Origin: Lelliottia amnigena
Lineage (GTDB): Bacteria; Pseudomonadota; Gammaproteobacteria; Enterobacterales; Enterobacteriaceae
Direction of reading: 5' to 3'
NCBI GenBank assembly: GCA_900635465.1
Contig: LR134135.1
Coordinates: 1,984,001-2,048,000, forward strand
DNA: 64,000 nt
Below the pieces are notes generated by a model that was not told the origin of the DNA, did no database searches, and worked only from the letters and a program-made list of their open reading frames with translations. Positions 1-64,000 of the stretch are shown here, one piece after another. The position numbers and the translations under genes are program-made. The number at the start of each line of letters is the position of its first letter. Position 1 is the first letter of the stretch.

Positions 1-936
1 GAAGTGTTTCTCGCACTGCGCGACCTGAGCAGCAAAATGGTGGTGGAAGACCGCCTTGAGCTGCCGCTCCAGTCTGAGCAAACGCTGCTCGAGCGTATTG
101 TCATTCATATCGATCAATTCTTTATCCGTCATCAGCAAAGGCTCGAGCGCTTAACGGCGATTGCGATCACTATGCCCGGAATCATTGATACGGAAAATGG
201 GATTGTCCACCGAATGCCGTTTTATGACGATGTGAAAGACATGCCGCTGGGCGAAGTGCTCAAAGCGCATACCGGCGTGCCGGTCTATATCCAGCACGAT
301 ATCAGCGCCTGGACGATGGCGGAGGCGCTGTTTGGCGCGTCCCGCGGTGCGCGTGATGTGATTCAGGTGGTTATCGATCACAACGTGGGCGCGGGGGTCA
401 TTACCGACGGGCGTTTACTGCATGCGGGCAGCAGCAGCCTGGTGGAGATTGGCCATACGCAGGTCGACCCCTACGGCAAGCGCTGCTATTGCGGCAATCA
501 TGGCTGTCTGGAAACCATCGCCAGCGTCGAAAGCGTGATGGAGCTGGCGCAGTTACGTCTGAGCCAGTCCATGAGCTCGTCTTTGCATGGTCAACCCTTA
601 ACCATGGATTCACTGTGCGGCGCGGCGCGGCAGGGCGATCTGCTGGCAAAAGATATTATTACCGGCGTGGGCAACAACGTCGGGCGCATTTTGGCCATTA
701 TGGTCAATCTCTTTAATCCGCAAAAAATCCTGATTGGCTCACCCCTGAGCCAGGCCGCCGATATTCTGTTCCCGGCGATTTCCGACTGTATTCGTCAGCA
801 ATCCCTTCCGGCGTACAGCAAAAATATCGTGGTAGAAAGCACCCAGTTTTCTAACCAAGGCACCATGGCAGGCGCGGCGCTGGTGAAAGATGCGATGTAT
901 AACGGCTCGCTATTAATCCGGTTGTTGCAGGGTTAA
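1..936 (+). CDS. mlc: Mlc (DgsA), ROK-family glucose-responsive repressor, C-terminal part
   Basis: The frame is open from base 1, so the N-terminal helix-turn-helix lies outside the window; about 311 of roughly 406 residues are present. What remains is the ROK fold. It includes the segment AGSSSLVEIGHTQVDP and the zinc site that follows (GKRCYCGNHGCLE, with His, Cys, Cys, Cys ligands), and the typical C-terminus ending SLLIRLLQG. Mlc represses PTS genes (ptsG, manXYZ, malT) and is sequestered by dephosphorylated EIICB-Glc at the membrane. The neighbour bioD2 matches the E. coli order. The identification rests on near-identity by eye with E. coli Mlc. Confidence 0.97.
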   Translation, partial: EVFLALRDLSSKMVVEDRLELPLQSEQTLLERIVIHIDQFFIRHQQRLERLTAIAITMPGIIDTENGIVHRMPFYDDVKDMPLGEVLKAHTGVPVYIQHDISAWTMAEALFGASRGARDVIQVVIDHNVGAGVITDGRLLHAGSSSLVEIGHTQVDPYGKRCYCGNHGCLETIASVESVMELAQLRLSQSMSSSLHGQPLTMDSLCGAARQGDLLAKDIITGVGNNVGRILAIMVNLFNPQKILIGSPLSQAADILFPAISDCIRQQSLPAYSKNIVVESTQFSNQGTMAGAALVKDAMYNGSLLIRLLQG

Positions 937-1062
937 CTGTTTTTTCACTGATGCCATAAAATTTGCGCTATCTCAATCTGGACTCTGCGCGCATACCTTA
1001 GACTCACTCCACTGAATTATTTACCTGGTTTATATTTTCAAAGCATAACGGTGGAGTAAGTC

Positions 1063-1758
1063 ATGCTTAAGCGTTTCTTTGTAACGGGTACCGATACCTC
1101 TGTTGGTAAAACAGTGGTCTCCCGCGCTTTACTGCAAGCCCTGGCGGCGGACGGTAAAAGTGTGGCGGGGTACAAACCGGTCGCGAAAGGCAGTAAAGAG
1201 ACGCCAGAAGGCCTACGCAATAAAGATGCGCTGGTGCTGCAAAGCGTCTCAAGTTTTGAACTGCCTTATCATGCGATCAATCCCATTGCGCTGAGTGAAA
1301 ACGAAAGTAGCGTCGCGCACAGTGGTCTTATTAATTATTCCTTACTGTCGAACGGTCTGGCTGAGCTGAGTGCGATGGCCGATCATGTGGTGGTAGAAGG
1401 GACGGGCGGCTGGCGTAGCCTGATGAACGATCTGCGTCCCTTATCCGAATGGGTTGTGCAGGAACAACTGCCGGTGCTGATGGTGGTGGGTATTCAGGAA
1501 GGGTGCATTAACCACGCGTTGCTGACGGCTCAGGCCATCGCGAACGACGGTCTGCCGTTGGTCGGCTGGGTGGCTAATCGCATCAATCCAGGCCTTGCGC
1601 ATTATGCAGAAATCATCGAGGTGCTCAGCAAGAAACTGCCGGGACCGCTGGTGGGCGAGCTGCCATATCTGCCACGCGCCGAACAGCGCGATCTGGCTCA
1701 TTACATCGATCTTACGATGTTTAATGATGCCCTAACGGTAGACCGGGTTGTGGCGTAA
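1063..1758 (+). CDS. bioD2: Dethiobiotin synthetase paralogue BioD2 (YnfK)
   Basis: The 231-residue protein belongs to the ATP-dependent dethiobiotin synthetase family, which closes the ureido ring of dethiobiotin from DAPA, CO2 and ATP in the cytoplasm. The N-terminal P-loop GTDTSVGKT (residues about 8-16) and the VVEGTGGW segment are intact. It stands alone, away from any bio operon, directly after mlc, as ynfK does in E. coli. The upstream GGTGGAG gives a good ribosome site for this ATG. It is a paralogue of the main BioD; whether it is the physiological enzyme cannot be told from sequence. Confidence 0.94.
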   Translation: MLKRFFVTGTDTSVGKTVVSRALLQALAADGKSVAGYKPVAKGSKETPEGLRNKDALVLQSVSSFELPYHAINPIALSENESSVAHSGLINYSLLSNGLAELSAMADHVVVEGTGGWRSLMNDLRPLSEWVVQEQLPVLMVVGIQEGCINHALLTAQAIANDGLPLVGWVANRINPGLAHYAEIIEVLSKKLPGPLVGELPYLPRAEQRDLAHYIDLTMFNDALTVDRVVA

Positions 1759-1774
1759 CGCCGCCTCAGAAAAC

Positions 1775-1808
1775 AAAAAAACCGGGCAGTTTAGCGCCCG
1801 GTTTTTTA
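1775..1808. terminator. Bidirectional rho-independent terminator between bioD2 and osmV
   Basis: An A-run is followed by the stem ACCGGGC (1781-1787) / GCCCGGT (1796-1802) and a T-run, so it can work on both strands for the convergent bioD2 and osm operon. Confidence 0.9.
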
Positions 1809-1828
1809 TTGCCTATAGAACGTGGGAT

Positions 1829-2977
1829 TTAACTGTCGCTATGAATATTCAGCGCCCGACGCGTGCGACCAGAACTTAAATACTCTGCAATATAATCCTG
1901 CGAAATCTCGCCGTTATAGCGGCCGTCTTCGTCAACGATAGGCATCCAGCTGGTGTTGCTCTCATACAGACGCGACAGCACCACGCGCAGGTTGTCTTCC
2001 GCTTTGCCCGTCATTCTGAACGGATGCAGCACATCGGCACAAAAACCGGTGGCCTGACGCGCTTCGCGGCGTTTCACAAAGCCCAGCGGCTTACCCATGC
2101 CATCCACAACGGTAATCGCACGGATATCATTGTCATCCATAGTCGCAAAAGCCTCCGGTAATGAGGTCGATTCGCGCACCGTAATGGTCGGCTGCTGATC
2201 CGTGACGTCACCCGCCGACACCAGAAGCAGGCGCTTCAGCGTACGGTCCTGACCAACAAACGAGCCGACAAATTCATTGGCCGGTTTCGCCAGCAGTTCA
2301 TCCGGGCTGGCGCATTGCACAATCCGTCCCTGACGGAACACGGCGATACGGTCACCCAGCTTGAGCGCTTCGTCAATATCGTGGCTGACGAGCATAACCG
2401 TCTTTTTCAGCTTGCGCTGCATCTCCAGGAATTGGTTCTGGATCACTTCACGGTTGATCGGGTCAACCGCGCCGAACGGTTCATCCATCAGCAGAACCGG
2501 AGGATCCGCCGCCAGGGCACGGATCACGCCAATACGCTGCTGCTGACCGCCGGACATTTCGCGTGGGTAGCGGTGAAGGAATTTATGCGGGTCCATCGCC
2601 ACCATATCCATCAGCTCTTCGGCACGCGCTTTACTGCGCGCCTTATCCCAGCCGAGCATGCGCGGGACGACGGTAATGTTCTCTTCGATGGTCATGTTAG
2701 GGAACAAACCAATCTGCTGGATCACGTAGCCGATGTTACGGCGCAGCGTCACCGTGTCCATTTCGTTGGTGTTTTCGCCGTTAATCAGGATGTTGCCGCT
2801 GCTCGGTGCAATCAGGCGATTAATCATCTTCAACGTCGTGGTTTTCCCGCAGCCGGACGGGCCAAGCAGAACGCACATTTCACCTTCAGGTACGTTGAGG
2901 TTGACGTTGTCGACGGCCTTAAACGTCTGGCCATTTTTCTGCGAAAATTGTTTAGTGAGATTTTCCAGTTTTATCAT
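1829..2977 (-). CDS. osmV: OsmV, ATP-binding subunit of an OsmU-type compatible-solute ABC importer
   Basis: The 382-residue ATPase energises uptake of glycine betaine or choline-O-sulfate-like solutes. It has Walker A GPSGCGKTT, a Q-loop, the signature MSGGQQQR and Walker B LLMDEP in the N-terminal 240 residues, then a C-terminal pair of CBS-like repeats, as in OpuCA/ProV-type proteins. I chose the ATG at 2977 because it has an AAGGGG ribosome site and overlaps the osmW stop (TAATG); an in-frame upstream extension lacks family similarity. It is the last gene of osmY-osmX-osmW-osmV, the same gene set and location (next to dmsD) as STM1491-1494 in Salmonella. OpuC-type nomenclature would be equally valid. 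Confidence 0.92.
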   Translation of the reverse strand: MIKLENLTKQFSQKNGQTFKAVDNVNLNVPEGEMCVLLGPSGCGKTTTLKMINRLIAPSSGNILINGENTNEMDTVTLRRNIGYVIQQIGLFPNMTIEENITVVPRMLGWDKARSKARAEELMDMVAMDPHKFLHRYPREMSGGQQQRIGVIRALAADPPVLLMDEPFGAVDPINREVIQNQFLEMQRKLKKTVMLVSHDIDEALKLGDRIAVFRQGRIVQCASPDELLAKPANEFVGSFVGQDRTLKRLLLVSAGDVTDQQPTITVRESTSLPEAFATMDDNDIRAITVVDGMGKPLGFVKRREARQATGFCADVLHPFRMTGKAEDNLRVVLSRLYESNTSWMPIVDEDGRYNGEISQDYIAEYLSSGRTRRALNIHSDS

Positions 2978-3625
2978 TATCGAATCCCCTTCGGAGTCAG
3001 CACGACCTGCAGGCGATGAAGCAGCCAGTCGAGCACAATAGCTAAAAGACAAATCATCAATGCACCCGCGATCAACATGCGGATGTCACTGCCGCCAATA
3101 CCGTTGAGCAACAGCAGACCCAGACCACCCGCGCCGATCACGGCAGCAATGGCCATCACACCAATATTCATCACCACGGCGGTACGGATCCCGCCAAAAA
3201 TCACCGGTAAGGCCATCGGGATTTCTACCCAACGCAGACGCTGCCAGAACGTCATGCCAATCCCACGCCCGGCTTCACGCAGACCCGGCGGCAGGCTATC
3301 CAGCGCGGTGTGGGTGTTACGCACAATGGGTAACAGTGAATAGAGGAACACGGCGGTGATGGCGGGCAGGGCACCAATCCCCTGACCGATCAGCGAAAAA
3401 GAGCGGAATCATCAAACCAAACAGCGCAATCGACGGAATGGTGAGCACGATCGTCGCAATCCCCAGTACGGGCGTTGCCAGCCATTTGTGGCGCACAATC
3501 AGGATCCCCAGCGGTACGCCGATAATAATCGCCAGACCAACCGCTAACCCCACCAGCCACAGATGCTGAAACGTCAGTGTGAGCAGAAAACTCCAGTTAT
3601 CAAGCATGTAGTGAATCGTATCCAT
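2977..3625 (-). pseudogene. osmW: OsmW, inner-membrane permease of the OsmU importer, reading frame broken by one base
   Basis: This is a permease of the glycine betaine/OpuC class with about five membrane segments. The N-terminal part runs from 3625 to the motif IPSIALFGLMIPLF. The frame is then lost at a run of five A on the + strand (3396-3400) and continues in another frame through SLIGQGIGALPAITAVFLYS and the rest of the permease domain to the stop at 2977. Removing one A joins both parts into a continuous 215-residue protein. The other three subunits are intact, so a sequencing error is the likelier cause. It starts 8 bases after osmX ends and overlaps osmV. Confidence 0.88.
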
Positions 3626-3633
3626 AACGCCTC

Positions 3634-4530
3634 CTATAGCCCTTTGCTACGCAGGAAATCACGTGCGACCTGCTGCGGTGACTGATGGTCGATATCTACC
3701 TTCTTATTTAGCTCGGTGATAACGTCGTTATTCAGCTGGCTGGATAGGGTGTTCAACGCCTCTTCCAGACCCGGGTTCGCCTCCAGCGTGTCTTTACGCA
3801 CCACAGGTGTCACGGCATAGCTCGGGAAAAAGCCTTTATCGTCTTCCAGTACTTTGAGGTCGAATCCTTTCACGCGGCCATCGGTGGCATACACCAGCCC
3901 GGCATCCACAAATCCATCTCGCACGGCGTTATAGACTAACCCTGGGTCCATCTGGCGAATCTGCGGGCGATCCAGTTCCATCTGATACGCTTCCTGCAAG
4001 GGTTTCATGCCGTCGCTACGTCCGGCGAATTCGAGGTCTAACCCGAGCATCCAGTTGTTATCCGGATCGGTTTTACGCACCTGTTCGATTTTTGCCACCA
4101 TTTCCGACATGGTATTGATGTGTTCTGCTTCAGCGCGTTTACGTTGCATCGCAAACGCATAGGTGTTGTTCATATTCGCGGGTTTCAGCCACACCAGACC
4201 GAGCTTGCCGTCCAGACGTTTAACGGTGTCGTAAGATTCCTGTGGCGACATGCGTTTATTGATGTGGTTAAAGATAATCAGCGAGGTGCCAGTATATTCC
4301 CACGTCATATCAACCTGTTTGTTGATCATGGCGTTACGCGAAATCACCGTCGCGATATTGGTTTTAGGCTGCACCTCAAAACCTTTTTTTTGCAGATACT
4401 GCACGGTCATGGCCGAAAGAATATGTTGTTCGGTAAAGCTTTTAGTGGCCAAAACTAACGGTGCGGCCTGCGCCTGTGTCGCGATGAATGCGGCTGCAGC
4501 CAGCGCGGCGAGGCTTGAAGACAGTCTCAT
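3634..4530 (-). CDS. osmX: OsmX, periplasmic substrate-binding protein of the OsmU importer
   Basis: The 298-residue protein starts with a signal peptide ([15 protein letters not shown]..., likely cleavage after QAQA) and has the OpuAC-type fold opening with [17 protein letters not shown]. It captures quaternary-ammonium solutes in the periplasm and delivers them to OsmW/OsmY. The start has a strong AAGGAG ribosome site. It lies 18 bases downstream of osmY and 8 bases upstream of osmW, so the four genes form one operon. The substrate is inferred from Salmonella OsmX. Confidence 0.93.
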
Positions 4531-4548
4531 AAAGGCTCCTTGTTATTG

Positions 4549-5262
4549 TTATCGCGCAATGTGCGGGCTCATGACGCGGCCCAGCGCCGCGAGCAACGTG
4601 TCCAGAATCAGTGCAAAAAGGGCTGTCGCTGCCGCGCCCAAAATCAACGTCGGGAAATCGTTCAGATAGATGCCCGGGAAAATCAGTTCGCCATAGCTGC
4701 TGGCGCCAATCAGGAAGGCCAGCGGCGCGGTACCCACGTTAATCGCGGTCGCAATACGGATACCGGACAGCATTACCGGTAACGCGTTCGGGATTTCCAC
4801 CTGGTATAAACGCTGCCATTTCGTCATCCCGATACCGTTCGCAGCTTCGAGCAAAGACGCTGGCACTGAGCACAGACCGGCATAGGTGTTACGCACAATC
4901 GGCAGCAGTGAGGCGAGGAATAGCGCGACGATCGCGGGCTTATCGCCAATGCCCAGCACCACCATCGCCAGCGCCAGAACGGCCAGCGGCGGAAGCGTGT
5001 TACCGACGTTAAAGAGTTGCATCACGTATTCGGCAACGCCTCGCGCCGCCGGGCGACTGAGTAATATTCCGCTCGGGATCCCGACCAGGAGGGCAAAAAA
5101 CATCGAAGAGAAGACCAAAATCATGTGCTGCTGACCCAAATAAAGCAGGTCCACCTGACGCGCTTTTATCGTATCCAGTCCAATTCCCCACGTCAGCAGA
5201 GCGAGGACCACAACTATCGCGCCGGCGAAAAGCAGCGTGCGTTTCAGTAAAGATGATTGCAT
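4549..5262 (-). CDS. OsmY-type second permease of the OsmU importer (not the periplasmic protein also called OsmY)
   Basis: The 237-residue membrane protein has about six hydrophobic segments and the permease loop EAANGIGMTKWQRLYQVEIP, which docks on the ATPase. It is the first gene of the four-gene osmU-type operon. The start at 5262 (MQSSLLKRTLL) has an AGGGAG about ten bases upstream; the ATG at 5286 has none. About 290 bases without a gene separate it from dmsD and should hold the operon promoter; I recognise no clear regulator site there. The name osmY is used for this subunit in Salmonella but clashes with the unrelated E. coli osmY, so no symbol is given. Confidence 0.9.
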   Translation of the reverse strand: MQSSLLKRTLLFAGAIVVVLALLTWGIGLDTIKARQVDLLYLGQQHMILVFSSMFFALLVGIPSGILLSRPAARGVAEYVMQLFNVGNTLPPLAVLALAMVVLGIGDKPAIVALFLASLLPIVRNTYAGLCSVPASLLEAANGIGMTKWQRLYQVEIPNALPVMLSGIRIATAINVGTAPLAFLIGASSYGELIFPGIYLNDFPTLILGAAATALFALILDTLLAALGRVMSPHIAR

Positions 5263-5551
5263 TGCGATGTGTCTCCCTGTGCGCATGCGTTATTGCAACC
5301 CATTGATTGCCTGTTGTTATGCCATGTATCGGCAGGGGTACATGACCTATAGCAAGCGAATGGGAAGGGTTCCAGCGAAGCGGCAAAATTACTGAAGCGG
5401 TGTTTGCAGCATAAACAGGGGGTTACGCCTTACGGGAGAAGGGCTGAAGGCGTGTCGCCAGAATTCTCCTAAACGTAATGCGCCAAAAGTGACACCGTAA
5501 CAAGCGAGGCGGCGCACGGCAGAGCATTCAGCCGTGCGGACGGGGGAAGGG

Positions 5552-6166
5552 TTAACGATAAAGCGTTTTTTCAATGACCGGGATCGGTAGCCGCGATTGC
5601 CAGTCAACCAGCGTCATCTGCGCAAGTTCAGCGATGCCGACGTAAAAAGGATGGCGAGCATTTTCACGTAACACCGTCAGGAAACGCTGACTCCATGGCA
5701 GCAAGTGCCATGCCAGCAGCTGATCGCACGCGTCTTCGTGACCCTTTTCACTTAGCCACGCAGCCAGCATCAGCATTGTCCCGAAATGATCTTCCGGCTC
5801 GTTTTGCGGCATATCGAAGGTAATGCCGTTATCGCGCATCCACTGACGCAGCGCGAGAGTGGACTCCCCAAACAGCACGGACTCACGATCCAGCCAGACG
5901 GAGCCCCACGGCGGAGCAGGCAACGCCCATGGACCGATGAACAAACGCTGCCAGGCCTCGGGCAGGGTTTCATCCGTGGTTGTGCGCAGTTTATCCGCGA
6001 CGGGCAGTAAAGATTCTTCTGCCAGCGGCCAGTCACGATACCAGTCGGTCGTTGTTAACGCGGTAACCAGTGGCGCTGCCTGCTCACTGTCAGGGGGAAA
6101 ATAAAATACTGCACCGAGGGCTCGGGCGATGATGGCAAACGACTCGCGGTGGGAAACCTCTTTCAT
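5552..6166 (-). CDS. dmsD: DmsD, Tat redox-enzyme maturation chaperone
   Basis: The 204-residue protein of the TorD/DmsD family binds twin-arginine leaders of DMSO-reductase-type molybdoenzymes. The family core PWGSVWLDRESVLFGESTL and the downstream motif EPEDHFG are intact. The start at 6166 has AAGGA upstream and gives exactly the E. coli length. In E. coli dmsD ends the ynfEFGHI operon; here no ynfE-H genes are present and ynfD follows at once. The chaperone is therefore an orphan in this locus and presumably serves dmsABC or another reductase elsewhere. Confidence 0.93.
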   Translation of the reverse strand: MKEVSHRESFAIIARALGAVFYFPPDSEQAAPLVTALTTTDWYRDWPLAEESLLPVADKLRTTTDETLPEAWQRLFIGPWALPAPPWGSVWLDRESVLFGESTLALRQWMRDNGITFDMPQNEPEDHFGTMLMLAAWLSEKGHEDACDQLLAWHLLPWSQRFLTVLRENARHPFYVGIAELAQMTLVDWQSRLPIPVIEKTLYR

Positions 6167-6246
6167 CACAACATTCCTTGCTCGCGTGACTGTTTTCACG
6201 CTTCAAAATAGGGAGGGAGAATGATGAGAGAGTGTGGCGTAATCAG

Positions 6247-6267
6247 GGGGATTAAACATTAATCCCC
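6247..6267. repeat. Perfect 9-bp inverted repeat between ynfD and dmsD
   Basis: GGGGATTAA, ACA, TTAATCCCC. It could be an RNA hairpin at the end of the ynfD transcript, but there is no T-run after it on either strand, so terminator function is uncertain. Confidence 0.6.
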
Positions 6268-6295
6268 ATCAATGGCGGGCGCATTATGCGGATAT

Positions 6296-6601
6296 TTATT
6301 GCGGCTCGGTTGGCGCATTTTCTTGTGCGCCTGCGCTACTGGCAGGAGAGTTACCGCTGCTGGTGCGCGTATAGAGGATCTTGAACGTATCATTGGCGCA
6401 ATGACCCACAACTTGCGCATCCGGCTGATCGGCCTGATCGTTAGGGACAATATTCAACGTGAAACCCGATTCAGGAACGCCGTTATTGATGATGCGCTGC
6501 TGAATATCGCTCTTTAAGCGCTCGCAAGAATCCGGGGAGGCCAGCGCCGCGGGTGAAGCACCGATCAACAATAGGGTGGTAATCCAGGTTAACCGTTTCA
6601 T
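6296..6601 (-). CDS. ynfD: YnfD, DUF1161 periplasmic protein
   Basis: This is a secreted protein of 101 residues with a signal peptide (MKRLTWITTLLLIGASPAALA). The mature part has two conserved cysteines, SCERLKSDI and VVGHCANDT, probably a disulfide pair, and a Ser/Ala-rich tail. The start at 6601 has AAAGGAGTGC just upstream; the open frame extends further but without family similarity. It matches E. coli YnfD. No biochemical function is known. Confidence 0.88.
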   Translation of the reverse strand: MKRLTWITTLLLIGASPAALASPDSCERLKSDIQQRIINNGVPESGFTLNIVPNDQADQPDAQVVGHCANDTFKILYTRTSSGNSPASSAGAQENAPTEPQ

Positions 6602-6911
6602 AAAGCACTCCTTTTGTCTGTGTATGACATTCATTTTAGCAGGCAGGGCTTCACTCTTCGTCATGTAAGGCAACTTTCTGAAAAATCTTAGAAATTATTC
6701 TTCAGTAACGGAAGTGTTTTTATCAAAAGAAATTCAAATAAATTATTGGCCATTATTTCTTACATTAAATAAAAAAGCGTAGAGACTTCTTTCCATTGCA
6801 CTTTTTAATTATGGTTTTTGATATTTGCGCATTTAATTGTTGGTGCTTAGGCTTGCTAATGGATGTTTCATTTTAGGTATTTTATAAAAACATATCGAAT
6901 AAGGAAATATA
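6602..6911. other. AT-rich intergenic stretch upstream of the O-methyltransferase
   Basis: About 310 bases with no credible gene. Composition drops to strongly AT-rich from about 6690, unlike the flanking core genes, and includes several TTTTT/AAAAA tracts. It likely holds divergent promoters for ynfD and the methyltransferase; I cannot assign individual boxes. Confidence 0.5.
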
Positions 6912-7943
6912 ATGTTAACTCAAATAAGTTTGTCGGAAGTGGAACGTAAAGATGCGATGTATTTGTTAGAGCAGAGCATGGGATTTGTCTGGCAAGCCTC
7001 ATTGCGGGCGGTAGCTGAACTGGGTGTGGCTGACCGACTCCTTGAAGGGGACAAAACAGCCGATCAGCTTGGGAGTGAATTACACGTCGATGGCGCGTTT
7101 TTACTGCGTGTTATGCGAATGCTTGCTTCCCGAAATGTGTTTCATGAATCGTCGGACGGCTTGTTTTCACTCACCCCGACTGCCCGGTTCTTATGCGCCG
7201 AGCATCAACACTCCTTGCGCGCAGCGGTGCTGATGCTCACGGATAATACCTTTTGGCAACCGGCGGCGGAAATCAGTGATATTGTTGCCGGGAAAGACGT
7301 GTTTAACAGTATGTTTGGCATGTCGTTTTATGAGTATTGGGGGCAAGATAACGCGGCAACCGAGGAGAATGTTTTTCATGCAGGCATGTCTTCGATGTCG
7401 AGCGTCGAAAACGAAGAGCTTGTCGACTGTTATGATTTTCCAGAAGGGGCCTCGGTAATTGATATTGCTGGTGGTTTTGGGAATTTATTGTTAACCGTTT
7501 TACGCAGGAATCCATCACTACATGGCATATTATTCGATCAAGAAAAAGTGCTTGCGGGAAATCGGCTGCATTTATTAGATGACGATACGCGTTGGGACAC
7601 CGTCGCAGGCAGTTTCTTTGAACAATGTCCGCAAGCCGATATTTATTTACTTAAATATATTCTGATGGACTGGTCAGATGCTCAGGCCAGTCAAATATTG
7701 CAAACATGCCGGAAATCGATGAAAGCAGAATCCCGACTGTTAATTCTGGAACCTGTTATTAAAGATAATAATAATGAACCAGGGAGATATGAGATCGACC
7801 TTTTACTGTTGACCAGCTTTGAGGGAGGGCGTGCACGGACTGAGCGAGAATATGCCGATATGCTGGCTGGCTCAGGGTTAAAAATCAATCGTGTGATACA
7901 TACCCCGTCTTATTTATCGATTGTAGAAGCTGTTTTAGCCTAA
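6912..7943 (+). CDS. SAM-dependent O-methyltransferase (plant-type/AcrA-like family 2)
   Basis: The 343-residue protein has an N-terminal dimerisation/winged-helix domain (residues about 10-100, with FLLRVMRMLASRNVF) followed by a Rossmann SAM-binding domain with the motif VIDIAGGFGNLL, and then YLLKYILMDWSD and ILEPVI, as in hydroxyneurosporene- and caffeate-type O-methyltransferases. The ribosome site is AAGGAAATATA. It sits alone between ynfD and ynfC, where E. coli has ynfE-H, in AT-rich DNA. It is probably acquired. The acceptor is unknown; small phenolic or polyketide-like substrates are typical of the family. Confidence 0.8.
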   Translation: MLTQISLSEVERKDAMYLLEQSMGFVWQASLRAVAELGVADRLLEGDKTADQLGSELHVDGAFLLRVMRMLASRNVFHESSDGLFSLTPTARFLCAEHQHSLRAAVLMLTDNTFWQPAAEISDIVAGKDVFNSMFGMSFYEYWGQDNAATEENVFHAGMSSMSSVENEELVDCYDFPEGASVIDIAGGFGNLLLTVLRRNPSLHGILFDQEKVLAGNRLHLLDDDTRWDTVAGSFFEQCPQADIYLLKYILMDWSDAQASQILQTCRKSMKAESRLLILEPVIKDNNNEPGRYEIDLLLLTSFEGGRARTEREYADMLAGSGLKINRVIHTPSYLSIVEAVLA

Positions 7944-8073
7944 ATTTCTCAGTGGCTTGACGCTCTTTCTGAACTGGCAGGATATAATTATTCTGAATTG
8001 AGGTTTTACCCGGAAGTAAACCTCTGTATATTGCTAATATTAATGGAGTTAATGTCCACGTATTGGTGAAAAT

Positions 8074-8784
8074 GTGAAGAAATTAGCAGTGATGATGGCG
8101 CTGACAAGCGTGCTGGCAGGATGTGATAACGCCTCCGCGCCGCTGTCTTTCACGCCAGAGATGGCCAGTTTTTCGAATGAATTTGATTTTGATCCGCTAC
8201 GTGGACCCGTAAAAGATTTCACCCAGACGCTGTTTGACGAAAAAGGTGAAGTGACCAAACGTGTTACTGGCACGATGTCTGCGGAAGGGTGTTTCGACAA
8301 ACTCGAGCTGCACGATCTGGACGCGAACACGGGCGTTGCGCTGGTACTGGATGCCAATTTTTATCTCGATGCAGAGACGCAGCAGCAAAAGATAAAACTG
8401 CAGGGCAAATGCCAGCTGGCTGAATTGCCATCCGCTGGCGTCACCTGGGATACGGACGACAAAGGTTTCATTGTTAGCGCGCATGGAAAAGAGATGGAAG
8501 TGAACTATCGCTACGATGCTGATGGGTATCCGCTGGGAAAAACCACAAAGTCTGGCGGGCAACAGCTTTCCGTGGCGGCAACGCCATCAAAAGATAAGCG
8601 CAAAAAACTGGATTATTCCGCGGTGAGTTTGCTTAATGATAAGCAGCTTGGCACGGTGCAACAACGCTGTGAATACGACCGCCATAACAACCCGGTGAGC
8701 TGCGAGCTGAGTATTAAGGATGAAAGCGTTAAGCCAGCGGTTGAGCACAAATTTACGATTAAAAACAGCATTGATTATTATTGA
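8074..8784 (+). CDS. ynfC: YnfC lipoprotein (UPF0257)
   Basis: The 236-residue lipoprotein has the lipobox LTSVLAGC, the family core SFTPEMASFSNEFDFDPLRG and the C-terminus TIKNSIDYY. It starts with GTG at 8074, where AAAAATTAGC codes the signal peptide. The residue after the lipid-bearing cysteine is Asp, which by the Lol rule suggests retention in the inner membrane. It is convergent with speG. Function is unknown; the match to E. coli YnfC is clear by eye. Confidence 0.9.
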   Translation: MKKLAVMMALTSVLAGCDNASAPLSFTPEMASFSNEFDFDPLRGPVKDFTQTLFDEKGEVTKRVTGTMSAEGCFDKLELHDLDANTGVALVLDANFYLDAETQQQKIKLQGKCQLAELPSAGVTWDTDDKGFIVSAHGKEMEVNYRYDADGYPLGKTTKSGGQQLSVAATPSKDKRKKLDYSAVSLLNDKQLGTVQQRCEYDRHNNPVSCELSIKDESVKPAVEHKFTIKNSIDYY

Positions 8785-8792
8785 TCTCGCAT

Positions 8793-8818
8793 GAAAAACC
8801 GCGCATCTACTGCGCGGT
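8793..8818. terminator. Terminator between ynfC and speG
   Basis: The stem ACCGCGC (8798-8804) / GCGCGGT (8812-8818) is preceded by AAAA, so on the minus strand it ends with a T-run. It overlaps the last codons of speG. Confidence 0.75.
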
Positions 8819-9367
8819 CGGTTTCAAAATCGTGCTGCCGTGTGCTTTATGGTCCACTAAATACTGATGCTGGAAAATGCACATACGGATGGTGTTGCGG
8901 TACTCACCGTTGATAAAGAACTCGTGGATCAGCTCACCTTCCACCATAAAGCCAAGCTTGCGATAGATGTGTATCGCCTTTTCATTTTCTTTATCAACAA
9001 TCAAATAGAGCTTATACAGGTTTAACACCGTAAACCCGTAATCCATTGCCAGTTTTGCCGCGCGGGTGGCGAGGCCTTTTCCCTGGAAATCCGGCGAAAT
9101 GATGATTTGAAACTCTGCCCGGCGGTGAATGTGGTTTATCTCAACCAGCTCAACTAAACCGGCTTTATCGCCATTACACTCCACCACGAAACGGCGTTCG
9201 CTCTGATCGTGAATGTGTTTGTCGTAGAGGTCAGACAGCTCGACAAACGCCTCGTAAGGCTCTTCGAACCAGTAACGCATGACGCTGGCGTTATTGTCGA
9301 GTTGATGCACAAAACGTAAATCTTCACGCTCGAGCGGTCTGAGTTTTACTGCTAACGGGCTGGCCAT
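8807..9367 (-). CDS. speG: Spermidine N1-acetyltransferase SpeG
   Basis: The 186-residue GNAT enzyme acetylates spermidine (and spermine) with acetyl-CoA to prevent polyamine toxicity in the cytoplasm. The acetyl-CoA loop [14 protein letters not shown] and the allosteric polyamine-site region near [17 protein letters not shown] are intact. The start at 9367 was chosen because AAAGGA lies at proper distance and it gives the E. coli length; the ATG six bases upstream is too close to the ribosome site. ynfB follows upstream on the same strand, as in E. coli. Confidence 0.96.
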
Positions 9368-9391
9368 GTTCATCCTTTCTGGCAGTCGTTT

Positions 9392-9730
9392 TTATGGCGC
9401 AACGGTACGGCCGGTTCGGCGATCCAGGCAGCGCAGGGTATTCGGTTCCCAGTAGGCATTCACGTTCGCGCTTTGCTGGCATTTATCGCGTGAATCAAAC
9501 GCGACATCTTCTTTATCCCACTCTTTTTCAGCGCGTTTGTTCACCTTCTGGCGAAGATTACGCGTGTCATTCCATTGTTCCTTGTCCATGGCGGCATTCT
9601 GACGACTTTGGGCGCTATCACCTGATTCAATAATGAGTTTGCTGGTTTCAGCAGAAACCGGGGCGGTGAAGGCGAGCGCAGTCAGGGAGAGCATGGCCGC
9701 CAGATAGAGGCGTTTGCTTAATGTAGTCAT
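9392..9730 (-). CDS. ynfB: YnfB, small secreted protein (UPF0482)
   Basis: This is a protein of 112 residues with a signal peptide ([20 protein letters not shown], cleavage near VSAE). The mature part is basic and charged, with [17 protein letters not shown] and two cysteines ([25 protein letters not shown]) that may pair. The start at 9730 has AAAAGGAAC upstream. It matches E. coli YnfB closely; function unknown. It is probably co-transcribed with speG, which begins 24 bases after its stop. Confidence 0.9.
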
Positions 9731-9882
9731 TGCGTGTTCCTTTTGTTGGGCGCAGAGAAGTGGTTTACCCGTAGTCAATTCTACACTAAACCAAAATCGC
9801 GGCATACCCGCGCATTGGGTATGGAAAAGTAAATCTTATTATCGCGTATGATGTCTAAACCCTGACTCACTCGACCGTAAAA

Positions 9883-10209
9883 ATGATTAAAACTACGCTG
9901 CTTTTCTTTGCAACCGCACTGTGCGAAATCATCGGCTGCTTCTTACCCTGGCTCTGGCTAAAACGCGGCGCGTCGGTGTTCCTGTTGTTGCCCGCAGGCA
10001 TCGCGCTGGCCTTATTCGTCTGGTTGTTAACGCTGCATCCGGCGGCAAGTGGTCGCGTTTACGCGGCATACGGCGGGGTTTATGTCTGCACGGCACTCAT
10101 TTGGTTGCGCGTCGTTGATGGTGTGAAATTAAGCGCTTATGACTGGGCGGGCGCGCTGATTGCGCTGTGTGGCATGTTGATTATCGTCGCCGGATGGGGG
10201 CGGACATAA
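9883..10209 (+). CDS. ynfA: YnfA, small four-helix membrane protein (UPF0060, SMR-like)
   Basis: The 108-residue inner-membrane protein has four hydrophobic helices and the family signature [19 protein letters not shown], including the membrane-embedded glutamate typical of the SMR superfamily. It ends at GWGRT. In Shigella and E. coli YnfA is reported as an SMR-type efflux protein for cationic compounds. It lies upstream of rspA but is separated by 110 bases, so it is probably not in the rsp operon. Confidence 0.93.
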
Positions 10210-10319
10210 GACCTGCATTTTGTGATCAAGCGATGATTTTTCGATCATAATACTTGTATGGTAGTAGTTCAGTTGAGTAAATTTCCTTCATCACAACGAA
10301 CGATGCAAGGAAACGGATT

Positions 10320-11534
10320 ATGAAGATTGTCGGGGCTGAAGTTTTTGTCACTTGCCCAGGGCGCAATTTTGTCACCCTCAAAATCACCACTGATGATGGG
10401 CTCGTCGGTTTGGGTGATGCCACCTTAAACGGACGCGAGCTTTCCGTGGCGTCTTACCTGAAAGATCACCTTTGCCCGCAGCTGATTGGCCGCGATGCAC
10501 ACCGCATCGAAGATATCTGGCAGTTCTTCTATAAAGGCGCGTACTGGCGTCGCGGGCCGGTCACGATGTCTGCGATCTCTGCGGTGGATATGGCGCTGTG
10601 GGATATCAAAGCCAAAGCGGCGGGGATGCCGCTTTATCAGTTGCTGGGTGGCGCATCGCGCGAAGGGGTGATGGTGTATTGCCATACCACCGGGCATACC
10701 ATTGATGATGTGCTGGAAGATTATGCGCGCCACAAAGAGATGGGCTTCAAGGCGATCCGCGTCCAGTGCGGCGTGCCGGGAATGAAAACCACCTACGGGA
10801 TGTCAAAAGGAAAAGGGCTGGCGTACGAGCCTGCGACCAAAGGCGACTGGCCGGAGGAACAGCTGTGGTCCACCGAAAAATACCTCGATTTCACGCCAAA
10901 ACTGTTTGACGCCGTGCGCAGCAAGTTTGGCTACGACGAGCATCTTTTGCACGACATGCATCACCGCCTGACGCCTATCGAAGCCGCACGTTTTGGCAAG
11001 AGCATCGAAGAGTTCCGCCTGTTCTGGATGGAAGACCCAACGCCCGCAGAGAACCAGGAGTGTTTCCGTTTAATTCGTCAACACACGGTCACGCCGATTG
11101 CCGTGGGTGAGGTATTCAACAGCATCTGGGATTGCAAGCAGCTGATCGAAGAGCAGCTCATCGACTATATCCGTACCACGATGACCCACGCTGGGGGGAT
11201 CACCGGGATGCGCCGCATCGCCGATTTTGCTTCGCTCTACCAGGTGCGGACTGGCTCACACGGCCCGTCAGATCTGTCGCCGATTTGCCACGCTGCCGCG
11301 CTGCATTTCGACCTGTGGGTGCCAAACTTTGGTGTACAGGAATATATGGGGTATTCCGAGCAAATGCTGGAAGTTTTCCCGCACAGCTGGAGCTTCGATA
11401 ACGGCTATATGCATCCGGGAGAAAAGCCGGGCCTGGGCATTGAGTTTGACGAAAAACTGGCCGCGAAATATCCGTACGACCCTGCATATTTACCGGTCGC
11501 GCGTCTCGAAGATGGCACCTTGTGGAACTGGTAA
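10320..11534 (+). CDS. rspA: RspA, enolase-superfamily D-mannonate dehydratase-like protein
   Basis: The 404-residue protein has an N-terminal enolase-type capping domain and a C-terminal barrel. Mg-ligand positions are visible: Asp in HLLHDMHHR, Glu in WMEDPTP and Glu in AVGEVFNS; the HGPSDLSP loop carries the catalytic His. The family dehydrates D-mannonate to 2-keto-3-deoxygluconate, though several RspA members have low activity, so the true substrate may differ. It begins a same-strand cluster (MFS transporter, rspB, ydfJ, ydfI) that points to uptake and oxidation of a sugar acid or alcohol. The likely regulator is RspR, encoded at 18 kb. Confidence 0.94.
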
Positions 11535-11553
11535 ATTGAGAGCGGGAGTGCGT

Positions 11554-12837
11554 ATGACAACTGAAACAATCAGTACAGAACGTTTAACCAAGCCTGCGCG
11601 GATTAAAAAAATCCAGACCCTCACTCTGGTGCTGTTATTCCTGGCAGGGATTGTCAATTTTTTGGACCGCTCCTCACTGAGCGTGGCCGGTGAAGCCATT
11701 CGCGGCGACATGGGGCTGTCGGCAACAGAATTTGGCTTTTTGCTTTCCGCATTTTCACTTTCGTACGGACTGGCGCAACTGCCTTCCGGCATATTGCTCG
11801 ATCGCTACGGCCCACGACTGGTGTTAGGCGCAGGCGTGATCTTCTGGTCATTGATGCAGGCCCTGACGGGCATGGTGAACTCCTTTAGCCATTTTATCCT
11901 GCTGCGCATTGGCTTAGGTATTGGCGAAGCGCCCTTTATGCCTGCCGGTGTGAAATCTATCACCGACTGGTATGTGCAAAAAGAGCGGGGGACAGCGCTG
12001 GGGATTTTTAACTCCTCGACTGTCCTGGGTCAGGCAATTGCGCCACCGATCCTGGTAACAATGCAAATCCTGTGGGGCTGGCGGGCCATGTTCGTGATTA
12101 TCGGCTGCCTGGGTGTGATGGTCGGCGTTTGCTGGTATGCCTGGTATCGCAACCGCGCGCAGTTCGCTTTCCAGCCGGAAGAACGCGAATATCTTTCCGC
12201 GCCGGTAAAACCGCGCCCAACGTTACGCTTTAGCGAGTGGAGTGCGTTGTTCAAACGCCGCACCACCTGGGGAATGATTTTAGGGTTCTCTGGCGTGAAC
12301 TACACCGGCTGGTTGTATATCGCCTGGCTACCCGGCTATTTGCAGGCACAGCAGGGCTTTAGCCTTGCGAAGACCGGCTGGGTCTCGGCGATCCCGTTCC
12401 TGGCCGCCGCCATCGGGATGTGGGTTAACGGGCTGTTGGTCGATGCGCTCGCCAAAAAAGGCTATGACCTCGCCAAAACGCGCAAAACGGCGATTGTAGT
12501 GGGGTTGATCCTGTCTGCGTTAGGCACTTTGCTGGTCGTGCAATCGTCGTCCCCGGCGGAAGCGGTCATCTTCATTTCCTTAGCGCTATTTTGCGTCCAC
12601 TTCGCCGGAACCTCAGCGTGGGGCCTGGTGCAGGTGATGGTCTCTGAAAGTAAAGTCGCCTCCGTTGCCGCCATTCAGAACTTCGGCAGCTTTGTTTTTG
12701 CCTCGTTCGCCCCAGTCGTGACCGGCTGGATCGTAGATAAAACGCACTCCTTTAATCTCGCCCTGGTTGTCGCGGCCTGCGTCACCTTTGTTGGAGCAAT
12801 GTGTTATCTCTTTATTGTCAAACACAGAATTGATTAA
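11554..12837 (+). CDS. MFS transporter of the anion:cation symporter (hexuronate/galactonate) type
   Basis: The 427-residue protein has 12 predicted membrane helices. The first helix has the family motif GIVNFLDRSSLSVAGEAIR and the loop GILLDRYGPRLVL. The start at 11554, with AGCGGGAGTG upstream, lies 19 bases after rspA; the open frame extends further upstream only as an overlap with rspA in another frame. Relatives (ExuT, GudP, DgoT) import hexuronates or aldonates with protons. Its position between rspA and rspB suggests it brings in the rspA substrate. E. coli K-12 has no transporter gene at this spot. Confidence 0.88.
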   Translation: MTTETISTERLTKPARIKKIQTLTLVLLFLAGIVNFLDRSSLSVAGEAIRGDMGLSATEFGFLLSAFSLSYGLAQLPSGILLDRYGPRLVLGAGVIFWSLMQALTGMVNSFSHFILLRIGLGIGEAPFMPAGVKSITDWYVQKERGTALGIFNSSTVLGQAIAPPILVTMQILWGWRAMFVIIGCLGVMVGVCWYAWYRNRAQFAFQPEEREYLSAPVKPRPTLRFSEWSALFKRRTTWGMILGFSGVNYTGWLYIAWLPGYLQAQQGFSLAKTGWVSAIPFLAAAIGMWVNGLLVDALAKKGYDLAKTRKTAIVVGLILSALGTLLVVQSSSPAEAVIFISLALFCVHFAGTSAWGLVQVMVSESKVASVAAIQNFGSFVFASFAPVVTGWIVDKTHSFNLALVVAACVTFVGAMCYLFIVKHRID

Positions 12838-12887
12838 TTTCTTTATAACAATGAGTTATGTAAGAAAGAGATCGGTCAGGAGCAACC

Positions 12888-13908
12888 ATGAAAAGCATCG
12901 TCATTCAAAAACCGAATGAGCTGGTGATTGAGGAACGTCCGTTACCGGCTCCTGCAGCAGGCGACGTGCGCGTCAAAATCAAACTCGCCGGTATCTGCGG
13001 CTCCGATAGCCATATTTATCGCGGCCATAATCCATTTGCAAAATATCCACGCGTGATCGGCCATGAGTTTTTCGGCGTGATCGACGCGGTGGGCGAAGGT
13101 GTCGATGCGTCGCGCCTCGGTCAGCGTGTATCCGTTGATCCGGTTATTAGCTGCGGGCATTGCTATCCGTGTTCAGTCGGCAAGCCAAACGTCTGCACTT
13201 CGCTGGTGGTATTGGGGGTGCATCGCGATGGAGGATTCAGCGAGTACGCTGTCGTGCCTGCGAAAAATGCGTGGCACATTCCCGATGCGATTGAAGATAA
13301 ACACGCGGTGATGGTCGAGCCTTTTACTATCGCGGCCAATGTCACCGGGCATGCACAGCCCACTGAGCACGATGTGGCTCTGATTTACGGCGCAGGCCCG
13401 ATGGGGCTGGTCACCGTACAGGCGTTGAAAGGCGTCTATCGCGTGAAGCTGGTGATTGTCGTTGATCGTATTGAAGAACGTCTGACGATGGCGCAGCGCA
13501 GCGGGGCTGACTGGGTCATTAATAATGCTGAGCAGTCGCTTCTGGCGGTGCTCGACGAGAAAGGCATTAAACCGACCTTAATCATCGATGCCGCGTGCCA
13601 TCCTTCGATTCTGCAGGAGGCGATTACCCTGGCTTCACCGGCTGCGCGAATTGTTCTGATGGGCTTCTCCAGCGAACCGAGCCAAATTGTGCAGGAAGGC
13701 ATCACCGGCAAAGAGCTGTCGATCTTTTCTACACGCCTGAACGCCAACAAATTCCCGGTCGTTATCGACTGGCTGGAAAAAGGACTGATCGATCCAGAAA
13801 AACTGGTTACCCATACCTTTGACTATCACCACGTAACAGACGCAATCGAACTGTTTGAGAAAGACCAGCGGCAGTGCTGCAAAGTCTTGCTCACGTTCGG
13901 GTCAATAA
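12888..13908 (+). CDS. rspB: RspB, zinc-dependent medium-chain dehydrogenase, with a probable one-base error near its end
   Basis: The catalytic zinc site (GICGSDSHIYRGHNPF, GHEFFG), the structural four-cysteine lobe (ISCGHCYPCSVGKPNVC) and the NAD motif GAGPMGLV are intact. The frame as given runs on past the expected end to 14096, overlapping ydfJ by 140 bases with a tail unlike the family. Removing one G from the GGG at 13899-13901 gives KVLLTFGQ and a stop at 13906-13908, for a 339-residue protein, the E. coli length. I therefore annotate the corrected end. The protein probably oxidises a hydroxyl of an aldonate in the rsp pathway (L-gulonate-type substrates are known for relatives). Confidence 0.88.
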
Positions 13909-13956
13909 CAACAAACGCGGATAAGTGGTACGCATCTTACCTTTTTAGAGATAGCC

Positions 13957-15345
13957 ATGATGATTCAAACACAACTTCAACCTCAAAGAACGACATCCGA
14001 TCTGGTGAAAGCAGCCGTGTCCGGCTGGCTCGGAACTGCACTGGAGTTTATGGATTTCCAGCTCTATTCACTGGGAGCCGCACTGGTCTTCCATGAAATC
14101 TTTTTCCCTGAACAATCCGCCGCCATGGCGTTAATTCTGGCGATGGGCACCTACGGCGCGGGCTATATTGCGCGTATCGTTGGCGCGTTCATTTTCGGCA
14201 AAATGGGCGACAGCATTGGCCGTAAAAGGGTGCTGTTTATCACGATCACGATGATGGGGATCTGCACCACGCTTATCGGCGTGTTACCGACCTACGCGCA
14301 AATTGGCATTTTTGCGCCGATCCTGCTGGTGACGTTACGCATCATTCAGGGGCTTGGGGCAGGCGCAGAAATCTCTGGTGCAGGCACTATGCTGGCTGAA
14401 TATGCTCCGAAAGGGAAACGAGGCATTATCTCGTCGCTGGTGGCAATGGGGACCAACTGCGGCACCTTGAGCGCGACGGCAATCTGGGCGGTAATGTTCT
14501 TCGCGTTAGATCGTGAAGAGCTGGTCGCATGGGGATGGCGTATTCCGTTCCTCGCAAGCGTGGTGGTGATGATCTTCGCTATCTGGCTGCGAATGAATTT
14601 GAAAGAGAGTCCGGTGTTTGAGAAAGTGAACGACGCGCAAACGGGACCGGCCGTAACAGCTGAAGATATCTCACTCGGGGCGATGTTCAAAAGTAAATCA
14701 TTCTGGCTTGCCACCGGCTTGCGTTTTGGTCAGGCGGGCAACTCCGGTCTGATCCAGACCTTCCTGGCGGGCTATCTGGTTCAAACGCTGCTGTTTAATA
14801 AAAGCATCCCAACCGATGCATTAATGATCAGCTCCATTCTTGGGTTTATCTCCATTCCGCTGCTGGGCTGGCTATCCGATAAGGTAGGTCGCCGGTTGCC
14901 TTATATTCTCCTCAACATCTCAGCCATTATTCTGGCGTACCCGATGTTGTCGATTATTGTGGACAAGAGTTACAGCCCGAGCGTGATTATGATGTCCATT
15001 ATCGTGATTCATAACTTCGCGGTACTGGGGTTGTTCGCCCTCGAAAATATCACCATGGCCGAAATGTTTGGCTCACGTAATCGCTTCACTCGGATGGCGA
15101 TTTCAAAAGAAGCGGGCGGATTGGTCGCTGTAGGTTTCGGTCCAGTGCTGGCGGGCATCTTCTGTAACATGACGGGTTCATGGTGGCCTATCGTGGCGAT
15201 GATGATTGCCTATTCAGTTGTAGGGTTGATTTCCGCCATTCTGATGCCCGAAGTACGTGATCGTGATTTGAGTCTGGCCGAGGATGCTGCTGAATTACCA
15301 CGCAATACGTCGGTAGGGTATGGAGCGGTGTCATCTCGTCGTTAA
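13957..15345 (+). CDS. ydfJ: YdfJ, MHS-family MFS transporter
   Basis: The 462-residue, 12-helix metabolite:H+ symporter has the family motifs GWLGTALEFMDFQLYSLGAA in helix 1 and GKMGDSIGRKRVLF in the helix 2-3 loop. The available E. coli K-12 product begins only at MDFQLYSL; here the N-terminus is complete, with about 30 further residues. It lies downstream of rspB in the same orientation and is probably the second transporter of the rsp pathway. The ribosome site is weak (AGAGATAGCC). The substrate is unknown. Confidence 0.9.
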   Translation: MMIQTQLQPQRTTSDLVKAAVSGWLGTALEFMDFQLYSLGAALVFHEIFFPEQSAAMALILAMGTYGAGYIARIVGAFIFGKMGDSIGRKRVLFITITMMGICTTLIGVLPTYAQIGIFAPILLVTLRIIQGLGAGAEISGAGTMLAEYAPKGKRGIISSLVAMGTNCGTLSATAIWAVMFFALDREELVAWGWRIPFLASVVVMIFAIWLRMNLKESPVFEKVNDAQTGPAVTAEDISLGAMFKSKSFWLATGLRFGQAGNSGLIQTFLAGYLVQTLLFNKSIPTDALMISSILGFISIPLLGWLSDKVGRRLPYILLNISAIILAYPMLSIIVDKSYSPSVIMMSIIVIHNFAVLGLFALENITMAEMFGSRNRFTRMAISKEAGGLVAVGFGPVLAGIFCNMTGSWWPIVAMMIAYSVVGLISAILMPEVRDRDLSLAEDAAELPRNTSVGYGAVSSRR

Positions 15346-15454
15346 GGTTGGTTTATAACTTGAGTGACTTGTCACACAACATGGCATTGATGTCACACCA
15401 CCTGATCAAAAGTTAATATAAATCAATAACTGAAATAGAAGTATCAGTATGGTT

Positions 15455-15535
15455 AATGGCAGTTCTTTTTTTACCTCAACTGCCATTCTAGTTGGTGTAG
15501 TCAGCAGGCGCTGTCGTTCCTCCGGAGCGACAGCG
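15455..15535 (+). promoter_or_regulatory. Two inverted repeats in the leader of ydfI
   Basis: The gap of about 220 bases between ydfJ and ydfI holds a perfect 10-bp inverted repeat, AATGGCAGTT (15455-15464) / AACTGCCATT (15478-15487), enclosing a T7 tract, and a second one, CGCTGTCG (15509-15516) / CGACAGCG (15528-15535). They may be operator or attenuator-like structures. No T-run follows the second stem, so it is not a standard terminator. Confidence 0.55.
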
Positions 15536-15569
15536 AATCTCAGCTTCATTTATTAAACGAGTCACAATC

Positions 15570-17033
15570 ATGGAAAACCCGTTATTAAAGGCCAACGCCA
15601 CGCTCCCACAGTACAATCGCGACAGTCTGAACGCACGGATTGTACACCTTGGGTTCGGCGCATTTCATCGCGCGCACCAGGCGGTTTTTGCCGATATTCT
15701 GGCAGCAGATCATGGCAGTGACTGGGGTTACTGCGAAGTCAACCTGATTGGCGGAGAGCAGCAGATTGCCGATCTCACTGCTCAGGATAATCTTTATACC
15801 GTGGCGGAAATGTCTGCTGATGCCTGGACCGCACGCGTGGTGGGTGTCGTGAAAAAGGCGCTTCATGCTCAGGTTGACGGCCTGGAAACCGTGCTAGACG
15901 CGATGTGTGAGCCGCAGGTGGCCATTGTTTCTCTCACCATTACGGAGAAAGGCTATTGTCATGCGCCTGCGACCGGGCAATTGATGCTCGATCACCCGTT
16001 AATCGCCGCAGACCTGCAAAACCCGCATCAGCCAAAATCAGCGCCGGGCGTGGTAGTTGAGGCACTGGCGCGTCGTAAAGCGCTGGGGTTACCGGCTTTC
16101 AGCGTGATGTCCTGCGATAACATGCCGGAAAACGGCCATGTGATGCGCAATGTGACCTGCGCGTATGCGCGCGCGGTGGATGCCGACCTGGCAGACTGGA
16201 TTGACGCTAACGTGACGTTCCCGTCCACGATGGTTGACCGCATTGTTCCCGCGGTCACGGCTGAAACGCTCGTGAAAATTGAGCACATCACAGGCGTGCG
16301 TGACCCTGCCGGTGTGGCCTGCGAGCCGTTTCGCCAGTGGGTGGTTGAAGACAATTTCGTTGCCGGTCGTCCGCAATGGGAAAAAGCCGGCGCTGAACTG
16401 GTGGCTGATGTGGTGCCGTTCGAAGAGATGAAGCTGCGTATGCTGAATGGCAGCCACTCTTTCCTGGCCTATTTGGGTTATCTGGCGGGATACCAGCACA
16501 TTAATGACTGCATGGAAGACGAAAATTATCGTCACGCCGCACACGCGCTGATGTTAAACGAGCAGGCTCCGACGCTGAAAGTGAAAGGTGTCGATTTAGG
16601 GCGTTATGCCGATCTGCTGATTGCGCGCTACAGTAACCCGGCGCTGCGCCACCGTACCTGGCAAATCGCGATGGATGGCAGCCAAAAACTCCCGCAGCGT
16701 ATGCTGGACTCTGTGCGCTGGCATCTTGTGAATCAGCGTAGCTTCCCGCTGTTGGCGTTGGGGATTGCGGGCTGGATGCGTTATGTGGGCGGTATTGATG
16801 AGCGTGGAAATGCAATTGAAGTCTGCGATCCTTTACTGTCCGTGATTCAGAGCGCGGTTAACGGGAGTGCCGAAGGGGAAAACCGCGTACAGGCTTTGCT
16901 CGGCATTGAGGCGATTTTTGGTAACGAGTTACCGCTGGAGAAAACGTTTGTGGACGCGGTGATGAAAGCGTATCTGACGTTAGTGGAGAAGGGCGCTCAA
17001 GCGACTGTCGCGCAGTACGCTGCGGCAATGTAA
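15570..17033 (+). CDS. ydfI: YdfI, mannitol-dehydrogenase-family (fructuronate reductase-like) oxidoreductase
   Basis: The 487-residue polyol/hexuronate NAD-dependent dehydrogenase has the N-terminal motif [18 protein letters not shown] and the catalytic segment [21 protein letters not shown] with its conserved Lys/Asn/His. It would interconvert a ketose-type acid and a mannonate-like product, which fits RspA as a dehydratase of the latter. It is the last gene of the rsp cluster. The paralogues UxuB (D-mannonate) and UxaB are close; substrate specificity is inferred from context. Confidence 0.9.
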
Positions 17034-17041
17034 GGCTCTAT

Positions 17042-17065
17042 TATGCCGCCGTTCGCGGCGGCATA
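17042..17065. terminator. Stem-loop between convergent ydfI and ydfZ
   Basis: TATGCCGCC / GGCGGCATA with a six-base loop, a strong stem. The T-run is poor on both strands, so it may be weak or rho-assisted. Confidence 0.55.
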
Positions 17066-17077
17066 TCGTTGCAAAGA

Positions 17078-17281
17078 TCAGTGCATCCCCAGGCGAATCA
17101 ATTCGACCGGTTCAAATTTACCTTCACATCCTTCTACTTCCACCGTTTTGCCGCGGCGTACTTGTGCTGGGGTAAGTCCATCCGTATGGATCGCGGTAAT
17201 TTTCCCCGTGCGGCCCGTGCCATTAATCATCACGCGACTGCCCGTCGTAATAGCATTACGGTTACGGTCATAGGTCATCAT
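17078..17281 (-). CDS. ydfZ: YdfZ, small protein strongly linked to anaerobic growth
   Basis: The 67-residue cytoplasmic protein starts [18 protein letters not shown] and ends LIRLGMH, matching E. coli YdfZ, which is FNR-activated and was reported to bind selenium. The single cysteine is in EVEGCEGKF. The start at 17281 aligns with the E. coli start and has GAGGAG upstream. A good FNR-like palindrome lies about 100 bases upstream. Confidence 0.9.
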
Positions 17282-17379
17282 AATTATCACTCCTCAAATT
17301 CAACACATCGCGACGCTGTCATTTCCGCACCGCTGACGGCGAATATAAATACGCCTGTTCAGATCTTATTTTTTTGTTT

Positions 17380-17393
17380 TTGATCAAAATCAT
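17380..17393. promoter_or_regulatory. FNR-like binding site upstream of ydfZ
   Basis: TTGATCAAAATCAT matches the FNR consensus TTGAT-N4-ATCAA in nine of ten positions. It lies between ydfZ (minus) and the universal stress gene (plus). A TATATT-like -10 on the minus strand at about 17342-17347 would put it in an activating position for ydfZ. Confidence 0.75.
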
Positions 17394-17575
17394 ATTTATT
17401 TTAGTTAATTTTTATCTTACATCCTTCTGACGAATAACGACGTGCACTGACAAACCCGACGTTTATTTTCGTTTGACGATAGTTTCAGGAAGGGACTGTT
17501 TAGCCTTTGTTTGACTTCCGCATGTCACTCTAACTTTAGTGAACAGAATTTATTTATATGAGAAGGAGAAGGCTT

Positions 17576-18007
17576 ATGTACAAGAAAATACTGATGCCTG
17601 TTGATGTATTTGAAATGGATTTAAGTGATAAGGCGGTACGCCATGCAGAATTCCTGGCAAGAACCGATAATGCAACCATCACGCTGCTGAACATCCTGCC
17701 GAACAGCAGCCGCTCGTTACTGCGAGGATTCAACTCTGACATCAAAAAATTCGAGACATTTATGGTGTCTGAATCAGAGAAAAAGATGAATGCATTAAAA
17801 CGTTTATTTGCTGTCGCGCCTGAGAATATTTATACCGAAGTGCGTTTTGGCAACGTGCGGGACGAAATTATCGCGATGAGTACAAAGGAGGAGTACGACG
17901 TTATTGTGATTGGGTCTAAAACGCCAGGGCTGTCAACGCATCTGCTGGGGTCGAATGCGGAATCGGTGATCCGCTATGCTAAAATTCCGGTATTAGTGGT
18001 GCGTTAA
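17576..18007 (+). CDS. Universal stress protein, UspF/UspG-like
   Basis: The 143-residue protein has the Usp fold: MYKKILMPVDVFEMDL at the N-terminus, and the ATP-binding loop VIVIGSKTPG with LLGSNAESVIRYAKIPVLVVR at the C-terminus, the pattern of the ATP-binding UspF/G group. The start at 17576 has GAGAAGGAGAAGG just upstream. It is a single gene, with TTTGACTT and TCTAACTTT giving a possible sigma-70 promoter at about 17509-17538. It shares its upstream region with ydfZ, so anaerobic control is possible. I cannot decide between uspF and a separate paralogue. Confidence 0.85.
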   Translation: MYKKILMPVDVFEMDLSDKAVRHAEFLARTDNATITLLNILPNSSRSLLRGFNSDIKKFETFMVSESEKKMNALKRLFAVAPENIYTEVRFGNVRDEIIAMSTKEEYDVIVIGSKTPGLSTHLLGSNAESVIRYAKIPVLVVR

Positions 18008-18050
18008 ACAAGATGCCGCATCCGTCACTATTTGGCGAATGCGGTATAAA

Positions 18051-18737
18051 TTAATCTTCGGTGAACCAGTCGCTATTTTCCATGCGAATTAACTGTACGG
18101 ACTCTCCGATTTCCTGCAAATGCAGCGTCATCGCTTTTTCAACGCTATCGCCATCGCGCTTTTCCAGTGCAGTGAAAATATCGTGATGCTGACGCAACAG
18201 CATTTCCGGCGGTGAAACATGATCCAGGCTCATGTAACGCACGCGGTCAATGGTCGCTTTGATATTTTCGATGGTGTCCCACGCCAGCTGGCAATCCGCG
18301 ATCTGCGCTAACTTCTGATGAAATTCATCGTCTAGCTGGAAGAAGTCGTTGAGCTGTTTACGCTCAATGGCAATACGCTGCTGATGAAGATTTTGCTCCA
18401 GCAAATAGCATTGATGATCGTCCACCAGCGAGGCTGCACGACGCGCCACCGCGCACTCAATCGCTTGTCGAACGAAACAGCCGTTACGCACCTGCGAGAG
18501 CGAAATTTTATTCACATAGCTGCCACGCTGCGGGCGGATTTGGATCAGACCGTTTTCAGCGAGTTTAATAAACGCTTCACGCACCGGCTGGCGAGACACG
18601 TCAAAACGCACCGACACCTCTTTTTCAGAAAGTGGCGTACCTGGTGGGATCAGGCACTGGACGATGTCGCGACGTAAAATGCGATAAATTTGCTGATTAA
18701 CAGGTTGGGTGGGATTCAGTTGTGATTCAGCGGCCAT
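18051..18737 (-). CDS. rspR: RspR (YdfH), GntR/FadR-family repressor of the rsp genes
   Basis: The 228-residue regulator has an N-terminal winged helix ([24 protein letters not shown], residues about 36-62) and a C-terminal all-helical FCD ligand-binding domain with metal-site residues in [11 protein letters not shown] and LRQHHDIF. It matches E. coli RspR, which represses rspAB. Here it lies 4 kb from rspB, with ydfZ and the usp gene between, and downstream of ydfG on the same strand. Confidence 0.94.
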
Positions 18738-18828
18738 GGCGTGTGATTTCTCAGAGAGTTAACCCGTGAATACTACCATTCTTTTGACGGGCATCCCATA
18801 CCCGACCCGAGGGCCGGGCAGGAATTTA

Positions 18829-19575
18829 TCAACCGCGATGCACGTTTAGACCCGCAAAGCTCTGACTGACAGGCATCATTTCGACCGTATTGATATTGAC
18901 GTGTTTTGGCAGTGTAGCTACCCACCAGACCGTTTCGGTGACGTCTTCGGCGCTCAGCGCTTCGGTGTTCTCATAGGTTTTGCCTGCTTTCGCATCATCA
19001 CCTTTGAAACGCACGTTAGAGAACTCGGTACCGCCCACCAGGCCCGGCTCAATGTCCGTGACGCGAATAGCGGTGCCATGCAAATCGGTACGCAGATTCA
19101 GGCTGAACTGACGAACGAACGCTTTCGTCGCGCCATAGACGTTACCGCCCGCGTAAGGCCAGCTACCCGCGGTGGAGCCGATATTGATAATGTGACCACG
19201 GTTGCGCTCGACCATTCCCGGCAGAACGGCACGTGTCATATACACCAGCCCTTTGTTGTTGGTGTCGATCATATTTTCCCAGTCTTCAACGCTGGCTTTG
19301 TGCGCGGGCTCCATGCCTAGCGCCAGACCGGCGTTATTGACCAGCACGTCGATAGCACGCCATTCGGCAGGCAGATTCGCCATCATTTCTTCGATTGCAG
19401 CGCGATTACGCACGTCGAGCTGAGCAGTCAAAATACTGTCGCCCAACTCGTCTTTCAGCTCCTGTAAACGCTCCTGACGACGGCCGGTTGCAATCACTTT
19501 GTGTCCATTGGCGACGAAACGACGCGTGATGCTTTCACCAAAACCTGCCGTTGCCCCGGTAACTAAAATAATCAT
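18829..19575 (-). CDS. ydfG: YdfG, NADP-dependent 3-hydroxy acid / malonic semialdehyde reductase
   Basis: The 248-residue short-chain dehydrogenase has the cofactor motif TGATAGFGESI at residues 6-16 and the active site with Ser in INIGSTAGSWPYAGG and YGATK (Tyr/Lys). It oxidises L-allo-threonine and L-serine and reduces malonic semialdehyde; in the Rut pathway it backs up RutE. The start at 19575 was chosen for its GAGGAACAGTGAG ribosome site and match to E. coli. It is divergent from dcp. Confidence 0.95.
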   Translation of the reverse strand: MIILVTGATAGFGESITRRFVANGHKVIATGRRQERLQELKDELGDSILTAQLDVRNRAAIEEMMANLPAEWRAIDVLVNNAGLALGMEPAHKASVEDWENMIDTNNKGLVYMTRAVLPGMVERNRGHIINIGSTAGSWPYAGGNVYGATKAFVRQFSLNLRTDLHGTAIRVTDIEPGLVGGTEFSNVRFKGDDAKAGKTYENTEALSAEDVTETVWWVATLPKHVNINTVEMMPVSQSFAGLNVHRG

Positions 19576-19728
19576 CTCACTGTTCCTCAACGCTTTTTGT
19601 GTTGTATTACCATAGCACGCCCGTTGGCACGGCGTTAAGGCAACTTTTGTTACCCGACGTGTGCCAGGGATTGCAGCCCGCAGCGGCCTGTCTTACTCTG
19701 GGAAAATGATACTGCGCAGGAGTTAAAA

Positions 19729-21768
19729 ATGTCCGTTGCCAATCCGTTTTTTGAAGTCAGCTTGTTACCGTACCAGGCGCCTCGCTTTGATATTATTGAG
19801 GACAGCCACTATCGCCCGGCGTTTGATGAAGCGACGCGGCAGAAGCGGGCTGATATCGCCGCCATCATTGCAGAGTCTGCTGCGCCTGATTTCGCTAATA
19901 CCGTGCTGGCGCTGGAGAAAAGCGGCGTCATGCTTTCCCGCGTCAGCAGCGTATTTTTCGCGATGACGTCAGCCCATACCAACGATTATCTTCAGGAACT
20001 GGACGAGGCGTTTTCGACTGAACTGGCGGAATTATCCAATGATATTTGGTTGAATGACGCGTTGTTTTCCCGCGTCGAGGCCGTCTGGCAAGAGCGGGAA
20101 TCGCTGGACGGCGAATCGCGTCGCCTTGTCGAGCAGACCTATCAGCATTTTGTCCTGGCGGGCGCAAAGCTCAGTGAAGCGCAAAAATCAGAGCTCAAAG
20201 CGCTCAATACCGAGTCGGCGTCGTTGACCAGCCAGTTTAATCAACGTCTACTGGCTGCTGATAAAGCCGGAGGGCTGGTGGTGGATGATGTTCATCAGCT
20301 CGATGGATTATCGCCCGATGAAATCGCGTCTGCCGCACAGGCCGCCGCCGAAAAAGGGCTGGCCGATCGCTGGCTGATTCCCCTGCTGAATACCACTCAA
20401 CAGCCCGCGCTGTCAGCACTGCGCGATCGACAAACGCGCGAAAATCTGTTTAAGGCCGGTTGGTTGCGCACCCAAAAAGGCGATGAAAACGATACGCAGC
20501 ACATCGTTCGTCGGCTGGTGGCGTTACGCGCGCGCCAGGCGCAACTGCTGGGCTTTGACAATTACGCCAGCTGGAGCACCGCCGATCAAATGGCGAAAAC
20601 CCCCGAGGCGGCGCTGGCATTTATGCGCGGTATCGTTCCGGCAGCACGCGCTCGCGCCGAGCGGGAGCAGGCGGATATCCAAAACGTTATCAATGACGAA
20701 CAGGGCGGATTCAGCGTGCAGGCCTGGGACTGGGCCTATTACGCCGAACGCGTTCGTCTGGAAAAATACGCGCTGGATGAATCCCAAATCAAACCTTATT
20801 TAGCGCTTAACAGAGCGCTGGAAGAGGGGGTGTTTTGGGCTGCCAGTCAGCTTTTTGGCATCCGTTTTGTCGAGCGCTTTGATATTCCCGTATATCATCC
20901 GGACGTTCGCGTATGGGAAATAGTCGATCATAACGGTGAAGGTATGGCGCTGTTTTACGGCGATTTCTTCGCGCGTGATTCCAAAGGCGGCGGCGCCTGG
21001 ATGGGCAATTTCGTTGAGCAATCGCACGAATTTGCCGCCCGTCCTGTGATTTATAACGTCTGTAACTATCAAAAACCGGCTAACGGCCAGGTGGCGCTGC
21101 TTTCCTGGGACGATGTGATCACGCTGTTCCATGAATTTGGCCACACGCTGCACGGTCTGTTTGCCAACCAGCGTTTCGCTACGTTATCGGGGACCAATAC
21201 GCCGCGTGATTTCGTGGAGTTCCCGTCACAAATCAATGAACATTGGGCCAGCCATCCGCAGGTCTTCGCCCGATTTGCCCGGCACTATCAGACGGGGGAG
21301 CCGATGCCGGATGATCTGCGCGAGAAAATGCTTAACGCGACGCAGTTCAACAAAGGCTACGATATGACTGAACTGCTCAGCGCGGCGCTGCTGGATATGA
21401 GCTGGCATGCGATCGATGCGCAGGAAAACATCGAAAGTCTCGACACCTTCGAATCTGCCGCGTTGAAAAAAGAGGGGCTGGATCTGTCGGCCGTGCCACC
21501 GCGTTATCGCAGCAGTTATTTTGCCCATATTTTCGGCGGCGGCTACGCGGCAGGATATTACGCCTATCTGTGGACGCAAATGCTGGCCGACGACGGCTAT
21601 CAGTGGTTTGAAGAGCACGGCGGATTGACGCGTGAGAACGGGCAGAAATTCCGGGAAGCGATTTTGTCGCGTGGGAACAGCAGTGATTTAGCTGAACTTT
21701 ATCATGAGTGGCGTGGACACGATCCAAAACTTGAACCGATGCTGATCAATCGCGGGTTGAACGGTTAA
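19729..21768 (+). CDS. dcp: Peptidyl-dipeptidase Dcp
   Basis: The 679-residue M3-family zinc metallopeptidase removes C-terminal dipeptides from oligopeptides in the cytoplasm or periplasm. The zinc site HEFGHTLH begins at about residue 468, with the third ligand Glu in EFPSQINEHW about 27 residues on. Length and ends (start MSVANPFFEV, end LINRGLNG) match the family. A decayed second copy of its last ~210 bases lies about 4 kb downstream, beyond an inserted pair of genes. Confidence 0.96.
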   Translation: MSVANPFFEVSLLPYQAPRFDIIEDSHYRPAFDEATRQKRADIAAIIAESAAPDFANTVLALEKSGVMLSRVSSVFFAMTSAHTNDYLQELDEAFSTELAELSNDIWLNDALFSRVEAVWQERESLDGESRRLVEQTYQHFVLAGAKLSEAQKSELKALNTESASLTSQFNQRLLAADKAGGLVVDDVHQLDGLSPDEIASAAQAAAEKGLADRWLIPLLNTTQQPALSALRDRQTRENLFKAGWLRTQKGDENDTQHIVRRLVALRARQAQLLGFDNYASWSTADQMAKTPEAALAFMRGIVPAARARAEREQADIQNVINDEQGGFSVQAWDWAYYAERVRLEKYALDESQIKPYLALNRALEEGVFWAASQLFGIRFVERFDIPVYHPDVRVWEIVDHNGEGMALFYGDFFARDSKGGGAWMGNFVEQSHEFAARPVIYNVCNYQKPANGQVALLSWDDVITLFHEFGHTLHGLFANQRFATLSGTNTPRDFVEFPSQINEHWASHPQVFARFARHYQTGEPMPDDLREKMLNATQFNKGYDMTELLSAALLDMSWHAIDAQENIESLDTFESAALKKEGLDLSAVPPRYRSSYFAHIFGGGYAAGYYAYLWTQMLADDGYQWFEEHGGLTRENGQKFREAILSRGNSSDLAELYHEWRGHDPKLEPMLINRGLNG

Positions 21769-21790
21769 GCGTTTTTTATGCTGGATAAAG

Positions 21791-21815
21791 AACCGGGCGA
21801 GATGCCCGGTTTTTG
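21791..21815 (+). terminator. Rho-independent terminator of dcp
   Basis: AACCGGGC GAGA GCCCGGTTTTT starts about 23 bases after the dcp stop. A very similar stem (AACCGGG/CCCGGTT) follows the dcp remnant at 26161. Confidence 0.88.
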
Positions 21816-22291
21816 TCCATTTTTTTCTTCCCCAAAATCCTCCAAAATTCCCCCCCAAATGGATCCTTCACTTCTTCTAAATTTCTGTGGGGATTTTCTC
21901 CTTTGAGGCGTACCTGGGGAGCTGGCAGGGCAGTTGACTGGCAAAGATATCTACCTGGACGGAACTGCACCTGAGAACGCAGGATGTTGTTCTCAGAACT
22001 TATGCGGCGTAACGAGGGAAAATTTCGCTCTGATACTCAGGCGCAAAAATACATTCAGGGCACTTCCGGCACTGAAAGCGAAACCCGCGTTTGAACCGAG
22101 GTAGCAACCGTTACAGCCTGGAGGCGTACGTTTAGCACTGTACGTTTCGAGTTAACATTATGTTATAGATTCAGAGTTTCTGATCTTGCTAAGCAATAGT
22201 AAATCGAACAGAAATGCAAGGTTAGGCCCATTTTGCTACCCTGTAGGAGGTTACACCTCCCAAAAGGGTCGATAAATGGAATGTAAAAAAT
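21816..22291. other. Gene-free left part of the dcp-adjacent insert
   Basis: About 480 bases without a credible gene. It contains an 8-bp inverted repeat CTGAGAAC/GTTCTCAG (21971-21996), the short repeat GAGGCGTAC twice (about 21905 and 22120), and a stem GGAGGT TAC ACCTCC (22246-22260) about 30 bases before betT. It probably holds the betT promoter and the left junction of the insert. No att site or IS end is recognisable. Confidence 0.5.
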
Positions 22292-24289
22292 ATGAGTGAA
22301 ACTGAAACTATCCCAAAGCAGCCAAAAAGCCAGATTAACAAAGCAGTCTTCTTCACCTCTGCTTTGTTAATATTCCTTCTTGTCGCATTTGCCGCGATTT
22401 TCCCGGACGTTGCCGATAAAAATTTCAAACTTTTACAGCAAAATATCTTTGCCAATGCCAGCTGGTTTTACATCCTGGCCGTTGCGCTAATTTTACTGAG
22501 TGTGACGTTTTTGGGGTTGTCACGATATGGTGACATTAAGCTAGGACCCGACCATGCCCAGCCTGACTTTAGCTACCATTCCTGGTTTGCCATGTTATTT
22601 TCTGCAGGCATGGGGATAGGCTTAATGTTCTTTGGCGTGGCAGAGCCTGTGATGCACTATTTGTCACCCCCCGTAGGCACTCCCGAAACCGTTGCCGCAG
22701 CCAAGGAAGCGATGCGGTTGACGTTCTTCCACTGGGGACTTCACGCCTGGGCTATTTATGCCATTGTTGCGCTGATTCTGGCCTTTTTCAGCTATCGTCA
22801 CGGTCTCCCATTGACGCTTCGTTCGGCGCTTTATCCCATCATTGGGGAGAAAATATACGGTCCGATAGGCCATGCCGTGGATATTTTTGCCGTGATCGGT
22901 ACGGTTTTTGGCGTCGCAACATCGTTGGGTTACGGTGTATTGCAGGTTAACGCTGGGCTTAACCATCTGTTTGGTGTGCCTATCAATGAAACCGTGCAGG
23001 TCATACTGATCGTCGTTATTACCGGGCTGGCGACCATTTCAGTGGTGTCAGGCCTTGATAAAGGCATACGTATTCTCTCTGAACTCAATCTTGGACTGGC
23101 GGTTATTCTCCTGGCTCTGGTTATGTTGTTGGGCCCCACGGTGTTGCTTCTTAAATCCTTTGTGGAAAATACCGGTGGATATCTTTCTGAACTCGTGAGT
23201 AAAACGTTCAATCTCTACGCTTATGAGCCTAAATCAAGCAACTGGCTTGGTGGCTGGACATTATTGTACTGGGGATGGTGGTTATCATGGTCACCGTTTG
23301 TCGGCATGTTTATCGCCCGTGTTTCGCGCGGAAGAACAATTCGTGAATTTGTGACGGGGGTATTATTTGTTCCAGCAGGCTTCACGCTGCTGTGGATGAC
23401 CGTTTTTGGTAATAGTGCCATTTATCTCATTATGAACCAGGGCGCAACTGACCTCGCAAATACCGTACAACAGGATGTGGCGCTGGCCCTGTTTAATTTC
23501 CTTGAGCACTTTCCGTTCTCTTCAATTCTGTCGTTTATTGCAATGGCGATGGTTATTGTCTTCTTTGTGACCTCCGCTGACTCCGGAGCAATGGTTGTTG
23601 ACACCTTAGCCTCTGGTGGTGTGGCGAACACGCCTGTCTGGCAGCGTATATTCTGGGCATCATTGATGGGCATTGTCGCCATAGCCTTACTTCTGGCGGG
23701 AGGGCTGAGCGCGCTACAAACTGTCACTATCGCCAGTGCACTACCGTTCTCAGCGATCCTGCTTATCTCTATATACGGACTTCTGAAGGCGCTTCGTCGC
23801 GATTTAACCAAGCGCGAAAGTCTGAGCATGGCCACGATTGCTCCCACAGCGGCGCGCAATCCCATTCCATGGCAGCGTCGGCTGCGTAATATCGCATACC
23901 TGCCAAAACGCTCGCTCGTAAAACGTTTCATGGATGATGTCATTAAACCGGCTATGTCCCTGGTTCAGGAAGAACTGAATAAGCAGGGCACGTTAAGCCA
24001 CATTGGTGATGGAACAGATGATCGAATTCGTTTTGAGGTGGATTTAGGTAACGAGCTCAACTTCATCTATGAAGTGAGGCTCCGTGGCTATAACTCTCCC
24101 ACGTTCGCCCTGGCGGCTATGGACGCTGATGAGCACCAGGCTGAGCAACACCGTTACTACCGAGCTGAAGTGTATCTCAAAGAGGGTGGACAAGATTATG
24201 ATGTGATGGGCTGGAATCAGGAGCAGCTAATCAACGATATACTTGATCAGTATGAGAAACATCTTCACTTCCTGCATCTGGTTCGCTAG
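22292..24289 (+). CDS. BCCT-family choline/betaine transporter, BetT-like
   Basis: The 665-residue transporter has 12 membrane helices. The family signatures are intact: the glycine-rich stretch FSAGMGIGLMFFGVAEPV in helix 3 and the aromatic-rich YWGWWLSWSPFVGMFIAR in helix 8. A hydrophilic C-terminal tail of about 150 residues (from LTKRESLSM) matches BetT-type proteins that use it for osmotic control. It imports choline or a related quaternary amine with protons or Na+. No betA/betB/betI genes are nearby. The ribosome site is weak. It lies in an insert behind dcp. Confidence 0.88.
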   Translation: MSETETIPKQPKSQINKAVFFTSALLIFLLVAFAAIFPDVADKNFKLLQQNIFANASWFYILAVALILLSVTFLGLSRYGDIKLGPDHAQPDFSYHSWFAMLFSAGMGIGLMFFGVAEPVMHYLSPPVGTPETVAAAKEAMRLTFFHWGLHAWAIYAIVALILAFFSYRHGLPLTLRSALYPIIGEKIYGPIGHAVDIFAVIGTVFGVATSLGYGVLQVNAGLNHLFGVPINETVQVILIVVITGLATISVVSGLDKGIRILSELNLGLAVILLALVMLLGPTVLLLKSFVENTGGYLSELVSKTFNLYAYEPKSSNWLGGWTLLYWGWWLSWSPFVGMFIARVSRGRTIREFVTGVLFVPAGFTLLWMTVFGNSAIYLIMNQGATDLANTVQQDVALALFNFLEHFPFSSILSFIAMAMVIVFFVTSADSGAMVVDTLASGGVANTPVWQRIFWASLMGIVAIALLLAGGLSALQTVTIASALPFSAILLISIYGLLKALRRDLTKRESLSMATIAPTAARNPIPWQRRLRNIAYLPKRSLVKRFMDDVIKPAMSLVQEELNKQGTLSHIGDGTDDRIRFEVDLGNELNFIYEVRLRGYNSPTFALAAMDADEHQAEQHRYYRAEVYLKEGGQDYDVMGWNQEQLINDILDQYEKHLHFLHLVR

Positions 24290-24299
24290 TCCAGCGATG

Positions 24300-24324
24300 T
24301 GCCGCCCTTGTGGCGGCATTTTTT
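24300..24324 (+). terminator. Terminator after the BetT-like gene
   Basis: TGCCGCC / GGCGGCA stem (24300-24306, 24312-24318) followed by six T. It separates the transporter from the DUF2254 gene 30 bases later, so the latter probably has its own promoter or depends on read-through. Confidence 0.85.
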
Positions 24325-24354
24325 GTAATTAATGAATAGGATAAGGAGTTAATT

Positions 24355-25629
24355 ATGAATTCGCGCTGGAAGTGGATGCTGGCTCAGGTATTTAAAAAAC
24401 TCTGGTTCAGGGCGACGTTATTCGCCATCGCAGCGGTCTTTACGGCTCTGTTGTCCATCCTGTTCAAGTCGATGATCCCTGAGACGTTATCAGGGATAGT
24501 GGGGGCAGAAGCTGTAGACAACATACTTAATATTCTGGCTTCAAGTATGCTTGCCGTAACCACCTTTTCACTGAGTATTATGGTAGCGGCGTATGGATCA
24601 GCGACGACAAATGTTACTCCACGGGCAACCAGACTGGTTGTAGAGGACGTCACAACCCAAAACGTGCTGGCGACTTTTATTGGATCGTTCCTTTTTAGCC
24701 TGGTAGGGATCGTTGCTTTAAATATGGGAGCCTATGGGGAAAGGGGCAGGGTAATTTTATTTATAGTGACTTTAGTTGTCATTGCCCTGATTATTTTCAC
24801 TCTACTTCGCTGGATACAGCATTTAACGTCACTTGGTAGAGTAGGGGAAACGACGGCGAAAGTTGAACGCGCAGCGATTGAAACTATTATTGAGCGCGCT
24901 AAAAATCCTTACCTTGGATGTTTTCCCTGGCTTGATAATTCAGAACAGCCAAAGGGAACGACGGCCCTGTATCCGGACAGTATTGGGTATGTTGAATATA
25001 TTGATGTAAGCAAATTGAACAATCTACTTTTTGATAGCGGTGAGCATGTTTATCTTGTCGCCAGGCCTGGGAGTTTCATGCACCCTAGTCAGCCTGTGAT
25101 GTATATTACGAACAATGAATTGACCTCTCTTCATGCAAGTTTAATTGAGACGATCCACGTTTCGGATGTGCGTTCTTTTACCCAGGACCCGCGATTCTGT
25201 CTCTGTGTCATGGCAGAAATCGCCTGTCGCGCCCTTTCGCCAGCGGTCAACGATCCCGGAACAGCTATTGATGTGATTGGTCGCGGGGTAAGAGTGTTAT
25301 CTGTATACGCTCAGAACAAGGTAGATACGACAGATGTGAAATATCCTTACGTCCATATTGCACCACTTTTTGTTTGTGACATGCTAGAGGACTTTTTTTC
25401 GCCTATAGCGCGTGACGGTGCCGCTATGCGAGAAATACCAATTAGACTGATTAAGGGACTTTCAATGTTGAGTCATGGCTGGCCTGAGGAATTTGCCACT
25501 GCTGCTCGAGTTCTGGCTTGTGAGGTAAGAGAGTATATAGAAAAGGAAAACTATACGGCTTCAGATAAGGAACGCGTGCTGGCGGTATATTTTAATTTAT
25601 TCCCTGAGATTTATAATAAAGTTAACTGA
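24355..25629 (+). CDS. DUF2254 family membrane protein
   Basis: The 424-residue protein has four N-terminal membrane helices (residues about 15-150) and a long soluble C-terminal part. The family segment is TTFSLSIMVAAYGSATTNVTPR, given here as a position marker at residues about 76-97, and RALSPAVNDPGTAIDVIGR follows in the soluble part. The function of DUF2254 is not established. The start has a clear ATAAGGAGTT. It sits directly behind the BetT-like gene within the insert, so the two may act together in osmotic or envelope stress; that is inference from position only. Confidence 0.82.
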   Translation: MNSRWKWMLAQVFKKLWFRATLFAIAAVFTALLSILFKSMIPETLSGIVGAEAVDNILNILASSMLAVTTFSLSIMVAAYGSATTNVTPRATRLVVEDVTTQNVLATFIGSFLFSLVGIVALNMGAYGERGRVILFIVTLVVIALIIFTLLRWIQHLTSLGRVGETTAKVERAAIETIIERAKNPYLGCFPWLDNSEQPKGTTALYPDSIGYVEYIDVSKLNNLLFDSGEHVYLVARPGSFMHPSQPVMYITNNELTSLHASLIETIHVSDVRSFTQDPRFCLCVMAEIACRALSPAVNDPGTAIDVIGRGVRVLSVYAQNKVDTTDVKYPYVHIAPLFVCDMLEDFFSPIARDGAAMREIPIRLIKGLSMLSHGWPEEFATAARVLACEVREYIEKENYTASDKERVLAVYFNLFPEIYNKVN

Positions 25630-25703
25630 ATTGCAGGAAAACCTGCTCACTGTTTAAATATGAAAAACATCCGACTCTTTAATCCGTTAAAAGGGGGATA
25701 TTA

Positions 25704-25781
25704 ATGAGCACAATTAATGTCATCATTTTAAACGTCCTCGAAGAAGTAAGCGACCGTGTGCTATTTACTTTTGTTGGCTAA
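25704..25781 (+). CDS. Possible 25-residue small protein
   Basis: The short frame MSTINVIILNVLEEVSDRVL... has a strong ribosome site, AAAGGGGGA, five bases upstream. It may be a real small protein or the start of a truncated gene. It has no recognised relatives; the hydrophobic N-terminal half is short for a membrane segment. Supporting evidence is only the ribosome site. Confidence 0.25.
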   Translation: MSTINVIILNVLEEVSDRVLFTFVG

Positions 25782-25939
25782 CACAGAATAGTCGGGAAAT
25801 CAGATTATCCAACCATGAATTGTAATAGGGTTAACGTATTTTACTGTTTGACCGCAGGCTTGGCGCGAGCTTTTATCGCTGGATGTTTATCCCGCCACCC
25901 CGTCCCATAATCGCGGAACATAGGATCAATGCGTAGAGG

Positions 25940-26153
25940 TTCGTTGCGTTCGCTCTTTGGACGCAAATGCTGGCCGATGGCGGCTATCGGTGTGGTTTAA
26001 GCAGAACAGGGGATAAAGGCATGAAAATAGACAGAAATTCCGGCGATTTTATCACGCGGAAACAGTACTGATTTAGCTGAACTCTATCGCCAATGGCGCG
26101 GACACGATCCTATGAGTGAACTGTTGCTAAAAAATCGTGGACTGAGCGCGTAG
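25940..26153 (+). pseudogene. Decayed second copy of the dcp 3' end
   Basis: TGGACGCAAATGCTGGCCGA is shared with dcp near 21571, and ACAGTACTGATTTAGCTGAACT... followed by GCGCGGACACGATCC aligns to dcp at about 21675-21725. The end (AAATCGTGGACTGAGCGCGTAG) aligns with the codons for NRGLNG. Frameshifts and deletions prevent translation. It is followed by an AACCGGG/CCCGGTT terminator resembling that of dcp. Best read as the former dcp end, displaced when DNA entered at the end of the gene. Confidence 0.8.
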
Positions 26154-26160
26154 CAAAAGC

Positions 26161-26190
26161 AAAAAAAAACCGGGTGTTAGCCCGGTTTTT
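26161..26190. terminator. Bidirectional terminator between the dcp remnant and ldhA
   Basis: A8 then ACCGGG/CCCGGT with T5. It serves ldhA on the minus strand and formerly dcp on the plus strand. Confidence 0.88.
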
Positions 26191-26197
26191 AGTTAAA

Positions 26198-27187
26198 TTA
26201 TGCCAGCTCGTTCGGGCTGGTTTCGCCTTTTTCTAACTGCTGCAGGTTACCTAGCGTGGTTTCCGAAATGCTGATCAGCGCTTCGGCGGTTAAAAATGCC
26301 TGATGCCCGGTAAACAGCACGTTATGGCAGGCGGACAGACGGCGGAAAACGTCGTCCTGAATCACGTCGTTAGACTTGTCTTCAAAGAACAAATCGCGTT
26401 CGTTCTCATAAACGTCCATCCCCAGCGCGCCGATTTTTTGTGTTTTCAGCGCTTCGATGGCCGCCTGAGAATCAATCAGGGCACCACGGCTGGTGTTGAT
26501 GATCATCACACCGTCTTTCATCTGTTCGAACGCGCTTTCGTTCAGCAGATGATAGTTTTCCGGCGTCAGCGGACAGTGCAGAGAAATCACGTCCGACTCG
26601 GAGAACAGCGTTTGCAGATCGACGTACTCTACGCCCATCTCTAACGCAGCGGCGCTTGGGTACGGATCAAACGCCAGCAGGCGCATGCCGAAACCTTTAA
26701 GAATGCGCAGGGCGGCGATCCCAATTTTCCCCGTACCAATTACCCCGGCGGTTTTACCGTACATCGTGAAGCCGGTCAGGCCTTCGAGAGAGAAGTTCGC
26801 ATCGCGGGTACGCTGATAAGCGCGGTGAATACGACGGTTAAGCGACATCATCATCCCGATGGCATGTTCAGCTACCGCTTCTGGCGAATACGCCGGAACG
26901 CGTACCACCTTCAGACCCAGCTCTTTGGCGGCGTCCAAATCGACGTTATTGAAACCCGCACAGCGCAGAGCGATGTATTTCACGCCATGTTTTTTCAACT
27001 CTTCCAGAACCGGACGGCTACCGTCATCGTTCACAAAAATACAGACGGCTTCGCAGCCATGCGCAGTTTTGGCGGTCTTTTCGTTCAGCAGAAAGTCGAA
27101 AAATTCAAGTTCAAACCCGTAAGACTCGTTAACATGTTGCAGATACTTTTTATCGTACTGTTTCGTGCTATATACCGCGAGTTTCAT
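26198..27187 (-). CDS. ldhA: Fermentative D-lactate dehydrogenase LdhA
   Basis: The 329-residue NADH-dependent enzyme reduces pyruvate to D-lactate during fermentation. The D-2-hydroxyacid family motifs are intact: GVIGTGKIGIAALRIL for NAD, the Arg in INTSRGALID, the Glu in MDVYENERDLFFED and the His in FTGHQAFLTAEAL. Start MKLAVYSTKQYDKKYL as in E. coli. In E. coli ydbH starts divergently close by; here 5.6 kb of accessory DNA separates them. Confidence 0.97.
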   Translation of the reverse strand: MKLAVYSTKQYDKKYLQHVNESYGFELEFFDFLLNEKTAKTAHGCEAVCIFVNDDGSRPVLEELKKHGVKYIALRCAGFNNVDLDAAKELGLKVVRVPAYSPEAVAEHAIGMMMSLNRRIHRAYQRTRDANFSLEGLTGFTMYGKTAGVIGTGKIGIAALRILKGFGMRLLAFDPYPSAAALEMGVEYVDLQTLFSESDVISLHCPLTPENYHLLNESAFEQMKDGVMIINTSRGALIDSQAAIEALKTQKIGALGMDVYENERDLFFEDKSNDVIQDDVFRRLSACHNVLFTGHQAFLTAEALISISETTLGNLQQLEKGETSPNELA

Positions 27188-27686
27188 AAGACTTTCTCCA
27201 GTGATTTTATCTTCACGTTAGCATGATTAAAATGTACTTACAATTTCTTAAATAGTATTAATTTCAATAAGTTCAATAGAAAATATCCCTTTTACTCACT
27301 GAGGTTATGGACCTGTTTGAGCCTCCGATTCAGAGAGGGAGCAGTAAACTTCTGAGAGCAAAACAGTTGGCCAACTTACAGTATGGTAATAGCCCAGTAA
27401 TTGGAGATGATATTGATGTTAAAAAGGGGACCTGGGATGGTTAAATTCGCCCCTGATTCGTACAGAATGACCGCAGTGAAGAACTAAAATAAATCGCCAT
27501 TGAAATCGCCAGGACATCTTATTTCTATAAGATATTGAAAATAGGGAAAGTTGGGATGCGAATCACCGCGAAGCGCTTTAACCTGTCTATTGCATCCCAC
27601 GGTTGAACTCACCGCGCTTAGCAGACATGACTGAGATCCTGGCTGCCAACGTCATATAAAAGGCGATCGCCAGGGCCTCTGGCTTA
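27188..27686. other. Accessory DNA between ldhA and cat
   Basis: About 500 bases. It holds the ldhA promoter region, one possible 59-residue frame (27307-27486, listed separately) and otherwise no recognisable gene or repeat. Confidence 0.5.
27307..27486 (+). CDS. Possible 59-residue small protein
   Basis: The frame starts MDLFEPPIQRGSSKLL and ends DSYRMTAVKN. It has no signal peptide, membrane segment or cysteine and is moderately basic. GAGG lies only two bases before the ATG, so translation is doubtful, and it could be a piece of a longer lost gene. I do not recognise the family. Confidence 0.3.
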
Positions 27687-28364
27687 TCAACCGTTGATTT
27701 CCTCTGAATGGTGCAGCGAGCCATTACACATTTCCTGTAACTCATTGATCAGTCTTGCCACATGGAAACCATCGCACACGGAATGATGTACCAGAACAGC
27801 GAGAGGCAACAGTATTTTTCCATCTTGTGGGAAGTATTTCCCAAGAGTGAACATAGGAGAAAAAAAGTTCTTCATATTAGCAATATTAGTGTTAAAACTG
27901 GTAAAACTTACCCAAGGAATAGCCGATACAAAAAAGATATTTTCTCGAGACTCCTCCTTTGGCCAATAAGAAAGGTTATTACTGTAGCGTGCTACGTCTT
28001 CTGAATAAGCGTCCTGGAAGTGATCAATATTGCCATCATAGTGACTCCATAATGATGAAAAGGTCTCCGTTTCATTATGGAAAATTGTATAATTTGGATG
28101 AACTTCATCCCATATGACAAGCTCATTATTCTTTATAGCCATACGGAACTCCGCATGGCGGTTTACTACTTTGGCAAGGAGGAAAATAATAGTTGGGTAA
28201 AATTTCCAGCCAGCTTCCTTAATATTTTCTAGCAGCACGGTAATATCGAGCTGGACAGTTTGATTAAATGTACATTCAGCAAATGACTGAAATACCTCAA
28301 AATGCTCCTTCCTTGCCCAACGAGATAAGTCAACAGACGTATATTTTGGCGTTGTTGTATTCAT
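27687..28364 (-). CDS. Chloramphenicol O-acetyltransferase, type A (CatA-like)
   Basis: The 225-residue trimeric-type CAT acetylates chloramphenicol with acetyl-CoA. Key residues are present: catalytic His194 and Asp198 in HHSVCDGFH, the SFTSF serine at about residue 154-156, and the N-terminal [11 protein letters not shown]. By eye it is only about half identical to CatA1 from Tn9, so it is a divergent member. No transposase, integron or plasmid gene is adjacent. The DNA is AT-richer than the core genes. The start is preceded by AAAGGCTAAAAA. Confidence 0.92.
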
Positions 28365-29077
28365 TTTTTAGCCTTTGATTCGCAATCATATAAAGATGTT
28401 AGCTTAAATTTTTTCATGAATGAAGCATACAGTGACCAAACGTTTTTGGTGTAGCAGATTGTTCAATCTACGGGTTTTCCTGTTGAGAAAAAGTCATAGC
28501 CTATCCGTGCTCTACGCATAGCAGAAGGCAAATGCTTAGGATCTGCCCGCTTTGCGCCAAAAGAGGGTGATACCCCAGGGTGAGACAGGCCACTGAATAG
28601 TTCTGTTGCTCAGCCCGATTGTACCGGAACGGCCGACGACGAAGGCTTTACTATGAGCCAGTGAGTGGGGTGATTCAGAATCTCTGCTGTGCTACAGACC
28701 ACCTATTTTATCCCCATAAGGTGGATTAATTATTCAGCCGCCGGACAAAAGTTCGGTTCATGCAAAAAACATCCATTTCAAAACCACCACGCCCTGAGCC
28801 TGCACAAACCAATTAGTCTTAGCATTTATGTGGATTTATTTGCACCGACTAAACAAATAACGTGCTTTTTGTACATATTATGATGAGAAAAGTGCACCGC
28901 AAATACCAGTACAGACCATAAGTAATCAATGTTGAAGATGGTTTTGGTGTAATGGTTTGATTTTTAAGAAAAAAATTATAAATCCTCTTAATGCATTGTT
29001 ATTAGCCAAGCAGCATCTATAAATAACATAATAACTACATTATAATTCTTTAATATTCGAGAGATAGGCAGGTTAGA
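28365..29077. other. Gene-poor accessory stretch between cat and the PruR-like gene
   Basis: About 710 bases. I see only short frames without ribosome sites or similarity (for example a 64-codon one at 28689-28883). The last 150 bases are AT-rich and likely carry the promoter of the following operon. No inverted repeats of IS type seen. Confidence 0.5.
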
Positions 29078-29572
29078 ATGCGGTTAATTGTGATGTTGTT
29101 GAGCTTTGTGGTCTCCCTGCAGGTTTTGGCGGGTGAGCTTCCCAAACCTGTCGGGAAAGTGCTCTTAACACTCTCCGGTCATATTGAAAATACAAACGAA
29201 GAGGGTAAAGCCGTTTTCGATCTCGCCAGCCTTGAGAAACTGGGCATGGTAAGTTTTCAGACCGCCTCTCCCTGGTATAATGGGCGCACAACCTTTACGG
29301 GTATTCCACTGCAAAAGCTGATGGATTACGTCGGGGCGGAAGGTACTGTCGTTAAGGTCACTGCACTCAATGACTACACCACCGTTGTCCCTCTCAGTGA
29401 TTTCAAAAAATACAATGTCATCCTTGCGTTGAAAATCAATGGGGAATACATGCGTGTCCGCGACAAAGGTCCGCTATTCATCGTGTATCCCTATGACAGC
29501 AAACCTGAACTGAATAATCAGGTCTTTTATTCAAGGTCAGCCTGGCAGGTCAGCAAAATGAGCATTGAGTAG
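29078..29572 (+). CDS. Periplasmic molybdopterin-fold protein without cysteine, PruR-like pterin sensor candidate
   Basis: The 164-residue protein has a signal peptide (MRLIVMLLSFVVSLQVLA, then GELPKP). The mature part is a single oxidoreductase molybdopterin-binding (SUOX-like) domain, with the typical RVRDKGPLFIVYPYD and SRSAWQVSKM near the end. It contains no cysteine, so it cannot ligate molybdenum as YedY/MsrP or sulfite oxidase do. In Agrobacterium, PruR has this fold, binds reduced pterins in the periplasm and controls the c-di-GMP enzyme DcpA. The GGDEF-EAL gene follows at once here, which supports the same role. Ribosome site GATAGGCAGG. Confidence 0.78.
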   Translation: MRLIVMLLSFVVSLQVLAGELPKPVGKVLLTLSGHIENTNEEGKAVFDLASLEKLGMVSFQTASPWYNGRTTFTGIPLQKLMDYVGAEGTVVKVTALNDYTTVVPLSDFKKYNVILALKINGEYMRVRDKGPLFIVYPYDSKPELNNQVFYSRSAWQVSKMSIE

Positions 29573-29588
29573 GATTCATAAGAACAAT

Positions 29589-31562
29589 ATGAACAGAATC
29601 CTGGCTGGCATAATATTTTTCCTTTTTATATCCACCGGATATATCTCTTTTCTTGTGCATGAAAGGCAGCAAGAGTTACAGAAACTGACGCACTACGCCA
29701 GTTCGTGGTCTGCTGTACAGCTGGTCTCGGAGTATTACCGTTTCGAATCATGGCTTGGTCTTTACACTATCGATGAGACGATGACGCTCGATGATGTGCG
29801 CTTACACCTCGACATTATGCTCAGCCAGAGCGATTTAATGAAAGAAGGGGATTTGGGGCATTATATAGATAGCAATAAATCGCTTCATGACGTGGCGATA
29901 AAACTCGAAAACACACTCAATTATCTGGATGTTCATCTTGAGAAAATGAATCGCTCAGAGCTCCAGGCATATCTGAAAGAGATGTATGCGCTTGATGCAC
30001 CACTGAGCCGTCTTTCATCCGGCGCGTTAAACAAAGATGTTAACCTGATTAACAACGCCAACAGCAAAATTCAAACGTTGTACACTATTTATTCCGCGAC
30101 TTCTGTGCTGCTAATAATATTGAGTGCGATCCTGGGCGTGCTGATTTTTTATCAAAATAGAAATATTCTGAAGGCGCATCTTCAGGTTAAAAGCCTTGCT
30201 GAAGAGCTTCAGGAATCTAAAGAAAAACTGCAAATTCAGAATAAAAAACTGGAATATGACGTTTACCATGACCCTCTTACAAAGATGAGTAACCGACTGT
30301 TTTTCTGGGAGAATTTGAATAAAACCATCCAGATGGCAGAAAGCAATAACAGCGCTGTGACCGTGATGTTGTTTGATTTAGATAGATTCAAAGAGGTCAA
30401 TGATACCTATGGGCATGATGCCGGTGATATGTTATTGCTTCAGATAGCCCATCGCCTGAGTTCGATGAGTCTTCCTCCAGATACACTTTATCGCTTAGGT
30501 GGCGATGAGTTTGCGTTACTCACAACGGGTCTGACAGAAAGCCACGCTATTTCACTCGCCCAGAAAATATGTGATTGCATTAACCAGCCTTACACGATAC
30601 ATAGCACGATTGTAAACATAACCACCTGTGTGGGCATTGTTAATTCAGAAAAAGAACGCCGCTCCGACTATCTCTATAAATTTGCCGATCTGGCCCTTTA
30701 TGAAGCCAAAAGTGAGGGCGCAGGCAAGATTAAAGTCTTCCGCCAACGAATGTTAGACAAGCTGCAGGAAAGCAGAACCCTTGAGCACGACATGGCACTG
30801 GCAATAGTGAATAAAGAGTTCGTGGTTTATTATCAGGCGATTGTCGATTCGTACAGTTGGGAAATTTACAGCTATGAGGCCCTTATTCGTTGGATGCATC
30901 CGCTAAAGGGCCTTTTGTCGCCAGATAGCTTTATTCCTGTTGCTGAAAAAACAGGAATGATTAACGAGATGGGGAAATCGGTGCTGGAAATGGCCTGTCG
31001 GGAGGCGGCTTCCTGGGCCGTTCCGGTTAAAATTTCCGTCAATGTCTCTCCAGTGCAGCTCAGCAGCAAAGCCTTTGCCGGGGTTGTGCTTTCTATTCTG
31101 AAAGAGACTGGGCTTCCGGCCGACCGTCTGGAACTGGAAGTGACGGAATCCTCTCTCTTTATTGAGAGCACTACGCCGATGAATACCCTTAATAAGCTTA
31201 GAGCGCAGGGTGTGAAAATCTCCATCGACGATTTTGGTACGGGATACTCTTCTCTTTCCCGGCTGAGCCGACTTGCCTTCGATAAAATTAAAATAGACAA
31301 ATCCTTTGTAAATTCGATATCTACACAGGAAGACGCCCTTAATATCATCAAGCTTATTACCAGCATGGCGAAATCCCTCAGTATGAAGACTGTCGCAGAA
31401 GGGGTTGAGACACAGGAACAATTGGAAAGTCTTCAGGCACTGGGCTGCGATTTAGTACAAGGCTATCTGTTTAGCAAACCTCAGCCTTTTATCGCCGGGG
31501 AAATCAAAAATGGTTTACTCTCGAACGATGCTCCTGCTCTGTTAATTGCACCGCGAGGCTGA
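29589..31562 (+). CDS. Membrane-bound dual GGDEF-EAL c-di-GMP enzyme, DcpA-like
   Basis: The product is about 657 residues from the ATG at 29589 (a TTG at 29565 is possible but has no ribosome site). It has membrane helix 1 (residues about 3-20), a periplasmic domain to about 160, helix 2 (about 168-188), a coiled coil (EELQESKEKLQIQNKKLEY), a GGDEF domain with intact LGGDEFALL (about 304) and an EAL domain with YEALIRW (about 430), LEVTESS, DDFGTGYSSL and VAEGVET. Both synthesis and hydrolysis sites look active. No RxxD inhibitory site precedes GGDEF. It lies 16 bases after the PruR-like gene, whose product would contact the periplasmic domain. Confidence 0.88.
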   Translation: MNRILAGIIFFLFISTGYISFLVHERQQELQKLTHYASSWSAVQLVSEYYRFESWLGLYTIDETMTLDDVRLHLDIMLSQSDLMKEGDLGHYIDSNKSLHDVAIKLENTLNYLDVHLEKMNRSELQAYLKEMYALDAPLSRLSSGALNKDVNLINNANSKIQTLYTIYSATSVLLIILSAILGVLIFYQNRNILKAHLQVKSLAEELQESKEKLQIQNKKLEYDVYHDPLTKMSNRLFFWENLNKTIQMAESNNSAVTVMLFDLDRFKEVNDTYGHDAGDMLLLQIAHRLSSMSLPPDTLYRLGGDEFALLTTGLTESHAISLAQKICDCINQPYTIHSTIVNITTCVGIVNSEKERRSDYLYKFADLALYEAKSEGAGKIKVFRQRMLDKLQESRTLEHDMALAIVNKEFVVYYQAIVDSYSWEIYSYEALIRWMHPLKGLLSPDSFIPVAEKTGMINEMGKSVLEMACREAASWAVPVKISVNVSPVQLSSKAFAGVVLSILKETGLPADRLELEVTESSLFIESTTPMNTLNKLRAQGVKISIDDFGTGYSSLSRLSRLAFDKIKIDKSFVNSISTQEDALNIIKLITSMAKSLSMKTVAEGVETQEQLESLQALGCDLVQGYLFSKPQPFIAGEIKNGLLSNDAPALLIAPRG

Positions 31563-31936
31563 ATTCGGCAACGTTGGTTCGTCGCTGATAATGGACGCGT
31601 TTTTGTTCTCGATTCATATCCTCGGACTGCCTCAATTCGCTCTGACCCCTGATGCAGCTCATTACCCGCAGCGCGCGTAACGGCGCGCTGACGATCGCTG
31701 CTCTGAAGATGAGTTAGCCACCTGCACGGTAGATGAAACACGGCTGATTATCCCACCACTCTCGCACGTCACGTTAAACCACTGACACAGGTTGAAGCTG
31801 TGCATCGCGATCGCCTTCGCGGCCAGGTATTCTTCACGGGTTTGAACGTGTGTAAAACGTCCACCCAGAAAACCCTTGCGTCGGCTGATGCCCGGAAGTG
31901 TCGCCAAAACCCAAATGGGCTAACACAAATACCTTA
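31563..31936. other. Remnant-like stretch without an intact gene
   Basis: About 370 bases. The minus strand has an 81-codon frame (31662-31907) starting MATLPGISRRKGFLGGRF that looks like part of a phage or island protein, but no ribosome site or recognised family supports it. Low-confidence remnant. Confidence 0.35.
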
Positions 31937-32392
31937 TTACAGCATTGGCTTCACTAATGCATTTCTGTGAAGTCCTTCTTCTAAAACACGCTGATAAATA
32001 GCATGCGGAACAATGACAGGGATTTTGGTGTTCGGGTAGATTTGCATTAAAGCCAACGTCCGATGCCTTCCATCCATGATGGTGAAAGGTGTAGTCATTT
32101 CGGGATACTCAACAACGTCATTGGCTATGTATGTTTTCACTTTATGCCAGCGGGTCGGGTGTATGTTAAACGCTTCGTCGCCCATCGACTCAAGGATCTT
32201 CAGTCCATCCGCGAATAAAATACAGCCTCCCTCATTAGCGCACACTGCGGGAAGGGTGAACTTAATTTCATTGAATTTTGGATAGGAAAAACCTTCCTCA
32301 TCTTTTGGGATGCTTTCAAAGGCGTTAAAGCGATATTTGCTCATGACGGCGTTTATCATTTCCACGGGGAAACGTGCGAATAAATGCTCCAT
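31937..32392 (-). CDS. Hypothetical protein with a ParB/sulfiredoxin-like DGRHR motif
   Basis: The 151-residue soluble protein has no signal peptide. The C-terminal half contains FTIMDGRHRTLALMQIY followed by IPVIVP, the pattern of the ParB/Srx nucleotide-binding fold. The N-terminal half is not recognised. It is a single gene at the edge of the accessory block, close to the iterated GGGGCA motif. It could belong to a plasmid- or phage-type maintenance or modification system, but nothing nearby confirms that. Confidence 0.6.
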   Translation of the reverse strand: MEHLFARFPVEMINAVMSKYRFNAFESIPKDEEGFSYPKFNEIKFTLPAVCANEGGCILFADGLKILESMGDEAFNIHPTRWHKVKTYIANDVVEYPEMTTPFTIMDGRHRTLALMQIYPNTKIPVIVPHAIYQRVLEEGLHRNALVKPML

Positions 32393-32572
32393 AGCTCGAC
32401 CTCAATAAATTGAACATGGCTACAATCATTACATACGTGAACGAAGGTATGTAGCTCCCAAAAGTAGTGCTTGCGGGTGATTTCTGACAACCGGATCGCC
32501 GCGAATTTTCGTCGGGGTCGGGGTGTAAAACGATGAGCTGTTAAGCTCAACAGATCCCCTCTACGCGATAAA

Positions 32573-32624
32573 TTTTGGGGCAAACTCGGGGGCAGATAGG
32601 TCTGCAGGGGCATAAAATGGGGCA
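32573..32624. repeat. Iterated GGGGCA motif at the right edge of the accessory block
   Basis: Four copies of GGGGCA start at 32577, 32589, 32607 and 32619, a symmetrical spacing of 12-18-12. GTGTAAAACG lies upstream at 32523. The same two motifs occur at 56851-56926. The arrangement resembles arm-type sites next to tyrosine-integrase islands. The remaining bases up to ydbH (32625-32844) hold no gene. Confidence 0.6.
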
Positions 32625-32844
32625 GAAAAGATGCTGTCATTCTCCGCCAGTGGCGAGTAAGGAGATTATGTAATTGTATGAATATTATGTAACTTATTAA
32701 GAATGTGGATGATTAAAATTTTACTCCAGGGAGTTACAGCGTCTATCCTTACAAAAGCGTTGGCTACAATGGATTGGCTAAACATGACACAATACGGGGC
32801 AATGCAGGTTTATTTTTTTCGCAAAATCAGGATATTAACTGCCC

Positions 32845-35484
32845 ATGAAGGGTAAATACAAAGCTGCACTAGCGCTCCTGTTACTGATCATACTGTTGCC
32901 GCTGACGCTGCTGATGACGCTCGCCCAGTGGGTTCCTACGCTTGCCGGGATCTGGCTCCCCGTCGGAACGCGAATTGCGTTCGAGCAAAGCCCACGCCTT
33001 ACCCGTAACCACATTGTGATTCCCGATCTCCGCTATCTGGTCGACGATTGCGAAATCGCCCGCGTCGAGAACGCCACGCTTTCGCACCCCAGTCGCTGGA
33101 AACTTGAGGTTGGCGCGCTGGATCTCAATACGGCCTGTCTCAATAAATTGCCGCAAGCCGAGCAATCTCAGGCCGCGCCCAAAACGCTCGCCGAATGGCA
33201 ATCCATGCTGCCGTATACCTGGCTCACCATCGATCGTTTGACGTTGTTGCCATGGCAACAGTGGCAGGGAAAGCTCAACGTATCATTGACGCCATCAATG
33301 CAGGAAATCACATATCAGGGCGAACAGGTCAAAGTACGCGGCAAATTACGCGGTCAAAGCCTGACCGTCAGTGAGTTCGAACTTCACCTTCCTCAGGCAG
33401 AACAGCCCATCAAGCTGGCCGGTGAATTTACTCTTCCATTAATACTGGATGGGGCTCCCGTACAGGGCCACGCGCAGGCAACGTTTAACGTGCCGCACGT
33501 TCCGTCGCTGGTGGATGCCGATCTCGACTGGGAAAACAACCGTGGGCAGTTGGTGGTGATGGCGCGGGATAACCCCGATCCGCTGCTTGATTTACCCTGG
33601 CAGCTCACCGCAGAGCAGTTAACGATCAGTGATGGGCGCTGGCACTGGGATCTCTCCGGTTTACCGCTGAGCGGGCGCGTTGGCGTCAAGGTTGAAAACT
33701 GGCGGCAGGGTCTAGAATCCGCAACGATCAGCGGTCGACTGAACATCCTGACGCAGGGTGATGCCGGTAAAGGGAATGCGGTGCTGACCCTGGGGCCGGG
33801 TAAACTCAGCATGGATAATAGCGCCATGCCGCTCCAGTTGACGGGCGAGGCCAAACAAAACGATCTGATTCTGTATGCCATTCTTCCGGCCCGGTTCACG
33901 GGCAGCCTGGTTGACCCACAGCTGACGTTTGAACCGGGCGCTCTGCTGCGCTCGCGCGGTCGAATTATTGATTCGCTGAATATCGACGAAATCCGCTGGC
34001 CGTTGGCCGGGGTTAGGCTCTCGCAAAAAGGCGTCGATGGGCGTTTGCAGGCGATCCTCAAAGCGCATGAAAACGAGATGGGTGATTTTGTGCTGCATCT
34101 CGACGGACAGGCGCACGATTTTTTGGCGGACAAAGGGCTGTGGCGTTGGCGCTACTGGGGCGACGGACATTTCACGCCGATGAATGCGCGCTGGGATGTC
34201 GCCGGGAAAGGTGAATGGCGCGACAGTTTTATCGAGTTGACCGCGTTGTCGACCGGATTCGATAAGCTTGAATACGGCACCATGCTGGTGAGCAACCCCC
34301 GGCTGGTGCTGGAGCACCCGGTACGCTGGCAGCGTGATGAAACCGATCCGCACTTTAGCGGCGCGTTATCGCTGGATGCGCAGAAAACAACGTTTTCTGG
34401 CGGAAGCGTACTTCCGCCGTCGACCCTTAAATTTAGCGTCGACGGGCGTGATCCGACGTTTTTCCAGTTCAAAGGCGACTTGCACGCGGGCGAAATTGGC
34501 CCGGTCCAGGTGAACGGTCGTTGGGATGGTGAACGCCTGCGCGGTCAGGCGTGGTGGCCTAAACAATCGCTCACGGTGTTCCAGCCGTTGGTTCCACCCG
34601 ACTGGAAAATGAACCTGCGCGAGGGTGAGCTCTATGCGCAAGTGGCGTTTTCGGCGGCCGCAGGTCAGGGCTTTGAAGCGGGCGGGCACGGGGTAATGAA
34701 AAGCGGTAGCGTCTGGATGCCGGACAACCAGGTAAACGGTGTGGATTTTGTCCTGCCGTTCCGGTTTAGCGCAGGCACATGGTCTCTCGGAACACGCGGT
34801 CCCGTGACCTTACGCATCGCAGAAGTCATCAACCAGGTCACCGCCCGTAATATTACGGCCGATTTGCAGGGCGATTATCCGTGGAGCGAAGACAATCCGC
34901 TCCTGCTGACCAACGTCAGCACCGACGTACTGGGGGGAAAAATCACAATGCAGCAGTTGCGGATGCCCCAGCACGATCCGGCGCTGCTTCGGGTGCAGAA
35001 TATCTCTTCCAGTGAATTAATAAGCGCAGTCAATCCGAAACAATTCACAATGTCCGGCCCGGTCAGCGGGGCGCTGCCGTTCTGGCTGGAAAACGAAAAC
35101 TGGATAATCAAAGACGGCTGGTTAACCAATCCTGGCCCCATGACGTTGCGCATTGATAAAGACACGGCAGATGCCATCGTCAAAGACAATATGGCGGCGG
35201 GCGTGGCGATTAACTGGCTTCGTTATATGGAAATTTCTCGCTCGTGGACGAAAATCAATGTAGATAATTTAGGTGTCTTGACCATGCAGGCCGCAATCAG
35301 TGGTATCAGCCGTGTCGATGGCAAAAGCAATGCGGTGAATCTCAACTACACCCATGAAGAAAACATTTTCACCCTGTGGCGCAGCCTGCGCTACGGCGAT
35401 AATTTACAGGCATGGCTTGAGCAACATGCGGCGTTACCTGAAGCCCGCTGTCCGACAGGCAAGGAATGTGAGGAACAACGATGA
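32845..35484 (+). CDS. ydbH: YdbH, AsmA-like inner-membrane lipid-transfer protein
   Basis: The 879-residue protein has one N-terminal membrane anchor (residues about 5-30) and a very long beta-rich periplasmic part of the AsmA/TamB/YhdP group, thought to form a bridge moving phospholipids to the outer membrane; in E. coli ydbH is redundant with tamB and yhdP. The C-terminus (ENIFTLWRSLRYGDNLQAWL) matches E. coli. Its stop overlaps the ynbE start (ATGA), so ydbH-ynbE-ydbL form an operon. Confidence 0.95.
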   Translation: MKGKYKAALALLLLIILLPLTLLMTLAQWVPTLAGIWLPVGTRIAFEQSPRLTRNHIVIPDLRYLVDDCEIARVENATLSHPSRWKLEVGALDLNTACLNKLPQAEQSQAAPKTLAEWQSMLPYTWLTIDRLTLLPWQQWQGKLNVSLTPSMQEITYQGEQVKVRGKLRGQSLTVSEFELHLPQAEQPIKLAGEFTLPLILDGAPVQGHAQATFNVPHVPSLVDADLDWENNRGQLVVMARDNPDPLLDLPWQLTAEQLTISDGRWHWDLSGLPLSGRVGVKVENWRQGLESATISGRLNILTQGDAGKGNAVLTLGPGKLSMDNSAMPLQLTGEAKQNDLILYAILPARFTGSLVDPQLTFEPGALLRSRGRIIDSLNIDEIRWPLAGVRLSQKGVDGRLQAILKAHENEMGDFVLHLDGQAHDFLADKGLWRWRYWGDGHFTPMNARWDVAGKGEWRDSFIELTALSTGFDKLEYGTMLVSNPRLVLEHPVRWQRDETDPHFSGALSLDAQKTTFSGGSVLPPSTLKFSVDGRDPTFFQFKGDLHAGEIGPVQVNGRWDGERLRGQAWWPKQSLTVFQPLVPPDWKMNLREGELYAQVAFSAAAGQGFEAGGHGVMKSGSVWMPDNQVNGVDFVLPFRFSAGTWSLGTRGPVTLRIAEVINQVTARNITADLQGDYPWSEDNPLLLTNVSTDVLGGKITMQQLRMPQHDPALLRVQNISSSELISAVNPKQFTMSGPVSGALPFWLENENWIIKDGWLTNPGPMTLRIDKDTADAIVKDNMAAGVAINWLRYMEISRSWTKINVDNLGVLTMQAAISGISRVDGKSNAVNLNYTHEENIFTLWRSLRYGDNLQAWLEQHAALPEARCPTGKECEEQR

Positions 35485-35672
35485 AAACGCTGACAGGCGC
35501 GCTGGGTATGGTCATTGTCTCGATGCTGACAGGCTGTACGCCGCGTATCGAAGTGGCAGCCCCCAAAGAGCCGATCACCATCAATATGAACGTCAAAATC
35601 GAACACGAAATCTATATCAAAGTGGATAAAGACGTCGAAACGCTGCTGAAATCGCGTAGCGATCTGTTCTGA
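35481..35672 (+). CDS. ynbE: YnbE, small outer-membrane lipoprotein partner of YdbH
   Basis: The 63-residue lipoprotein has the lipobox MVIVSMLTGC. The short mature part has ITINMNVKIEHEIYIKVDKDVE, a beta-strand-like segment that in E. coli pairs with the YdbH C-terminus to complete the lipid bridge. The start overlaps the end of ydbH, so translation is coupled. Confidence 0.93.
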   Translation: MKTLTGALGMVIVSMLTGCTPRIEVAAPKEPITINMNVKIEHEIYIKVDKDVETLLKSRSDLF

Positions 35673-35679
35673 GGATGCC

Positions 35680-36000
35680 ATGAAAAAACGACTCGCAATC
35701 GGCCTTCTGGTGTTGGCAATGAGCGCTCAGGCGCAGGCGATAACGCTGAATGAAGCGCGTGCGCAGGGGCGCGTTGGGGAAACGCTGAGTGGGTATATTG
35801 CGCCGGTCCGTCAGGATCAGGAAACCCTTGCGCTGGTGAGCGAAATCAACGCCGCGCGCAGTGAAAGCTACCAAAAGTTGGCGGACAGCAACAATCTGCC
35901 GGTGGATGAAGTCGCCAAAATGGCGGGGCAAAAGCTGGTTGCCCGGGCGCAGCCGGGTGAATACGTAAAAGGCATTAACGGGAAATGGTTGAAAAAGTGA
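35680..36000 (+). CDS. ydbL: YdbL, periplasmic DUF1318 protein
   Basis: The 106-residue secreted protein has signal peptide MKKRLAIGLLVLAMSAQAQA. The DUF1318 core is LNEARAQGRVGETLSGYI. In E. coli YdbL modulates YdbH-YnbE assembly. It starts 7 bases after ynbE with GAGGATGCC as ribosome site. Confidence 0.93.
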   Translation: MKKRLAIGLLVLAMSAQAQAITLNEARAQGRVGETLSGYIAPVRQDQETLALVSEINAARSESYQKLADSNNLPVDEVAKMAGQKLVARAQPGEYVKGINGKWLKK

Positions 36001-36237
36001 TCCCCGGTCGCGCCTGGAAACCGGCTCAACAAAGTACGGCCAAAACGCCGATGACAAGGAGTTAACAGCGTAAACGGCGCTGAACCTTAAACGCCGATGC
36101 GAAAGGGTAATCGCCGCTGATAAAGGGGGAACGTCGGCAAATCCTTCGCGAAAACCTCTTAACCGCTGTGTTGATTTTTTGCGCGTAGCGGATCAAGAAA
36201 TTGCCGATTAACGCTCCGATGTTGCAGTATTCGTGTT

Positions 36238-36262
36238 TTCTCCCTCTCCCGGGGTGAGGGGG
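36238..36262. repeat. Intergenic hairpin CCCTCTCCCGGGGTGAGGG
   Basis: A GC-rich stem of the kind scattered between genes in enterobacteria, between convergent ydbL and the diguanylate cyclase gene. On the minus strand it is followed by GAGAAAACA, not T-rich, so terminator action is uncertain. The 240 bases before it hold no gene. Confidence 0.55.
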
Positions 36263-36285
36263 AGTGAGGGCATCAGACGACGCGC

Positions 36286-37440
36286 TCAGACGGCCCAGCG
36301 ATCACGTCCAGCCTCTTTGGCGCGATACAGTGCGGCATCAGCCTGAGCGATTAACTGGCTGGCGCTCATACCTGGCGTCATCCCGGCGATACCCATGCTC
36401 ACCGTCACGCAATTGCTCACTTTTGAAGCGCTGTGCGCAATCGCGAAAACGCGCAACGTATCCTGAATACGCGCTGCCACCTGTTCCGCCATTTTTGCCG
36501 AACATTCGAACAGGATCACGACAAACTCCTCACCGCCATAGCGCGACACTACATCATCGGGTGTGCGTACCGACTGTTTCAGCGCCTGCGCAACGCGAGC
36601 CAGGCATTCGTCTCCCGCCTGGTGTCCGTAGGTATCGTTGTAGAGCTTGAAATAATCGACGTCGAGCATGATCAGCGAAAAGGATTTCTGCTGGCTGACG
36701 GCGTTTTCCAGGAGGCTTTCCATCGCCCGACGATTGGCCGTTTCGGTCAGAACATCCTGGTGCGCCAGGGCGTCCAGGCGCGCAATCAGCATCTGATTTT
36801 GCTGATTGCGCTGCCAGGCTTCGTCAAACCAGCGTAATAAAAGAATTCGCCCGAAAATAATAATCAGCGTAAACACCACCCAGAGCGTTGCGAAGCGGAT
36901 ATTCACCCCGTGATTAAGCATGATGCTGGCCACGGGAAGCGCGAGCCACAGCGGCAGCACGTAGCAGAGCAGGCCACTCAAATAATAATACAGGGCAGCA
37001 ATCGCGGTGAGGATCAGAATAACGTACAGCGGCCAGGCATGCGGAAGCTGCCAGTACACAATGAACCAGACACAACACACGGACCAAATAGCACTGATAA
37101 CCAGCAGCGCCGCGCCGATCCCCCGATAATGGCGCAAGGCCATTACAATCAGTATCGCCGAGAGGCTAATGATGCCCACCATCGCGATGTTGATCAGCAG
37201 GCTGGCGTGCGGCGACACCTGGTAAAAGGCGTCGATATTGTCGAACAGACTGTTACGCAGCCAAATCACCAGCGCAAAGCTGATGTTCACAAACGCCAGC
37301 CACGGCATATTCATCGCCAACCCGCGCGCCACCATGGCCTCGCGAGTCGGCCAGGACGTCAGTTCAGGTTGCGGATGATGTCGTTTTTCCATTGATTTAT
37401 CGCTGCTGGAAAGAGTCTGGGCCGTCGTAAACGGATACAT
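36286..37440 (-). CDS. Membrane-bound diguanylate cyclase
   Basis: The product is 384 residues. The N-terminal about 200 residues hold six or seven membrane helices (a MASE-type sensor). The C-terminal GGDEF domain has HQDVLTETANRRAMESLL and the active site SRYGGEEFVVIL. The RxxD inhibitory site is out of register (RTPD sits six, not five, residues before GGEEF), so product inhibition may be absent. The start is uncertain: neither 37440 nor the ATG at 37392 (MEKRHHPQPEL) has a good ribosome site. Single gene; I cannot match it to a named E. coli cyclase. Confidence 0.88.
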   Translation of the reverse strand: MYPFTTAQTLSSSDKSMEKRHHPQPELTSWPTREAMVARGLAMNMPWLAFVNISFALVIWLRNSLFDNIDAFYQVSPHASLLINIAMVGIISLSAILIVMALRHYRGIGAALLVISAIWSVCCVWFIVYWQLPHAWPLYVILILTAIAALYYYLSGLLCYVLPLWLALPVASIMLNHGVNIRFATLWVVFTLIIIFGRILLLRWFDEAWQRNQQNQMLIARLDALAHQDVLTETANRRAMESLLENAVSQQKSFSLIMLDVDYFKLYNDTYGHQAGDECLARVAQALKQSVRTPDDVVSRYGGEEFVVILFECSAKMAEQVAARIQDTLRVFAIAHSASKVSNCVTVSMGIAGMTPGMSASQLIAQADAALYRAKEAGRDRWAV

Positions 37441-37640
37441 GTTTATGTATATACGTTACAGTGTCACTTACTGGGTCACATATCATCATGGGATACTGAT
37501 ATCAGTCTGGCAGCATTATTACTGGGGTCAATGTGTTAGCGTAATTTTGCCAGTGTAAACAGGATAGCCGTTTTGAGTGCGCGTGAATCGAAGGGGAAGA
37601 ACAAGCAGGCGCGAGAAGTTGAACGTGAGTGCGGGAATGG

Positions 37641-37669
37641 AAAAACCCTCTCACCAGGCGGTGAGAGGG
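37641..37669 (-). terminator. Terminator of azoR
   Basis: CCCTCTCACC AGGC GGTGAGAGGG, a perfect 10-bp stem. On the minus strand it is followed by five T (AAAAA at 37641-37645). Confidence 0.9.
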
Positions 37670-37676
37670 GGAAATC

Positions 37677-38429
<753 letters not shown>

Positions 38430-38484
38430 CTATAGCAATCATTAAAAAGAGATTTTACCCGGCAGAGCACTGCCCCTTAACGCT

Positions 38485-41400
38485 ATGACAGAACAACAAA
38501 AAATCACCTTCCCGATGCTTATGCAACAGCTGGATACGCTGATGTTGCGCGATAAACAGCGCTTTGCGCGCCGCCTGCATGGGGTCAAGAAGGTTAAAAA
38601 TCCTGATGCACAACAGGCCATTTATCAGGAGATGGCGAAAGAGATTGAACAGGCGGCAGGGAAAGTCGTGCTGCGCGACGCGGCGCGTCCGGATATCACC
38701 TATCCGGAAAACTTGCCCGTCAGTCAGAAAAAACAGGAAATTCTCGAAGCCGTTCGCGACCACCAGGTGGTGATCGTGGCAGGGGAAACCGGTTCAGGTA
38801 AAACCACGCAGTTGCCGAAAATCTGCATGGAGTTAGGGCGCGGTGTGAAGGGCTTGATCGGCCACACCCAGCCGCGTCGTCTTGCCGCGCGTACGGTAGC
38901 GAATCGTATTGCCGAAGAGTTACAAACCGAGCCGGGCGGCTGCATCGGTTATAAAGTGCGTTTCAGCGATCATGTTAGCGATAACACCATGGTCAAGCTG
39001 ATGACCGACGGTATTCTGCTGGCCGAAATCCAGCAGGATCGCCTGCTGATGCAATACGACACGATAATCATTGATGAAGCCCACGAGCGCAGTCTGAACA
39101 TCGATTTTTACTGGGCTATTTGCGTGAACTGTTACCGCGCCGCCCGGATCTGAAAATTATCATCACGTCAGCGACAATCGATCCGCAACGCTTCTCGCGC
39201 CACTTCAATAACGCGCCGATTATCGAAGTTTCCGGCCGGACATATCCGGTTGAAGTGCGCTATCGCCCAATTGTTGAAGACGCAGACGACACCGAGCGCG
39301 ATCAGCTGCAGGCTATTTTCGATGCAGTTGATGAACTGGGGCGCGAAAGCCCGGGTGATATTCTCATTTTCATGAGCGGCGAGCGTGAAATTCGTGATAC
39401 CGCTGATGCGCTCAGCAAGCGCGAGCTGCGCCATACCGAGATTTTGCCTCTCTACGCGCGTCTGTCGAACAGCGAGCAAAACCGCGTGTTCCAGTCGCAT
39501 CCATGGTCGTCGTATTGTGCTCGCGACCAACGTGGCTGAAACCTCGCTAACCGTTCCCGGCATCAAGTATGTGATCGATCCGGGTACGGCGCGTATCAGT
39601 CGCTACAGCTATCGCACCAAAGTGCAGCGCCTGCCGATTGAGCCGGTGTCGCAAGCCTCGGCTAACCAGCGTAAAGGCCGCTGCGGACGTGTCTCCGAAG
39701 GTATCTGTATTCGGTTGTATTCCGAGGACGATTTCTTGTCGCGTCCAGAATTTACCGATCCGGAAATTCTGCGCACCAACCTGGCCTCCGTTATTTTGCA
39801 GATGACCGCGCTGGGGCTGGGGGATATCGCCGCGTTTCCGTTTGTTGAAGCGCCGGATAAACGCAATATTCAGGACGGCGTGCGTCTGCTGGAAGAGTTA
39901 GGCGCTATCACCACAGACGAACAGGCCACCGCTTACAAGCTGACCCCGCAGGGCCGTCAGTTAAGCCAGTTGCCGGTCGATCCGCGTCTGGCACGTATGG
40001 TGCTGGAGGCGCAAAAACACGGCTGCGTGCGCGAGGCGATGATTATCACCTCCGCGCTCTCTATTCAGGATCCGCGCGAGCGTCCGATGGATAAAAAGCA
40101 GGCTTCCGATGAGATGCACCGTCGTTTCCAGGACAAAGAGTCGGATTTCCTCGCGTTTGTGAATCTGTGGAATTATCTCGGCGAACAGCAAAAAGCGCTG
40201 ACGTCCAATGCGTTTCGTCGTCTGTGCCGGACCGAATATCTGAACTATCTGCGCGTGCGCGAGTGGCAGGATATCTATACCCAGCTGCGTCAGGTGGTCA
40301 AAGAGCTGGGGATCCCGGTCAACAGCGAACCGGCTGAATACCGTGAGATTCACGTCGCGTTGCTGACGGGGCTGTTGTCGCATATCGGTATGAAAGATGT
40401 CGATAAACAGGAGTTTACCGGCGCGCGCAATGCCCGTTTCGCGATCTTCCCCGGTTCCGGTTTATTCAAGAAACCGCCGAAATGGACCATCGTCGCGGAG
40501 CTGGTTGAAACCAGCCGCCTGTGGGGACGCATTGCCGCGCGGATCGATCCAGAATGGGTTGAACCGGTGGCACAGCATCTGCTGAAACGCTCATACAGTG
40601 AACCACACTGGGAGCGCGCACAGGGCGCGGTGATGGCGACCGAAAAGGTCACCGTTTACGGCCTGCCGGTCGTTGCTGCACGCAAGGTGAATTACAGCCA
40701 GATCGACCCGGCGCTGTCCCGTGAGCTGTTTATTCGCCACGCGCTGGTCGAAGGCGACTGGCAAACGCGTCACGCGTTTTTCCGCGAAAACCTGAAGCTG
40801 CGCGCCGAAGTCGAAGAGCTTGAGCACAAATCACGTCGCCGCGACATCCTGGTGGATGACGAAGCGTTATTCGAATTCTACGATCAGCGCATCAGCCATG
40901 ATGTGGTGTCGGGCCGTCACTTCGACAGCTGGTGGAAAAACGCCAGTAAAGAGACGCCTGATTTGCTCAACTTTGAAAAGAGCATGCTGATTAAAGAGGG
41001 GGCAGAGAATGTCAGTAAACTTGACTATCCGAACTTCTGGCATCAGGGCAATCTCAAGCTGCGGCTGACCTATCAGTTTGAGCCCGGTGCGGATGCCGAT
41101 GGCGTCACGGTCCATATTCCGCTGCCGCTGCTCAATCAGGTTGAAGAGAGTGGGTTCGAGTGGCAAATTCCTGGCCTGCGTCGTGAGCTGGTGATTGCGC
41201 TAATCAAATCCCTGCCTAAACCGGTGCGCCGCAATTTTGTTCCCGCGCCGAACTACGCCGAGGCGTTTTTAGGCCGCGTCACGCCGCTGGAAATGCCGCT
41301 GCTGGATGCGCTTGAGCGCGAGTTACGCCGTATGACGGGGGTGACGATTGACCGCGAATCCTGGCACTGGGATCAGGTACCCGACCATCTGAAAATTACC

Positions 41401-42387
41401 TTCCGGGTGGTGGATGACAAAAACAAAAAACTGAACGAAGGCCGTTCGCTGACCGAACTGAAAGATGCCCTGAAAGGCAAAGTGCAGGAGACGCTCTCTG
41501 CGGTGGCGGACGACGGTATCGAACAGAGTGGGCTGCATATCTGGAGCTTTGGCAATCTGCCGGATCATTACGAGCAAAAACGCGGCAACTATAAAGTGAA
41601 GGCGTGGCCTGCGCTGGTGGATGAACGCGACAGCGTGGCGATCAAGCTGTTTGATAATCCGCTGGAACAGCAGCAGGCGATGTGGCGCGGTCTACGCCGT
41701 TTACTGCTGTTGAATATTCCCTCGCCGATCAAATATTTGCATGAGAAACTGCCGAACAAGGCCAAGCTCGGGCTGTACTTTAACCCTTACGGCAAAGTGT
41801 TGGATCTGATTGACGACTGCATCTCCTGCGGCGTGGATAAGCTGATCGACGAGGCGGGCGGTCCGGTCTGGACGGAAGAGGGCTTTGCGACGCTGCACGA
41901 AAAAGTGCGTGCGGAGCTGAATGATACCGTAGTGACCATTGCGAAACAGGTCGAGCAGATCCTGACGGCGGTATTTAATATCAACAAACGTCTGAAAGGG
42001 CGCGTCGATATGACCATGGCGCTGGGGTTATCGGATGTTAAAGCGCAGATGAGCGGCCTGGTGTATCGCGGCTTTGTGACCGGCAACGGCTTCAAACGCC
42101 TTGGCGATACGCTGCGTTATCTGAACGCGATTGAAAAACGCCTTGAGAAGCTGGCCGTTGATCCGCATCGCGATCGCGTACAAATGCTGAAAGTCGAAAG
42201 CGTGCAGCAGGCGTGGCAGCAATGGTTTAATAAGCTGCCGCCCGGACGTCGCGACGATGAAGACGTGCAGGAGATCCGCTGGATGATCGAAGAGCTGCGC
42301 GTCAGCCTCTTTGCGCAACAGCTTGGTACGCCGTATCCGATATCCGACAAACGTATTTTGCAGGCAATGGATCAGATTACGGCGTAG
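38485..42387 (+). pseudogene. hrpA: HrpA, DEAH-box RNA helicase, frame broken by two single-base indels
   Basis: HrpA rescues stalled colliding ribosomes in E. coli. The helicase motifs [13 protein letters not shown] and [11 protein letters not shown] lie in the first segment. The frame is then lost at TCGATTTTTACTGG (about 39101-39112), where one base is missing, and continues as [14 protein letters not shown] second shift at about 39500 (CATCCATGG, one base too many) leads into GRRIVLATNVAETSLT and the rest. Correcting both gives exactly 1300 residues, the E. coli length. The rest of the gene is flawless over almost 1000 codons, so sequencing error is the probable cause. Confidence 0.93.
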
Positions 42388-42390
42388 TTT

Positions 42391-42475
42391 GCAGGCCGGG
42401 TTAGGTATCGCCGCCACCCGGCGGGTCGTAAGACGTATGTGATTAACGCCCGGTGGCGCAATGCTTACCGGGCGA
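42391..42475. repeat. REP/BIME pair between hrpA and the efflux operon
   Basis: Two inverted REP units: GCCGGGT...ACCCGGC (42395-42422) and GCCCGGTGGCGCAATGCTTACCGGGC in part (42448-42473, classic Y-type core). They lie between convergent genes, the usual BIME position. Confidence 0.85.
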
Positions 42476-42485
42476 CAAACACGGT

Positions 42486-43145
42486 TCAGCTATTCACCAT
42501 TGCTAGGGTAAATCCATCCCAACCCTTTATCCCCACGGTTTGCAGCGCGGTGGCCGTGAGGCGAGGGTTTTCCCCGATCATATCGATAAAACGCCGTACG
42601 CCCTGTACGCGCTCGTCATCGCTTTGCTCATTGATCACCTCACCGTCACGCACCACGTTATCCCCGATGATCACGGTGCCAGGGCGGGAGTAGCGTAGCG
42701 CCCACTCCAGATAGCCCGGATTATTGGGCTTATCGGCATCGATGAAGATCAGGTCAAAAGGGGGGATGTCGCCGAAGCCTTTCAGCGATTGCAATCCTGG
42801 CCCCTCGATAAGCTCAATCTGCGCCTGCAATCCGGCAAGGCGGATATTCTGCCTGGCGGTTTTTGCATGAACAGGGTCGGCCTCAAGGGTGATAATTTTG
42901 CCGCCAGGCTGTAACGCGCGCGCCATCCAGATTGTACTGTAAGCACCCAGAGTGCCGATCTCCAGGATGCGCTTTGCATGCGTCATCTGGACGAATAAAG
43001 CCAGCAATTGCCCCTGATTTGCCGCGACGTCATGCTCCGGCAGCCCGGCTCGTTTGTTATTTTCCAGAACGCTTTGCAGCACGGTATCCTGGGGAATAAG
43101 AGAAGAAATCATATAGTTATCTACTGCAGACCACGTTTGTTGCAT
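42486..43145 (-). CDS. SAM-dependent O-methyltransferase (caffeoyl-CoA/catechol type, family 3)
   Basis: The 219-residue protein is a cation-dependent class I methyltransferase: QGQLLALFVQMTHAKRI, SAM motif LEIGTLGAYSTIWMA, the metal-binding pair in DLIFIDADKPNNPGYLEWAL, then VIIGDNVVRDG. The family methylates vicinal hydroxyls of catechols and flavonoids. It starts 11 bases after the outer-membrane channel gene of a tripartite pump, so it is the last gene of that operon. A detoxification step coupled to export is plausible but not shown. Confidence 0.88.
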   Translation of the reverse strand: MQQTWSAVDNYMISSLIPQDTVLQSVLENNKRAGLPEHDVAANQGQLLALFVQMTHAKRILEIGTLGAYSTIWMARALQPGGKIITLEADPVHAKTARQNIRLAGLQAQIELIEGPGLQSLKGFGDIPPFDLIFIDADKPNNPGYLEWALRYSRPGTVIIGDNVVRDGEVINEQSDDERVQGVRRFIDMIGENPRLTATALQTVGIKGWDGFTLAMVNS

Positions 43146-43156
43146 AGACTGACCCC

Positions 43157-44539
43157 TTAGTTTTTCTCAGACCACCCCCCTCCCAGCGCCTTATACAAAT
43201 CAATCTGCGCCAGCAGCAGGTTATTTTTCACCTGTACGACATTCGTTTGCACCGAGAACAGCGTGCGCTGGGCGTCCAGCACGTCCAGATAGGAGGAGTA
43301 GCCGTTGCGATAACGGTTTTGCGCGATGCGCAGCGTCTCCTGGGCCACATCCTGCTGCGCCATTAACTCCGTCAACTGCTCCTGATTGCGCGTGATAGCA
43401 TCCAGGCTGTCGTTCACTTCCCGGAACGCATTGCGCACGGTTTTTTCATAGCTGTAGAGCGCCTGATTGCGCTGCGACTGCGAAATATCCACCTGTGCAT
43501 TCAGGGCCTGTCGGTTGAGCAGCGGCGCAAGAATACTTCCGCCAACACTCCAGAGCTGCAGCGGATTATCCAGCAGGCCGGACAGCGTACGATCCTGTAT
43601 CGATCCGCTCGCCGTCAGATTGATTGACGGCAACAGGCTGGCACGAGAGGCGGCAAGCGTGGCATCCGTCGCGATAAGCTGGCGTTCGGCTTGCACGATG
43701 TCCGGACGGCGATTCAGTAGCGAAGAGGGCAGTTGCGACGGAATCTGCAGCGGCGTGAGCGTCTCAAAGCTATCGCTGCGAACGACGGTGCCGGGGTTGT
43801 TTCCTGACAGGATGCTGAGCGCATTTTCCTGCTGCGCGATCTGATGCTGCACCTGCGGGATCTGCGCGCGCGTGGCGCGCAGTTCGGAGTCTGACTGCAT
43901 CAGCTCCAGGCGCGAGCTGTAGCCCGTGTCGAACTGACGTTTTGCCAGTTTCCAGGCTTCTTCGCGGGATTTAAGCGTCGATTGTGTGACCCGCAGCTGT
44001 TCATCCAGGGATAACAACGTGATGTAACCGGACGCCACCGACGCGGCGACGGTTAAATCGGCGGCCGCGGCGGCCGCTTTCTGCGCCTCAAGCGACGCAA
44101 GTGCTGCCTGCGAGGTGCTGCGATTGACGCCCCAGATATCCACGTCATAGCTGGCGGTCAGACTGCCTTTATACAGCGAGCCGTAAACCGGTAATCCGCT
44201 GGCGGCCGACTGTGAACGCGCCCGCGTCCCGCTGATACCCGCGTCTAGCGTCGGGAAAAGGCTCCCGTCAGCGGCATAAACCCGCGCCTGGTATTCGTTC
44301 ACGCGCTCGCGGGCGATCAGCACATCGCTGTTATTTTGCAACGCCTGGCTGACGTAGCGATTCAGATGATTATCGTGAAAATTACGCCACCAGACTTGTT
44401 CCGCCGGGCTGGCAGGGCCGCTGGTTTCGCGCCACTGCGCCGGGATCTGCAATGTCGGTTTCGCCGGGGCGATGTCTGCGGACTGACACCCAGCCAGCAG
44501 CGCCGCGACGATCAAACCAGCAACGGGGCGAAAAGTCAT
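43157..44539 (-). CDS. Outer-membrane efflux lipoprotein, NodT/TolC family
   Basis: The 460-residue protein has a lipobox (LIVAALLAGCQSAD) and two OEP domains rich in long helices, with the RND/NodT signatures LNRRPDIVQAERQL and YRNGYSSYLDVLDAQRTLFS. It forms the outer-membrane channel of the pump. Its start overlaps the stop of the membrane-fusion gene (TAATG), so translation is coupled. Confidence 0.92.
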   Translation of the reverse strand: MTFRPVAGLIVAALLAGCQSADIAPAKPTLQIPAQWRETSGPASPAEQVWWRNFHDNHLNRYVSQALQNNSDVLIARERVNEYQARVYAADGSLFPTLDAGISGTRARSQSAASGLPVYGSLYKGSLTASYDVDIWGVNRSTSQAALASLEAQKAAAAAADLTVAASVASGYITLLSLDEQLRVTQSTLKSREEAWKLAKRQFDTGYSSRLELMQSDSELRATRAQIPQVQHQIAQQENALSILSGNNPGTVVRSDSFETLTPLQIPSQLPSSLLNRRPDIVQAERQLIATDATLAASRASLLPSINLTASGSIQDRTLSGLLDNPLQLWSVGGSILAPLLNRQALNAQVDISQSQRNQALYSYEKTVRNAFREVNDSLDAITRNQEQLTELMAQQDVAQETLRIAQNRYRNGYSSYLDVLDAQRTLFSVQTNVVQVKNNLLLAQIDLYKALGGGWSEKN

Positions 44540-45618
44540 TACTTCTCCTCCCGCGTATCGATACTGACCTGCACCGACATACCCGGGCGCAACAGCGCAG
44601 ACGCCTCGGGTTTGCCGAGCACTTCAATGCGCACCGGAATGCGCTGAGCGATTTTGACAAAATTCCCCGTGGCGTTGTCTGGCGTAATGGCGCTGAACTC
44701 CACGCCGGTAGCAGGGGAAATACTCTCAACACGGCCTTGATAGGCTTTGCCGTTTAACGCGTCGACGGTGAATTTCACAGGCTGTCCCACCCGCAGATCG
44801 GCAAGCTGTGTCTCTTTGATATTGGCGATCACCCAGTGCTGCGGCGGCACCAGCGTGGTGAGATGCGTTCCTGCGGTGACATAGGCGCCCAGACGCACGG
44901 CAATTTGCCCAAGCTGGCCGTCGCGCGGGGCGATGATGCGGGTGTTCTGCAAATCGATTTGCGCCAGTTCAAGCGCAGCTTTGGCGCTTTCGACATCGGC
45001 CTCCAGCGCGCCGCGATTCACAATCACGGTTTGCAAATCCTGACGGGACATCTCGAGCGTGGCTTTTGCCTGATCGATATCCGCACTGCCTTGCGCGGCA
45101 CTTGCAAGGGCGGCATCACGTTCACGAATGGACAGCGATCCATCCGCCGTCAGATCGTTCACCCGCCTGAGATCGGCCTGAGTTTTCAGGCTTTGTGCGC
45201 GGGCATTTTTCAACGCCGCATCGTTGCGGGCAATCACCGCTTCGGCGCTTTTACGCTGCTGGAGGTTATTGTTGAGCGCGGCAATTTTCATCGCTAACTG
45301 CGCCTCGGCCTGATGCACGCGCTGGCGATAGATCCTGTCGTCGATTTGTAGCAGCAGATCGCCTTTCTTGACCTGCACAAAGTCCTGCACGTTGACGTCC
45401 GTGATATAGCCGTTGACCTGCGGACTAATAAATGTGGTCTGGCCACGCACGTAGGCGTTATCGGTAAATTGCGTATGGCGGGTGAACGGCGGCAGTTGCC
45501 AGGCATACAGAATCACCAGTACACCGACAATGCCAATCGCCGCAGCGGTAAAAATAGACACCACACGCAAATTATTGCGGGTATTGGCCTGTACGTTAGC
45601 GGCATCCTGCTGACTCAT
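44539..45618 (-). CDS. HlyD/EmrA-type membrane-fusion protein
   Basis: The 359-residue periplasmic adaptor has one N-terminal membrane helix (residues about 20-42, VVSIFTAAAIGIVGVLVILYA), a biotinyl-lipoyl half near GYITDVNVQDFVQVKKGDLL, a long alpha-helical hairpin (residues about 95-200) and C-terminal beta domains (IIAPRDGQLGQIAVRLGAYV). It links the MFS pump to the outer-membrane channel. Spacing is 46 bases from the MFS gene and it overlaps the channel gene. Confidence 0.92.
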   Translation of the reverse strand: MSQQDAANVQANTRNNLRVVSIFTAAAIGIVGVLVILYAWQLPPFTRHTQFTDNAYVRGQTTFISPQVNGYITDVNVQDFVQVKKGDLLLQIDDRIYRQRVHQAEAQLAMKIAALNNNLQQRKSAEAVIARNDAALKNARAQSLKTQADLRRVNDLTADGSLSIRERDAALASAAQGSADIDQAKATLEMSRQDLQTVIVNRGALEADVESAKAALELAQIDLQNTRIIAPRDGQLGQIAVRLGAYVTAGTHLTTLVPPQHWVIANIKETQLADLRVGQPVKFTVDALNGKAYQGRVESISPATGVEFSAITPDNATGNFVKIAQRIPVRIEVLGKPEASALLRPGMSVQVSIDTREEK

Positions 45619-45664
45619 AACGTCTCCTGTGGTAACGCGATAAACATGGTAATGGTTCTTTCCT

Positions 45665-47319
45665 TTATTGGGTGCCGGTCGATTTTTTTAGCGCCAACCG
45701 CGCAGTGAGTCGCAGGCGCAGCAAACGCCACAAAATCCACAACAGCGTGGCGGTGGCGATACCCGCCGTCAGCAGATATGTATCATTGTAAGCGAGAATG
45801 TTGGCCTCAAGCGTGGTGACGGTTTGCAGCTGCGTCACGGCCTGCGTGTTGAGCAGCGCGCTGTCACCAATCAGGCTTTTGTACAGTTGGGTGTAAATTT
45901 GCAGACGCTCATTCACCAGCGGATTCAGCGTAGAGAGCTGATCGGCCAGCATGCTGGAATGGTATTTTTCGCGCCAGGTTTGAAAGGTGCCGAGAATAGC
46001 GGAACCCAACAGTCCGCCAATGTTCTGGCTCATACCAAAAAGCACCGAAAAACTGACCAGATTGCGTGGATCGGCAATCACGCCACCGATGCCTGCCAGC
46101 ATCGCGGGCGCGAGGAAAAACGCGCTACCAAAGCCGGAGTAAAAACTGGCTCAGCATCAGCTGATCCGGACGGGTAAGGTTATTGGACTGGCTATCGAGC
46201 AGCGAGGCGACAATCATCAGCACCAACGACGTGACAATCGGCCAGGCGAGTTTTGTCGGCTTGATGGTCAGGCAACTGGCGACTATTCCGCAGGCAATGC
46301 CGGCAAAGATTGACCACGCCAGATAGGTCATCTGTTCGTTCTGCAAACCGACATATTGCAGCCAGCCGATGACGCCAGTGTTTTGCTCCGCCAGCACGAT
46401 GCGGATCAGCAGCATGATCAGTCCCAGACGCAAAAATACTGCCGCTGGAGAGCCAGCGAGTATTGAGCAGCGGGTTGCTGCGGTTATGCTCAAAGACGAT
46501 GGCTGACACAATCAGCACCAGTGAAAGCGCCAGTGACCAGCCGATCCACGGCGCTTCAAACCACCAGTCCAGCCGCCCGAGCGACAGCACGGCGCACAGC
46601 AGTGCCATGCCCGGGGCCAGTAAAAAGAAGGTGATGAAATCCTTTTTCTCAAAGACTTTACGCCGATCGCCAGGCGGCAGTTTTAGCGCGATCACGCAGG
46701 CAAGCGACACCAGCGCCAGACCCAGTTCAAAGAAGTACAGCCCGCGCCATTCGTCGAGCTGCAACAGTTCAGTCGAAAACAGGCGCGCAATCGGGATCGC
46801 CAGTGACGAACCGGTGATCCCAATGGTTAATGCTTTCAGGCGATGCTTCGCCGGCCACGCCTGAATCTGATAGTAAATGCCGAGCGAGCTCAGCGCGGCC
46901 GCCACCATGCCGTGCGCGGCGCGGACCATCAGGGCTGAACTGAGATCGTTGACGAACAGGTGGAAAAACGTCACCAGCACATACAGCACCAGAAAGCCTT
47001 CGGTAAACGCCCGCAGCCCATACTGCTGGCGGAATTTGACCAGCAGCAGGTTGATCGACACGTTGGTCATGACGTAGACGGCAGGGAGCCACGCGATTTC
47101 CGTCGACCAGACGGCAAACGTGCCCTGCAAATTTTGCAGATTGGCGGCCACCATGGCGTTACCCAGCGCGCCCGTCAGGCAGACCAGCAAACCCACGATC
47201 CCGTAGGCGAAACGTTTAGGTGTACTATGTAGCGGCGTTGAAGGCGAACCCAGCAGGGCGGGTTTTTCGTGAGGCTGCCACTCGCGAGGAGCATAAGGAT
47301 CGCGTTGGGGCAGGCGCAT
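45665..47319 (-). pseudogene. EmrB-type (DHA2) MFS drug exporter, frame broken by two extra bases
   Basis: This is the 14-helix pump of the tripartite system. The N-terminal part (MRLPQRDPYAPREW to NPLLNTRWLSSGSI) is followed by a shift at the A5 run 46432-46436, then LRLGLIMLLIRIVLAEQNTG to MLSQF, then a second shift at the A5 run 46141-46145, then YSGFGSAFFLAPAMLAGIGG to the end. Removing one A from each run gives 550 residues without further defects. Both shifts are 5-versus-4 homopolymers, typical of read errors. First gene of the four-gene efflux operon; substrates unknown. Confidence 0.87.
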
Positions 47320-47342
47320 AACCGGATTACCTTTGCAAAGTT

Positions 47343-47367
47343 CTAATAATTAGTGGGCTAATGATTC
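47343..47367. promoter_or_regulatory. CTAAT palindromes upstream of the efflux operon
   Basis: CTAATAATTAG (47343-47353) is a perfect palindrome, and CTAATGATT follows at 47358-47366. They lie 24 bases before the MFS start, a position that suits a MarR- or LysR-type operator. No regulator gene is adjacent. Confidence 0.4.
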
Positions 47368-47530
47368 TACGTCTGACGCAAATCATAATTCAAGTGAATA
47401 TGAATAATGTCTTTAAATCAAATATGTTTACAGCGTTATGGCGCTATGAGGCAGGCGGCTTTCGGAGAGATCCCCTGTTTTGACATCATGCAGGCGTTAC
47501 CCTTAGGGAAAGTAATGCAAGGAGGTAGAG

Positions 47531-48325
47531 ATGACGATGACACTTTTTCCGTGCTTACCCGAGCCGACGCTGGCGGCGATTAATACGGTTGGTGAATGGC
47601 TCGCGCAGGATGATTATCAGCCGGGAGAACCCGTCGAGGGAGTCATTCTGGCGGGGAATGCGGTGATTCCGACGATTGATGCCGCCTGCCGGGTGGCTTC
47701 AGAGCAGGGCATTCCGCTGTTGATCAGCGGGGGCATTGGCCACTCGACAACCTTTCTCTATGCCGCAACGGCACGTCACCCGCGCTACAACACCGTGCCG
47801 ACGACCGGACGCGCAGAAGCCGCGATTCTGGCGGATATCGCGCGTCAGTTCTGGAACATTCCGGATGAGCGTTTGCAGGTCGAGGATCAGTCAACCAACT
47901 GCGGTGAAAACGCCCGCTTTAGCCGGGACATTTTACACCAGCATCAACCCCTGCCTGAGCGGGTGCTGGTAGTGCAAGATCCCACGATGCAGCGGCGCAC
48001 CATGGCGACGTTTGCCCGGGTTTCTCGCGACGACGCTGTTGTCCCACAGTGGATAAGCCATCCGGGGGTTATCCCGCGTCTGCAAAATAGTGAAAACGGC
48101 CTGGTATTTTGCGAGGGAGGTGACGGACTGTGGCCGATTGAGCGCTATTTATCGCTGGTGCTCGGTGAGTTGCCGCGCCTGCGCGATGACGTTGACGGTT
48201 ACGGACCGACGGGCCGCGATTTTATCGCTCATGTGGATATTCCTGTCGAGGTGGAGTCCGCATGGCAGATTCTACGCCACGATATGACGCTGACCGATGC
48301 GCTGATCAGCCGCTCGCTGCTGTGA
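47531..48325 (+). CDS. ydcF: YdcF, DUF218-family protein
   Basis: The 264-residue cytoplasmic protein has the DUF218 core [48 protein letters not shown] and [12 protein letters not shown]. coli YdcF has a Rossmann-like fold reported to bind SAM; its function is unknown. Ribosome site AAGGAGGTAGAG. It lies upstream of aldA, as in E. coli, but the strong stem after it suggests separate transcription. Confidence 0.92.
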
Positions 48326-48328
48326 CAT

Positions 48329-48368
48329 GTGCCCGTTTGCGTACCCTTTCACGCAAACGGGCACTTTA
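48329..48368 (+). terminator. Terminator of ydcF
   Basis: Perfect 14-bp stem GTGCCCGTTTGCGT (48329-48342) / ACGCAAACGGGCAC (48351-48364) followed by a short TTTA. Confidence 0.8.
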
Positions 48369-48522
48369 TGTTGCCTGGTTGTAACTTAATTATTCTGCTG
48401 ACCCGTTTCTTTTATGAGATATCTCACAAAAACAGCGCGATAGAGTAGGAATATCGCTTCTTGCTTGTAGTTTTTAACAATAAGTTTACTTGTTAAAAAC
48501 AGTACAATTACAGGAGCAGGTC

Positions 48523-49962
48523 ATGACGGTACCCGTACAACATCCTATGTATATCGATGGACAGTTTGTTGCCTGGCAAGGTGAAGCCTGGATTGATGTG
48601 ATCAATCCGGCCACCGAAGAGGTCATTTCCCGAATTCCCGATGGTCACGCCGACGACGCCCGCAAAGCGATCGACGCGGCCGATCGTGCCCAACCTGCCT
48701 GGGAAGCGCTCCCGGCCATTGAACGCGCAAACTGGTTACGCAAAATCTCAGCGGGGATCCGCGAGCGGGCCAGCGAAATCAGCGCGCTGATCGTCGCCGA
48801 GGGCGGCAAAATTCAGCAACTGGCCGACGTGGAAGTGAATTTCACTGCGGACTACATCGATTATATGGCGGAATGGGCGCGTCGTTATGAGGGCGAAATC
48901 CTGCAAAGCGATCGCCCTGGCGAAAATATTCTGGTGTTTAAACGCGCGCTGGGCGTGACGACCGGCATTCTGCCGTGGAACTTCCCGTTCTTCCTGATTG
49001 CCCGTAAGCTCGCACCCGCGCTGCTGACCGGCAATACCATCGTTATCAAACCGAGCGAATTCACGCCCAATAACGCCATCGCCTTTGCCAAAATTGTGGA
49101 TGACATTGGCCTGCCAAAAGGCGTGTTTAACCTGGTGCTGGGGCGGGGTGAAACTGTCGGCCAGGCGCTGGCGGGCAACCCGAAAGTCGCCATGGTCAGC
49201 ATGACCGGCAGCGTGACGGCGGGTGAAAAAATCATGGCCGCCGCGTCGAAAAATATCACCAAAGTGTGTCTTGAGCTGGGGGGCAAAGCACCGGCTATCG
49301 TGATGGACGATGCCGATCTGGATTTGGCGGTCAAAGCGATTGTTGATTCTCGCGTCATCAATACCGGACAGGTGTGTAACTGCGCGGAACGCGTGTATGT
49401 GCAAAAAGGCATTTACGACCAGTTTGTAAATCGTTTGGGTGAGGCGATGAAAGCGGTGCAGTTTGGCAATCCGGCGGAACGCAATGATATCGCGATGGGG
49501 CCGCTGATCAACGCTGCTGCGCTTGAACGTGTCGAACAGAAAGTGGCGCGCGCGGTGCAGGAAGGGGCAAAAGTGGTCCTAGGGGGTCAGGCTGTTGAAG
49601 GCAAAGGCTATTACTATCCGCCAACGCTGCTGCTGGATGTACGTCAGGAGATGACCATTATGCACGAAGAAACCTTCGGTCCGGTGCTACCTGTGGTGGC
49701 ATTTGATACGCTTGACGACGCGCTGACCATGGCTAACGACAGCGAATATGGTCTGACATCATCGATTTATACCCAGAATTTGAACGTGGCGATGAAAGCG
49801 ATCAAAGGACTGAAATTCGGTGAGACGTACATCAACCGTGAGAACTTCGAAGCGATGCAGGGATTCCATGCGGGCTGGCGGAAATCAGGGATCGGTGGTG
49901 CGGACGGTAAACACGGTTTGAATGAGTATTTGCAGACGCAGGTGGTCTATTTGCAGTCGTGA
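48523..49962 (+). CDS. aldA: Lactaldehyde/glycolaldehyde dehydrogenase AldA
   Basis: The 479-residue NAD-dependent aldehyde dehydrogenase oxidises L-lactaldehyde (fucose and rhamnose catabolism) and glycolaldehyde. Catalytic Glu is in CLELGGKAP and Cys in NTGQVCNCAERV; the cofactor pocket is at MTGSVTAGEKIM. The start at 48523 has AGGAGCAGGTC upstream and gives the E. coli length; an in-frame ATG 33 bases earlier is unsupported. The upstream leader (48369-48522) contains the aldA promoter region. Confidence 0.96.
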   Translation: MTVPVQHPMYIDGQFVAWQGEAWIDVINPATEEVISRIPDGHADDARKAIDAADRAQPAWEALPAIERANWLRKISAGIRERASEISALIVAEGGKIQQLADVEVNFTADYIDYMAEWARRYEGEILQSDRPGENILVFKRALGVTTGILPWNFPFFLIARKLAPALLTGNTIVIKPSEFTPNNAIAFAKIVDDIGLPKGVFNLVLGRGETVGQALAGNPKVAMVSMTGSVTAGEKIMAAASKNITKVCLELGGKAPAIVMDDADLDLAVKAIVDSRVINTGQVCNCAERVYVQKGIYDQFVNRLGEAMKAVQFGNPAERNDIAMGPLINAAALERVEQKVARAVQEGAKVVLGGQAVEGKGYYYPPTLLLDVRQEMTIMHEETFGPVLPVVAFDTLDDALTMANDSEYGLTSSIYTQNLNVAMKAIKGLKFGETYINRENFEAMQGFHAGWRKSGIGGADGKHGLNEYLQTQVVYLQS

Positions 49963-50074
49963 TGGGATTGCATTGAACGGTATATGGCGGTGTTGGGTAT
50001 GTCTTCTCGTGAATATGCGGCCAGGTTAGCTGTTCCGTCCACTTTGCGAGTGTAGTTTCTCTGTAACTATTTAA

Positions 50075-50260
50075 CCTGTGAACGTGCCAGGGCGGCTCAG
50101 TCGCCGCCGCCCAGGCGACCCGGACTCCCGGCAAGAAAATCACCGCTTCGCGGTACTCTCCGTTTTTCCGCCAGCCTTTCGGGTCGGGTGCGATCCTGCA
50201 TCCTTGCAGGCCGCACCCCCTCTGCGTTTCCTTGTCCGTCGCCCCGGCCTGACGTAAACG
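50075..50260. repeat. GC-rich structured intergenic element downstream of aldA
   Basis: It contains GGCGGC...GCCGCC (about 50091-50109), and a long imperfect stem GGGTGCG...CGCACCC (50184-50217) enclosing CCTGC/GCAGG. The minus strand is open for 177 codons across the gap 49963-50366, but the predicted protein looks like low-complexity read-through. I recall similar stretches between genes in Enterobacter relatives, so it may be a multicopy element; this is memory, not a search. Confidence 0.45.
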
Positions 50261-50366
50261 CGTCGACGATTTAAAGCCTGAACAGGGCATCGCTGTCGCA
50301 ACGGGTTTTATGGATAGGGCTTCACTGCTTTTGATTGAGTGGCTGTAAATTGATATAGCCCTCATT

Positions 50367-51293
50367 TCACACTTTGGTGGTGATCCAGTTCATCATCAGT
50401 TCTGGCCATATGGCGACCGGCAGGCCCTGCGCATCGCGGATACCAAACCCGTGTTTCCCGCGCTCAAACAGGTGCATTTCAACGGGAACATCCAGACGTC
50501 GTAGGGCGGTGAACATCTCCAGGCTGTTTTCAACTTTAACCGCTGGATCGTCGATAGCATGGAGCAGGAAAGTCGGCGGGGTCTCTCTTTCCGCTCTGTC
50601 CTCCAGCGAATAGCGGTGTATTTGCACCGGTGTTGGGTTATCGCCAATCAGTTCATGACGCGAACCGGGATGATCGATATCGGCGTGCATGGTGATCACC
50701 GGATAGACCAGCGCCATAAACGCGGGGCGTGCGCTCAGTTCATCGGCGGCATCTATGGGATGATAAACCTGCTCGTTAAACCGCGTGCCGAGGCTGGCGG
50801 CGACGTGACCACCTGCGGAAAATCCCAGTACGCCGATACGCTCAGGATCGAGTTTCCACTCCTGCGCATTCGCACGGACAATACGCATCGCACGCTGGAC
50901 GTCGGCGAGCGGGGCGTCAGCGCCTTCCTGATGCCCGTCGCCCGGCATGCGGTACGTCATCACAAACAAGGTGTAGCCGCGTGCATTGAAGAAGGGGGCC
51001 AGCGCGCTGCCTTCTTTATCAAGCACGACGCGACGATAAGACCCGCCGGGAGTCACCAGAATACCGACGCCGTTGGGCTTATCGGGTGCGTAGACGGTAA
51101 TTTCGGGGGCGCGAATGCCGGTGGCGGAACGATCATAATCAGAGGTGCCGGTATAGCGGGGTTCTGGCGTGAAAACCGCGTCGCTGCCTATGGCACCAGG
51201 CGCTTCACCATGAGGCCAGACGGTAAACGTTGCTGAGTGGGCGACGGCGTGGGCCATCATCTTTTCTAACGCTGCACGGCTCAGAGTTTCCAT
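50367..51293 (-). CDS. Alpha/beta-hydrolase, acetyl-esterase/BD-FAE type
   Basis: The 308-residue cytoplasmic esterase has oxyanion segment VTPGGSYRRV, nucleophile Ser in GFSAGGHVAASLG (about residue 164), Asp in LLHAIDDPAV and His in ERGKHGFGI, the full triad of carbohydrate or xylan acetyl esterases. It lies between aldA and gapC, which are closer together in E. coli. Substrate unknown; an acetylated sugar is likely for the family. Confidence 0.88.
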   Translation of the reverse strand: METLSRAALEKMMAHAVAHSATFTVWPHGEAPGAIGSDAVFTPEPRYTGTSDYDRSATGIRAPEITVYAPDKPNGVGILVTPGGSYRRVVLDKEGSALAPFFNARGYTLFVMTYRMPGDGHQEGADAPLADVQRAMRIVRANAQEWKLDPERIGVLGFSAGGHVAASLGTRFNEQVYHPIDAADELSARPAFMALVYPVITMHADIDHPGSRHELIGDNPTPVQIHRYSLEDRAERETPPTFLLHAIDDPAVKVENSLEMFTALRRLDVPVEMHLFERGKHGFGIRDAQGLPVAIWPELMMNWITTKV

Positions 51294-51398
51294 CGAAACA
51301 CTCCCTTAACTGGAAACCGAAGGTTATAGCACAGTTAACTCATTGAAAACCGGAAGGGATTCACAACCAGCGGACAGCCAGGCTGCCCGCTGTGCGAA

Positions 51399-52400
51399 TT
51401 ACAGCGCGGCAAACTTATCGAGCGTGCGCACCAGCTGTGTGACAAACCCATATTCGTTGTCGTACCAGGCAACGGTTTTCACCAGCTGGACATCACCCGC
51501 CTCTGTCACTTCGGTCTGGGTGGCGTCGAATATCGAACCAAAATGCGATCCAATCACGTCTGACGACACAATTTCTTCGTCGGTATAGCCAAAGGATTCG
51601 TTATTCTCCGTCGCTTTTTTAAGAGCGTTGTGAATGTCATCCACGCTGACTTTTTTCTCAAGAATTGTCACTAACTCGGTGACGGAACCGGTTTTGACGG
51701 GCACGCGCTGAGCATGGCCCTTCAGCTTGCCGACCAGTGCCGGGATGACCAGCCCAATGGCCTTTGCCGCACCTGTAGTGTGTGGGATGATATTTTCAGC
51801 CGCCGCTCGCGATGCGCGAAGATCTTTGCCCCGAGGACCATCCACCAGCGCCTGGGTGCCGGTATAGGCGTGAATGGTGGTCATAGTACCCACCTTAATA
51901 CCAAAACTGTCCTGCAGCGCTTTTGCCAGCGGAGCCAGGCAGTTGGTGGTACAGGATGCGACAGAAATAATGGTATCGCTGGCGTCAATCGTGTCGTCAT
52001 TCACGTTGAAGACGATCGTTTTCATGTCACCGGCTGGCGCTGAAATCAGCACTTTCTTCGCGCCGGCGTCCAGATGGGCTTTTGATTTTTCCTCTGAGGT
52101 ATAAAAACCGGTACATTCGACAACGAGGTCAACGCCTGCCGATGTCCACGGAATATGTTTGGCCTCTTTCTCGGCGTAAACCGCGATCGACTGACCATCG
52201 ACAATCAGTGAATCTTCGGTGAAATCGACGCTCCAGGGGAAAGGGCCGTAGTTGGAATCGTGTTTTAACAGATAGGCCAGCACTTTGGGTGAGGTGAGGT
52301 CGTTAATTGCGACGACGGTATTGCTGTCCTGCGTTTCAAGCAAACGACGTAAAACCAGGCGTCCGATGCGACCGAATCCGTTAATGCCAATTTTACTCAT
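51399..52400 (-). CDS. gapC: GapC, glyceraldehyde-3-phosphate dehydrogenase paralogue, intact
   Basis: The 333-residue enzyme has the NAD motif [20 protein letters not shown], active-site Cys in [13 protein letters not shown] and the C-terminus [20 protein letters not shown]. In E. coli K-12 gapC is a frameshifted pseudogene; here it is complete. It is monocistronic with AGGAGTGACCC before the start. It probably backs up GapA; a specialised role is unknown. Confidence 0.95.
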
Positions 52401-52592
52401 GGGTCACTCCTGTATGAACTGAACGATGCGACAGTTTGAACTCATCCAGGCATAGTCCATGTCAGCGCGTGAGGCAATTGAAGATGATTCATGCGCAGGG
52501 GAAGCTTTTGAAAAATCATAAAGAAAACTTAATGAATTTTTAAGGAAAGCTCGCTATGTTGACGCTTTGTTTGTACCGTTTCAGGAATTCAT

Positions 52593-53123
52593 ATGCGCAA
52601 TAAATATACTGGCCTGCAAATTGGCATCCACTGGCTGGTGTTTCTTTTGGTGATCGTTGCCTACTGTGCCATGGAGTTTCGCGGCTTTTTCCCGCGCAGC
52701 GCTCGCCCGTTAATCAACATGATTCATGTCTCTTGCGGGATTTCTATTCTGGTGTTGATGTGCGCCCGCCTGCTGGTGCGTTTGAAGTTCCCTGCGCCGC
52801 CGATTCAGCCAAAACCTAAAGCGATGATCACCGGCATGTCGCATCTGGGGCATCTGATGGTCTATCTGCTGTTTATTGCGCTACCGATTATCGGCCTGGT
52901 GATGATTTACAACCGAGGCAACGACTGGTTTGCTTTCGGAATGGTGATGCCTCACGCAGCGGAGGCCAATTTTGATCTGGTGGATACGATGAAATTCTGG
53001 CACGAGACGCTGGCGAACCTGGGCTATTTCTTGATTGGTTTGCATGCCTTTGCGGCCCTGCTGCATCACTATTACTGGAAAGACAACACGCTCCTGCGCA
53101 TGATGCCGAAAAAACGCTCCTGA
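52593..53123 (+). CDS. cybB: Cytochrome b561 CybB (superoxide:quinone oxidoreductase)
   Basis: The 176-residue inner-membrane diheme cytochrome has four helices with histidines in LQIGIHWLVFLL, NMIHVSCG and IGLHAFAALLHHYYW. E. coli CybB moves electrons from superoxide to ubiquinone. It is divergent from gapC, as in E. coli, and followed by its own terminator. Confidence 0.94.
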   Translation: MRNKYTGLQIGIHWLVFLLVIVAYCAMEFRGFFPRSARPLINMIHVSCGISILVLMCARLLVRLKFPAPPIQPKPKAMITGMSHLGHLMVYLLFIALPIIGLVMIYNRGNDWFAFGMVMPHAAEANFDLVDTMKFWHETLANLGYFLIGLHAFAALLHHYYWKDNTLLRMMPKKRS

Positions 53124-53142
53124 TCGCCTCTTTTTCTCCTCG

Positions 53143-53171
53143 AACCCGCTGCCTGTCAGCGGGTTTTTTTG
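53143..53171 (+). terminator. Terminator of cybB
   Basis: AACCCGCT GCCTGTC AGCGGGTT followed by T5. Confidence 0.93.
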
Positions 53172-53296
53172 TGATCGTCGATTTCTTTTGGCAGCGTAAA
53201 ACCGCGCGGCATCACATTTTTCTATCGTTTCCTGTGTGTTATTCATTCAATGGATATAAATACTATATCTATAATAGAAACACTCACGAGGTGGCG

Positions 53297-54298
53297 ATGA
53301 AAATTGTACTCACAGGTTCCGCCGGACGAATTGGTCACACAATTGCTGTTCAGTTGCTGGTGGATGGGCACCAGATAACCGGAATTGACCTTACGCCCGC
53401 AAGAATAGAGCATGCGCATTATCACCATGTGCAATGCCGGTTTGAGCAGGCAGAGACGCTGGGCGATGCGGTGAAGGGCGCAGACGTTCTGCTACACATT
53501 GGTGCGATGATGTCGTGGCAGCCTAAAGACAATGCCGCGATGTTCCACGCCAATGTGACCGCTACACAATGGCTGTTGGATGCCGCCAGAGCCGCAGGCG
53601 TGAAGCGCTTTGTTTTCGCCAGCAGTGGCGAAGTGTATCCAGAAGTGCGCGCGCAGTTTCAGCCCGTGACCGAAGATCATCCACGTAACCCGGTTTCGTT
53701 CTATGGCCTGACCAAAAAGCTGGCGGAGGATCTGGTGTTGTTCTATCAGCAGCAGGGACTGGAAACGGTGATTTTGCGTTTTCCGCACACACAATCCATT
53801 GATGAACTGCTTGATCCTGAGAGCTTCTTTTCGGGACCGCGCTTTTTCCTGGACGGTAAAATTCGCCAGATGCGTTCGTTTGGCAATGATCTCGTGGCCG
53901 ACAAACTGCAAACCGTGCGCGATCGACAGGGGGGACCGGCGATGATTGTCCAGTACGGCGAAGACGATAACCTGCCGTACCAGATGCATATCGCTGATGT
54001 GCGCGATACGGCGGACGGCGTCATTCTTGCGATGTCGCATCCGCAGGCGGCGAACGGCATTTATAATCTTGGCACTGATGAGCCCGTCGCATTTGAAGAT
54101 ATGCTGCCGTTGATGGCGCAGGCAACTGGCTTGCCGCTGATTGATATCGCGATGCCAGGCAAGGCCGTGCGATTTAAAACCAGTAACCAAAAAATTAAAC
54201 GCGAACTGGGCTACCAGCCGCGTTTCACCTTTCCTGACATGATTGCGCAAGCCGCACGACTTACCGCTAACAGACATAATGCAAAGGAGAGTGTATGA
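53297..54298 (+). CDS. NAD-dependent epimerase/dehydratase (extended SDR)
   Basis: The 333-residue protein has the Rossmann motif TGSAGRIGHTIAVQLL at the N-terminus and the catalytic YGLTKKLAED (Tyr/Lys) with the preceding FASSGEVYPE. The start at 53297 has ACGAGGTGGCG; the in-frame ATG at 53171 lies in the cybB terminator. Its stop overlaps the start of the MHS transporter (ATGA), so the two are coupled and the transporter may bring in the substrate. Substrate unknown. Confidence 0.87.
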   Translation: MKIVLTGSAGRIGHTIAVQLLVDGHQITGIDLTPARIEHAHYHHVQCRFEQAETLGDAVKGADVLLHIGAMMSWQPKDNAAMFHANVTATQWLLDAARAAGVKRFVFASSGEVYPEVRAQFQPVTEDHPRNPVSFYGLTKKLAEDLVLFYQQQGLETVILRFPHTQSIDELLDPESFFSGPRFFLDGKIRQMRSFGNDLVADKLQTVRDRQGGPAMIVQYGEDDNLPYQMHIADVRDTADGVILAMSHPQAANGIYNLGTDEPVAFEDMLPLMAQATGLPLIDIAMPGKAVRFKTSNQKIKRELGYQPRFTFPDMIAQAARLTANRHNAKESV

Positions 54299-55618
54299 AC
54301 AATTCAGCGCAGCAATCACTCGAAACGGCGACGTCTGACCGCGAGATCCCGGTCGTGCGAAAATTACGTAAAGTCTTGCTGGCGACCGGAATCGGCCATT
54401 TTGTCGAATGGTTTGATTTTGGCCTTTACGGGACGCTGCGGCGATTATCGGTGTGCAGTTCTTCCAGGCCGAAAGTCCGGCAGTTGCGTTACTGTCTTCC
54501 TTTGCCGTTTTTGGTGCCGGTTTCATTATGCGTCCGCTGGGCGGACTCTATTTCGGATCGCTGGGCGATCGCATTGGGCGTCAAAAAGTGTTGGCGACGG
54601 TGATCCTGCTGACGTCAGGTGCGACGTTCGTGATGGGGCTGCTGCCGACGTTTTCACAAATCGGTATCGCCGCGACGGTCCTGCTGGTTATCACCCGTCT
54701 GATTCAGGGCTTTGCCGCCGGTGGCGAAAGCTCAGGGCAACGACGTTCCTGGCCGAATATGCGCCAACCGCTCGGCGCGGGTATTTCACCTGCTGGATCG
54801 ATAACTTCGGATTTATGGCCTTTGTCGCGGGCTCCGGTCTGGTGTTTCTGCTGACCGCTACGCTTGGCGAAGCGACGATGAGCGACTGGGGCTGGCGCAT
54901 TCCCTTCCTGATTGCCGGACCGCTGGGTCTGGTCGGGTTGTATCTGCGAAAACATCTCGAAGACACGCCTGAGTTTCTGGAGATGGTTAAGAGCGGCAAA
55001 ACGGAAGCGTCGCCGCTACGGACTGCCGTCACCACGGCCTGGGGCGCGCTGCTGTTTTGTGTGGGTTTTGTGGTGATCAAGGCGGTAGGGCACTGGACAT
55101 TGCAGACCTTTATGCCGAGCTATTTATCCACCGAACTCCATTATTCAAAACTCGACTCTTACGCTATCACCACCGTTGGTCTGTTCGCGATTGCGGTAAT
55201 GGTGCCGTTTATGGGGTATTTGTCGGATAAATTTGGTCGTAAACCGTTGATGCTTGCGGGCTGCGCGGGTTTTATCTTGTTCACCTATCCCGCCATGATG
55301 GTGATGGCGCGCGGCGATATGCTGTCTGCCGTACTGGCGATGTTGCTTCTGGGGGCGTTTATTGCCGCCTTTGACGGCGCATGCAGCGCGGCGATGGCAG
55401 AACTGTTCCCAACCAGCATTCGCTATGGCGGAATGGCCATTGCGTACAATGTCGCTGTGGCATTCTTTTGGCGGGATCACGCCATGGTTTTCGGCGTATC
55501 TGATGACGGCAACAGGCAACCCGTTCTCTCCGGCTTACTATGTGATGGAGCGGCGCTGATCACGTTCCTGACGGTGTTACGCGCGAAAGAAACAGCAGGA
55601 CAGCCACTTCGTCGTTAA
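54295..55618 (+). pseudogene. MHS-family MFS transporter, frame broken by four single-base indels
   Basis: Family motifs are clear: [17 protein letters not shown] in helix 1, [13 protein letters not shown], and GGESSG in the helix 4-5 region. Shifts: one base missing in CTGCGG (about 54438), one G missing in TCAGGGCAACG (about 54738), one T extra in CTTTTGG (about 55465) and one G missing in GATGGAGCGG (about 55548). Correcting all four gives one 441-residue, 12-helix protein ending ETAGQPLRR. Four separate decay events leaving everything else intact is less likely than low read quality here. Relatives carry citrate, alpha-ketoglutarate or proline/betaine. Confidence 0.85.
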
Positions 55619-55858
55619 GTAGATAAACATTCGTCCTTAAGTGGAGCTTTAACGGTCTGATTTTGATTAAGTCTGTTGTATTTCAACGATGAATATATCC
55701 ATGACAAACGCGAAGTAAACGAATATAAATGCGCAGTCTGCCAGGGAGAGGCGAATATAAACCATTCTGCTGTGTGTTTACGGGGTCTGACCGATGTCGG
55801 CAGGCCCCGGATTTTCGTGAACAATGTGCCCATTCACGCCGATTCAAACCCAATACTT

Positions 55859-55886
55859 AAACAGTGGAACATAGTCCCACTGTTTT
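55859..55886. terminator. Stem-loop between the MHS gene region and the DUF1493 gene
   Basis: AAACAGTGG / CCACTGTTT, flanked by TTA and TTAA, just after the DUF1493 stop; likely its terminator. The 240 bases before it (55619-55858) hold no supported gene. Confidence 0.7.
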
Positions 55887-55888
55887 AA

Positions 55889-56224
55889 TCATTCATATAA
55901 CCATTTTCCAGCAACAGCGGATTCCGCAAACATTCTCACTGTTAATGGTAATCGCGTAGCTTCAATATCCTCTCGTTTAGCGTTACCGAACCAACGTGTC
56001 ATTCGAGGAGTATTCTGCCAAGGAAAATAGCGGCTCCAGTTGACAACAGACAGGTCAACGTTGAACTCTTTTTCGTACCGATCTAAGGCGCTGTGAAGGT
56101 CGTCCCCAGGCGCATCGAACAAATCCGATTCGAGTTCAAGCAGGATTTCCTTCCCGTTAATGTTAAGCTCACGGGAAATTTCATCCCTGAACATTTCCAA
56201 CACATCACATCGAATATCGCTCAT
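55889..56224 (-). CDS. DUF1493-family protein
   Basis: The 111-residue acidic soluble protein is not secreted. It starts MSDIRCDVLEMFRDEI and has ESDLFDAPGDDLHSALDRYEKEF, the acyl-carrier-like pattern of DUF1493. The start at 56224 overlaps the upstream stop as TGATG; the ATG at 56239 is possible but would overlap by 16 bases. Such proteins often sit beside the kind of gene that precedes it here. Function unknown. Confidence 0.78.
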   Translation of the reverse strand: MSDIRCDVLEMFRDEISRELNINGKEILLELESDLFDAPGDDLHSALDRYEKEFNVDLSVVNWSRYFPWQNTPRMTRWFGNAKREDIEATRLPLTVRMFAESAVAGKWLYE

Positions 56225-56673
56225 CAGAAAGATGTCCATTGAATACGGTCTTCAGGTCTGGCTATCAGATTAAATTTATTCTGAGTCTTGCGTGATACCT
56301 GATATAGCGAGTTGATCAACTCAAACCAACCGAGCCACGGGACATAACGAGCAATGACAGCAGCAAGGCTGTTTGTTGTCCTCATCCTGATACCTACGGG
56401 CGTTTTAATTCTCAGGCCAAACGGGACTTTCGTATTTTTCAGCAGCATTCGCGCATATTTTGAAACAATGCTTGTACCTTTGATTGCTGTTCCTGGTTTC
56501 GTTCTCGTCTCAAGCCATGGTTGACCAGCAAGAATAGTTGCACCTGATGTAATGCCAATACCTAATTCATCACAAAACTGTTCGAGGAATATCACGTCAA
56601 ACAGTTCACCAGCCGTCAGGTTGACTTGTCCGTGATAAAAATACGTTCCATTTTGTTCTTCCGTTGTATCCAT
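56224..56673 (-). CDS. Hypothetical protein, partner of the DUF1493 gene
   Basis: The 149-residue protein has no signal peptide. The middle is basic (KYARMLLKNTKVPFGLRIKT) and the C-terminal third has a hydrophobic stretch VIARYVPWLGWFELINSLYQ that could enter a membrane. It is translationally coupled to the DUF1493 gene. Similar small proteins occur in enterobacterial islands, some labelled phage or membrane proteins. A toxin-immunity or effector pair is one possibility, unproven. DNA is AT-richer than the flanks. Confidence 0.65.
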   Translation of the reverse strand: MDTTEEQNGTYFYHGQVNLTAGELFDVIFLEQFCDELGIGITSGATILAGQPWLETRTKPGTAIKGTSIVSKYARMLLKNTKVPFGLRIKTPVGIRMRTTNSLAAVIARYVPWLGWFELINSLYQVSRKTQNKFNLIARPEDRIQWTSF

Positions 56674-57024
56674 ACACTCACCTTATTAAGCGGTCTGTCG
56701 CTCGTTCTTTTAAAATAAATCTCGGAGCCAGTAATAAACGCCTGGATTTTCAATGCGGTTAGGCATTTAGTGTTATGCGAAAAATATATAAATCATATAG
56801 ATCAAATAAATAATACGAATGTTGAATTTTCAAATTCTACAAATTGCGGTGTGTAAAACGCTGCGCAAAAGCGTGTTTTGGGGGCAGATCTGGGGGCAAA
56901 ATGCGCCTGCGGGCGTGTTTGGGGCATCAAAAAATCTGGTTATGTCCGACAGCGGCTTTTGCATTAATCCGCTAAGTGGTGAATACCACTGAAAACATAA
57001 TGTTTACACGAATATATTAAAAAA
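56674..57024. other. Island-end region with iterated GGGGCA motif
   Basis: No gene. GTGTAAAACG lies at 56851, then GGGGCA at 56881, 56893 and 56921, within the decamer GGGGGCAGAT that also occurs at 32588. ACGCT...AGCGT forms a small dyad at about 56858-56874. It probably marks the right end of the small accessory cassette. The part before 56820 is AT-rich and likely carries the cassette promoter. Confidence 0.55.
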
Positions 57025-57049
57025 GGTACCATACCCCCCTACAGTATCT
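57025..57049. promoter_or_regulatory. FrmR operator
   Basis: GGTACCATACCCCCCTACAG, ending in TATC, is a dyad around a C6/G6 tract, the form of FrmR/RcnR-class operators (AT-rich arms around a G/C tract). It ends 9 bases before the frmR start, so bound FrmR would block frmRA. Confidence 0.82.
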
Positions 57050-57058
57050 GGAGGGCGT

Positions 57059-58482
<1,424 letters not shown>

Positions 58483-58488
58483 TTATTT

Positions 58489-58520
58489 TGCCAGCGGTTT
58501 CCGCCGCTGGCATTTCTTTA
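58489..58520 (+). terminator. Terminator of frmRA
   Basis: TGCCAGCGG / CCGCTGGCA with a T-rich tail (TTTCTTTA). It ends the operon after frmA. Confidence 0.9.
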
Positions 58521-58643
58521 ATAATCTTCTCTAAAGTGTGACCCACCTGGCGCTTTTAACCATAATCAAATTCTCTGATTTGCCGATGATTTATTCACAG
58601 GCGTAATTATACGCACTTCATCCATATAAGAGAGTCGACGGTC

Positions 58644-60335
58644 ATGGACAACACAAAAAAGATGCGAAGCCCGCAAACGCTGAGCTTCCTGCATCACATC
58701 CGGCTGGTTCCGCTGTTTTCCTCAATTCTCGGTGGCATCATTTTGTTATTTGCGTTGAGCTCGGTGTTGGCGGGGTATTTCCTGCTGCAAGCCGATAACG
58801 ATCAGCAAGATGTCACGCAAGAAATTCAGGTCCGAACGGGTTTGTCTAACAGTTCAAACCATTTACGCACTGCGCGAATCAACATGATTCATGCGGGCGC
58901 GGCAAGCCGTATTGCTGAAATGGATGCGATGAAACAAAACATCGCCGAAGCTGAGACGCGCATTAAGCAGTCCCAGGCAAGCTTTGCGATGTATATGAAT
59001 CGTTCGGTTCGTACTCCTGCGGACGAAGCCCTGGATAAAGATCTGAAAACGCGTTTTGACGCTTACATCACCGGGCTTCAGCCTATGCTGAAATACGCCA
59101 AAAACGGCATGTTTGAAGCCATTATTAACCACGAAAATGAATCCGCTCGTCCACTGGACGATGCGTATAACGAGGTGTTGCTGAAAGCGATTAAGATCCG
59201 TACCGATCGCGCGAACTTACTCACTTCTGCAGCGCACAAGCGCACACAACAGGGCCTGATGTTTATGGTTGGCGCGTTTGCGCTGGCCCTGGTCCTGACG
59301 GCGATGACTTTTGTGGTTCTCCGCCGTACCGTTATTAATCCGCTGCAACGCGCTGCCCGCCGCATTGAACTGATTGCGAAAGGGGATTTGACGATGGCGG
59401 ACGATTTGACCGGTCGCAGTGAAATCGGACGTTTAACCCACGATCTGCAAACCATGCAGCACTCGCTGGTGAACACGGTTGGTACCGTTCGTCAGGGTGC
59501 GGAAGAGATTTATCGAGGAACCAGCGAAATCTCTGCCGGTAACACCGACCTTTCGTCTCGTACCGAAGAGCAGGCGGCCGCGATTGAACAAACAGCAGCC
59601 AGCATGGAAGAGTTGACGGCGACGGTGAAACAGAACGCCGATAACGCCCATCACGCGAGCAAACTGGCAGAAGATGCCTCCGGGAAAGCCAGCCGCGGCG
59701 GCCAGATGGTGTCCGGCGTGGTGAAAACCATGAGCAATATCTCCACCAGTTCGAAGAAAATTTCTGAAATCACCGCAGTCATTAACAGCATCGCTTTCCA
59801 GACCAACATTCTGGCGCTGAACGCGGCCGTTGAGGCCGCGCGTGCGGGCGAGCAGGGCCGTGGATTCGCGGTTGTGGCGAGTGAAGTGCGTACGCTGGCG
59901 AGCCGCAGTGCGAACGCCGCGAAAGAAATTGAAGGGCTGATTAATGAGTCGGTCACCCTTATCGATCAGGGGTCTGGCGAAGTGGTCGCGGCGGGTAATA
60001 CCATGAATGATATCGTTGAAGCCGTTAAACGCGTCACCGATATTATGCTCGAAATCGCAGCGGCGTCCGACGAACAGAGTCGTGGCATTGTTCAGGTCAG
60101 CCAGGCGATTTCTGAGATGGACAAAGTGACCCAGCAGAACGCCTCGCTGGTGGAGGAAGCCTCCGCAGCAGCGGCATCGCTGGAAGAGCAGGGTGCGCGT
60201 CTGACCGAGGCGGTAGGGGCATTCCGTCTGAACGGCGTTGCGCCGTCTCGCAGTGCAAAACCATCGGCTGCTCCGCAGTCTACCCCGTTGCGTCATGCAG
60301 TGGCTGACGGCGGCGATAACTGGGAAACCTTCTAA
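58644..60335 (+). CDS. trg: Trg, ribose/galactose methyl-accepting chemoreceptor, with a C-terminal NWETF tether
   Basis: The 563-residue receptor has membrane helix 1 (about 22-48), a periplasmic four-helix domain (AARINMIHAGAASRIAEMDA, contact region for the sugar-binding proteins), helix 2 (about 205-227), HAMP, and the signalling hairpin tip FQTNILALNAAVEAARAGEQ. It closely follows E. coli Trg, but ends GGDNWETF; E. coli Trg lacks this CheR/CheB-binding pentapeptide. The tail before it is longer (563 vs 546 residues). Confidence 0.94.
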   Translation: MDNTKKMRSPQTLSFLHHIRLVPLFSSILGGIILLFALSSVLAGYFLLQADNDQQDVTQEIQVRTGLSNSSNHLRTARINMIHAGAASRIAEMDAMKQNIAEAETRIKQSQASFAMYMNRSVRTPADEALDKDLKTRFDAYITGLQPMLKYAKNGMFEAIINHENESARPLDDAYNEVLLKAIKIRTDRANLLTSAAHKRTQQGLMFMVGAFALALVLTAMTFVVLRRTVINPLQRAARRIELIAKGDLTMADDLTGRSEIGRLTHDLQTMQHSLVNTVGTVRQGAEEIYRGTSEISAGNTDLSSRTEEQAAAIEQTAASMEELTATVKQNADNAHHASKLAEDASGKASRGGQMVSGVVKTMSNISTSSKKISEITAVINSIAFQTNILALNAAVEAARAGEQGRGFAVVASEVRTLASRSANAAKEIEGLINESVTLIDQGSGEVVAAGNTMNDIVEAVKRVTDIMLEIAAASDEQSRGIVQVSQAISEMDKVTQQNASLVEEASAAAASLEEQGARLTEAVGAFRLNGVAPSRSAKPSAAPQSTPLRHAVADGGDNWETF

Positions 60336-60370
60336 TCCCTCTGGATTGACTGTCTCACCAACCTGTGTAA

Positions 60371-60404
60371 AAAGGGTTCATGTTCTGGCATGAACCCTTT
60401 TTTT
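60371..60404 (+). terminator. Terminator of trg
   Basis: Perfect 12-bp stem AAAGGGTTCATG / CATGAACCCTTT with loop TTCTGG, followed by T4. Confidence 0.95.
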
Positions 60405-60418
60405 ATGGTGATAACGAA

Positions 60419-60868
60419 ATGAATCCAGCAAAACGTATGACCGTCCTGATCGCGCTTTCCAGCCTGTTGACCGGTTGCTCGGTGGGCGTGGGTGGTTTCG
60501 GCATCGGCGGAGGAAGCAACGGCGTAGGAGTGGGCGCGGGATTGTCCTTTCCGATAGGGGGCTCCGCCTCGACCAAAGACAACGCTACGGATTCCCAACA
60601 GCCTGACTGCAACGGCGAGGTGTATCAGGTGCAGCCGATCTACCCAGCGCAGGCGGCAGCGCAGGAATTTGAAGGAAAAGTCGCGGTGAAATTTGATGTG
60701 AAACCGAATGGACGGGCAACGAATTACAGTGCAAAAGGCGATAAAGCCTTCTTTGCCGAAACGTGGAAAGCGGTCTCCCGCAGCTGCTGGTCACCAAGCG
60801 TGAGTCGGGATTTTGAGGTGGAATTTACCCTGCATAAACCCGTGACGCTAGCGCCTGTCGCACCGTAA
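60419..60868 (+). CDS. Lipoprotein with TonB-like C-terminal domain
   Basis: The 149-residue lipoprotein has the lipobox LSSLLTGC followed by a glycine-rich stretch (VGVGGFGIGGGSNGVG). The C-terminal half, YPAQAAAQEFEGKVAVKFDV to SRSCWSPSV, resembles the TonB C-terminal fold with two cysteines. The start at 60419 (MNPAKRMTVL) follows the trg terminator. The glycine-rich region is unusual. No E. coli relative is recognised; function unknown. Confidence 0.75.
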   Translation: MNPAKRMTVLIALSSLLTGCSVGVGGFGIGGGSNGVGVGAGLSFPIGGSASTKDNATDSQQPDCNGEVYQVQPIYPAQAAAQEFEGKVAVKFDVKPNGRATNYSAKGDKAFFAETWKAVSRSCWSPSVSRDFEVEFTLHKPVTLAPVAP

Positions 60869-60903
60869 AAAAACGGCCCGTCACATTACGCGGCGGGCCG
60901 TAG
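60867..60903 (-). terminator. Terminator between the lipoprotein and the PQQ dehydrogenase genes
   Basis: ACGGCCCG (60873-60880) / CGGGCCGT (60894-60901), with A6 before it, hence T6 on the minus strand. Serves mainly the dehydrogenase gene. Confidence 0.88.
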
Positions 60904-60917
60904 AACGTGTTACCCGG

Positions 60918-63300
60918 TTACGGTTTATCAGGCAACGCGTAGGCAATGATGTAATCACCACGATCCGGCGACTGGCGTGCGCCACCCGCGTTAATGATGA
61001 TGTACTGTTTGCCAGTTTTCGGTGAGACGTAGGTCATCGGTCCCGACTGGCTGCCCACTGGCAGACGGTCTTTCCAGATCTCTTTCCCGGTCGCCGTATC
61101 AAACGCGCGCAGGTAGAAATCCTGCGTCCCTGCAAAGAACAGCAGCCCTGACTGCGTGGACAGCGATGCACCCAGCGTTGGCATCCCGATTGGGATAGGC
61201 ATGTGCATACGAATGCCCAGCGGACCGGTATCTTCAACGGTCCCTACCGGAACCTGCCACACCAGCTTGCCGCTTTTCAGATCCACGGCGGACATCGTCC
61301 CGAATGGCGGTTTCTGGCAGGGAATGCCCAGCGGCGACAAGAAACGCTCGCGCATTGCGCCAAACGGCGTGCCGTCCATCGGCACAATTCCCATCTCAAT
61401 GCCGCTGGCATTTTTGGCGACGTTCGCACGCGGCACCATATAGTTTGCCAGCCCCAGACGCATATCATTGACAAACATCAGGCCGTTATTCGGGTCCACC
61501 GAAACGCTGCCCCAGTTCATGCCGCCGAGTGAGCCCGGGAACTGCAGGGAACGATCAAGGCCTGGCGGCGTAAAGACGCCCTGATGACGCATCTCTTTAA
61601 ACTGAATACGGCACAGCAGCAGATCGACCGGCGTCGCCCCCACATGTCGGATTCGGTCAGCGTCTGGTTGCCAATCATCGGCATACCGACAGAATACGGC
61701 TGCGTCGGAGAATAGCGTTCGCCCTGAATCGTGCCCGCAGGGACAGGACGTTCCTCGACTTTCGCTACCGGCTCACCGGTTTCGCGGTTGAGCATAAAAA
61801 TCATGCCCTGTTTGCTGGTTTGCACCAGAACCGGGGTCGTGCCGCCTTTATCGTCCGGCAAGTCGTACAGCAGCGGTTGTGACGGCAGGTCAAAGTCCCA
61901 CAGGTCGTGGTGAGTGGTTTGATAATGCCAGCGCACCTGACCGGTCGTTGCATCAACGGCCACAATGGATGAACTGTATTTGTCGTCCAGGGCGGTACGT
62001 TCACCCGCGTAAAAATCAGGCGTCGCGTTTCCGGTCGGGAGATAAATCAGGTTCAGCTTTGCGTCATAAGACATGGCCGACCAGACGTTTGGCGTACCGC
62101 GCGTATAGGTCTGACCTTCTGGCGGCAGGCCGGTGATAGCAGGATTTCCCGGATCCCATGCCCATGCCAGTTTACCGGTACGAACGTCATACGCACGCAC
62201 CACGCCCGGCGGTTCACCGGTGGAGAAGTTATCGGCGACACGGCCTCCGACGACGACCACATTCCCGGCCACCAGCGGCGTTGAGGTCTGCTGGTAATAA
62301 CCGGGTTTGATTTCGCCCATACCAACGCTGAGATCGACGATGCCACGATCGCCAAAGTCTTCGCAGAGCTTGCCGGTATCGGCATTGATCGCAATCAGGC
62401 GGGCATCCGTCGTCGGCAGGAACAGGCGACGCGGGCAGGCTGCTGGCTGAGTGTTTACTTGTGACGTTGTCACAGATTGAGTGTCTTCAAAATAACCCAA
62501 ACCACGACAGCGCTGCCAGTTTGGCGCGGTGGCCTTGGAATCGTAACGCCATTTTTCTTTACCAGAATCCACATCCAGCGCCAGCACTTTGCTGTACGGT
62601 GTGCAGACAAACAGCGTGTCGCCTATCTGCAAAGGAGTGTTCTGATCTTCAGCGCCGGAGCCGTTGCTCTGCGGAATGTCACCCGTATGCGCGGTCCACG
62701 CCACTTTCAAGGTACTGATGTTTTGCTTGTTGATCTGATCCAGCGCGGCAAAGCGGTCACCGTGTGTGGTGTTCCCCCAATGTTCCCAGTTTTTTTGCTG
62801 CTCGCCAGGCGCAACCGGTTTTACCGGAACGGGCTCATTCGCGGCAACGAGCGTTTGCGGTTTGAACATCCAGCCAACGCTCACCAGCATCGCCAGCGCG
62901 AGAATAGCCGCTAGCATGAAAGCCGGTTTTTTATTCACGGGTACGTTGCGGTTCGCCGCACGCAGGAAGGGCCAAACCAGGGCACATAGAAAGGCGAGGA
63001 CGGCGAGGGTAAACAGGCGCGAGAACAGCGGCCAGAAATCCCAGCCAGCATCATTCACTGCCCAAAAGATCGATGCAATAAAGGCGACAGCGTAAAGAAT
63101 GATCCCGCTGATTCGACGGTGAAAATTAAAAAGGCGGAGATCAACATCACTACGCCAACGATGAGGAAGTACCAGGTTCCCCCGACGGTAGCGAGCTTCA
63201 AGCCCAAGCCGCCAATTGCCAGGCCGATGATTGTCATCAGCCCCACCAGGAGCCACTGCAGGAATTTTGCTATCCCGCGCGGCGCGCTGCCAAATGCCAT
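60918..63300 (-). pseudogene. Membrane-bound PQQ-dependent dehydrogenase (glucose/quinate/shikimate family), frame broken by two missing bases
   Basis: The start at 63300 (MAFGSAPRGIAKFL) has AAGGAGACAG. Five N-terminal membrane helices are followed by a periplasmic eight-bladed propeller with ADNFSTGEPPGVVRAYDV, THHDLWDFDLPSQP and GARQSPDRGDYIIAYAL. One base is missing near 63127 (GCCTTTTTAATTTTC) and one G near 61643 (TGGGGGCGACG, after ESDMWG). Correcting both gives 794 residues, the family length. It would feed electrons from an aldose or quinate to ubiquinone. It is not a close match to E. coli Gcd, so the substrate is open. No pqq genes in the window. Confidence 0.86.
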
Positions 63301-63540
63301 TTCTGTCTCCTTAAAGACCTCGTATTTTCCCCGTAACGCCACGCTGCGCATGTACCATATGGGTAATTGAGTTCGGATTTAATAATGATTTATTGAAAAT
63401 ATACCGTTTGTACGGCTTTCGAACGCACGTGAATAAAGTTCGAATGAACCATTTGGTGAATTCGCGGCTATGATAAAACTGTTAAATTGTTTTGCGCAAT
63501 TGTTAATGAAAGATTTCGCATTATTTGAATAACAGAAACA

Positions 63541-63566
63541 AAAAACCCGTCAGCGTGACGGGTCGG
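63541..63566 (-). terminator. Terminator of ydcI
   Basis: ACCCGTCA GCG TGACGGGT with A5 on the plus strand, thus a T-run on the minus strand. Confidence 0.88.
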
Positions 63567-63585
63567 AGAAGCATAAGGGGGTGAA

Positions 63586-64000
63586 TCAGATAGGCATGGA
63601 TTTGCGGATGGCGCTGAGAAGCGACTGCGCACCGGAAGAAAGCGGGATATCCACGCGCGTCAGGATGCCGATAGGTTCACCGGCGCCTGGTGATGCCACC
63701 GGGAGCGCCGACAAACAGCCCTGACGTAAATCCTCTTTCACCGCGCCGGAGGGGACGAACCACACGTAGTCATAGTCCACCGTCAACTGGCGAGAAAGCG
63801 AAGCTGAAAGCGTTTCGATACAGCCTGACGGTAATGTGCAGCCCTGCATCTGGAGCATGACTTCGGCGTTGTGGCGCGGCGCGGTGCCTTTCGGGGAAAC
63901 GACTACCGGCCATTCCATGACCCGGCTTAGTGTGACAGTGTCACGTAATAAAGGGTGTCCAGGGCGCACGACCAGTTTCAGTGATTCCAGGAACAAAAGT
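63586..64000 (-). CDS. ydcI: YdcI, LysR-family regulator, C-terminal part
   Basis: The frame is open to the window edge; about 137 residues of the ligand-binding domain are present, beginning LLFLESLKLVVRPGHPLL and ending SAIRKSMPI. It matches E. coli YdcI, a LysR-type regulator linked to pH and acid tolerance in enterobacteria. The apparent start at 63996 is not real: the codon before it continues the conserved sequence. In E. coli ydcI lies next to trg; here the lipoprotein and PQQ dehydrogenase genes lie between. Confidence 0.94.
   Translation of the reverse strand, partial: LLFLESLKLVVRPGHPLLRDTVTLSRVMEWPVVVSPKGTAPRHNAEVMLQMQGCTLPSGCIETLSASLSRQLTVDYDYVWFVPSGAVKEDLRQGCLSALPVASPGAGEPIGILTRVDIPLSSGAQSLLSAIRKSMPI

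What the first reader, a model, noticed from the sequence alone, without database searches (positions are those of the whole stretch)
29078..31562. Candidate pterin-responsive c-di-GMP module (PruR/DcpA-like) in accessory DNA
Seen: a secreted molybdopterin-fold protein without any cysteine, followed 16 bases later by a two-helix membrane protein with a periplasmic domain and intact GGDEF and EAL sites. Known: in Agrobacterium tumefaciens, PruR binds reduced pterins and sets the balance of the dual enzyme DcpA; the Mo ligand in true sulfite-oxidase-fold enzymes is a cysteine. Inferred: this pair senses a periplasmic pterin and switches surface attachment. It lies between cat and an integrase-like repeat, so it may be horizontally spread.
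Basis: partly seen in the sequence, partly recalled or inferred. Interest (0 to 1): 0.75.

Follow-up and report, generated by a model that had tools for sequence, protein, structure and literature searches.

The report
Pterin-sensing c-di-GMP gene pair
This looks like a two-gene switch of a recently described kind, in which a secreted protein senses a vitamin-like pterin and steers a membrane enzyme that makes or destroys the signal governing surface attachment; it is an ordinary member of that kind, but it turns up at many chromosome sites, often beside a chloramphenicol acetyltransferase gene.

Summary
Window 29078-29572 encodes a 164-aa, probably secreted, cysteine-free sulfite-oxidase-fold protein. 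Sixteen bp later, 29589-31562 encodes a 657-aa protein with two hydrophobic helices, a predicted helical periplasmic domain and intact GGDEF and EAL motifs. Every sequence feature of the published PruR-DcpA pterin/c-di-GMP family that I could test is met: strong match to a solved 'Pterin Binding Protein' (7rkb, E=9.9e-64), Asn/Tyr/Trp pocket residues in register with A. tumefaciens PruR, the WX7E motif, gene order, and FolM in the genome. It is a new member of a known kind. Pterin binding and PruR-DcpA contact were not testable.

Across 61 genus genomes pair and cat are both present in 46, both absent in 13. Physical linkage could explain this. Related PruR-kinase modules lie beside transfer genes on 8 of 9 plasmid loci of that type opened. 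The 'integrase-like repeat' is a decayed SRAP-like gene remnant.

The parts
29078..29572 (+). pruR-like gene: predicted secreted pterin-binding protein, SUOX fold, no cysteine; N98, Y100, W156 match A. tumefaciens N102, Y104, W160
   Evidence: A. tumefaciens residue numbers from PMC13259868
29589..31562 (+). dcpA-like gene: two hydrophobic helices, predicted helical periplasmic domain with WX7E (W40..E48), GGDEF and EAL domains with intact motifs
28746..29077 (+). upstream region of pruR; DNA similarity to the five clade mates starts between 28746 and 28957, so the promoter probably lies here (no promoter-like match above the shuffled expectation)
27687..28364 (-). cat: chloramphenicol acetyltransferase family gene, divergent from the pair, 713 bp upstream; frequent neighbour of the pair in Enterobacteriaceae
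27188..32844 (.). accessory DNA (43.6% G+C; window 52.3%) between ldhA and ydbH, which are 207 bp apart in E. coli K-12
31805..31876 (-). decayed 5' remnant of an SRAP (YedK-like) gene; similar, open copy of the gene at the second place (G000:C1:2296826-2296907)

Best explanation
A PruR-DcpA pair. PruR is exported and binds a reduced pterin in the periplasm, most likely tetrahydromonapterin made by FolM. Loaded PruR contacts the helical periplasmic domain of DcpA, and the signal crosses the membrane to set the balance between the diguanylate cyclase (GGDEF) and phosphodiesterase (EAL) halves; by analogy with A. tumefaciens the loaded state favours phosphodiesterase, lowers c-di-GMP and disfavours attachment. 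Shown here: sequence, fold family, motifs, gene order, presence of FolM, many chromosomal contexts. Inferred by homology: export, pterin binding, contact, direction. The pair behaves as an accessory unit that lies, with cat, in the ldhA-ydbH interval of this genome.
For: PDB sequence matches 7rkb E=9.9e-64 and 7kos/7kou E=1.1e-57 (named Pterin Binding Protein), 7kp2 E=3.9e-26 (Putative Pterin Binding Protein), 7kom E=8.2e-23 (Oxidored_molyb domain-containing protein); the review calls 7KOS A. tumefaciens PruR and 7KP2 V. cholerae PruR. N98/Y100/W156 with Y-W spacing 56, as for Y104/W160; N-x-Y and the Trp in 74 of 74 loci. WX7E in the window and in 70 of 74 loci; W40 and E48 invariant in an alignment of the window and 24 of the 35 loci, including Paracoccus at 30% identity. 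DcpA 54% identical to the K. pneumoniae and 42% to the Phyllobacterium protein encoded next to a PruR relative. All-helical model of residues 1-210, mean pLDDT 85. FolM 79% identical to E. coli FolM in the same genome. The genome's other PF00174 protein is a separate gene with an RCVEAW cysteine motif and a membrane-protein neighbour (MsrP/MsrQ names recalled).
Against: No binding, interaction or c-di-GMP data for these proteins; no complex could be predicted with the tools. The periplasmic model has no confident fold match (best E=0.079) and pTM 0.61. Four of 74 loci lack WX7E; L042, from the window's own DcpA clade, has Ala at the Glu position with motifs otherwise present, and was among the 11 loci not in the alignment. 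The 74 loci were chosen by closeness to the window PruR; the more distant enterobacterial relatives L028-L032 are followed by histidine kinases instead. The review says the in vivo pterin is unknown and that V. cholerae has such pairs without a PruA homologue.
Confidence: 0.85

Rival explanations
1. The first protein is a small molybdenum oxidoreductase of the sulfite-oxidase/MsrP kind, merely adjacent to an unrelated c-di-GMP enzyme.
For: PF00174 'Oxidored_molyb' is the only Pfam match, and many database entries name homologues 'molybdopterin-dependent oxidoreductase'.
Against: No cysteine in the window protein; in the 19 of 74 relatives that have cysteines these lie at or before residue 17 in window numbering, i.e. 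in the signal-like stretch or an over-extended start. Same partner in 74 of 74 loci. Best solved relatives are named pterin-binding proteins. A separate enzyme-type gene with a Cys motif exists.
Confidence: 0.04
2. PruR and DcpA interact, but the ligand is not tetrahydromonapterin: another pterin (exogenous, folate-derived or modified), or no ligand-dependent switching in this host.
For: The review says the in vivo ligand is unknown and that neopterin bound in alternative orientations. Only homology supports the ligand here.
Against: The window has Asn at the 102-equivalent position, not the Asp that the review reports in its groups C and D, and has the Tyr and Trp; FolM is present.
Confidence: 0.3
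3. The direction is reversed or absent: DcpA here works mainly as a diguanylate cyclase, or the pair is silent accessory DNA.
For: GGDEF is intact, and the inhibitory RxxD site (motif recalled) reads LPPD, so product inhibition is not expected. Promoter-like matches upstream are no more than shuffles give (3 against 2.2).
Against: The EAL motifs looked for are all present; both reading frames are open.
Confidence: 0.2
4. The cat neighbourhood is only hitch-hiking: cat and the pair travel and are lost together because ancestors had them side by side.
For: The two single absences (G345, G330) fall in or near lineages where the genes are not adjacent, and several joint absences lie near lineages where they are; one deletion would remove both. 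The cat tree is unresolved (14 of 47 inner branches starred). On the DcpA tree cat-less lineages lie between the arrangement clades.
Against: 22 of the 45 tree genomes with both genes keep both although not within 3.5 kb on one contig (5 of the 22 on different contigs, 2 about 11 kb apart). A dependent two-trait model is favoured (LRT 33.2), while three control comparisons with two other genes gave 3.15, 3.61 and 4.09. G352, with neither, is drawn next to G144, where the two are 54 kb apart. None of this excludes linkage.
Confidence: 0.85

Closest known systems
PruR-DcpA of Agrobacterium tumefaciens (PruR structure 7KOS, per PMC13259868)
   Same: Gene order, small Cys-free SUOX-fold protein with a signal-like N-terminus, pocket N/Y/W, WX7E, GGDEF plus EAL output
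   Different: Host (an Enterobacter-group bacterium), site next to cat, FolM (which the review groups apart from PruA); no functional data. The C58 DcpA sequence itself was not compared here
Klebsiella pneumoniae pair (L139; over the residues printed its PruR differs by eye from chain 7rkb by one residue, so 7rkb is inferred to be the Klebsiella protein)
   Same: 63% (PruR) and 54% (DcpA) identity, same order and motifs
   Different: Different site (next to shiA), no cat in the 12.5-kb stretch fetched
PruR-DTB (pterin-binding protein plus sensor kinase)
   Same: PruR half
   Different: Kinase output instead of GGDEF-EAL; the window is not of this type
Sulfite oxidase / MsrP (YedY) enzymes
   Same: Fold family PF00174
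   Different: They carry a Mo-ligand cysteine; the window protein has none

Membership tests
PruR-DcpA | Secreted ~170-aa SUOX-fold protein | tested here: met
   164 aa, N-terminal hydrophobic stretch (export itself not tested), PF00174, 7rkb/7kos matches
PruR-DcpA | No Mo-ligand cysteine; pterin-pocket Trp, Tyr and Asn | tested here: met
   0 Cys; N98, Y100, W156 spaced as N102, Y104, W160
PruR-DcpA | pruR directly upstream of dcpA, transcribed together | tested here: met
   16-bp gap; same order in 74 of 74 loci; co-transcription itself not tested
PruR-DcpA | DcpA-type periplasmic domain with WX7E | tested here: met
   W40-SAVQLVS-E48; invariant in the 25-row alignment
PruR-DcpA | Intact GGDEF and EAL catalytic motifs | tested here: met
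   activity not tested
PruR-DcpA | Pteridine reductase (PruA/FolM type) available | tested here: met
   FolM relative at 79% identity; not present with every such pair (V. cholerae)
PruR-DcpA | PruR binds reduced pterin | not testable with these tools
   needs protein
PruR-DcpA | PruR contacts the DcpA periplasmic domain | not testable with these tools
   no complex prediction offered
PruR-DTB | Histidine kinase output | tested here: not met
   GGDEF and EAL domains, no kinase domain among the Pfam matches
MsrP/sulfite oxidase enzyme | Mo-ligand cysteine | tested here: not met
   no cysteine

The most novel reading that the evidence does not exclude
The cat gene is a functional partner of the pterin switch, not just a neighbour. 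Its enzyme, which acetylates a primary hydroxyl, could act on the trihydroxypropyl side chain of a monapterin-type ligand (chemistry recalled, untested) or otherwise tune the signal. In 59 of 61 genomes of the genus set pair and cat are both present or both absent; on the ydbH tree the joint absence needs nine changes (six forced by starred branches), and in half of the genomes with both the two are not neighbours.
Probability: 0.1. Interest if true: 0.7.

Novelty: new member of a known kind. Interest (0 to 1): 0.42.

Why it matters
It places a pterin-responsive c-di-GMP switch in the Enterobacter/Lelliottia/Citrobacter group, where FolM is at hand (tested in the window genome only) and genetics should be tractable, so the open questions of the true ligand and of pteridine-reductase dependence become directly testable. 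It shows the pair in many chromosomal contexts and gives a testable co-occurrence with cat. The side observation that PruR-kinase modules lie beside plasmid transfer genes suggests that pterin sensing may reach beyond biofilm control.

Tried and rejected
Mo-enzyme reading: rejected for lack of cysteine and because a separate enzyme-type gene exists. DTB reading: rejected, no kinase domain. 'Integrase-like repeat': tblastn of reading frames from L137 against window 31501-32900 gave the SRAP-like remnant, and only weak hits (E=0.11 and worse) for the integrase-fragment frame; Pfam gave no match for the 81-aa and 151-aa ORFs there, PHROGs nothing better than E=0.25. A cat tree to date the cat-pair association: unresolved. 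Foldseek of the periplasmic model: no hit at E<=0.001; one of five models was poor (pLDDT 63). E. coli: no DNA match to the pair in 20,395 records. Literature on a cat link or on plasmid PruR-kinase modules: searches listed nothing on it; most subscription papers are not held. The primary PruR-DcpA papers were not among the listings and I did not see them; all I say of the family comes from the review.

Full report
Observation. The two ORFs lie where stated. The first encodes 164 residues without cysteine, has a hydrophobic N-terminus and matches PF00174 at E=8.9e-8. The second, from the ATG at 29589, encodes 657 residues with two hydrophobic helices and GGDEF and EAL domains whose motifs are present. 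The gap is 16 bp.

What it is. A search of PDB sequences gave 7rkb (E=9.9e-64), 7kos/7kou (1.1e-57), 7kp2 (3.9e-26) and 7kom (8.2e-23); the first three are named pterin-binding protein or putative pterin-binding protein, 7kom an Oxidored_molyb domain protein. The review PMC13259868 (I saw the abstract, sections 5, 7 and 8, and passages found by search) identifies 7KOS as A. tumefaciens PruR and 7KP2 as V. cholerae PruR. It describes the family: a secreted SUOX-fold protein with Trp and without the Mo-ligand Cys, residues N102, Y104 and W160, an operon with a DcpA-type protein whose periplasmic domain bears WX7E, and more than 5500 unique sequences in Proteobacteria. The window protein has N98, Y100 and W156 with the same 56-residue Y-W spacing, and its partner has W40-X7-E48. 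Among the listed database hits that carry a name, most are called molybdopterin-dependent oxidoreductase or hypothetical, and three Citrobacter entries are already called putative pterin-binding protein (120 of 3335 hits listed). The genome encodes a FolM relative at 79% identity to the E. coli enzyme, which the review says reduces dihydromonapterin to tetrahydromonapterin.

Relatives. I compared 74 enterobacterial loci: 34 named loci (L033-L066), 39 stretches, and the window. Several are the same genome twice, leaving 60 distinct pairs. They were found by similarity to the window PruR, so they are the close part of the family. A dcpA relative follows pruR in 74 of 74; N-x-Y and the Trp are present in 74, GGDEF in 73, EAL in 73, DDFGTG in 72 and WX7E in 70. 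Oddities: L066 has broken frames and L116 a short dcpA, and L042 has Ala at the Glu position of WX7E. More distant enterobacterial PruR relatives, L028-L032, are followed by histidine kinases. The alignment behind the structure model held 25 sequences, the window and 24 of the 35 loci; L042 was not in it. The model of residues 1-210 is all helix, mean pLDDT 85, pTM 0.61. The nearest solved folds were weak: NarQ sensor fragments at E=0.08-0.12 and the periplasmic sensor domain 4k0d at E=0.18, TM 0.67-0.69 on the target.

Distribution and mobility. PruR matches occur in 39 of 295 genomes sampled from the family and in 47 of 61 genomes of the window's genus set (one of them, G295, with stops). 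That set includes contigs whose lengths equal those of named Lelliottia, Leclercia, Silvania, Huaxiibacter and Enterobacter records, so the host is an Enterobacter-group bacterium (inference). The pair has no DNA match in 20,395 E. coli records. Grouping loci by two or more shared flanking gene families gives 31 contexts for 60 distinct pairs; flanks were mostly 6-8 kb and gene finding was crude, so this may overcount. In the window the unit lies between ldhA and ydbH, which are 207 bp apart in E. coli K-12. DNA similarity to five clade mates stops at the dcpA end (31527-31564) and near the cat stop (27699-27719). The nearest sampled genome by ydbH, G334 (96%), carries a PruR only 85% identical, about 0.4 Mb from its ydbH and in another arrangement. 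G342, with ydbH at 85%, has PruR at 88%, and L037, on a contig of the same length, has the DcpA nearest to the window's, at 90%. The window copy therefore does not follow the ydbH signal, which fits horizontal acquisition.

cat. A cat gene is present in the fetched stretch of 31 of 60 distinct pairs: 7 upstream divergent (the window type), 17 downstream convergent (one of them, L129, 9 kb away) and 7 downstream on the same strand (one, L116, 1.9 kb away); 29 have none there. On the DcpA tree the window belongs to a clade of six upstream-divergent loci (100/100); the seventh, L057, lies among the downstream-convergent ones. In the genus set cat is found in 47 of 61 genomes and the pair in 47 of 61, both in 46, neither in 13; two of the 13, G335 and G346, are only 79% and 86% complete. 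The two are within 3.5 kb in 23. On a ydbH tree of 58 of the 61 genomes (quick method) the 'neither' label needs 9 changes, 6 forced by starred branches. A dependent two-trait model beats an independent one (LRT 33.2, p=1e-6). Three control comparisons with two other genes gave LRT 3.15, 3.61 and 4.09; the controls are a methyltransferase found in 15 of 61 at E<=1e-60 and a dehydrogenase that I scored as absent in 4 of 61, where only distant matches were listed, so the second has little power. This does not separate function from physical linkage: joint deletion of neighbours gives the same pattern, and the two single absences fall in or near lineages where the genes are apart. One of these, G330, has cat in two pieces. 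In the wider family sample cat matched 34 of 295 genomes, some of them distant relatives.

Off-window. tblastn at E<=1e-5 finds PruR homologues in 638 of 72,556 plasmid records, 398 of them typed conjugative; these may include other PF00174 proteins. I chose and opened eleven enterobacterial plasmid loci (not a random draw). Two, L094 and L139, carry a DcpA-type partner. The other nine carry a histidine kinase as the next gene on the strand: Pfam domains in eight, by annotation for L091; in L165 there is a gap of 1.3 kb between them. Transfer genes lie in the fetched stretch in 8 of the 9; the ninth, pSC138 (L160), is bounded by IS26 there. A regulator gene and a ~300-aa protein precede PruR in 8 of 9 (in L163 the latter is cut by an IS3 element; L164 is the exception). 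Pfam shows BetR and receiver domains in the two regulators scanned (L091, L162). L093 and L163 give identical Pfam scores for their kinases and, with L165, share a replicon cluster or IncFII typing, so the nine are not independent. On the F-like plasmid L164 the pair lies between traM and traA. The three kinases looked at lack an exact WX7E (L091-L093). My literature searches on this listed nothing relevant, which is weak evidence of absence.

Verdict. A sound find and a correct family call, but an ordinary member of a published system. The many contexts and the cat association are not in the review sections I read; the cat association may be mere linkage.

Noticed in passing
L091, L092, L093, L160-L165 (plasmid records): PruR-like gene plus histidine kinase lies beside conjugation genes in 8 of 9 kinase-type plasmid loci opened, usually behind a regulator (BetR plus receiver domain in the two scanned) and a ~300-aa protein with a weak heptosyltransferase-like match (E=0.031, below cut-off); suggests pterin-linked control of transfer genes (inference).
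   Followed up: partly
L164:4063-8085: On an F-like plasmid the PruR-kinase pair lies between traM and traA, where F-like plasmids usually carry the traJ regulator (that position is recalled).
   Followed up: partly
L028-L032: Chromosomal PruR-kinase pairs in other Enterobacteriaceae; where the kinase N-terminus is seen it keeps a Trp but has Lys where DcpA has the WX7E Glu.
   Followed up: partly
G000:C1:3928524-3929006 (L001): The genome's other PF00174 protein is an enzyme-type (MsrP-like) gene with a Cys motif and a membrane-protein gene downstream.
   Followed up: partly
L094:5833-10450: An E. hormaechei 362-kb plasmid carries the pair behind a separate diguanylate cyclase gene and without cat in the fetched stretch; in Enterobacter L060/L119 a GGDEF-like gene of one family (c3) also lies just upstream.
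   Followed up: no
L062: Record titled Chryseobacterium carries an enterobacterial locus (PruR 87% identical, same context as Citrobacter L055); probably a mixed or mislabelled assembly.
   Followed up: no
window 31937-32392 (-): 151-aa ORF with no Pfam or PHROGs match at E<=1; it looks ParB/nuclease-like to the eye only.
   Followed up: partly
L066: Kluyvera genomosp. 3 record has pruR and dcpA in broken frames; intact copies exist in its relatives.
   Followed up: no
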